DNA of 29,920 nucleotides from a virus: positions 1 through 29,920 of the IMG/VR virus record IMGVR_UViG_3300035698_007052. One strand, 5' to 3'. Numbering within the stretch: the first letter of the stretch is position 1; each line of letters starts with the position of its first letter. Positions 1 to 29,920 of the stretch are shown here, piece by piece. The position numbers and the translations under genes were made by a program. Under the pieces are notes generated by a model. The model made no database searches. It had not been told where the DNA came from and was given only the letters and a program-made list of their open reading frames with translations.

Positions 1-119
1 TTAGTAACATTGAAGTTACCGCCACCCCTAGTTACTGCAATATCAACCATAGTTGTGCTTAACGCTGCTGCTATACTGAATATACCATCACCAAGTATTA
101 TATCTCTTGGAGAACTCAT
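1..119 (-). CDS. N-terminal fragment of a probable tail protein (tail tube?)
   Basis: This open frame starts at an ATG at 119 and runs off the left window edge, giving 39 residues that begin MSSPRDIILGDGIFSIAA and contain DIAVTRGGG. A good ribosome site (AGGAAGTG) lies just upstream. It follows the head-tail connector and tail-completion genes, the usual slot for the major tail or tail-tube protein in siphovirus-like genomes. The function is inferred mainly from position; the short N-terminus recalls phage tail proteins, but I cannot name a family with certainty. Confidence 0.6.
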   Translation of the reverse strand, partial: MSSPRDIILGDGIFSIAAALSTTMVDIAVTRGGGNFNVT

Positions 120-133
120 TTATATCACTTCCT

Positions 134-532
134 TTATAATTTATATACTCTGCATCTATACCTCAACTGACGTCTTAATATCTGCTCATCCAGTGCCGGT
201 ATAGGTAATCTACTCATACGATACATCCTAAACGATGGACTGCCCCCTGCTCCGCTATCCCAATAATTCAAGCCAGTCGGATTAGTGAGATCACCATCGC
301 CATCTAATGCATCCACCATTGTCTCAATGCGTGTCGCATCATAGCCACTATCAGTAATATCAACCTCAAGGATAAAATCCTCCATAGTTTCAATATCACT
401 GGTCGAACGATACGCCCAACTTACGTATGGTATCGGTGCCTTTGGATCAATAACATCGCCATAGTAAACACGCTTATCGGTCAATGTTCTTATTTTTGTT
501 GTAATATTAGTAATAAAATTAACTAATGACAT
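134..532 (-). CDS. Probable tail completion/terminator protein
   Basis: This 132-residue soluble protein has no membrane segment. Its length, its place after an HK97 gp10-like gene and before the putative tail gene, and its internal pattern (a central VSWAYRSTSD stretch and an EVDI strand) fit the small tail-terminator or tail-completion proteins of siphoviruses. These cap the tail tube or join it to the head. Its start overlaps the end of the upstream gene by 14 nt, so the two are probably translationally coupled. The role rests on synteny more than on a diagnostic motif. Confidence 0.6.
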   Translation of the reverse strand: MSLVNFITNITTKIRTLTDKRVYYGDVIDPKAPIPYVSWAYRSTSDIETMEDFILEVDITDSGYDATRIETMVDALDGDGDLTNPTGLNYWDSGAGGSPSFRMYRMSRLPIPALDEQILRRQLRYRCRVYKL

Positions 533-953
533 TGCCGAATTTCACCTTCTTTACTAATTCCGCTATATTATTCACATTGTCCTCTGCTGCCGGTGTTAAA
601 AATGGGTGTGGTTTCATACCTCTTGTTACATGTCCAACACCCATATCATCAATATAGAACCATTCGTCTTTCCTACCATCGCCATCTTTTGCATAAATAC
701 CAGTACCTTTTTCAACATAAATTGCATAATCGACATTCGTTCCTACTATAACGAGTTTGTTTTTCTTATCAATCACATAACGAATACTACCTTTTAGATT
801 GCCACCAACCTTACCACCTGAGTATTGACCAGTAGGCGCACGATTGACTGCCTCACCATCTACAAAGATACCAATAGCTTTTAAAATTCTGTACTCCATA
901 TTTTCAATGAGCCGTTTTGCCTCAACCATATTGGACTCATATTCAATAGCCAT
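519..953 (-). CDS. HK97 gp10-like head-tail/tail-joining protein
   Basis: This 144-residue protein has the hallmarks of the HK97 gp10 family. An N-terminal helix (EAKRLIENMEYRILKAIGIF) is followed by a VDGEAVNRAPTGQYSGG region, then YAIYVEKGTG, then a C-terminal KPHPFLTPAAEDN segment. Family members join head and tail or complete the tail. The gene lies 10 nt downstream of the head-closure-like gene, in the standard order (connector, closure protein, gp10-like, tail terminator, tail tube). Full length and intact. Confidence 0.8.
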   Translation of the reverse strand: MAIEYESNMVEAKRLIENMEYRILKAIGIFVDGEAVNRAPTGQYSGGKVGGNLKGSIRYVIDKKNKLVIVGTNVDYAIYVEKGTGIYAKDGDGRKDEWFYIDDMGVGHVTRGMKPHPFLTPAAEDNVNNIAELVKKVKFGNVIS

Positions 954-963
954 AATACCCTCC

Positions 964-1305
964 TTATGTGGACAGATTATCCGTTTCGTTATATTCCAGT
1001 AAAATCTCTAAATGGTGATTTCGCATTACCGGATTATCGGTATGCAATATTCTGAAATATTTATTACTAGCATTTTTAATTCTATGCTTTTCTGTAACCC
1101 AACTATTAGTTGAGGAACATCCGATTACGTGTGTCGCTTTATCTACATACTGAGAACCGACCAGAGTCTCTCGCCCTGATAGATAATCGATCCAACCATA
1201 GAACGTGCCTAACGTACTCCAAGTTGGAGCGTATGAGCCAAGTGCGGATTGCACGGTGGTCGATGCCTCGACTGTAAATAAATCATCATAAAAATCACTT
1301 ATCAT
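964..1305 (-). CDS. Head-tail adaptor / head closure protein
   Basis: This 113-residue protein fits the small head-tail adaptor (head closure) family that binds the connector ring and plugs the portal channel. Support comes from its size, its N-terminal DDLFTVEAST segment, the GWIDYLSGRE stretch typical of this beta-rich fold, and its position directly after the gp6-like connector. Its start overlaps the connector stop by 4 nt (ATGA). The assignment is strong on synteny and moderate on sequence alone. Confidence 0.7.
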   Translation of the reverse strand: MISDFYDDLFTVEASTTVQSALGSYAPTWSTLGTFYGWIDYLSGRETLVGSQYVDKATHVIGCSSTNSWVTEKHRIKNASNKYFRILHTDNPVMRNHHLEILLEYNETDNLST

Positions 1306-1910
1306 AAGAACCTGATTTGACGGAATTTATTTAATGCCTTTATCACTGACGATGGGTAACCATCCGACATATCAGCCCCGTCTACATAAGTAACATCGTA
1401 TCTTGATACACTTTCTGACTTTACGTCATAACTGTAATTTTTAGATTTATATTTTACCATCTGTGCCATAACATTTTTAAGTGCTGCAGGATAATCGACC
1501 TGATGAATGTTAATATAAACACTCTCATCTTCATCAACTAAATTCTGAAAATAAGGTCGGTCTCCTGAACTATATAAGGTTAAAGCTGTACTGCTCACGC
1601 TCTCAATATCGAAGAACCCATCGTTGTTATAAGAGCCTTGAACTTGGACTGTGTTCCCTGCTTTGAAGTTCGCCTCGATAAAACCATCCTCGTTACTGCC
1701 AATATCCAGATCAATGGAATCCGCACCAGTGGAGTTTCTATCGAATGACACATCAAAAGACAAAATTAAAACCTTATCGTTTCTGAACCCGTTGTTACAA
1801 TACTCCCGAATCTCATCTTCGATGATCGGGATGTTTATGTTAAACAAATCGTCTTGCGATGTGGTTGTTATCGATAATAGTGTTTTAATTTCATTTAATG
1901 TAGCTATCAT
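1302..1910 (-). CDS. Head-tail connector protein (gp6/gp15-like)
   Basis: This 202-residue protein begins MIATLNEIKTLLSI and continues with an acidic helical segment (IPIIEDEIREYCNNGF), as in phage head-tail connector proteins that dock under the portal. A central region of about 60 residues (roughly 50-115, including the ALTLYSSGDRP strand) is inserted before the usual C-terminal helix (YPAALKNVMAQMVKYKSKNY), so the protein is longer than the simplest family members. A clear GAGGTGAAG ribosome site sits before the ATG. It opens the connector cluster. Confidence 0.75.
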   Translation of the reverse strand: MIATLNEIKTLLSITTTSQDDLFNINIPIIEDEIREYCNNGFRNDKVLILSFDVSFDRNSTGADSIDLDIGSNEDGFIEANFKAGNTVQVQGSYNNDGFFDIESVSSTALTLYSSGDRPYFQNLVDEDESVYINIHQVDYPAALKNVMAQMVKYKSKNYSYDVKSESVSRYDVTYVDGADMSDGYPSSVIKALNKFRQIRFL

Positions 1911-1923
1911 ATTACTTCACCTC

Positions 1924-2117
1924 TTAGCCTTTGTCTGTGTGTTCATACCAATTCGCTCTGAATTGGATTATATTAGCATCCGAGTGCGATGTTAATGTCC
2001 TGAGGTATACTTTCCCTGATTTCAATATAATCTCATTCTCTCTGCCTCCACCGCCTCCAGAACATCCATTGATCTTGATACTTTTCTGTTAAGATCTGGT
2101 GTTTCTCCGCCCATCAT
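1924..2117 (-). pseudogene. Small structural-region gene, apparently frameshifted
   Basis: From the ATG at 2117 (ribosome site GAGGTGA) the frame reads MMGGETPDLNRK and then leaves the coding frame. The frame offset by one base continues convincingly as SIKINGCSGGGGGRENEIIL and ends at 1924 with ANWYEHTDKG. Adding one A to the A-run near the LNRK codons restores a 64-residue protein. The gap between neighbouring genes is otherwise unexplained. This could be a sequencing deletion, a natural frameshift or a programmed slip. No function is recognised; its place after the capsid region suggests a minor head component. Confidence 0.55.
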
Positions 2118-2134
2118 AACAATTCACCTCGTAT

Positions 2135-2533
2135 CTAAGCACTATAGATTACATAAGGCATTTTTGCTACCCCGATGAATCCTGCGATGCCTGAACCACT
2201 TGAACTCAACGCTACTGAAATATTACCAGTGGATTGGATGAACCTTGCACTTTCAAGTGGACCGATTAACTTACGATAAGTTTTTATGCCTGTTGATGCC
2301 AAAGTTACTGCCAATGATCCCAAACCCCTCTGGAACGCTTTTTGTCCTGTTCCTGCTGCAATAGTAAAGATCGCATCATCGCCACTTGTAGTTGAATTCA
2401 GTTCAACATATAAGAAGAACTTGTCATCTACTGGCATATCGAAAGTATATGTTACTATTGTAGTAGTGAACGCGGTTGGTGAGAAAACTACTTCACTGTT
2501 CCTAACCATCTTTGCTGGTGTTATAGCTGCCAT
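2135..2533 (-). CDS. Unknown beta-rich protein after the capsid gene (decoration candidate)
   Basis: This 132-residue protein has no recognisable motif. It is rich in Ser, Thr, Ala and Gly, with alternating hydrophobic stretches and a C-terminal FIGVAKMPYVIYS strand, suggesting a beta sandwich. It follows the major capsid gene and shares with it a near-identical 19-nt leader (AAGGGAGTGAATATAAATG), which implies comparably strong translation. Small abundant proteins here are often head decoration proteins or head fibres. The role is inferred from context and could be wrong. Confidence 0.5.
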   Translation of the reverse strand: MAAITPAKMVRNSEVVFSPTAFTTTIVTYTFDMPVDDKFFLYVELNSTTSGDDAIFTIAAGTGQKAFQRGLGSLAVTLASTGIKTYRKLIGPLESARFIQSTGNISVALSSSGSGIAGFIGVAKMPYVIYSA

Positions 2534-2565
2534 TTATATTCACTCCCTTGTTTTAAAACTTTTAA

Positions 2566-2581
2566 TGTTCCACGTAGAACA
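2566..2581. promoter_or_regulatory. parS-like 16-bp palindrome
   Basis: The sequence TGTTCCACGTAGAACA is almost perfectly self-complementary and extends to a 20-bp near-palindrome. It matches the Bacillus parS consensus TGTTNCACGTGAAACA at 14 of 16 positions. It is intergenic, between the major capsid gene and the next gene. It could be a protein-binding site or simply an mRNA hairpin. Confidence 0.4.
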
Positions 2582-2588
2582 TTCCTAT

Positions 2589-2633
2589 AAACCACCTAAT
2601 TAGATTAATTAGATTAATTAGATTAAGTGGTTT
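2589..2633. repeat. Hairpin with three 9-bp direct repeats at the 3' end of the capsid gene
   Basis: The arms AAACCAC and GTGGTTT enclose three tandem copies of a TTAGATTAA-type 9-mer. One arm lies in the last codons of the capsid gene. On the transcribed strand no U-run follows, so it is not a typical terminator. It may stabilise the capsid mRNA end or moderate read-through. Confidence 0.5.
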
Positions 2634-3471
2634 CTGCTGAGTATGTTAATGATAAATCAACCAACCCTTGAGGTTGAATTACTTTATAACCATATACGTG
2701 CAATCCCTTGATTGCATCAGAGAAACTAGCCTCTGGCTCATAAGCCTTAGTCTCAACAATCTGATCTGCGAACGTAATCGCCTCATTAGTTCCTGCTAAA
2801 CAATGAGTCGTATAATCTGGTGCTGTGCCTGTTTGTGTCAGGTTATTAGATTCAAACACGTTAAATCCCATAATCTTGCCCACAAACCCGCTACCATATG
2901 CCATATTTGCATCGACTGAACCTTCAGTGTTTAAAATCTTTGAAAGCGTTAGTTTTGTAGTTACCCACGGAGGTATAACTAACCAACGACCAACTTTTGG
3001 CACTCCTGATTCTGATAGATACTGATTAGCTAAGCCAATAGTATTCAACGCTAGTGCTGCATCAAATGTAGCATCCGTTACTGTGTGTCCTGCACTCGAA
3101 TATACTCCACCGATTGCTTTATCAACTACATCGGACATTGCATATGCTGCATTACTCATCGCTTGATTCATTATTGAAACATTTGCCTGTGCCTTATCTA
3201 CACTATCGAGTTTGAATGCGAAATAATCCGCTTGATCAATCAATAGTTTTGTCTGTGTTGCATCTAACTCTTCTGGTGAAATAGTTGTTACATTCTTAAC
3301 ATAATTCGCAACAGCTATCTCGCCTACTGAATTAATATTTACTGTGTCTCCCTGACCACTAATCTCGCCTTCGTAATTTCGGTTACAAAGTGCTGCTAAT
3401 ATATGAGAAACTCTGAAAGTATCTAATATTTTAGCTGACCAAATGGTTGGTATAAAATTTTGCATTGACAT
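2623..3471 (-). CDS. Major capsid protein (P22 coat-like, HK97 fold)
   Basis: This 282-residue protein opens with MSMQNFIPTIWSAKILDT, then an YEGEISGQGDTVNINSVGEI segment. This is the signature of the P22 gp5-like coat family common in Gram-positive siphoviruses. It is expected to form the icosahedral shell. It directly follows the scaffold gene, as usual. An AGGGAGTGAATATAA leader gives a strong ribosome site, fitting the most abundant virion protein. There is no sign of truncation. Confidence 0.85.
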   Translation of the reverse strand: MSMQNFIPTIWSAKILDTFRVSHILAALCNRNYEGEISGQGDTVNINSVGEIAVANYVKNVTTISPEELDATQTKLLIDQADYFAFKLDSVDKAQANVSIMNQAMSNAAYAMSDVVDKAIGGVYSSAGHTVTDATFDAALALNTIGLANQYLSESGVPKVGRWLVIPPWVTTKLTLSKILNTEGSVDANMAYGSGFVGKIMGFNVFESNNLTQTGTAPDYTTHCLAGTNEAITFADQIVETKAYEPEASFSDAIKGLHVYGYKVIQPQGLVDLSLTYSAETT

Positions 3472-3505
3472 TTATATTCACTCCCTTATCAAATTACTTT
3501 TTAAT

Positions 3506-4135
3506 TTACCAGTGTGGCATTGATTTGTCAATCTGTGCCATGTTCTTAGATACCTCGGCTGGTGACATCTTCGCCACTTGTGCCTGTGTTAACAACCCTT
3601 CTGGTGCTTTTCCGCCATTATTGTTGTTGATATCTCTACCATTATCTTTAAAGACTTTCTCGACTTCTTTACTGAGAGTTCCAGTCCACTCGGTTTCCAA
3701 GTCCAACAATGCTGCCTTTGTAGCCTCTGGATCTTTCCCGATAAAATATTTTACCAAGCTGGTTGGTAACTTTTTATCTGTTGCATCCTTGATCGCATTC
3801 GCTGTCATTTCGGCTTTTAACCTTTTACTTGTTTCAGATAACAAATCAGATTCCAACTTTTTAAGTCTTTTCTCTGCATCTGTTTCCTCTGGATACCTCT
3901 CTGTAATTGCTTTTTCAACTTCTGCATCGGTCAGCTTTTTCAGGTTGTTAGTTTTCCAAGTCTCCAAACCTTTGGTGAAATTGCTATCCAACAGTGGTTG
4001 AACGATCTTCTTTCCTGCATCTGAACTGATAAACTCTGCTACTCCCTCAGGTGTTATAAACCCCTTAAGGTACTTCTTGACTTCGTCTGTTCCTGCATTG
4101 TCTTTTAGATACTTCTGAACTTCTTTTAATTCCAT
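3506..4135 (-). CDS. Capsid scaffold protein
   Basis: This 209-residue, highly charged, mostly helical protein sits directly upstream of the coat gene. It has a coiled-coil-like middle (DAEKRLKKLESDLLSETSKR) and a C-terminal SPAEVSKNMAQIDKSMPHW, the pattern of phage minor structural or scaffold (gp20-like) proteins. Scaffolds guide procapsid assembly and leave before maturation. The C-terminal helix is the usual coat-binding part. It lies downstream of a promoter and a hairpin terminator in its leader (4186-4293), so its expression may be attenuated. Confidence 0.8.
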   Translation of the reverse strand: MELKEVQKYLKDNAGTDEVKKYLKGFITPEGVAEFISSDAGKKIVQPLLDSNFTKGLETWKTNNLKKLTDAEVEKAITERYPEETDAEKRLKKLESDLLSETSKRLKAEMTANAIKDATDKKLPTSLVKYFIGKDPEATKAALLDLETEWTGTLSKEVEKVFKDNGRDINNNNGGKAPEGLLTQAQVAKMSPAEVSKNMAQIDKSMPHW

Positions 4136-4185
4136 GATCTGCTCCTCTGCCTCCGAGTTCTCGCCTCAAAGTCAATATAATTTCC

Positions 4186-4224
4186 AAAAATAAAAGTGCG
4201 TTCTCCTCGAAAGGAATAACGCAC
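4186..4224 (-). terminator. Intrinsic terminator/attenuator in the scaffold-capsid leader
   Basis: On the minus strand a stem (GUGCGUU pairing with AACGCAC, then UCCU with AGGA across a small internal loop) is capped by a UUCG tetraloop and followed by UUUUAUUUUU. This is a strong rho-independent terminator. It lies downstream of a consensus promoter (4266-4293) and upstream of the scaffold gene, so it acts as an attenuator or ends a short RNA of about 75 nt. Confidence 0.75.
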
Positions 4225-4265
4225 CAAATGGCATCTTGATATAACTTATTTAGTTATACCCTTTT

Positions 4266-4293
4266 ATTATAACACTTATAATTTATTTGTCAA
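4266..4293 (-). promoter_or_regulatory. Sigma-A promoter upstream of the scaffold-capsid leader
   Basis: A perfect TTGACA (4288-4293) and TATAAT (4266-4271) are separated by 16 nt on the minus strand. Transcription should begin near 4259, exactly before a 7-bp hairpin (4240-4258) at the RNA 5' end. The -35 box overlaps the end of the Com-like gene. Confidence 0.75.
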
Positions 4294-4483
4294 TTCGTAT
4301 AACATCACACAACACAACTTGCACTGGGTATATGTGGCTACGATGACAATGACCGCAATTAACATCCATCTTTATGCCCATAATGACCGCACCAGTCGAC
4401 TTTATTTCGAACGGCAAATCAATATCAGCATTGTAGAGAAACCTTCCGCAGAACTTGCATCGCTGTGTTGTGTGTATTGTCAT
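4283..4483 (-). CDS. Com-like zinc ribbon protein
   Basis: This 66-residue protein has two cysteine pairs, CKFC near residues 9-12 and CGHCHRSH near 43-50, separated by a beta-rich stretch. The arrangement resembles phage Mu Com, a small zinc-finger protein that activates translation of the DNA modification gene mom by binding its mRNA. No mom gene is visible here. It starts 1 nt after the stop of the sialyltransferase-like gene and is the last gene of that block. It might regulate the capsid leader RNA downstream, but this is only a guess. Confidence 0.65.
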   Translation of the reverse strand: MTIHTTQRCKFCGRFLYNADIDLPFEIKSTGAVIMGIKMDVNCGHCHRSHIYPVQVVLCDVIRIDK

Positions 4484-4484
4484 T

Positions 4485-5531
4485 TTAGCACTGCCCCCAG
4501 ACTTTTAGTGTCTGCTCAATATCTGCCAGAGATCCTTGATACTGATATTTAGTCGCTGACATTCTCTGGATGTTGTCTTGTAGTTTCGCGATCTCTTGGT
4601 TTATTTTATCGACCTGACCTTTCTGGAACTTCTCTCTGTCTCGCATCTTAGCAATGAATGGCTCAAACTTCTCTGACCTTCCGTAAGGCTCCATGCATTT
4701 TAACAGATCGGACTCGTTTGGAATATAGAACTTAATGCCTCTGCCTTTTGCTAAACCAACCCAGAACTCGCAGGATGGACGTTGTTTTTCATATTCGCCA
4801 CCCACTGCCATATCCACACCGTACAATGATATTTCATCGAACCCCTCATATATGGCAAGTGCTATCATATACGAAACCGAGTTAGTAAAATAACCGATAC
4901 CGCAAGGATCTAACTCGCCGACCATAGCATTAATTTCATCCCACGGATACTTGATAGACATTGGTACATCCTCGTAATGTTCCTCCATATATACAGGATA
5001 TGGACATTTTTTGAGCCAGTCAATACGCTTGATTTCGGGTTTATGTGGTACATTCGCAGTTCTGCACGCTGAGTTATTACACTCAAACCATCGTGTCGCT
5101 CTCGGTAACTGGTTCCAATGATCGTTCAATCCCCAGATTTCCCAACTCGGATCATCGTATGGTGCATCCTTGAAAGTCATAGCAGTGCCAACAATAGCAA
5201 CCTTTTTAACTTTAGTCTTTTTTAATTTGCGGTTACACTCATCAATAGTCTTTTGTGCTTTAATTCTTACAATTTCCAGTGCCTCATCATCTACAAAACC
5301 GTCATAATCGATGCCTTTAACCGTGGGGATTGAGTTATCTGCATTATCTATTGCTTTTCTTGCATCTGTTTCTGCTGCTTTTTGTTTTAATGTTGCTGTA
5401 AAATCCTCGTCAATAGCTTTTTTAATAATCTTTGGCACCCCTGCAACCTCCTGCATCTTTGCTCGTTTCTCGTCTACATCTGTACAACCGCAACCATACT
5501 CGCATCCGTCTTTGTCTGTTTTATTTGCCAT
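4485..5531 (-). CDS. Sialyltransferase-like/DUF115-like protein
   Basis: This 348-residue protein starts with a Cys-rich tip (residues 10-16, CEYGCGC) and a helical linker. A Rossmann-like domain follows at about 108-282: VAIVGTAMTF (111-120), WEIWGLNDHW (130-139), a central YFTNSVSYMIALAI (214-227) and ISLYGVDMA (234-242) with RPSCEFWVGLA (251-261). A C-terminal coiled coil follows (about 295-345). The core recalls phage proteins related to the alpha-2,3-sialyltransferase or MptE/DUF115 group. It overlaps the nucleotidyltransferase gene by 11 nt, so the two proteins probably act together, the synthetase making an activated sugar for this one. The substrate is unknown and the enzymatic role is inferred. 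Confidence 0.6.
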   Translation of the reverse strand: MANKTDKDGCEYGCGCTDVDEKRAKMQEVAGVPKIIKKAIDEDFTATLKQKAAETDARKAIDNADNSIPTVKGIDYDGFVDDEALEIVRIKAQKTIDECNRKLKKTKVKKVAIVGTAMTFKDAPYDDPSWEIWGLNDHWNQLPRATRWFECNNSACRTANVPHKPEIKRIDWLKKCPYPVYMEEHYEDVPMSIKYPWDEINAMVGELDPCGIGYFTNSVSYMIALAIYEGFDEISLYGVDMAVGGEYEKQRPSCEFWVGLAKGRGIKFYIPNESDLLKCMEPYGRSEKFEPFIAKMRDREKFQKGQVDKINQEIAKLQDNIQRMSATKYQYQGSLADIEQTLKVWGQC

Positions 5532-6315
5532 GTTCCGACTCCTTTGCTCTCATTTTAAAATACATATCCGCTAGTTGCAGATCTTGTTTCGTGTTAATAT
5601 CGAATGAACTCACAATGTCCAGTTCATAACCCAACGTGCATGGTGTTTTTGTTCGTTCATCATTCCATGCCTGACACCTAACCGCATATAAAGCATCTAC
5701 TTGCATCACTGTCATATCGTCTGTTATTCCAGGTAAATCTCCATATTCGACTATATTTGGATTAAAGATGCCGAAAGCACCGTTCGAGAAATATGTCGGC
5801 ACCATTGTATATACTGGATCTACACCGTTCATCCCAAACGGACTAATTAAAATATCAGATCTCGGATCCTTAGTCCAGAAATTAGCTAAGAATGTAGCCT
5901 TGATGCTTGTAACAGTCATTAACTGCTTAGCATGTGGATTATCTATAAACCGCTTGAACGCCTCATCAATCTGCCATGCCTCAACCAGTGGACTCGTACA
6001 CCACAGATTAATAACATAATCATACTGATAGATACCCTCTGCCATAGTCTTTAATGCATGTACCTGAACAGCTCCACCACCGGCATCAAAAGTCGCTAAC
6101 TGCCACGGTCTGTCAATAACCTCGGCATTATATAACTTAGCTATGCCCTTAATTATCTCGCTGTCAGTTGATACAAATACATCATCGATGCAATTAGCCT
6201 CAACCGCTGTTCTAATCGGATGCTCGATCAGCCTTTTGCCTCCGCACTTGCGGATGTTCTTATTCTGAACTCTGGTGCTGTTGCCTTTTGCCGAGATTAA
6301 TGCTGCTACTCTCAT
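5521..6315 (-). CDS. CMP-sugar synthetase-like cytidylyltransferase (NeuA/PseF family)
   Basis: This 264-residue protein is near the normal length of acylneuraminate cytidylyltransferases, which couple CTP to sialic acid, pseudaminic acid, legionaminic acid or Kdo. The N-terminal nucleotide loop ISAKGNSTRVQNKNI (7-21) matches the family pattern, with Lys10 where Arg is common. It continues with VFVSTDSE (46-53), an RP at 69-70 and CTSPL (106-110). The start (ATGA) overlaps the upstream small gene and the end overlaps the sialyltransferase-like gene, so it is locked into the phage operon. No sugar-synthesis genes are nearby, so the sugar acid would come from the host. The exact substrate cannot be told. 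Confidence 0.8.
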   Translation of the reverse strand: MRVAALISAKGNSTRVQNKNIRKCGGKRLIEHPIRTAVEANCIDDVFVSTDSEIIKGIAKLYNAEVIDRPWQLATFDAGGGAVQVHALKTMAEGIYQYDYVINLWCTSPLVEAWQIDEAFKRFIDNPHAKQLMTVTSIKATFLANFWTKDPRSDILISPFGMNGVDPVYTMVPTYFSNGAFGIFNPNIVEYGDLPGITDDMTVMQVDALYAVRCQAWNDERTKTPCTLGYELDIVSSFDINTKQDLQLADMYFKMRAKESEHGK

Positions 6316-6563
6316 TTGCTGCCTCCATTTATCTGTGTTCTGCCGTCTTTTGATAATAGCAGCTTACCGCAATTGGGATTATTGCAAAAAATATCACCCT
6401 CAAACTTTCCATCTTCTATTACTGTAAAATCATCATGAGTACATATCAAAACGTCACTCTCTAATTCTTTAATCTGTGCATCAATAGACCTTCGCAATAA
6501 TACTAAATTGTCATAATACTTTTGTATATCTATCCCAATGTTTATTTTTGTACTTGCCATCAT
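6312..6563 (-). CDS. Small hypothetical protein with possible zinc site
   Basis: This 83-residue protein has an N-terminal helix (residues about 10-35, YYDNLVLLRRSIDAQIKELE) followed by a Cys/His segment: ICTH, then CNNPNCGKLL near residues 60-70. This suggests a small metal-binding domain of unknown function. It overlaps its neighbours by 4 nt on each side, within the operon that leads into the cytidylyltransferase. No family recognised. Confidence 0.6.
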   Translation of the reverse strand: MMASTKINIGIDIQKYYDNLVLLRRSIDAQIKELESDVLICTHDDFTVIEDGKFEGDIFCNNPNCGKLLLSKDGRTQINGGSK

Positions 6564-6817
6564 TGCTTAGATCCTTTCGGATCAAAGACAAATCTTTTAT
6601 CCATATTAGTTACAATGCCTGAAGGTTTCTTGTTCTCGAACTTGCCCCTCTGGATTTGTCCCATAAATATCCACTCAATAACTCGGTTGTTCTCATCCTT
6701 GATTTCATGGATTATTTTAGAACCCTGCCCCTCTGCCAACTTCCTGAGATTGTTCTTCGATTGCTCCGAATCCGTCTTATCGAAATTCAGAAATAACAAA
6801 CTTTTCATCAATGCCAT
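6560..6817 (-). CDS. Hypothetical protein
   Basis: This 85-residue soluble protein of mixed charge contains a central IIHEIKDENNRVIEWIFMG segment and a basic C-terminus. It has no recognised motif. A clear AAGGAGTAATACT ribosome site precedes the ATG, a leader almost identical to that of the next gene upstream. This suggests recent duplication of the translation signal. Confidence 0.6.
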   Translation of the reverse strand: MALMKSLLFLNFDKTDSEQSKNNLRKLAEGQGSKIIHEIKDENNRVIEWIFMGQIQRGKFENKKPSGIVTNMDKRFVFDPKGSKQ

Positions 6818-6821
6818 AGTA

Positions 6822-7022
6822 TTACTCCTTAACCTCTTTAAATTTGTCTGTTATTGCCTCTCCTATTGCCATTTGAAGATCATCATAACCTACTACAGTC
6901 CATCCAGGTACTCCATCCACTTTTACTCGAATTTCATCAATAATACATTTTTCATTTTCTTTAAAAATAACCTTTATAAAAACATCATTATCCTTACATT
7001 CATAAAACAAACCATCTTTCAT
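6822..7022 (-). CDS. Hypothetical protein
   Basis: This 66-residue acidic protein has beta-strand-like alternation (FIKVIFKENEKCIIDEIRVK) and a GWTVVGYDDLQMAIGEAI segment. Its ribosome site is AAGGAGTAATACAATT. No known family recognised. It lies in a run of small unknown genes between head morphogenesis and the sugar-modification pair. Confidence 0.6.
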   Translation of the reverse strand: MKDGLFYECKDNDVFIKVIFKENEKCIIDEIRVKVDGVPGWTVVGYDDLQMAIGEAITDKFKEVKE

Positions 7023-7036
7023 AATTGTATTACTCC

Positions 7037-7211
7037 TTAAATATTATTTTTTATCAGCTTTATATTTAGGCTCTCTCCTTTCTTTAATACTATCTTATAG
7101 CCTATCAGCTCTGTAATTGACCTTATATTGTCTGCCTTGCTTTTTCTCAACCTTTTGTAAAAACCTATTCAGCCTGTTCAACTTTCTTTCCATTTTCTTA
7201 TAATATTTCAT
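7037..7211 (-). pseudogene. Small gene, apparently frameshifted
   Basis: A perfect ribosome site (AAGGAGATTGGAAATG) precedes an ATG at 7211. The frame reads MKYYKKMERKLNRLNRFLQK and stops at 7095 (38 residues). A second frame continues plausibly as KADNIRSITELIGYKIVLKK to a stop at 7037. Removing one A from the A-run near 7148-7152 fuses them into 57 residues. Either there are two tiny genes (the second with a poor TTG start) or one broken gene. Function unknown. Confidence 0.45.
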
Positions 7212-7569
7212 TTCCAATCTCCTTAATCGTTTCAGGAATTACTCCTATCATATCAGGAATCCCATTAGTTGCACCCCATAATATATATACTTTATCCCAT
7301 AATTTAAAGTAGTATCCTTCAATGCGTTTCCCATTGTCTATTCTTTGCCCTTCTACCATAAACTTTTTCTCATTTATATTTCCCACTCGCTCTCTCCTTT
7401 CCAAGATTGCCATAAATAACTCCATTCCATTGTACATTCCACGTATATACTGGTCTAAATTCCAATTACCGCTCATCCCTTGTGTTTTAAGCATTCCGTT
7501 TAAACTTTTCATTACATCCTTATAATCTGGCTCTTTTATCAACCTTTCTACCTGTCTATCTGTATTCAT
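7198..7569 (-). CDS. Hypothetical protein
   Basis: This 123-residue protein has a helical N-terminal half (VERLIKEPDYKDVMKSLNGM and YNGMELFMAILERRERVGN). The C-terminal half is richer in aromatics and glycine (GYYFKLWDKVYILWGATNGI). No signal peptide or catalytic motif is visible. It follows the head morphogenesis gene and overlaps the ribosome site of the next small gene. Function not recognised. Confidence 0.6.
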   Translation of the reverse strand: MNTDRQVERLIKEPDYKDVMKSLNGMLKTQGMSGNWNLDQYIRGMYNGMELFMAILERRERVGNINEKKFMVEGQRIDNGKRIEGYYFKLWDKVYILWGATNGIPDMIGVIPETIKEIGNEIL

Positions 7570-7580
7570 CGCTATACTCC

Positions 7581-8495
7581 TTAAATATTATGATCTTTTG
7601 CCCACTCTGTATATGTCTGCTGTGGCACAATACCCTCGCCCCTTGCTCTCCTGAATGATGGCTTAATTCCTGCTAATTCCACTCGTATAGTGCAACGACA
7701 ATTAATATCGTCCGCAGCATTGCCCATAAGTCCCGGTGCTTTGCCTGAACCTCCTGCACTACTGTTAAAGTCATCGTCCAATCCGATGGCCACTCCATCC
7801 AAACTTTGATGAGCGGATCTTGTCTTTCCGTCCAATGTAGAAACCCATACTTTCTTTGTATCAACTCCTAATTTATCGGCATGCTCAAAACTTGCCAGTC
7901 TGCCTACGCTGTTTATCCGATGCGTTTCTGTATTTGCTATTCTTATCGCTTTACTTGCATCCTGCCCCAGTACTGTTTTGATACCCTGCATAGTTTTACC
8001 ATAACTCTGACCTTTCACCAACCCCCTTGTTACTTCTTGATTTATTTTACTTTCGATATTTAATCTATCTCGTACAAACCGTTCATCCAATGTCAATCCA
8101 TCAATCGGGTTTTGTATTGCAGCACTTATCCTAACCTCATCCAGTGGAATATAAGATAATTTTGCTTGCAGTTCTTTCTCTATCGCATACCCTGACCTAA
8201 AATACTGGTCTTTGTATTCTACATTCATGCTATCGGTCAACTCTTTATTATTAATGCTATACATTTCTTTTAAATCGTCATGGAGAACTCCCTGCATCTG
8301 CTTGAACCTATTATATTTCTGCATCTCGGGATAAGTCAGAACACCATCAACCTCGTATCTTTCATATATCTCACCGAACACACTACGCATGGATTTATAA
8401 GTTTTTCTGTAGTTATTAGTTAACTCACGTTCTATCCCTGCCAATCGCTTAGCAGACACTTTGTCCATTGTGTTAAACTCACTTTTTAGCGACAT
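7581..8495 (-). CDS. Head morphogenesis protein (SPP1 gp7 / Mu gpF-like)
   Basis: This 304-residue protein directly follows the portal gene, overlapping its stop by 1 nt (TAATG). The C-terminal half carries the Mu F-like minor head signature: IANTETHRI, then KKVWVSTLDGKTRSAHQSLDG and the ending DDINCRCTIRVEL. Proteins of this family attach to the portal, enter the capsid in few copies and help assembly or DNA exit. The N-terminal half is helical, as expected. Intact and of normal length. Confidence 0.85.
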   Translation of the reverse strand: MSLKSEFNTMDKVSAKRLAGIERELTNNYRKTYKSMRSVFGEIYERYEVDGVLTYPEMQKYNRFKQMQGVLHDDLKEMYSINNKELTDSMNVEYKDQYFRSGYAIEKELQAKLSYIPLDEVRISAAIQNPIDGLTLDERFVRDRLNIESKINQEVTRGLVKGQSYGKTMQGIKTVLGQDASKAIRIANTETHRINSVGRLASFEHADKLGVDTKKVWVSTLDGKTRSAHQSLDGVAIGLDDDFNSSAGGSGKAPGLMGNAADDINCRCTIRVELAGIKPSFRRARGEGIVPQQTYTEWAKDHNI

Positions 8496-9931
8496 TATTC
8501 TTCAACTCCGCCCTCTTTTTTCTCTTCAATCTTTCCATCCAAGTCAACCATGCCCTCGTTCTGTGTTGCCATCAACGCTACTATTTTCTTTGGATTATCG
8601 ACGAAACTCATTAACGAATAAATCAATTCATCAGGGAACAGTCCCATCATTGTCTGTGCTGTCTGTGCCTCGTCCAATAAATTAAGAGGAAAGTTTCGTG
8701 TCCATATGAAATCCATCATCAGATAATCGATATTCGTACCTTTCAGACTCCATACCGATGTTAATAATTTGTACTGTGCTCGAAGTGCTGCATCAAACTT
8801 CCTCTCTGCGATTATACACTTACCTTCCAGTCCGATCATTTTATATTTCATAGCGATACCAGATACATTACCACCCAGTGCCACATCGTTAAAGTTAACC
8901 GCTTTACAAAACCTATATATATTCTCTTCCGCTCTGTCCAAGTGATGTTCCACCACCGCATCGTTCAGTGCTTTTGTTATAAACTCGATTCGACATTCCG
9001 CATCTGGCATACCGAATGTGCCTGTTTTCTTTGCCTGTGCCATCTCGTCTTTATCAGGTACCATGCCATAAACTGCCATGTATGCCAACCTGAACTGCTC
9101 GATCTCGGATGCTACATCAGAGAAAGTGGAGTCGTAATCATCTATTAATGCCCATGATTTGTCACAATCACCCTGATGCTCTCTGTTGTTTATGAACTGG
9201 ATCAATGGAATCCCATCGAACATATGTGGAATAACTGACCCGCCATCAACACCGCCATCGTATAACTGGAATAACAATCTCTGGTTGGTTTCTGTGCCAT
9301 CGGCTGACATATAGAACGATATATTCTTGCCATCATACCACTCAACGAAAGTGTGTAGTTTCCCGTTCACTTCGATCGGGTAATAACGCATTGCATATTG
9401 CGACTCGTTCAGAGAACCATCATTTACAAAGATGCACTCCCACGGATCAATATCCTTCACTCGTTCCATACCATCTTTGTCTATATATAATAACCTTGAT
9501 GCATATCCACAGATGGCTGCCATCTTACCAGTCTCTGCATCCAGATCAGGCATCATATTAATGCGGTTAAAACTCTCTATTGCTTTATAATCGAGCCTAT
9601 ATGCTGCATCATTGAAATTATCGCCACTGGTGTACTTCTCTTTGTCCAGATCATATATGATCGGTGTTCCGAACATATACCCCATCTTCCCATCGACCAC
9701 ATCCGAATCAAAAGTGTTGTTAACCTTCCTGTTTACTTTGGAATCATCCGCAAACTTACGTGAAAAGACTGGTACTCCATCAGGAGCAATACTCGCCATA
9801 TACCGTTTATAATTTGAGATCATATGGTCTGCTATTGGTTTATGGTAATCGATTAAATCGTTAAAGACCTCCGACATAATGCTACCGCCATCTCTCTTTA
9901 TCTTCTCAATGATCCATCCCATGTTTAACAT
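8495..9931 (-). CDS. Portal protein (SPP1 gp6-like)
   Basis: This 478-residue protein is full length for the SPP1 Gp6-like portal family, which forms the dodecameric DNA channel at one capsid vertex. Typical features are the N-terminal HKPIADHMISNYKRYMASIA segment, KVNNTFDSDVVDGKMGYMFG and GTPIIYDL (about residues 65-95), and a central HMFDGIPLIQFINN strand. The C-terminus is acidic (EEKKEGGVEE). A strong AAAGGGGGATTCAGA leader precedes the ATG. It sits between the large terminase and the Mu F-like gene, the canonical order. Confidence 0.88.
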   Translation of the reverse strand: MLNMGWIIEKIKRDGGSIMSEVFNDLIDYHKPIADHMISNYKRYMASIAPDGVPVFSRKFADDSKVNRKVNNTFDSDVVDGKMGYMFGTPIIYDLDKEKYTSGDNFNDAAYRLDYKAIESFNRINMMPDLDAETGKMAAICGYASRLLYIDKDGMERVKDIDPWECIFVNDGSLNESQYAMRYYPIEVNGKLHTFVEWYDGKNISFYMSADGTETNQRLLFQLYDGGVDGGSVIPHMFDGIPLIQFINNREHQGDCDKSWALIDDYDSTFSDVASEIEQFRLAYMAVYGMVPDKDEMAQAKKTGTFGMPDAECRIEFITKALNDAVVEHHLDRAEENIYRFCKAVNFNDVALGGNVSGIAMKYKMIGLEGKCIIAERKFDAALRAQYKLLTSVWSLKGTNIDYLMMDFIWTRNFPLNLLDEAQTAQTMMGLFPDELIYSLMSFVDNPKKIVALMATQNEGMVDLDGKIEEKKEGGVEE

Positions 9932-9945
9932 TCTGAATCCCCCTT

Positions 9946-11202
9946 TTACATAAATGATTTAACCGCTACCATCTTCCTGCTTGTCATTTCATCCTCGTAT
10001 GCGTACCGTAGTGCATCGATTAAATGATTAAATTTATCAACTGGATCTCGCAACACAACACCGTCTTTATCTTCTCGATATTTGTATTGTTGAAACTCGT
10101 TCTTCGCATTCTGGCATCGGACATCTATAACAATATTCTGTCCCTTAAGCCAATCTACCCCGAAATTAACGCTGTCCTTGCCCTTCTTTGACTTTAATGC
10201 CCTCATGCCCAGTTCTCTTAGCTTAGCGATACTCTTTGGCTCTGCACTATCGCAAACCACGTACTCTTTCCCGAACATATCAGTTCCTGCTCTGTATATA
10301 TCATCGTTCGACATCTCTCTGGTGTATACCTCATCCAATATATAGATAGTTTTAGTGTTTCTATTATAATGAGTGTGGACTATCGCTGCAGGTTCTGCAA
10401 ACCCGAAATCGATGCCGTTCTTGAACTTGTCAAATGTCTTTCTTATCTCTGACAGATCCATAACCGACCAGTTCTTAAATATAACATTGCCCAATACTCC
10501 CCAATTGCCTAGAGTATACACATCATGGTAATATATATCAGTTTCATCTTCCAAGATGGCAATATCCCCTGCATCCAAGAACCTTAAATTGTCTTTATAT
10601 GTGGTTTTCAGGATGCTTACTTTATCGTTGGCATAACTGGAGTTACTATCATCCCAGTTCCCGAAGTATTCGGTGAACAGCCAGTGTGCTTTCAATATCG
10701 GGTTGAAACTTAGCATCAGTCGCTTTGCTACTCTGGACTTACCCCTCAACCTACGCATCAACTGTCTTACATCGTTCTGACCGACTTCCGTTGCCTCCTC
10801 TATCCATATATCTGTTAACACACCCTTCACTGGTGTGATACTTTTCACTTTTTCAACATCATCCAACCCTGCAAATAATATCTGGTAACCGTTGACACAA
10901 GTTATCTTTAAATCCGATTGATTTACCTTAAAAAACTTTGTCAATTTAAAAGCTGATATCGCTTTACAGATCTCATTAAACATACTGTTGTGGATTGTCT
11001 TATGCACATTCCGTACACACAAATAGTTATGACCGCCCTCGGCTACGTCCTTCACTAATCGCTGTGCCAAGAACACTGACTTCCCTGACGAACTTCCACC
11101 ATAGAATATCTGTGTGGGTAGTTCTAAATTTAAATAATCAAGGTAGCATTTATTAAAAACTCTGCTGTTTATTTCTACATTAATCTCTGGCATCGTCATC
11201 AA
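9946..11202 (-). CDS. terL: Large terminase subunit (PBSX/SPP1-type)
   Basis: This 418-residue packaging motor and nuclease has a Walker A GGSSSGKS at residues 35-42, a Walker B-like ILTDIWIEEATEV segment around residues 129-141 and an NPILKAHWLF motif. The C-terminal RNase H-like nuclease begins at GIDFGFAEPAA, and a late acidic segment includes NHLIDALRYAYEDE. It translocates DNA into the prohead through the portal and cuts concatemers. The start overlaps the small-subunit gene by 23 nt, so the pair is translationally coupled. Intact, of normal size. Confidence 0.92.
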   Translation of the reverse strand: MMTMPEINVEINSRVFNKCYLDYLNLELPTQIFYGGSSSGKSVFLAQRLVKDVAEGGHNYLCVRNVHKTIHNSMFNEICKAISAFKLTKFFKVNQSDLKITCVNGYQILFAGLDDVEKVKSITPVKGVLTDIWIEEATEVGQNDVRQLMRRLRGKSRVAKRLMLSFNPILKAHWLFTEYFGNWDDSNSSYANDKVSILKTTYKDNLRFLDAGDIAILEDETDIYYHDVYTLGNWGVLGNVIFKNWSVMDLSEIRKTFDKFKNGIDFGFAEPAAIVHTHYNRNTKTIYILDEVYTREMSNDDIYRAGTDMFGKEYVVCDSAEPKSIAKLRELGMRALKSKKGKDSVNFGVDWLKGQNIVIDVRCQNAKNEFQQYKYREDKDGVVLRDPVDKFNHLIDALRYAYEDEMTSRKMVAVKSFM

Positions 11203-11554
11203 CGATATCTATATAGATCTTTGTGTCTCCTATGGTCTCTACTTGTGATTTGTCGGTTTGATCGAGGTAGTTTGCTCCTAGCCATTTCAACATACCAACA
11301 TTCCCTGTCATTGCTACTTTATATTGTTTAGCTCTTAATGATGTTCGCCCCAAAGCTGACTTCTCTTTAAAGAACTCCGAAAAACTCTCATAATAAGAGC
11401 CATCAGGTTTTTGCTGTTCTTTTATTCGCGCAAGCAATGTATCGTAAGAAATACCAAAACTATCTGCTATCTCCTGCCCAGTGCTAAACGACCTGCAAAA
11501 AGCCTCTACTATTTTAAAATCTAATTCTTTTCTTGGTCTACCCATTACTCCCAT
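11180..11554 (-). CDS. terS: Small terminase subunit
   Basis: This protein of about 124 residues has an N-terminal helix-turn-helix (GQEIADSFGISYDTLLARIK), as in DNA-recognising small terminases. A middle ALGRTSLRAKQYKVAMTGN and GMLKWLGANYL segment, typical of the PBSX-type or DUF-like small subunits, follows. I place the start at the ATG at 11554, because AAGGTG lies 6 nt upstream; a GTG at 11563 would add three residues. It recognises the pac/cos site and recruits the large subunit. Confidence 0.8.
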   Translation of the reverse strand: MGVMGRPRKELDFKIVEAFCRSFSTGQEIADSFGISYDTLLARIKEQQKPDGSYYESFSEFFKEKSALGRTSLRAKQYKVAMTGNVGMLKWLGANYLDQTDKSQVETIGDTKIYIDIVDDDARD

Positions 11555-11555
11555 A

Positions 11556-11696
11556 TCATTCACCTTCTTTTTTGTTCACTGTTATAACTTTTAAAACCCT
11601 CATCATTATATCCATTATAGAACTAATAATTTTGTTCAATTTGTCATAATCACTTTCCGATATTCCTGCATTTAAGTATTGCTCTTTAATATCCAT
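11556..11696 (-). CDS. Tiny hypothetical gene before the terminase
   Basis: This 46-residue frame begins MDIKEQYLNAGISESDYDKL and has a hydrophobic second half (IISSIMDIMMRVLKVITV). It lies between the terminator at 11714-11748 and the small terminase gene. An AAGGGG ribosome-like site lies nearby. It ends within the ribosome site and start region of the small terminase, suggesting coupling. Function unknown. Confidence 0.55.
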   Translation of the reverse strand: MDIKEQYLNAGISESDYDKLNKIISSIMDIMMRVLKVITVNKKEGE

Positions 11697-11713
11697 CTAC
11701 TTAGCCCCTTCTT

Positions 11714-11748
11714 AAAATTAAAGAGGCAACCAAAATGACTGCCCCTTT
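11714..11748 (-). terminator. Intrinsic terminator after the solute-binding-protein unit
   Basis: On the minus strand a 9-bp stem (AAAGGGGCA with UGCCUCUUU, one G-U pair) with an 11-nt loop is followed by UAAUUUUAAG. The U-run is interrupted, so termination may be partial. It separates the transporter unit from the packaging genes. Confidence 0.6.
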
Positions 11749-11752
11749 ATGT

Positions 11753-11905
11753 TTAGTCTATTTCATCATCCTTAGACTCATAAGATATTCCGCCTGTTTC
11801 AACATAACGCTCTAACCAATAAATAAACTTCTTAAAATCGTTTATATTCTCATGCTTAAACTGACATGCAACCTTTAAAATATCCATTCTAATCTCTTTA
11901 TTCAT
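11753..11905 (-). CDS. Tiny gene coupled to the solute-binding protein
   Basis: This 50-residue frame begins MNKEIRMDILKVACQFKHEN and ends with an acidic tail (ESKDDEID). It overlaps the 3' end of the binding-protein gene by 8 nt, so it is probably translated after it, and is followed at once by the terminator. It has no signal peptide or membrane segment. It looks like the many small early phage proteins rather than a transporter part. Function not recognised. Confidence 0.6.
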   Translation of the reverse strand: MNKEIRMDILKVACQFKHENINDFKKFIYWLERYVETGGISYESKDDEID

Positions 11906-13502
11906 TATACATATCCACTAATTTCTGTCCGCCCATTTCCTCGACCTTTGCAATAAATTCATCGAACTCGTTTAAGTCTCGTTTACCATTGATGAAGTTA
12001 GTTACATTCTCTTGGATGTATGTGTTTAGCGGTGCGGATATTTCCTTAAACATCTCGCTGTCCAGTTCGTCAAGTACTACCGCAGGGATTGAATATGTGT
12101 ATACATTGTCGCCATAAACTTTTCCTGCAGGACTCCACAATCTTGCACCGTCATACCAACGATCGTTGTAATATTCAACATCAGTAAAGACTTTCATCCA
12201 GTTGCTATTCTCACCGATGCCATATACCTCAGTTACCAATGTTTTAAAAGCATCTGTTTTCTGGACTCCCTTTGTTGTGTTCCCGAACTCTCCAGAGGCT
12301 AACTGTTTACAAGTAATATCTTCTTCGCCCCAATACAATGTATCGTGTGATGCACTTAGATCATATGTCCAATCAATAATCTTTAAAATGCTATCCAAAT
12401 GCTCTGTCTTAGCTGATATAATAGAGCCTGTTGTGCTGAACCTTGATTTTCCTGCCCATCCATAAAACTTACCGTCGTATGATGGTGGAATGAATGCCTC
12501 GAACTGTCCTGATAGTCCATTATCTTTTAATGCGTTGTTATGTGTAGGAGCGTTCATCATATTATCTACCCAGAAAGTACAAGTGCCATTTCCTGCATCT
12601 GCATACCATTGTGGTTCAGGATATGCTGCCCACTCTGGTGTTAATATGTCTGTATCTACTAAACTTTTGAAGAACATAATAGCATCGATATAATTATCGG
12701 TTGCTACTGGGTTTATAAACTCTTTAGCGTATTGATCATAATATGGAAACTCGATCAGTGATGTTCCGAAACTATATGATAACAAGTTTAGATCCAAGAT
12801 ACCGTTTCTATTTGTCCATATCGGTGCATCTACGTCATCCCTCATGGCTTTCAATGTATCAAATAGATCATCGAACGTTTCAAACTCCATAGTGTCCGCT
12901 ATATCTGATCTGATTACTCCGCCCAAACTTGATGTTGGGTTATAGTTCCTTACTACCGATGCAAAGTATAATTTACCGTCTGCTGATGTGATTGCTCCAC
13001 TGTATTCCTCATATTTATCCAACCATAACTTGTAATGTGGTAGTTGATCCATGTGATCTGATAACGGAATCAATAAACCTTTTGTGCCGATGTCTTTTGC
13101 AAGGATAAAGTCTGGTGTGAACGATTCGTGGAATAAATCTTGATTACCTATGTTGATTATATCAGGCAGATCTCCACTCGCTACTGTGATTGTTAATTTA
13201 TCCATATAAACGTCTGGTGGAACCATGATCGGCTCAATTATGACATTTCCTGCCTCGCCCAGATAATCATATACTTTTAAATCATTACTGTATACGGTCG
13301 CTCCTGTGTCTCTCATCATCCATGTAATAACTGGTATAGTATTATCTATTACCTCAACTGGATCCTCTTTTTTGACTGGCTCTGTGACCTTTGGTGCGGT
13401 CGGTTGTGGAGTTATAACCTCTTCTGCCTTTGTACATCCGCTCATCATAACTGCGACCAATAGAACTAACACCAACGTGATACTTAGTAACCTTCTTTTC
13501 AA
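11898..13502 (-). CDS. Extracellular solute-binding lipoprotein of a CUT1-type ABC importer
   Basis: This 534-residue protein is a normal-length member of the large-oligosaccharide binding proteins (YtcQ/LplA type). The N-terminus has basic residues, a hydrophobic core and a lipobox MSGC with the lipidated Cys at residue 23. An acidic and Pro-rich linker follows (about 24-57), then the periplasmic-binding fold with DKLTITVASGDLPDIINIGN. It would be anchored outside the membrane and deliver a sugar to the two permeases upstream. The start is TTG with GAGGAG 9 nt before it. It has its own perfect promoter and a terminator after the next small gene. The actual ligand is unknown. Finding such a gene between phage genes is exceptional. 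Confidence 0.88.
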   Translation of the reverse strand: MKRRLLSITLVLVLLVAVMMSGCTKAEEVITPQPTAPKVTEPVKKEDPVEVIDNTIPVITWMMRDTGATVYSNDLKVYDYLGEAGNVIIEPIMVPPDVYMDKLTITVASGDLPDIINIGNQDLFHESFTPDFILAKDIGTKGLLIPLSDHMDQLPHYKLWLDKYEEYSGAITSADGKLYFASVVRNYNPTSSLGGVIRSDIADTMEFETFDDLFDTLKAMRDDVDAPIWTNRNGILDLNLLSYSFGTSLIEFPYYDQYAKEFINPVATDNYIDAIMFFKSLVDTDILTPEWAAYPEPQWYADAGNGTCTFWVDNMMNAPTHNNALKDNGLSGQFEAFIPPSYDGKFYGWAGKSRFSTTGSIISAKTEHLDSILKIIDWTYDLSASHDTLYWGEEDITCKQLASGEFGNTTKGVQKTDAFKTLVTEVYGIGENSNWMKVFTDVEYYNDRWYDGARLWSPAGKVYGDNVYTYSIPAVVLDELDSEMFKEISAPLNTYIQENVTNFINGKRDLNEFDEFIAKVEEMGGQKLVDMYNE

Positions 13503-13556
13503 TGTCTGTGTCTCCTCTCAAATTTGCTTTATTTAGCACCTTAATACATTAACTTA

Positions 13557-13584
13557 ATTATAGCACTCTTGTACTATTTGTCAA
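13557..13584 (-). promoter_or_regulatory. Perfect extended -10 sigma-A promoter of the solute-binding protein
   Basis: TTGACA (13579-13584) and TATAAT (13557-13562) are 16 nt apart, with TGC just before the -10 (extended -10). Transcription should start near 13550, giving a leader of about 48 nt to the TTG start. The -35 box overlaps the last codons of the 75-residue upstream gene. Confidence 0.85.
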
Positions 13585-13808
13585 CTATCAACTGTCATCA
13601 TTAATTGTTCTATGAACTCTAACCCGCCATCGTTATACATCAGCTTATATAATTCTCGTATCTTTTCATCACTTGCCTTTTTTATTGCCTCACCATTTAT
13701 ATATTTATCGTTTTCCAACCTTGCTCTTAACAATTTTATAGTAAATTCAGAATCTTCATCTTCCTTCATAGAATGACCAGTCCATCTATGTTTTAGATAT
13801 TTACTCAT
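13581..13808 (-). CDS. Small hypothetical gene between permease and binding protein
   Basis: This 75-residue helical, charged protein (YLKHRWTGHSMKEDEDSEFT, then INGEAIKKASDEKIRELYKL) has no membrane segment. Its start overlaps the stop of the upstream permease gene by 4 nt (ATGA), so it is translationally coupled to it. It resembles small phage accessory proteins, not known transporter parts. Its 3' end contains the -35 box of the binding-protein promoter. Function unknown. Confidence 0.6.
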   Translation of the reverse strand: MSKYLKHRWTGHSMKEDEDSEFTIKLLRARLENDKYINGEAIKKASDEKIRELYKLMYNDGGLEFIEQLMMTVDS

Positions 13809-14686
13809 CCCTTCACACCTCCGATCATAAACCCTTTTATAAAATATTTCTGTAACATCGGGTATAAAAACAATATTGGCAGGATGCTCACCAACGTGAG
13901 TGCCATCTTTATCGCTCGGCTCAACCCGATGCCGTCCTGCTTTGCTCCTATCGCCCCAAGATAACTCTCCATATCACCTCGCATATTACCCACAACAACC
14001 AGTTTCCTCAGAACGATCATAAGCGGTTGTTTGTCTGCCGATGTTAAATACATCAATGCAGGAAAGTAGCTGTTCCAATAACCTACGAACGAGAATATTG
14101 CCACCACCGCCAATATCGCTTTACTTAGTGGCAAGACTACCCTTATATATATCCACCAGTGTCCTGCTCCATCTATCTTGGCAGCATCCGTCAAACTGTC
14201 AGGTATCTGCTTGAAATTAGTGCGAAACAGGATCAAACTCCATGCACTCAATGATGGTGGAATAATTATCGCCCATATACTGTCCAACATCCCCAGATTC
14301 TTTATCACCAAGAACAAAGGGATCATGCCTCCGCTGAAAAACATCGTGATAACAAAGAACGTAGTGAATGTCCGCTTATATTTAAACTCTTTGACGGTCA
14401 GCACATACGCAGGGAGTGAACAAACAATTATTGTGAAGATAGTTCCCAGTCCTGCATAGATTACACTGTTCATGTAACCTCGCCATATAGTTTTATTCAT
14501 AAACACGATCCGATATGCATCGAACTGGAATCCAACTGGATATAGCTTAACCTCGCCCCTTGTGATTGCATATGTGTCGCTTACTGATACGCTGATCATA
14601 TACAAGAATGGATATATAAATATCATTAACAGCAGGATCATTAATATTGTATTGATTATATTGAATACTGATAGTTTAGAACTCAA
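13805..14686 (-). CDS. ABC sugar permease (YtcP-like)
   Basis: This 293-residue membrane protein has about six hydrophobic segments, the first at about 7-32. The EAA loop contacting the ATPase is present (DAAKIDGAGHWWIYIRVVLP, 167-186). The typical CUT1 C-terminus is KYFIKGFMIGGVKG. It would pair with the LplB-like permease to form the channel. The start codon is TTG, preceded by GGGAG. It overlaps both a small gene upstream (11 nt) and one downstream (4 nt). All family hallmarks are intact. No ATPase gene is visible, so a shared host ATPase of the MsmX type would be required. Confidence 0.88.
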   Translation of the reverse strand: MSSKLSVFNIINTILMILLLMIFIYPFLYMISVSVSDTYAITRGEVKLYPVGFQFDAYRIVFMNKTIWRGYMNSVIYAGLGTIFTIIVCSLPAYVLTVKEFKYKRTFTTFFVITMFFSGGMIPLFLVIKNLGMLDSIWAIIIPPSLSAWSLILFRTNFKQIPDSLTDAAKIDGAGHWWIYIRVVLPLSKAILAVVAIFSFVGYWNSYFPALMYLTSADKQPLMIVLRKLVVVGNMRGDMESYLGAIGAKQDGIGLSRAIKMALTLVSILPILFLYPMLQKYFIKGFMIGGVKG

Positions 14687-14906
14687 TGTTATTCTCCCAT
14701 TTTTTATTTAGCTTTTTATACTGTTCATTAGTTATCTCTTTAAAAAACATAATTATTCTTTGATCAAACAATCCAATATCAAAATCACCATAAGCCACTC
14801 TACTGCATCCGTTCTGTGTCTTTATAGCACCATTTTTCAACTGTTCTTGCGTGACATAGTAATAATATCTAACTTTAGACTTTCTCCTGTTTCTATACTT
14901 CATCAT
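14676..14906 (-). CDS. Small basic hypothetical protein within the transporter operon
   Basis: This 76-residue protein has a Lys/Arg/Tyr-rich start (MMKYRNRRKSKVRYYYYVTQ), then FDIGLFDQRIIMFFKEITNE and a charged C-terminal helix. It has no signal or membrane segment. It overlaps the 34-residue membrane peptide upstream and the YtcP-like permease downstream (11 nt). Not recognised; likely a phage accessory protein. Confidence 0.55.
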   Translation of the reverse strand: MMKYRNRRKSKVRYYYYVTQEQLKNGAIKTQNGCSRVAYGDFDIGLFDQRIIMFFKEITNEQYKKLNKKWENNIEF

Positions 14907-14997
14907 TACGTATCTTCCTTATTATTTCTCTAATCTCGTTGAATATAAAGAACGTTCCCACTCCGATTATTATTATATCTGCTATCATTTCTATCAT
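14893..14997 (-). CDS. Tiny membrane peptide within the transporter operon
   Basis: This 34-residue frame (MIEMIADIIIIGVGTFFIFN, followed by a basic EIREIIRKIRNDEV tail) is one predicted transmembrane helix with a positive cytoplasmic tail. Its start overlaps the previous gene's stop by 4 nt (ATGA) and its end overlaps the next gene by 14 nt. The unbroken chain of overlaps argues it is real. It could associate with the importer or be a small phage membrane effector. Confidence 0.5.
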   Translation of the reverse strand: MIEMIADIIIIGVGTFFIFNEIREIIRKIRNDEV

Positions 14998-15218
14998 CGC
15001 TTATCCCATCTCTCTAATGATGACTCTAATTTCTTAACAACATTTCTACATAACGCCATCTCGTATCCGCATTCTCTTAACGCACTTTTTGCAACCCTTA
15101 TTTCTGCAAATCTTGGCTTATATTTCCTTCTTAACAATCTAATTATTATATATTCTGCATGATCCTCTAATTCAACATCATACAATGTCATGTTTTTTAT
15201 AATCTCTTTTGTCACCAC
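14994..15218 (-). CDS. Small hypothetical protein within the transporter operon
   Basis: This 74-residue basic protein has the stretch YDVELEDHAEYIIIRLLRRK followed by YKPRFAEIRVAKSALRECGY. The composition suggests a nucleic-acid-binding or membrane-peripheral role, but no family is recognised. It overlaps the 3' end of the LplB-like permease gene by 7 nt and the next tiny gene by 4 nt, so it belongs to the same coupled operon. Confidence 0.55.
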   Translation of the reverse strand: MVTKEIIKNMTLYDVELEDHAEYIIIRLLRRKYKPRFAEIRVAKSALRECGYEMALCRNVVKKLESSLERWDKR

Positions 15219-16093
15219 AGTCCGTACCCCGCTTTCCGTGCTGTGTAATTCGCAGCCATTAATAATATAAAGTTTATTACTGAGTTGAATAATCCCACCG
15301 CTACCGCATACGAATAATCCATGCCCAAGATCCCTCGTCTGTATATATATGTGCTTATTACATCCGCTGTTTCATATGTGGCAGGAGAATACATCAAATA
15401 TACCTTCTCAAACCCCACTGACATCACCCTACCAACCGCTAAGATAAACAATATCGCTATTGTCGGCATTAAACATGGCACTGTTATATATCGTATCATC
15501 TGGAATCGCCCTGCTCCATCAATCCTCGCTGCCTCGTATAGTTCTGGGTTGATTCCTGCCAATGCTGCCATATATATAATCGAACTCCAACCCATACCCT
15601 CCCAGACCGATGATCCAACGTATAATGTTCTGAACCACCCCGATTCCTGAAAGAATAGCTGTTTCTCTATCCCCAAACTCATCAATGCTTGGTTAACTAT
15701 GCCTCTTGATGAGAGCAATTCCATCATCAAACCTACCACAATTACTGTGGATAAGAAGTGAGGCACATAACTTATGGATTGAACCATTTTCCTGAACCTC
15801 GCTTTGCGGATCTCGTTAAGCAATAAAGCAAAGACGATGGGAGCAGGGAAAGCTATCAATAGCATATAAAGATTAAGGACTATTGTGTTCCGTACGATCC
15901 GAAAGAAGTATGGATCATTGAAGAACTGCAGGAAATACTTGAAACCTACCCATGTAGTTCCATACAATCCGCCCACTATATCGTACTTCCTGAATGCTAA
16001 TACCAATGAACTCATCGGGATGTAACAGAATATAAGGAATAAGATCGCTGAAGGTATGATCATTAGATATAATGTGCTTTTAGCTTTTCGCAA
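15212..16093 (-). CDS. ABC sugar permease (LplB-like)
   Basis: This 293-residue membrane protein has an N-terminal segment LYLMIIPSAILFLIFCYIPM (8-27) and the WVGFKYFLQFFNDPYF motif of LplB-like permeases. A typical central ISYVPHFLSTVIVVGLMMEL and the EAA loop EAARIDGAGRFQMIRYITVP (187-206) follow. Its partner is the YtcP-like permease. The start is TTG, with AAGGAG about 10 nt upstream; no in-frame ATG exists before residue 11. Full length and undamaged. It follows the methyltransferase and a tiny gene. Confidence 0.87.
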   Translation of the reverse strand: MRKAKSTLYLMIIPSAILFLIFCYIPMSSLVLAFRKYDIVGGLYGTTWVGFKYFLQFFNDPYFFRIVRNTIVLNLYMLLIAFPAPIVFALLLNEIRKARFRKMVQSISYVPHFLSTVIVVGLMMELLSSRGIVNQALMSLGIEKQLFFQESGWFRTLYVGSSVWEGMGWSSIIYMAALAGINPELYEAARIDGAGRFQMIRYITVPCLMPTIAILFILAVGRVMSVGFEKVYLMYSPATYETADVISTYIYRRGILGMDYSYAVAVGLFNSVINFILLMAANYTARKAGYGLW

Positions 16094-16127
16094 TGCCTGT
16101 TCGCTCCTTTTCTCTTAATATTATGGT

Positions 16128-16209
16128 TTATAAGCCTGTGAGTGCTGCCTCACAATCGCCTGCTTTGGTCTGTCCTTGCAGAGTTTTAAACTGTTGCCGT
16201 GTAAGCCAA
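16128..16209 (-). pseudogene. Tiny gene after the methyltransferase, start unclear or frameshifted
   Basis: The reading frame LTRQQFKTLQGQTKAGDCEA followed by ALTGL (stop at 16128) resembles small conserved phage proteins that follow methyltransferases, which carry a T-R-Q-x-x-K-T-L-x-G-Q pattern. A good GGAGCAGGAG site precedes a TTG at 16209, but the TTG is one base out of frame. Dropping one G (near 16206) would join them. No in-frame start codon is otherwise present. Confidence 0.35.
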
Positions 16210-16218
16210 CTCCTGCTC

Positions 16219-17457
16219 CTATATATCAGTTTCAGGCATCTCGTTATCTGCATAATGCTCCTCTGTGATTATAGTGGTCTCACCATCCCGAATAAGTGCC
16301 ACTTCTTTTTCACCTGATGTGAAGTTCAGATATCTTTTAACAATAACATCGATATATCGTGGATCTAACTCCGAAGTATAGCAAACTCTGCCTAATTGCG
16401 CACAAGCGATCAAAGTGCTGCCACTACCACCGAAGGTGTCAAGAACAATATCGCCCTCTTTACTGGAGTTCCCTATCAAATAACCACATAACCCTACTGG
16501 TTTCATGGTCGGATGCTCTGTGTTTCGCTGCGGTTTATCAAACTCAATGATAGTTGTTTGTTTTCTATCAGAGTACCATGAATGACTCGCTCCATCTTTC
16601 CAACCATACAATATCGGTTCGTGTTTCCATTGGTAATCCTGCCTACCTATAACCATGCTATTATTTAACCAAACCAAGCACTGACGAAGGTTGTACCCTG
16701 CGTTCTTAAACGCTGTTCTGAAATTATATCCTTCGCTGTCTGCATGAAACACATATATTGCAGCACCGAGTTTTGAAAACTCGTTCATTACAGAAAAAGC
16801 ATCTGTTAAGAACTGCAGGAATATTCCATCCTTCATTTTATCGTTCTTTATCTTGAGTTTATCTTTTGTCGCTCCTTCATAATCTACATTGTATGGTGGA
16901 TCCGTTAAAATTAAGTCCGCTTGTTTATTATCCATGAGTTTAGATATCTCTTCACTGGATGTGGAATCCGTACACATAACCCGATGCTCTCCACATATAT
17001 ATATGTCCCCTGCTACTGCCTTTGGCTGCTCTGCTAAACTCTCGTCAAACTCATCCTCTATTATTTCTGGACCTTCATCCGTATCTAAGAACCCGAAGTC
17101 CGCCATGTCGAGCATATCTTCGTCTTTAAAAGGATCTAATTCAATATCGAGCAAAGCAATGTCCCATGTGGCAATCTCGCCTGTCTTATTATCCGCCAAG
17201 CGATACGCTTTTACTTGATCTGATGTTAGATCCGCATAAAGAACTGGCACTTCCTTGTGGTTTAATACTTGTGCAGCCTTATATCGTGTATGCCCTGCGA
17301 TTATAACTCCATCTTTATCAACAACGATCGGTTGTCTCCATCCAAACTCCCTGATTGAGTTCGCAACGAACTCCACTGCCTCGTCATTTATGCGAGGGTT
17401 CTTGTCGTATGGTTTTATTTCTCCGACTCTCTTCCACACTATCTCCATATTATTCAT
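16219..17457 (-). CDS. DNA methyltransferase with ParB-like N-terminal domain
   Basis: This 412-residue protein combines a ParB/sulfiredoxin-like domain (about 8-100, including GHTRYKAAQVLNHKEVPVLY) with an N6-adenine or N4-cytosine methyltransferase. Catalytic motif IV DPPY is at 186-189 and SAM motif I DTFGGSGST at 340-348, the order of the beta class. It probably methylates phage DNA to resist restriction or mark packaging sites. It has its own promoter (17476-17504) and GAGGTG ribosome site. Such fusions are common in Gram-positive phages. The ParB part here is not a partition protein. Confidence 0.9.
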   Translation of the reverse strand: MNNMEIVWKRVGEIKPYDKNPRINDEAVEFVANSIREFGWRQPIVVDKDGVIIAGHTRYKAAQVLNHKEVPVLYADLTSDQVKAYRLADNKTGEIATWDIALLDIELDPFKDEDMLDMADFGFLDTDEGPEIIEDEFDESLAEQPKAVAGDIYICGEHRVMCTDSTSSEEISKLMDNKQADLILTDPPYNVDYEGATKDKLKIKNDKMKDGIFLQFLTDAFSVMNEFSKLGAAIYVFHADSEGYNFRTAFKNAGYNLRQCLVWLNNSMVIGRQDYQWKHEPILYGWKDGASHSWYSDRKQTTIIEFDKPQRNTEHPTMKPVGLCGYLIGNSSKEGDIVLDTFGGSGSTLIACAQLGRVCYTSELDPRYIDVIVKRYLNFTSGEKEVALIRDGETTIITEEHYADNEMPETDI

Positions 17458-17475
17458 TTAATCACCTCGACTACT

Positions 17476-17504
17476 ATTATAACATTTCTTAAGTGTTTCG
17501 TCAA
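17476..17504 (-). promoter_or_regulatory. Sigma-A promoter of the methyltransferase
   Basis: TTGACG (17499-17504) and TATAAT (17476-17481) are 17 nt apart on the minus strand. Transcription would start near 17469, just 12 nt before the ATG. It probably also drives the downstream permease operon. Confidence 0.75.
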
Positions 17505-17562
17505 CAGGAAAACCGCTCCCCCTTATAGAAGATATTTAGACAAACAAAAAAGGAGGCTAAAA

Positions 17563-17640
17563 ATGCTAGAGTTGTGTTTTTTCTGTAGTATTTACCATAT
17601 AACGAAGTATTTACGATATATTTACGATAATAGTGGCTAA
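17563..17640 (+). CDS. Possible 25-residue plus-strand peptide
   Basis: A strong ribosome site (AAAGGAGG, 17549-17556) lies 6 nt before an ATG on the plus strand, encoding MLELCFFCSIYHITKYLRYI and five further residues. It overlaps the iterons, and no clear plus-strand promoter is seen. It is either an unusual antisense leader peptide or chance. The homologous inverted segment in region B has the ATG-CTA-GA start but no ribosome site. Confidence 0.25.
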   Translation: MLELCFFCSIYHITKYLRYIYDNSG

Positions 17641-17765
17641 TATGGCTCTATAATGCATTATATTTATGATGTTACGATAATAGTGTTATTTTTTTTATTA
17701 TTTAATATAAAAAAGTATTTAAATATGGTAAATACGTAAATACATTTACTATAAGAGAATTATTT

Positions 17766-17795
17766 TAAAAAAAGGCTTTGTAGAGCCTTTTAAAA
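17766..17795. terminator. Bidirectional intrinsic terminator in region A
   Basis: The perfect 8-bp stem AAAAGGCT/AGCCTTTT (17770-17777 with 17784-17791) with a 6-nt loop has T-runs on both sides, the longer for minus-strand transcription (17767-17773). It would stop transcription entering from the early block before the methyltransferase promoter. Confidence 0.7.
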
Positions 17796-17852
17796 ATCGG
17801 CAATATGGTAAATATATCGTAAATACTGGCTAGGATGGTAAATACTTTTTAC

Positions 17853-17888
17853 ATAAAATATAGGAGACAAATCGCCTCCTATCTGGTG
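17853..17888 (-). terminator. Weak terminator-like hairpin
   Basis: The arms ATAGGAG and CTCCTAT lie 38 nt past the end of the 70-residue gene. The U-run after it is poor, so function is uncertain; it could work together with the stronger hairpin at 17766-17795. Confidence 0.35.
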
Positions 17889-17925
17889 TTTCTGCTACTT
17901 TTATTCAATTCTGATATTATTATCC

Positions 17926-18138
17926 TTACTCCAAAACCTCCCCTTTATGCATCCAATCTTCGACTACCCAACAGTAATATGCGATTTCTGCCTGTGCCAG
18001 AGTGAATGGTTCTGATCCGTAATCCGCCAACTCCTCATCTTTCCATATACCCTCAGGAGCGTGGGTTGATAGTGCCTCCACATAAAACTCCCGAAGTGTC
18101 TCCAACCTAGATCCCATTTTGGCTGTGTGTCCTAACAT
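17926..18138 (-). CDS. Small hypothetical protein under its own promoter
   Basis: This 70-residue acidic protein contains EFYVEALSTHAPEGIWKDEE and a C-terminal AQAEIAYYCWVVEDWMHKGE. It is mostly helical, with no membrane segment. It is encoded alone between a consensus promoter (18173-18201) and terminator-like hairpins. The ribosome site is AAGGAG. The strong promoter, shared almost base for base with the one at 28944-28972, suggests an early host-takeover or regulatory role, which is inference. Confidence 0.65.
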   Translation of the reverse strand: MLGHTAKMGSRLETLREFYVEALSTHAPEGIWKDEELADYGSEPFTLAQAEIAYYCWVVEDWMHKGEVLE

Positions 18139-18172
18139 TTTAAATCTCCTTCCATAATACTATCCAACCTAT

Positions 18173-18201
18173 ATTATAACTCTTATTGCAACGGTTGTCA
18201 A
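18173..18201 (-). promoter_or_regulatory. Sigma-A promoter with TGCAATA spacer element
   Basis: Perfect TTGACA (18196-18201) and TATAAT (18173-18178) are 17 nt apart. The spacer contains TGCAATA. Including its flanks, it is identical over about 34 bp to the promoter at 28944-28972. It drives the 70-residue gene. Confidence 0.85.
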
Positions 18202-18210
18202 CATCTAAAT

Positions 18211-18239
18211 AAAATAAAAAAGAGTTTTTAACCCTTTTT
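18211..18239 (-). terminator. Intrinsic terminator after the helicase unit
   Basis: On the minus strand the 10-bp stem AAAAAGGGUU/AACUCUUUUU (one G-U pair) with a 3-nt loop runs into a U-rich tail. It overlaps the stop of the 100-residue gene and ends the primase-helicase transcript. Confidence 0.65.
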
Positions 18240-18530
18240 ATCCTTTGCCCTTTCAAGTTTTCGTTGTTTTCGCCAGAAAAGCTGCGAGTGTTCTCTGCAA
18301 CAGAACCGATGATCCGCTCCTTCAATTTCAGTGTTCGCGAACTCGGTGCCACAGAAACTACACACGAAAGTCCCTGTCGGTCTCTTTTCAAAAGTCTGCT
18401 CATCCTGCGTTTGCATTTCTCGGAGTGCTGCATTTGAAGTCCACAGCTTTCCTTCTGCAGTTACTCCGATAACACTAAGGATTAGAGCATACCAGTTTTC
18501 TTTATACTTCACATCTTTATACTCATCCAT
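18228..18530 (-). CDS. Small zinc-finger protein after the helicase
   Basis: This 100-residue protein has a CSFCGTEFANTEIEGADHRF segment followed by CCREHSQLFW. The Cys/His arrangement (CxxC and CCxxxH) fits a small zinc finger, often nucleic-acid or partner binding. The N-terminal half (LILSVIGVTAEGKLWTSNAA) is unrelated. It starts 10 nt after the helicase stop with AAGGAG and is the last gene before the terminator. No specific function is known. Confidence 0.6.
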   Translation of the reverse strand: MDEYKDVKYKENWYALILSVIGVTAEGKLWTSNAALREMQTQDEQTFEKRPTGTFVCSFCGTEFANTEIEGADHRFCCREHSQLFWRKQRKLERAKDKKG

Positions 18531-18539
18531 ACAAACTCC

Positions 18540-20198
18540 TTATATCCAATCGATTTTGAAATGCCCTGAAGGACTACATAAAACCAGTTCTTCTCTGGCT
18601 CTGGTGATCCCTACATAGAACAACCGCCTGATACTATCCCGACCATCGATGGTACTCATTTGTTTATAACCGTTCTTCGATAAATCGGGAAAGAGGTAAA
18701 CAACATCCGCCTCACCGCCCTTAACCGAGTGGACAGTGCCGATGGTGAGCAGATCGTTTAGTTCTCCGTTCCTGATATCATTATGCCGATATACTTTTAA
18801 TGGATACTGCATCGCTTTTTTCTTACTATTCAGGATTCTTGATTCTAACCAGTCAAGCATCAGGTTTTTGTTATGGACTACATCCATAAATCCCAGATCC
18901 TCAAACAATATATCGAGTGCCTCGGCAGGAATGGTCTGGGTTTTATTCCAACCCATCTCAGCCAATGCCTCTTTGTCCTCATCGATTTCGTTCTGCTCAT
19001 CGCTCATATCCTCCATCATTTTTCTTGAGCCTTTGTTGAGGTTTCCGCTTACCCCGATAATCTTCGACCATTTAATCAGTTCATCAATAGTATACATTCT
19101 CGGTTTATCAAAAACCTCTTTACAAGGACTCAGGTAGTTACTTAATAACTCCATCGATCCACCACTACGGATCGGATTCCATCTGCCATTACTTTTACGA
19201 TATTTATTCCCGAATAAAATACCTCGGCTTTTCATCTCACCGATCAGATCATTCAACATATATCCACAGGATGCCAGTACCATGACCGACCTTCCATTTT
19301 TGACGTGTCCCTGAACTTCACTAACCAGACCTTCTACCGATCCGTAGTTCAGGTTTGATCTCCGCAGCACTCCCTGCTCGTCTCTCGGTTTGTATTCCTT
19401 ATCCTGCCTGTTCTTTATCTGCCTGATCCATCGCTGTGCATAATCCTGTACCACTACAGGCACTCTGTAGGATTGTTTGAGGATAATACGCTTTACTTCA
19501 TCGCCACCACTTAACAAGCTGTCAGGAGTCGCTCCAAGCCATGAATATAACAACTGGTCATCATCGCCAGAGAACACAACCTTATCCATTGACTTTGCCC
19601 AGTTCCTTATTACCTTGAATTCCAATGGTGTGAAATCCTGTGCCTCATCAAAGAACCCGATACTCTGGTTCTTTGGCGGACTGTCCATATCCACGCATTT
19701 TTCTATCATATCGGTGAAATCAATATATCCATGTATTTCTTTTGTGCGTTTCCACTTCTCATGGAATGCCACCACATTCTTCGACCACTGCTCGTATGGC
19801 ACTAACCTTGCCCGATATAGCTCCTCTGCTTTCCGTAGTTTATCACCCTGTGTAGTATCGGTGAGTGGAACTCCAAGTTCTCTATCCTCAACAGAAACTC
19901 TGTCATTGCCACCGCTGAGTGCATATGCAGGATGATTTTTATTAAATATTTCTATGAAGTTCTTATCCACAACTTTATATCTCGAATCCAGTGCCCGATA
20001 ACAATGGCTGTGAAGTGTCCCGATACTCCCCTTCATTGATGTGTTTCGCCCTACCAACTCGGCTGCAGCGGTTTTGGTGAAACTAGCCACCATGATATTC
20101 TCTGGTTTTTCAAGTTCCAATGCCCGATTGATCGCTTTAGTGAGGTAGGCTGTCTTGCCAGTTCCTGCTGCCCCAAATACTCTGCTTTCGTTACTCAT
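18540..20198 (-). CDS. UvrD/Rep-like superfamily 1 DNA helicase
   Basis: This 552-residue protein has all main SF1 motifs: Walker A GAAGTGKT (9-16), DEAQD (184-188), GDDDQ (211-215), a QSYR motif, TVHSVKGGEAD and YVGITRARE near the C-terminus. It is a shorter member without the full UvrD accessory domains. It is probably used in replication or recombination-dependent replication of the phage genome together with the primase. The gene is preceded by two small genes, and its first 18 bases are duplicated at 20472-20489. Confidence 0.88.
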   Translation of the reverse strand: MSNESRVFGAAGTGKTAYLTKAINRALELEKPENIMVASFTKTAAAELVGRNTSMKGSIGTLHSHCYRALDSRYKVVDKNFIEIFNKNHPAYALSGGNDRVSVEDRELGVPLTDTTQGDKLRKAEELYRARLVPYEQWSKNVVAFHEKWKRTKEIHGYIDFTDMIEKCVDMDSPPKNQSIGFFDEAQDFTPLEFKVIRNWAKSMDKVVFSGDDDQLLYSWLGATPDSLLSGGDEVKRIILKQSYRVPVVVQDYAQRWIRQIKNRQDKEYKPRDEQGVLRRSNLNYGSVEGLVSEVQGHVKNGRSVMVLASCGYMLNDLIGEMKSRGILFGNKYRKSNGRWNPIRSGGSMELLSNYLSPCKEVFDKPRMYTIDELIKWSKIIGVSGNLNKGSRKMMEDMSDEQNEIDEDKEALAEMGWNKTQTIPAEALDILFEDLGFMDVVHNKNLMLDWLESRILNSKKKAMQYPLKVYRHNDIRNGELNDLLTIGTVHSVKGGEADVVYLFPDLSKNGYKQMSTIDGRDSIRRLFYVGITRAREELVLCSPSGHFKIDWI

Positions 20199-20457
20199 TG
20201 ATTAATTCCTCATGTAGTGCATGCCATCTTTCAGGGTCGCTTTGTAAAATCTCACCTTCACCTGTTTCATCGCCTCTGTCAAAATATTTAGTTATATAAG
20301 CATCACAAGTCTTACACCAATGCGTGCTGAAAACACCTTCTTCATCTACATAAGTGGCATATATCATTTTTATATTCTTGGGATATTCAATACTGCAACC
20401 ATAACACTTATGAGGTTTTCTTGTTTTTACTTCTTTCCATAATAATACTTCACTCAT
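20191..20457 (-). CDS. Small zinc-ribbon protein
   Basis: From the ATG at 20457 (ribosome site GGAGGGTGAA) this encodes 88 residues. CYGC and CKTC pairs about 30 residues apart form a likely zinc ribbon, with an acidic C-terminus (DRGDETGEGEILQSDPERWH). A TTG at 20469 would add four residues but lacks a site. It sits between two copies of short repeats shared with the primase end and helicase start, so it looks like an inserted cassette. Its 3' end overlaps the helicase start by 8 nt. Function unknown. Confidence 0.65.
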   Translation of the reverse strand: MSEVLLWKEVKTRKPHKCYGCSIEYPKNIKMIYATYVDEEGVFSTHWCKTCDAYITKYFDRGDETGEGEILQSDPERWHALHEELINE

Positions 20458-20489
20458 TTCACCCTCCAAATTCTGCTTTCGTTACTCAT
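20454..20489 (-). repeat. Fossil junction: helicase start joined to primase end
   Basis: An 11-codon frame fuses the first six codons of the helicase (MSNESR) to Ile and the last four codons plus stop of the primase (WRVK). It includes an 18-bp repeat (20472-20489, also at 20181-20198) and a 16-bp repeat (20453-20468, also at 20739-20754). This is a recombination scar rather than a gene. Confidence 0.75.
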
Positions 20490-20712
20490 CCCCAATGTCC
20501 ATTCTTTTTTAAAATATCTGCAATTTCTTCGGCATAATCTTCATCGGTATTAATTACTAAATATGTGTTTTCTTTTTTACCTAATTTTTCTCTTGTTGTG
20601 CTGATTTTATGACCAATAGCATTTAAATCTTTCACTATTATATCTTGTAAAGTTCCTTTAATTAATAAAATATCATCAATTTTAAAAACAATAAACTTTT
20701 CTTTTGCTCCAT
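20486..20712 (-). pseudogene. Small gene between primase and helicase, apparently frameshifted
   Basis: An ATG at 20712 (site AAGGGTGAAACAA) begins MEQKK, then the frame closes. The frame one base away continues as KFIVFKIDDILLIKGTLQDI and ends ADILKKNGHWG at 20486. One additional A in the A-run near 20697-20700 would give a 75-residue protein. This may be a sequencing deletion or a true decay. Not a known family. The short repeats flanking it suggest a gene cassette. Confidence 0.55.
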
Positions 20713-20739
20713 TTGTTTCACCCTTTTTTCAATTCTCTC

Positions 20740-22410
20740 TCATTTCACCCTCCATACATTTCTCGATGTTTTCTTACCATCTTTCAAAGTAATATTCAGA
20801 GTGTCCGATGAACACCCGATATCTCGTAGCTGAGTGCCTAGTTTTTTATTGTTTATCTTCTCGAAAGTAGAACTATATATCCACTGTCTGAAACTGTCCA
20901 GAAATATACACGTGTTTCCCTTTTCAGTTATAAAAGGGATTTTCATCGAAACTACCTCGTCTACAGAATAACTGTCATCCGCTCGTAAGTCAACGATTGT
21001 GCCAGTTTCTATATAATCATTGATCCAGTTTTTTATTTGTCCATGATCCGTTACCTCTGGAGATATCTCAATATCAACGCAGGAATCGAGTAGCATTTGT
21101 GCGACCTCATCCCATTGCAATGTTTTTATCCGTTTCAGGAACTTCCCTGTTGTCGCTGCCAGATGCGTTCTTAACTTTCCCTGCTGAATCAACTGCTCTA
21201 CTGCTCCCACATTCACATTGCCTCTGTCTGTATACACTTTGTAGCTTGGCGGTTCAGAAATATATTTAACTATCTGGATGATGTTTATCCCGAACTTAAT
21301 CGATAAGTTTCGGAGTATATCATCCTTCTTTTCATTAGTCACTGGTTCGCCAATCTTCTGTGCCTGTGCTATTTCATTCAAAGCGAGTCCTGCATTGTAC
21401 TTTTCCCTGTCTTTTATCGCAACCCCGATTGTCCTACGGTAGTAGTCTTGTCTCATTTTCAGGTCATCGCCATGTTTCCTGCGTGCTGCGATGATCAGGT
21501 TTGCAATCTCCTGCTCTTTCCACTCCGCCATCGCTGCATAACTAGCCAACGACAAATCATAACTACTGGCTGACTGGTCGGTGAAGTCCTTGCGTGTCCG
21601 TTCCCATGATCCTTTGAATTCATCAATATTTTCTAATAACGCTGCGAACTTATCGAACGGTGGCTTGGAGTCTTTATCCAAGACCAGATCGCCTTTTATC
21701 GCTTGGCTTGAATAATCGATCTTACTGACTTCCAACTCGGTGGGTAAAAACCCGTCAAAGTCCGTGGGTTCATATCTCTGTGTATAATTTTTGGTTAATA
21801 TTTTGACAGGCACTGGTGTGTGTTTATAATTAATCGAATTAGGAACTCGCAGCACTCTATCCAGATTATAAACCGAATCAACATCCCAACCCGATGGAGA
21901 GCCTTGTGATTTGCCTACTTCTTTTGCCACACCCTTCAGGTAATAATTGAACCGCTTGGATAAAATCTCCGCCTCATCACGCTCGTCACTATCTTCAAAC
22001 ATCCACGGTTCTTTGAACAACCACACCGCTTGGAGTCCATGACCTGAGTGGATTAACACGCTCGGCTCGAACGGCAACCGCTCAAGGATCTGCTTTCCTT
22101 CTGCTACGTTCTTTGGCAGATTCTGCCTTGTATGTGCTTTTTCATCCTTGATATCTATGTCGGCATACAAGCCTAATAACCCGATTATATCTGCTTTTTT
22201 GCAACGTAGGTTGTGGCCATTATCCGTAGCAGACAATCCGAGTCCATAGTATATATTAGTTTTTTTATCCGCTAAAATCTCCACCGCCTTGATGCCATCA
22301 TCAGCAACCTTGCACCAGTTGGAGAACTTTCGGTCTCTTCCGTTAGTGTCCCATATCAGATAATAATTATCTTCGATTGCTCCGTAAACTGATTCAAAAA
22401 ACTCTCTCAT
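20740..22410 (-). CDS. Archaeo-eukaryotic primase-like (RepB-type) replication protein
   Basis: This 556-residue protein has primase-like motifs in its N-terminal half: ADID (83-86) as the likely metal site, LIHSGHGLQAVWLF (119-132) matching the sGxH motif, and NLDRVLRVPNSINYK (182-196), as in RepB/prim-pol-like enzymes. The rest (about 200-556) is helical, without visible Walker motifs, so no helicase is fused. It would make primers or begin replication. It starts downstream of a strong hairpin (22422-22457), which may attenuate its expression. No separate DNA polymerase gene is seen in the window. Confidence 0.78.
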   Translation of the reverse strand: MREFFESVYGAIEDNYYLIWDTNGRDRKFSNWCKVADDGIKAVEILADKKTNIYYGLGLSATDNGHNLRCKKADIIGLLGLYADIDIKDEKAHTRQNLPKNVAEGKQILERLPFEPSVLIHSGHGLQAVWLFKEPWMFEDSDERDEAEILSKRFNYYLKGVAKEVGKSQGSPSGWDVDSVYNLDRVLRVPNSINYKHTPVPVKILTKNYTQRYEPTDFDGFLPTELEVSKIDYSSQAIKGDLVLDKDSKPPFDKFAALLENIDEFKGSWERTRKDFTDQSASSYDLSLASYAAMAEWKEQEIANLIIAARRKHGDDLKMRQDYYRRTIGVAIKDREKYNAGLALNEIAQAQKIGEPVTNEKKDDILRNLSIKFGINIIQIVKYISEPPSYKVYTDRGNVNVGAVEQLIQQGKLRTHLAATTGKFLKRIKTLQWDEVAQMLLDSCVDIEISPEVTDHGQIKNWINDYIETGTIVDLRADDSYSVDEVVSMKIPFITEKGNTCIFLDSFRQWIYSSTFEKINNKKLGTQLRDIGCSSDTLNITLKDGKKTSRNVWRVK

Positions 22411-22421
22411 ATCATCCTCCG

Positions 22422-22457
22422 TATAAAAATCGGCAGAGGCTGTTTCTCCCTGCCGAT
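22422..22457 (-). terminator. Intrinsic terminator/attenuator before the primase
   Basis: The perfect 8-bp stem AUCGGCAG/CUGCCGAU with a 13-nt loop, followed by UUUUUAUA, lies between the ssDNA-binding candidate and the primase. The primase has no separate promoter here, so this likely reduces its level relative to upstream genes. Confidence 0.7.
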
Positions 22458-22470
22458 ATATGAGTATTCT

Positions 22471-23175
22471 TTATTCAGTAATATCAGGAGTAAAGCTATC
22501 AATAAATGGCAGCATTGCCTCTCGGTACTCTTTTATCATCGCCAGATCCGCTCCAGTTAGATACTCGCCCTTTGCGAACGATGCTTTCATGTAATCGATG
22601 CCATCTTTGGACTGGTTTTTGACCAGAGTTATCACTGTAGTTAGTTTATGATATGACTGTGCTTTGCTCGATAACAATATTTTATAATCTTTCCAGTTCT
22701 TCATCGAGGTTGCGGGTAATCGCAATACATAAGGTAGCACCGCATTTTTCATAAGTATAAATAACAACTTCGTATTGTTACACGCTTTCCCGCCATCCTC
22801 AGCACTCCCAAACTTATTCAGTGGACATTTGGCACATTCGCCCGATGGTAATCCTACCCCAGTTATCCCATCCAGAGCGGAGCATGATGGCAGATCGCCA
22901 GTCCCAGTGTACTCGCCTTCAAAATAAGCGTTCTGTGAAGTGTTGAACAATACAACGCCTGTTAGTTGCTTTTCAAATTCTGTGCCGTCCAAATCAGGCA
23001 CTTCGAAAGTTCCGCCAGTGCCACTCGGCATTTTTATCTTCTGCAGATCAAACGCACTAAGTTCTTCGCCATCCATGTTCTCTCGCATTGCTACCAGAGT
23101 GTCTTTCACAGGCATCTCTGCCAATACGTGCTCTTTAAATACTACTAATCCGTTGTCTTTTTTCTCTTCTGCCAT
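22471..23175 (-). CDS. Probable ssDNA-binding protein with zinc site
   Basis: This 234-residue protein has an OB-like beta region (KQLTGVVLFNTSQNAYFEGE, about 69-88). A four-cysteine cluster follows (C98, C114, C117, C132, in the context GECAKCPLNKFGS and GGKACNN), then LLFILMKNAVLPYVLRLPAT. This family recurs in phage replication modules near primases and is likely to bind single-stranded DNA; that role is inferred. It lies just upstream of the primase and immediately follows another unknown replication-associated gene. Full length. Confidence 0.6.
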   Translation of the reverse strand: MAEEKKDNGLVVFKEHVLAEMPVKDTLVAMRENMDGEELSAFDLQKIKMPSGTGGTFEVPDLDGTEFEKQLTGVVLFNTSQNAYFEGEYTGTGDLPSCSALDGITGVGLPSGECAKCPLNKFGSAEDGGKACNNTKLLFILMKNAVLPYVLRLPATSMKNWKDYKILLSSKAQSYHKLTTVITLVKNQSKDGIDYMKASFAKGEYLTGADLAMIKEYREAMLPFIDSFTPDITE

Positions 23176-23200
23176 TATAAATCTCCCTTAATATTTTATT

Positions 23201-23605
23201 TTATTTCTTGCTTTTGGCTGCTTTAGTGATGCCTACTTTGTGCTTTGTCGAGATATTTAGTTCAATGCACCACTCAGGTAATTCCTCGACTGTTTTGTTT
23301 ACTGTTTCCTTTACCATCTCCCTGATCAATCCGCTTAAAGTCTGCGTGTTTGCTGTCTCCTTCACAACACTTGGGAATTGTTTTTTTACCATCTCGATCG
23401 CCTCTGGTGTCGGTGCAGATGCCCAAATCTGCGATGCTGCCCTTATAGTATATCCATCCAACGATAGTTTGTCGAACCCCTCCTCGCCCAGATACTCAAG
23501 TACTTGTGGATCAAGATCCGCCAGTCTTGTTTTAGTGATGTCCAATGCCAACTCTAGCCTTCTCCTTCGTTTATATTCCTTTATATATTCTTTAGCTACA
23601 CTCAT
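23201..23605 (-). CDS. Unknown replication-block protein
   Basis: This 134-residue basic protein has a helical N-terminus (EYIKEYKRRRRLELALDITK) and the segment YTIRAASQIWASAPTPEAIE. The C-terminal half includes LPEWCIELNISTKHKVGITK. It overlaps the regulator gene by 14 nt and precedes the ssDNA-binding candidate. It is characteristic of conserved hypothetical proteins in phage replication modules, but no biochemical function can be assigned. Confidence 0.6.
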   Translation of the reverse strand: MSVAKEYIKEYKRRRRLELALDITKTRLADLDPQVLEYLGEEGFDKLSLDGYTIRAASQIWASAPTPEAIEMVKKQFPSVVKETANTQTLSGLIREMVKETVNKTVEELPEWCIELNISTKHKVGITKAAKSKK

Positions 23606-24032
23606 CTCGTTTTAACTCCTTCACCCTGACTTTATGCTCGATGTTCATTCGCATGAAATCAAGCGGATCTATTTTAAACATATACGCTAGTTTTATTGTG
23701 TTCTCAATGGATGGGTAAAACTTACCTTTCATCCACATAAACACTGCGGTCCCTGATACTCCGATGACATCGACTATATCCTTACCAAATAACCCCCTTA
23801 CCTTCATCTCGACCGCTATTGGTGTCATTAATCCGTACCTCTCGTACAAACACGCTTTTGCGAAGGTATATTCATCCACCTGATATATCTTCGCTAGTTT
23901 CTTCCAATACTTAGCAGGAACACTGCCTCGCTGTTCCCATTTCGCAACCAACAGCCTCCCGACTCCCAACCGCTCACCCACCTCACTTTGTGTCATTCCT
24001 ATGATTTTTCTTTTATCTTTTAAAACTGCCAT
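23592..24032 (-). CDS. Regulator with two Cro/C1-type helix-turn-helix domains
   Basis: This 146-residue protein has an N-terminal XRE domain (GMTQSEVGERLGVGRLLVAK, recognition helix including LLVAKWEQR). A second, weaker HTH follows around residues 78-125 (DIVDVIGVSGTAVFMWMKGK). The tandem arrangement would bind a two-part operator alone or as a dimer. It heads the replication transcript, under a TGCAATA-containing promoter (24078-24106). It may recognise the shared spacer element or the TATTTAC repeats; neither is shown. No peptidase or inducer domain is present. Confidence 0.75.
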   Translation of the reverse strand: MAVLKDKRKIIGMTQSEVGERLGVGRLLVAKWEQRGSVPAKYWKKLAKIYQVDEYTFAKACLYERYGLMTPIAVEMKVRGLFGKDIVDVIGVSGTAVFMWMKGKFYPSIENTIKLAYMFKIDPLDFMRMNIEHKVRVKELKRDECS

Positions 24033-24077
24033 TTAATATTTACCTCTTTCAAATCTACCCAGTTCGATCCAATTCAC

Positions 24078-24106
24078 ATTATAACTTATATTGCAGTCCA
24101 AGTCAA
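24078..24106 (-). promoter_or_regulatory. Sigma-A promoter of the regulator and replication genes, TGCAATA spacer
   Basis: TTGACT (24101-24106) and TATAAT (24078-24083) are separated by 17 nt. The spacer includes TGCAATA, at the same distance from the -10 as in three other early promoters. The -35 box overlaps the end of the SNF2 helicase gene. Confidence 0.8.
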
Positions 24107-25734
24107 CCACCAACCAACGATAATATCTCTTCGATCATGTTCCCTTTTTTCTCTAATGTTTTATATATAGTTTCATCAATCGTTCCTTTCACAACGATGT
24201 GCATAAATACTACCTTTTTCTTTTGTCCTGGTCGATGTGCCCTCGCCAGACTCTGCTCATAATCTCCCAAACTAAAACCGAGTGAATAATAAATACAATA
24301 TCGTGATCTGACCAGAGTGATTCCCAAACCGCCCGATTTAACCTGAACCACTATTGAGTGGTACTTCCCATCCTGCCATTCTTTTAGTGTGTTCTCATGC
24401 CCAGATAACTCCGCACAGGAGCGACCGCTCTCGACCAGTGCCTTTTTCACTTGCTCAATATCCTTAGTAAATCTACAGAACACCGAGATCGGCTCATCCA
24501 TCGGGATATCGAGAAGTGAGTCCTTAAAACATTTTATCTTTTCATCTCCCAAATGTATTAACTCGTTTGTATCATCATCCTTCATATATCCGCTCGCTAT
24601 CTGCTGTAACCGCAGCATTTTAACCAGTGCGTTTGTGGCTGTCAAGATATGCTCCTTATATTCCACCGCATAAAAGTTAAGCATTGACTTATACGCTTTC
24701 AAAGTCTCGCTTTTAAGTTCTGTATATCGCATCTGGTGAACTGCATCAGGCAGATCAAGAACATCCCGATCCGCCCGATATGCCAAGCGATAAAACTTCT
24801 CGTTCAGTTCATCAGTGTTTTTAACTCCTCTGATAATGTCATACTGTCCCATGCTTTTATAAATCGCATATTTGTTCTTAAACGGTGTCCAGTACCTACC
24901 GAATAAATTCTCATCCAGAAACTTATATTGTCCGAATATATCAAGTGGCATATTGGACATCGGTGTTCCTGTCAGACAAACTCTCCTCTCGGCATCTTTG
25001 CCATATTGATATAATGCCTCTGTTGCCTTTGCTTTGTGAGTTTTGATCCTGTGGCTCTCATCCGCTACTATATAATTGAGTTTAACTTTTTTAACTACTG
25101 TATTAACAAAATCATCTCTCCACACACTTTCGTAATTAAAAACTGCGATCCCTTTTTTATGCATTGCTCCTGCGAGTTTAAACATCTCGACTGCTTTCTG
25201 ACTTCGTTTCTTGACCGAGTCTTTTCGGCTGTTGAACATAAGCCACTGACTGTTCCCTGCGTGTTTCTCAAACTCAGTCCGCCATACATCGATGACCGAA
25301 GTAGGACAAACTATTAATACATTCCCGACATCGTTATTGATTATAAAATCCACTATAACTTTAGTTTTTCCAGTACCCATGCCCATATACAACATCGCTG
25401 ATTTGTGGTGGAGTATGAAGTTATAAGCCTCTAGTTGATGTCTCCACAACTTATGCTTTACAATCTCTGGTTCGACCAGAGGGATAAGTTTGTCGCACTT
25501 TATCCCTTCCTTAGCCAACTGATAAAATTCCTCATCCGCCACTATCTCCATATCTTCTCTGGCACACAGTTCAAATAACTCTATCGATATGCTCGGAGAA
25601 AGTGGAAACTTCCAAGCCTTATTCTTTTTACTCCATGTCCTGTTCGGGATGGTTTTTATCTGCTCCACCATCGCTGTTGAATAAGGGAAACTGCAGTGCA
25701 GTTCATCCCCTATGATCCTAATTTTAAAATTCAT
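24103..25734 (-). CDS. SNF2-family DEAD/DEAH helicase
   Basis: This 543-residue protein has an N-terminal segment recalling HARP-type annealing helicases (RTWSKKNKAWKFPLSP, 32-47), then Walker A GMGTGKT (118-124), DESH (225-228) and LTGTPMSN (254-261). The C-terminal SF2 domain carries GGLGITL and QSLARAHRPGQKKK. It is the common phage-type compact SNF2 helicase, a DNA translocase used in replication fork or recombination steps. The gene overlaps the cysteine-repeat gene by 11 nt. Complete. Confidence 0.88.
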   Translation of the reverse strand: MNFKIRIIGDELHCSFPYSTAMVEQIKTIPNRTWSKKNKAWKFPLSPSISIELFELCAREDMEIVADEEFYQLAKEGIKCDKLIPLVEPEIVKHKLWRHQLEAYNFILHHKSAMLYMGMGTGKTKVIVDFIINNDVGNVLIVCPTSVIDVWRTEFEKHAGNSQWLMFNSRKDSVKKRSQKAVEMFKLAGAMHKKGIAVFNYESVWRDDFVNTVVKKVKLNYIVADESHRIKTHKAKATEALYQYGKDAERRVCLTGTPMSNMPLDIFGQYKFLDENLFGRYWTPFKNKYAIYKSMGQYDIIRGVKNTDELNEKFYRLAYRADRDVLDLPDAVHQMRYTELKSETLKAYKSMLNFYAVEYKEHILTATNALVKMLRLQQIASGYMKDDDTNELIHLGDEKIKCFKDSLLDIPMDEPISVFCRFTKDIEQVKKALVESGRSCAELSGHENTLKEWQDGKYHSIVVQVKSGGLGITLVRSRYCIYYSLGFSLGDYEQSLARAHRPGQKKKVVFMHIVVKGTIDETIYKTLEKKGNMIEEILSLVGG

Positions 25735-26257
25735 TTTTACCCCATAACTTTTTTACTATTTCTATCTCTTTTTTGTATGCTATTCCATGCTCATTATCGC
25801 CATGAGTTTTGTTAACTGCTTTTTCAAACTCTACTAAATTGCCACTAAAACAGCCACATGATACATATATCTTACCTTTATTTAAATAGAAGTTTGTTAC
25901 TGATTTTCTCGAACCTATTCTATCTGTTAAATATTGTTTAGGTTGTATACTGCAATTACGGCAATCACTGCAATCACTGCAATTACGGCAATCACTGCAA
26001 TTACGGCAATTACGGCAATTACGGCAATTACGGCAATCACGGCAATCACTGCAATTACGGCAATTACGGCAATAACTGCAATTACGGCAATCACTGCAAT
26101 AACTGCAATTACGGCAATCACTGCAATCACTGCAATTACGGCAATAACTGCAATTACTTAATGTTTTACTATGTTTTTCTGCCTGTTCTTCTGTGTAAAA
26201 ATCACAATTCCAACTGTTATTATTATCATCTACCCAATTATTATTTACTTTTTTCAT
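25724..26257 (-). CDS. Protein with Cys at every third residue
   Basis: From the ATG at 26257 this encodes 177 residues. The first 35 are Asn/Asp/Glu-rich (NNNWVDDNNNSWNCDFYTEE). About 70 residues then have Cys at every third position (units CRN, CSD, CSY), with a 9-bp repeated DNA unit. The C-terminus (DRIGSRKSVTNFYLNKGKIY, then VSCGCFSGNLVEFEKAVNKT) is a well-formed domain that I have seen on similar hypothetical phage proteins. Regular triplets could form a triangular left-handed coil or bind many metal ions. The function is unknown. It overlaps the nuclease gene. Confidence 0.7.
   Translation of the reverse strand: MKKVNNNWVDDNNNSWNCDFYTEEQAEKHSKTLSNCSYCRNCSDCSDCRNCSYCSDCRNCSYCRNCRNCSDCRDCRNCRNCRNCRNCSDCRNCSDCSDCRNCSIQPKQYLTDRIGSRKSVTNFYLNKGKIYVSCGCFSGNLVEFEKAVNKTHGDNEHGIAYKKEIEIVKKLWGKNEF
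25948..26160. repeat. 9-bp tandem repeat tract inside the Cys-triplet gene
   Basis: About 23 near-perfect units of CAATTACGG, CAATCACTG or CAATAACTG follow one another. Each unit encodes Cys plus two variable residues. Such arrays are prone to expansion and slippage, so copy number probably differs between related phages. Confidence 0.9.
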
Positions 26258-26549
26258 TTCCAATTCCCTTCTCTCTTAGTTTTATTTTTGCCTCATCCAA
26301 ACTATGAGCGGTGAATACTATCGCTCCTGCCTGTTTCCATTTATTCATTACTAATCGCTGGATCATGGTCGGCTCGTTATCTTCTTTCTTACATTCAATA
26401 AATACTGCTAGTCCTCCATGCATACACGCCATTATGTCTGGTTCACCCGTATGCCCGAACATTCCGCCATGCACCTTGACCGCTCGGCACATGGGGATAT
26501 TGTTTATATATGCTATAATCTTATCTGTTACTAATGTCTTTTCGCTCAT
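26241..26549 (-). CDS. VRR-NUC domain nuclease
   Basis: This 102-residue protein is a compact stand-alone VRR-NUC nuclease of the PD-(D/E)xK type. It shows GEPDIMACMHGGLAVFIECK (catalytic Asp, Glu and Lys), then a Gln-containing helix (MIQRLVMNKWKQAGAIVFTA). Phage members often act as Holliday junction or flap nucleases in recombination with helicases. It follows a small gene and precedes the Cys-repeat gene, with overlapping ends. Confidence 0.85.
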   Translation of the reverse strand: MSEKTLVTDKIIAYINNIPMCRAVKVHGGMFGHTGEPDIMACMHGGLAVFIECKKEDNEPTMIQRLVMNKWKQAGAIVFTAHSLDEAKIKLREKGIGNEKSK

Positions 26550-26749
26550 TGGCTTACCTCAATGGTTATAATAGGAGTGTTACCTTCGTCTAAATCAGCG
26601 TCTAAATCAACGTCTAAATCAGAAAAATCTAACTTAATTGAGATACCTTTAAATGGTGACGATTTTGTTTTTATTTCTACCTGATCTAATTCGGTTTTCA
26701 ATATTGCTTCAATATAGAATATAACTCTTTTCATTTCTATTGCCGTCAT
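26546..26749 (-). CDS. Small acidic protein, paralogue of the gene at 27512-27697
   Basis: This 67-residue protein begins MTAIEMKRVIFYIEAILKTE and carries KGISIKLDFSDLD, then a repeated acidic DVDLDADLDE insert and PIITIEV. The insert is encoded by three 12-bp direct repeats (26588-26623). The same skeleton (MTAxEMKR, LDxV, KGxS, DFS, PIT) occurs in the 61-residue protein at 27512-27697, indicating a duplication. Function unknown. Its start overlaps the 53-residue gene upstream by 4 nt. Confidence 0.6.
   Translation of the reverse strand: MTAIEMKRVIFYIEAILKTELDQVEIKTKSSPFKGISIKLDFSDLDVDLDADLDEGNTPIITIEVSQ
26588..26623. repeat. Three 12-bp tandem repeats in a coding region
   Basis: Units GTCTAAATCAGC, GTCTAAATCAAC and GTCTAAATCAG lie in tandem and encode acidic DxDLD repeats in the 67-residue gene. 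The paralogue at 27512-27697 lacks them, so they look like a local expansion. Confidence 0.8.
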
Positions 26750-26907
26750 TTTAACAACTCCTTTGCTACAATTCTGTATAACTTTTCCCAGACCACTGTA
26801 TCTGTATCTGATTTTTTTTTAATTGCTCTTATTCCCATAACGACTTCAAGCATTATTTCTGCAATATCGCCATTTACTTCTACTTTATTATTTATTGTTT
26901 TTATCAT
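26746..26907 (-). CDS. Small hypothetical gene (53 residues)
   Basis: This frame encodes MIKTINNKVEVNGDIAEIML followed by EVVMGIRAIKKKSDTDTVVW, with a charged helical C-terminus (EKLYRIVAKELLK). A good GGGAGG site precedes the ATG. It overlaps the genes on both sides (20 nt upstream, 4 nt downstream), which supports it. No family recognised. Confidence 0.65.
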   Translation of the reverse strand: MIKTINNKVEVNGDIAEIMLEVVMGIRAIKKKSDTDTVVWEKLYRIVAKELLK

Positions 26908-27145
26908 TTTCGACCTCCCACTCGTCCAATAACTTGCAAAATAATCTTATTCCGTTATTGTCCGTTTCGCCCAGTAGTTCAATATCGTTACAAGCATACT
27001 CTTTGGTCGGGTTGTCAAAGATACATCTTTTACAAGCATCGTATTTTGACTTGTCGCAGGAGAAATAAGGATTTTTGCCCTTATCTCCCATGCTGATCTG
27101 ATACTCCTTATATACTTCTTTGTGGCTCTCTGGAATATTCGCCAT
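26888..27145 (-). CDS. Cys-containing small hypothetical protein
   Basis: This 85-residue protein contains a cysteine-rich stretch (FSCDKSKYDACKRCIFDNPT, then EYACNDIELLG), possibly a zinc-binding knot. The C-terminus is acidic and Lys-rich. It lies in a run of small early genes, overlapping the 53-residue gene by 20 nt. Function unknown. Confidence 0.6.
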   Translation of the reverse strand: MANIPESHKEVYKEYQISMGDKGKNPYFSCDKSKYDACKRCIFDNPTKEYACNDIELLGETDNNGIRLFCKLLDEWEVENDKNNK

Positions 27146-27147
27146 GT

Positions 27148-27510
27148 TTATGCCTCCTCATTCTTTTTGATACCTTCCACATATCTATACATCGCTGATT
27201 GTACAGTGAATAAGTTTTTTAGTTTTTCATCAAACTTAGGATCTTTTAAACACTTGGCAAGGTCTTTTTCTCCTAATGTATATTTTACTAACCTTAGTTC
27301 GCAGTCTCTACATTTAGCCTCGTATCCATAAGTGAAACTTGTTTGTATATCACCCTGACCTCTAAAAGTGAAATGACCTCGTTTGACAATAGGATGATAA
27401 TATACATCATTAATGCTACTTTCAAAAACAACTTCACACCCGAATAATTCTGTTAGCCTTATCTTTTCTTTATCCATAATCACTTTCATCATCTCTTTGT
27501 AATTTTCCAT
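27148..27510 (-). CDS. Hypothetical early protein
   Basis: This 120-residue protein starts at the ATG at 27510 (MENYKEMMKVIMDKEKIRLT), with GAGGAGAT as ribosome site. A GTG further upstream would add five residues that merely translate that site. The middle has FTFRGQGDIQTSFTYGYEAK and a CRDCE motif. It is mostly soluble and slightly basic. It is one of several small early genes with no recognised function. Confidence 0.6.
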   Translation of the reverse strand: MENYKEMMKVIMDKEKIRLTELFGCEVVFESSINDVYYHPIVKRGHFTFRGQGDIQTSFTYGYEAKCRDCELRLVKYTLGEKDLAKCLKDPKFDEKLKNLFTVQSAMYRYVEGIKKNEEA

Positions 27511-27511
27511 C

Positions 27512-27697
27512 TTAAATCTCCTCACTTAATATAATTCTTGTTATTGGTGTTTCGCTCTCGTCTATGCTCGAAAAATCTGTCTGTACAGAGTAACCCTTTA
27601 TGGTTTCTCCTTGTATTTCAATACTTACTTCATCCAAATTAACGCACATTATATTTTCAATATGACCTAAAATTCTTTTCATTTCTTTTGCTGTCAT
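27512..27697 (-). CDS. Small protein, paralogue of the gene at 26546-26749
   Basis: This 61-residue protein begins MTAKEMKRILGHIENIMCVN and continues with LDEVSIEIQGETIKGYSVQT and DFSSIDESETPITRIILSEE. The conserved positions match the 67-residue paralogue across the whole length, but it lacks the repeated acidic insert. A clear AGGAGAT site precedes the ATG. Function unknown; an anti-host or anti-defence role would fit its place but is not shown. Confidence 0.6.
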   Translation of the reverse strand: MTAKEMKRILGHIENIMCVNLDEVSIEIQGETIKGYSVQTDFSSIDESETPITRIILSEEI

Positions 27698-27698
27698 C

Positions 27699-27848
27699 TT
27701 ATATCTCCTCTGGTATTTCTGCGTATTTCAGAAACCCTGCAATACAGTCCAAGCAGTATTTTTGCTCATCGACTTCAACGTATGCCTCATCCTCAAAAAT
27801 TGCCTCGCCACAATTATAGCACTGGAACGCTATTCTTGGATCACTCAT
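27699..27848 (-). CDS. Tiny zinc-ribbon protein (49 residues)
   Basis: This frame encodes MSDPRIAFQCYNCGEAIFED, then EAYVEVDEQKYCLDCIAGFL and KYAEIPEEI. CYNC and CLDC pairs about 23 residues apart are a textbook zinc ribbon. Its start overlaps the stop of the membrane peptide by 1 nt (TAATG), and an AGGAGG-like site precedes it. Such small zinc ribbons are frequent in phage early regions and usually of unknown target. Confidence 0.75.
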   Translation of the reverse strand: MSDPRIAFQCYNCGEAIFEDEAYVEVDEQKYCLDCIAGFLKYAEIPEEI

Positions 27849-27958
27849 TATTTCTTTCCTCCTGTGAAAATCTTACCCGCTACCCCTATCAGCAACACTA
27901 TTATTGCTAATGGCGGGTAAACTATCAATAACACTACAAACACTACAAACCAGAACAT
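27848..27958 (-). CDS. Tiny membrane peptide (36 residues)
   Basis: The best start is the ATG at 27958 (MFWFVVFVVLLIVYPPLAII, then VLLIGVAGKIFTGGKK), after a GAGGGAGAGA site and directly after the LysM gene stop. An ATG at 28069 would extend it through the LysM gene and is unlikely. It is one or two hydrophobic helices with a Lys-rich C-terminus, facing the membrane. It may work with the LysM protein next to it. Confidence 0.6.
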   Translation of the reverse strand: MFWFVVFVVLLIVYPPLAIIVLLIGVAGKIFTGGKK

Positions 27959-27959
27959 A

Positions 27960-28226
27960 TCATCTCTCCCTCGGCAAATATACAATCTGCCCTGTTTTAA
28001 TAATATCGCCCATATTATTAAATTCTTTGGTCTCGTCGATCCAGTAGCGTTTGTCTGCGTGAACATCAACCAGATCCCACCATGTATCTCCTGTCCGTAC
28101 TGTGTATTTTACCCACTCAACTGGGATGTCGTTTCTGTCCTGCCGTGCATCGATAGCAACAACCAAGATCATTACTATCACCAATATCGCCAGTAAGAAA
28201 TATAAAACCTCCGATCCTTTTCCCAT
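27960..28226 (-). CDS. Membrane-anchored LysM protein
   Basis: This encodes 88 residues from the ATG at 28226, chosen because GGAGGTGAATATT precedes it, while the longer frame starts almost at the transcript end. An N-terminal hydrophobic anchor (VLYFLLAILVIVMILVVAID) is followed by a LysM-like domain (YTVRTGDTWWDLVDVHADKR and IIKTGQIVYLP). It would be anchored in the membrane with LysM outside, binding peptidoglycan. Its own promoter (28266-28294) and early location suggest a role in the infected host's envelope rather than in lysis. Confidence 0.75.
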   Translation of the reverse strand: MGKGSEVLYFLLAILVIVMILVVAIDARQDRNDIPVEWVKYTVRTGDTWWDLVDVHADKRYWIDETKEFNNMGDIIKTGQIVYLPRER

Positions 28227-28265
28227 AATATTCACCTCCATATTTATAATCAAACTTCTATTACC

Positions 28266-28294
28266 ATTATAACCTATATTGCATAGATTGTCAA
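28266..28294 (-). promoter_or_regulatory. Sigma-A promoter of the LysM transcript, TGCAATA spacer
   Basis: TTGACA (28289-28294) and TATAAT (28266-28271) are 17 nt apart, with TGCAATA in the spacer. It starts the long early transcript of small genes leading to the nuclease and SNF2 helicase. Confidence 0.85.
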
Positions 28295-28525
28295 CAACAT
28301 GAATAAAAAAATAGAATATTTGCGATATTTGCGATATTACCTTATAGAGAACTTTTATACTTTTTATTTCAGAAAAAAGATTATTATCACTACATCGTAA
28401 ATAACAGCATCACACCACAGTTTTTCATTACATTATCGTAAATATATGACTACTATGGTAAATAAATTCTAGCATTTTTTGAGTGGCTTTTCTCTTTTCT
28501 AAATATCTTCTATATAGAAACATAT

Positions 28526-28544
28526 AAAAAGAGGCTCTCGCCTC
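28526..28544 (-). terminator. Intrinsic terminator after the 117-residue gene
   Basis: On the minus strand a GAGGC/GCCUC stem with a 4-nt loop is followed by UUUUUAUAUG. It ends the transcript begun at the 28944-28972 promoter, isolating that gene as a single-gene unit. Confidence 0.65.
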
Positions 28545-28556
28545 AGTTTTATGCGT

Positions 28557-28910
28557 TTAGCTTAATATTCCGCTTTCTTCTATCTCCCACATCTGTTTTT
28601 GCTTTTCTTCCCATGCTGTGTTTTTTTCCATTGTTTTGATTCTTTTTTCTAATTCGATTTTCTGTGCTTGGAATTTTTCTGCGAATAGTTCTTGTTTAAT
28701 ATCTTCTGGAAATAATATTCTTGCTGTTCTGCCAATAAATAATTCGATATAATTTTCTGTTATTTCTGCTTTTTTCTCGTTTTGTTTTGTTCCGTTGATG
28801 CTGATTTCTTCAACATTTTGTAGCCATATATTTTTTTCTGCTTTTTCGATTGTGATTGTTGCTTTTATCTCTGTGCCTCTTTCTGTTTTGAAATTAATTG
28901 TCTTTGTCAT
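28557..28910 (-). CDS. Hypothetical protein under its own early promoter
   Basis: This 117-residue, highly charged protein starts MTKTINFKTERGTEIKATIT, with beta alternation in the first half and a Glu/Lys-rich coiled coil at the C-terminus (KIELEKRIKTMEKNTAWEEK). It has no membrane or catalytic motif. It is encoded alone between a consensus promoter and a terminator. Its promoter is identical to that of the 70-residue gene at 17926-18138, so the two are likely co-expressed. Confidence 0.65.
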   Translation of the reverse strand: MTKTINFKTERGTEIKATITIEKAEKNIWLQNVEEISINGTKQNEKKAEITENYIELFIGRTARILFPEDIKQELFAEKFQAQKIELEKRIKTMEKNTAWEEKQKQMWEIEESGILS

Positions 28911-28943
28911 ATCCTTACCTCTTTCTTAATTGATTATGTCTAT

Positions 28944-28972
28944 ATTATAACTCTTATTGCAACGGTTGTCAA
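28944..28972 (-). promoter_or_regulatory. Sigma-A promoter with TGCAATA spacer (copy of 18173-18201)
   Basis: Perfect TTGACA (28967-28972) and TATAAT (28944-28949) are 17 nt apart. The entire spacer and flanking bases (about 34 bp) match the promoter at 18173-18201. It drives the 117-residue gene. Confidence 0.85.
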
Positions 28973-29002
28973 CCCTTTTTGTAAAATAAATAAAAAAACA
29001 TA

Positions 29003-29041
29003 TAAAAAAGAGGCTGTCTTGTGCAAGGACAGGCTCTTTTT
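29003..29041. terminator. Bidirectional intrinsic terminator
   Basis: A 13-bp stem with one mismatch (29006-29018 with 29028-29040) and a 9-nt loop is flanked by A/T runs, giving U-runs in both directions. It closes a short transcript of about 90 nt from the promoter at 29101-29129. Confidence 0.75.
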
Positions 29042-29054
29042 AGAAGGAGAAAAA

Positions 29055-29090
29055 ATGAAGAAAACCCGTAACCAAAAACCAAAAACTTAA
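29055..29090 (+). CDS. Possible 11-residue plus-strand peptide
   Basis: This very short frame, MKKTRNQKPKT, is preceded by GAAGGAG on the plus strand just after the bidirectional terminator. No plus-strand promoter is seen. It could be a leader peptide or chance. The peptide is strongly basic. Confidence 0.25.
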   Translation: MKKTRNQKPKT

Positions 29091-29100
29091 CTACTCATAG

Positions 29101-29129
29101 AGTATAACATATATAATTTATAGTGTCAA
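29101..29129 (-). promoter_or_regulatory. Sigma-A promoter after the endolysin gene
   Basis: TTGACA (29124-29129) and TATACT (29101-29106) are 17 nt apart, just past the endolysin stop. It lacks the TGCAATA element. Transcription would start near 29094 and meet a terminator at about 29003. Confidence 0.75.
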
Positions 29130-29136
29130 CTCTTTT

Positions 29137-29622
29137 TCACCATCTGGCACAATAACCTCGCACATCAACATGCGTGAATGTGTTATACTTACCAACTCCG
29201 CCATTTTTAAATAATACATTCGCTATACTGTAGACTTTAGAAGGTATTACACCCTCGACACTTATATCCGCAGCATCAGCGTACATATGCCGTGATCTGA
29301 ACGCTCCGCCTATTTTCCTATTATATTTATATGTTCTATACCCTGAGTTAATAGTTATAGCATGGTCACCGAGCAAAGTTCTCAGGTTTTCTAATTTATC
29401 CATTAACTCTTGTAACTTTGCCCAATATTTCTTAGGAGGATATGTTCCGTCTTTGCATCTGAACTCCTCATATGAGAAGTTCTTTGTATGTGGTTTCTGG
29501 TTAAATTCATCATCGAGAACATCCTCGGTTTTTGCTCCGAAGATGCCATCTACTGTGAGTGCTGATCCTACATACTTATTCAATAATTTCTGTAGATATT
29601 TTACTATATCTTTTTTACTCAT
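29137..29622 (-). CDS. Endolysin, M15-type peptidase (D,D-carboxypeptidase/endopeptidase)
   Basis: This 161-residue protein has an N-terminal peptidoglycan-binding-like helix (VKYLQKLLNKYVGSALTVDG, about 5-40). The M15 peptidase follows, with INSGYRT, SRHMYADAAD (zinc-binding His and Asp) and FTHVDVRG. It cleaves peptide bonds of the cell-wall stem peptide or cross-bridge at lysis. It is placed after the holin, as usual. The fold is full length for the small phage type. Confidence 0.85.
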   Translation of the reverse strand: MSKKDIVKYLQKLLNKYVGSALTVDGIFGAKTEDVLDDEFNQKPHTKNFSYEEFRCKDGTYPPKKYWAKLQELMDKLENLRTLLGDHAITINSGYRTYKYNRKIGGAFRSRHMYADAADISVEGVIPSKVYSIANVLFKNGGVGKYNTFTHVDVRGYCARW

Positions 29623-29634
29623 CTTTTAACCGCC

Positions 29635-29880
29635 TTAAAAGTTACTTTTATTAGTAGGATTATTAACTATACCAAATGCAGTTAATATAATCCCCAAAGC
29701 ATTTAGAACAGCGTTCCATGTTGCCTGTTCAATCTTTACGATGCCAGTTACATTTAATAATGTAAATACTGCACCCGCTACCGAAACCCACATCGCCCAC
29801 GACTTCCATCTCGGCTGTACTGTTACCACTTTTTTTACCTCTCTGCCTCTGTTCAAATCGCCACTCTCAAACTCGTTCAT
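29635..29880 (-). CDS. Phage holin
   Basis: This 81-residue protein has two hydrophobic segments, about residues 27-47 (WAMWVSVAGAVFTLLNVTGI) and 55-73 (WNAVLNALGIILTAFGIVNN). It ends with the NPTNK motif characteristic of the phi11/A118-like holin family. It would oligomerise in the membrane at lysis time to release the endolysin. A strong AAGGAGTAAG ribosome site precedes the ATG, and the endolysin gene follows 12 nt later. Confidence 0.85.
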   Translation of the reverse strand: MNEFESGDLNRGREVKKVVTVQPRWKSWAMWVSVAGAVFTLLNVTGIVKIEQATWNAVLNALGIILTAFGIVNNPTNKSNF

Positions 29881-29891
29881 AGTCTTACTCC

Positions 29892-29920
29892 TTATCTTTT
29901 ACTTTCCTGTGCTATATCAA
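29892..29920 (-). CDS. C-terminal tip of the gene upstream of the holin
   Basis: At the right edge an open frame ends DIAQESKR followed by a stop, 11 nt before the holin start and next to its ribosome site. It is compatible with the end of another tail or lysis-region gene cut by the window edge. Too short to identify. Confidence 0.3.

Follow-up and report, generated by a model that had tools for sequence, protein, structure and literature searches.

A candidate virion-sialylation cassette, consisting of a CMP-sugar synthetase and a sialyltransferase-fold protein, among the head genes of a tailed phage

Few phages are known to carry sugars covalently bound to their particles. In the mycobacteriophages Che8 and Rita, glycans are reported on the major capsid protein and the glycosyltransferases are phage-encoded (PMC11256854, citing Freeman et al. 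2023). The Azotobacter phage TayeBlu has a gene annotated as 'alpha-2,3-/2,8-sialyltransferase', which is CstII-like (PMC12772287). In bacteria, the central domain of the Maf enzymes resembles CstII (PMC11339370), a member of the GT42 sialyltransferases, whose catalysis uses His188 (PMC4202792). Our literature searches returned nothing direct on phage particles decorated with nonulosonates.

The DNA analyzed here, referred to as the window, comprises all 29,920 bases of its IMG/VR record and represents a tailed-phage fragment with its head genes on the minus strand. Along that strand, in the 5' to 3' direction, the genes for a pair of sugar-type ABC permeases and for a solute-binding lipoprotein are followed by the small and large terminase, the portal and the minor head protein, and then by small ORFs, a CMP-sugar synthetase, a gene encoding a protein of 348 aa, a zinc ribbon, the scaffold and the major capsid protein. 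The end of the synthetase gene (5521) lies inside the 348-aa gene (start 5531), which gives an overlap of 11 bases. A previous sequence-only reading of this DNA had proposed the synthetase, the 348-aa protein and the zinc ribbon, and the three ORFs were confirmed on the minus strand at the coordinates listed below.

7581-8495, minus strand: minor head protein, Mu gpF-like, context gene (PF04233, PHROG 115)
6312-6563, minus strand: small ORF of 83 aa, its stop overlapping with the start of the synthetase gene, with a relative in contig L012
5521-6315, minus strand: predicted CMP-sugar (nonulosonate-type) synthetase of 264 aa, NeuA/PseF-like (PF02348, PDB NeuA, AF2 model)
4485-5531, minus strand: 348-aa protein with a predicted sialyltransferase fold (AF2 model, Foldseek, VIA)
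4283-4483, minus strand: Com-like zinc ribbon of 66 aa, CxxC...CxxC (weak PF10122 match, alignment)
3506-4135, minus strand: scaffolding protein, context gene (PF14265, PHROG 172)
2623-3471, minus strand: major capsid protein, context gene (PHROG 267, E 2.1e-58)

Elsewhere in the window, a ParB N-terminal domain fused to a DNA methylase (PF02195 and PF01555) is encoded at 16219-17457 (minus strand), and a protein with a long Cys-rich NC(S/R)(Y/D)C repeat, the DNA of which is a short-unit tandem repeat, is encoded at 25724-26263 (minus strand).

The fold and family of the synthetase are clearly predicted as NeuA/PseF-like from its sequence and its AF2 model. The protein matched PF02348 with an E-value of 4e-17 (63.2 bits, above the curated cut-off of 22.6) and the Neisseria meningitidis NeuA structure 1eyr (NmNeuA) with an E-value of 7.5e-14. 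The NeuA fold spans the whole protein: the model aligned with Vibrio cholerae NeuA (VcNeuA, 6ifd) at Z 25.9 over 208 residues and 2.6 A and with NmNeuA at Z 24.2, both above KdsB and GlmU. The likeness comprises this fold together with the motif I Lys and Asn, the Arg-Pro and the first metal Asp (Asp239, equivalent to Nm Asp209), which is invariant. The enzyme of the window differs, however, in its score against the PseF equivalog TIGR03584 (100.7 bits, under the cut-off of 205.7), in the replacement of NeuA Gln104 by Trp and of Arg12 by Lys, and in having only the first residue of the metal-binding aspartate pair (Nm Asp209, Asp211). The second Mg ligand, Nm Asp211, corresponds to Asn241 in the window, to Asp in L002, L003 and L011, and to Asn or His in the other relatives. 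In the N. meningitidis enzyme, the D211A substitution costs 15,000-fold in kcat, and Q104A chiefly raises the Km for Neu5Ac (PMC2901514). Because of the D211N and Q104W changes, the activity and specificity of the window copy are best described as putative.

Pfam, PHROGs and NCBIfam searches gave nothing useful for the 348-aa protein, and no curated family was found for it. An AlphaFold model and a family alignment, both built on 55 rows (relatives), showed a core at about residues 106-279, where pLDDT was mostly >90, helices at 33-63 and 82-104, and one long C-terminal helix at 291-345. When this model was compared with the PDB using Foldseek, the top 12 matches were all GT42 sialyltransferases, and only GT42 reached an E-value <0.001. 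With VIA-align, GT42 (CstI/CstII) made up the top 10, with Z-scores of 10.8-10.1 over 152-162 residues; the MptE-type HPPK 8sd5 scored 9.9 over 135 residues (3.0 A), SteA 9.1, thiamin pyrophosphokinase 9.0 and the human sialyltransferases about 7. By Z, GT42 and the MptE-type HPPK, which lie within 1 of each other, are thus tied as fold matches of the predicted model. The protein shares its fold with 8sd5, which we take to be a member of the PF01973-type (MptE-like, DUF115) family, and the nearest viral structure models were uncharacterised or carried DUF115/MptE-like names. The expectation that a sugar-nucleotide-type fold of the GT42 or MptE kind would be found was therefore supported, with GT42 ranking best and the MptE/DUF115 type second.

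At the sequence level, none of the 55 family members matched PF06002 (GT42) at an E-value of 0.1 or better, and none matched PF01973 (Maf/MptE-like, DUF115). The likeness to CstII is confined to one short motif, S-x2-YM-x-A-x-AI-x2-G-x2-EI-x-L-x-G-[VI]-D, which the family has in common with GT42. No invariant or nearly invariant His that could stand for the catalytic CstII His188 was seen in the 55-row alignment; Glu246, Gln250 and Arg251 are nearly invariant. A paired Cys-rich tip had been put forward as an anchor to a structural protein, but this N-terminus is variable, the tip is absent from relatives and modelled with low confidence, and a conserved anchor was thus rejected.

The missing histidine, together with Z-scores for the MptE-type HPPK, SteA and thiamin pyrophosphokinase that lie so near to those of GT42, would also be consistent with another enzyme of the same superfamily, that is, an MptE-type pyrophosphokinase or a SteA/thiamin-pyrophosphokinase-like nucleotide binder. 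We regard this as quite unlikely, since GT42 chains alone passed the Foldseek E-value of 0.001 and since the family is strongly linked to CMP-sugar and NeuB genes, as described below, whereas no linkage to folate or thiamin genes was observed. Alternatively, both proteins could be catalytically dead and act as assembly or scaffold-interaction factors, built from a coiled coil and a nucleotide fold. The D211N and Q104W changes in the synthetase, the long C-terminal helix of the 348-aa protein and the site of the genes between those for the minor head and scaffold proteins point in this direction. However, a dN/dS of 0.10 between the L002 and L003 synthetases indicates purifying selection (dS was saturated in most pairs, which were unusable), the pocket-side positions of the synthetase, as of the 348-aa protein, are conserved across the family alignments, and distant members of the family are found together with far more complete sugar pathways. 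A loss of catalysis in both proteins is thus very improbable, even more so than a different enzymatic activity of the 348-aa protein.

Both genes are seen in 15 related contigs, and in each of these the synthetase is directly upstream of the 348-aa gene, with the pair lying between the genes for the minor head and scaffold proteins; these contigs do not amount to 15 independent lineages, as several come from the same few metagenomes and their alignment holds nine distinct versions. Since the arrangement recurs in every related contig, it is not due to chance. The zinc ribbon was present in 13 of the 15. In the TerL-related phage L095, which lacks the cassette, the minor head gene runs straight into the scaffold gene, and the cassette is thus an added module. 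The proposal that the two genes co-occur held in the lineage of the window, where they are inseparable, but not throughout the family: most of its distant, fragmentary members show no synthetase, and the transferase can thus occur alone. No NeuB was found in the records of the window's lineage that were searched, and the sugar must therefore be drawn from the host or imported. A first scan of GTDB genomes detected no host of this exact lineage.

Members of the 348-aa family occur widely in uncultured phages. Among 45 distant virus records that contain the family, 12 carried NeuB, compared to none of 50 TerL-related controls without the family (Fisher p 5e-5), and a PF02348 CMP-synthetase was found in 14 of the 45 and none of the 50 (Fisher p 8e-6), the two sets comprising 1.06 and 0.90 Mb, respectively, with controls that are not matched for host or habitat. 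Eleven of the 12 NeuB-positive records carry both NeuB and the PF02348 enzyme. For comparison, a search of 50,697 annotated phage records yielded three matches with one NeuB query and one match with one synthetase query, and a bacterial contig filed among the phages accounts for one of the three NeuB matches and for the sole synthetase match. In L065, the capsid gene comes first, followed by the transferase, the synthetase, NeuB and then a gene that by eye resembles a head-tail connector; in L030, NeuB, NeuC (over the NCBIfam cut-off) and the synthetase are followed by the capsid gene and the transferase. Some further records have NeuB and the synthetase 4-20 kb away from the transferase. In Bacillota MAGs, the synthetase adjoins the 348-aa family in six of six loci, most of them with a tandem family pair and NeuB. 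Taken together, a link of the 348-aa family to a CMP-nonulosonate donor is well supported. The assignment of the pair as a NeuA/PseF-like synthetase and a GT42/MptE-like transferase was thus supported both by the predicted folds and by the strong genetic link to nonulosonate synthesis genes.

Several of these loci have features of their own. The phage record L077, with the order NeuD-like gene, N-acetyl sugar amidotransferase, transferase, synthetase and NeuB, encodes much of a nonulosonate pathway; its amidotransferase is WbuX (over the NCBIfam cut-off) and its synthetase is NeuA-like. The chromosomal loci L163-L168 of Bacillota/Clostridia MAGs possibly represent an unnamed bacterial nonulosonate glycosylation system, and in L164, the single full fusion scanned, the synthetase is joined to a KDN/KDO-8-phosphate-phosphatase-like (KDN/KdsC-type) domain. 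The TerL-related phage L132 has two diverged family members (2041-2991 and 8225-9430) and no synthetase in the locus. Among cultured phages, one family member was found, in the Microcystis phage Mvi-Yong1342-1 (PP496355.1, 34781-35584), where it is directly upstream of the small terminase gene and labelled 'type 11 methyltransferase', which is likely a misannotation.

The sequence-only reading had left open whether the virion, the phage DNA or the host surface is glycosylated. Among the neighbours of distant family genes, major head proteins dominated the tally, and individual checks found at least 19 distant records in which the gene of a major head protein precedes the family gene at a distance of no more than two genes. 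Of the 12 NeuB-positive records, eight are among the 19. These head proteins belong to PHROGs 10, 617, 9953, 283, 3437 and 1328, and it is mainly because this adjacency recurs across different, unrelated capsid families that we prefer a virion acceptor over the host surface. From this position, we infer that the acceptor is the capsid, with the major capsid protein the likeliest candidate. Glycosylation of DNA found no support and was rejected, as no supporting gene was seen; CMP-sugars are not known as donors for DNA glycosylation. The pair could instead add a nonulosonate to wall or capsule glycans of the infected cell, leading to superinfection exclusion or receptor masking. Nonulosonates are normally surface sugars, and phages do alter host glycans, for example with phage enzymes that convert host pseudaminic acid (PMC12053666). 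However, the gene is located in the late head module rather than among early or lysogeny genes, neither a membrane segment nor lipid-carrier machinery was seen, and the adjacency to capsid genes is found in unrelated phages. Host-surface modification thus appears unlikely.

The earlier statement that no further sugar genes were present was wrong, because two ABC permeases of the sugar type are encoded at 11898-16093, together with a solute-binding lipoprotein, as follows.

15212-16093, minus strand: sugar-type ABC permease 1 (PF00528; conserved in the window's lineage)
13805-14686, minus strand: sugar-type ABC permease 2, UgpE-like (PF00528)
11898-13502, minus strand: ABC solute-binding lipoprotein (nearest PDB entries AlgQ1/AlgQ2; conserved in the lineage)

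The solved structures nearest to the lipoprotein are the alginate-binding AlgQ1/AlgQ2 (E 2.5e-5). Within the lineage, identity was 53-81% for the permeases and 60-80% for the solute-binding protein, and the importer genes are directly upstream of the terminase in every lineage record reaching there (the window, L084, L085, L086, L088 and L093). No such genes were detected in four TerL relatives that lack the cassette. In the viral scan, the permease was detected in the lineage of the window only. Permease homologues in 105 records of the phage collection were not used, as these are mostly unannotated contigs that resemble bacterial carry-over. No ATPase gene was detected, and a host ATPase could serve the phage importer. 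It is possible that the importer brings in the sugar that the synthetase uses. A complete route, in which the importer would supply an acidic sugar, the synthetase would convert it to a CMP-sugar and the transferase would attach it to the capsid, with nonulosonate decoration of virions by this family being common and unreported in uncultured phages, is doubtful as a whole.

The Com-like zinc ribbon and the capsid promoter that had been predicted next to the pair were both found, the promoter running from 4293 to 4266, and two hairpins were detected in the leader that follows.

4266-4293, minus strand: perfect extended -10 sigma-70-type promoter for scaffold and capsid (TTGACA-16-TATAAT)
4198-4222, minus strand: leader hairpin 1, then a T-run, terminator/attenuator-like (compensatory changes in relatives)
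4151-4171, minus strand: leader hairpin 2, immediately before the scaffold start, with a conserved loop (two-sided changes in 4 of 7 pairs)

The match of the ribbon to Mu Com (PF10122) extends over 9 residues and scored 14.7 bits, below the cut-off of 22.9; its two CxxC pairs (C9, C12, C43 and C46) are invariant in nine relatives. The promoter overlaps the zinc-ribbon gene at its end, precedes the scaffold gene and is the sole 12-of-12 sigma-70 match between positions 2400 and 12000; its hexamers are recognisable in seven of nine relatives. In nine relatives, covariation of the leader hairpins was 0.620, compared to 0.267 after shuffling, and hairpin 2 stands directly after the zinc-ribbon gene and before the scaffold start. 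Rfam gave no match in the window, and the loop motif of the leader hairpin did not recur beyond chance elsewhere in it. Mu Com acts on the mom leader, and by analogy, the scaffold leader hairpins may be the target of the Com-like zinc ribbon.

Gene content, folds, conservation and the genetic linkage to nonulosonate synthesis and capsid genes are the observed basis on which we propose, with a probability of roughly 55%, that the pair forms a virion-sialylation cassette, in which a Maf-like, CMP-nonulosonate-dependent transferase and its synthetase would decorate a virion protein in the cytoplasm. The activity, the sugar, the acceptor and the benefit are part of what is proposed. The synthetase would use CTP to activate a nonulosonic acid or a related 2-keto sugar acid, which would come from the host pool or be imported. 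The 348-aa protein, as a soluble transferase, would then pass the sugar from its CMP carrier to a structural protein of the phage, most probably the major capsid protein or another protein of the head. The transfer would take place before or during head assembly, on the model of the bacterial Maf enzymes, which glycosylate flagellin ahead of assembly, and could provide, for example, shielding or altered adsorption. The lack of a conserved His, the single short motif shared with CstII, the D211N and Q104W changes and the lack of NeuB in the lineage were counted against this proposal. If it is true, the virions of many environmental phages would be sialylated, which would affect adsorption, immune recognition and particle stability, and the family would add a type of protein-sialylating enzyme that is neither GT42 nor Maf. 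Capsid sialylation by phages thus becomes a question directly open to mass spectrometry.

When compared to known systems, the 348-aa family resembles GT42 (CstI, CstII and the Pasteurella multocida enzyme) in its predicted core fold and in the shared short motif, but differs from it by the absence of a PF06002 match and of a conserved catalytic His, by a lid that is shorter by eye, by an invariant E-Y-x2-Q-R instead, and by extra N- and C-terminal helices. With Maf (PF01973, Maf_flag10), the phage core shares the CstII-like central fold and, as proposed here, the CMP-nonulosonate donor and the modification of a self-assembling surface protein; it differs in having no PF01973 match, a smaller size, other flanking parts and capsid instead of flagellin genes as neighbours. 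Compared to Che8 and Rita, the phages described here belong to another group, and CMP-nonulosonate enzymes are not mentioned in the available portion of that account (PMC11256854). For TayeBlu, the accessible text gives a single annotation, with no synthetase or capsid link (PMC12772287). Phage-encoded virion glycosylation was thus already known, and our analysis suggests, from sequences and structural models, that an undescribed transferase family with a predicted function in this process is what is new here.
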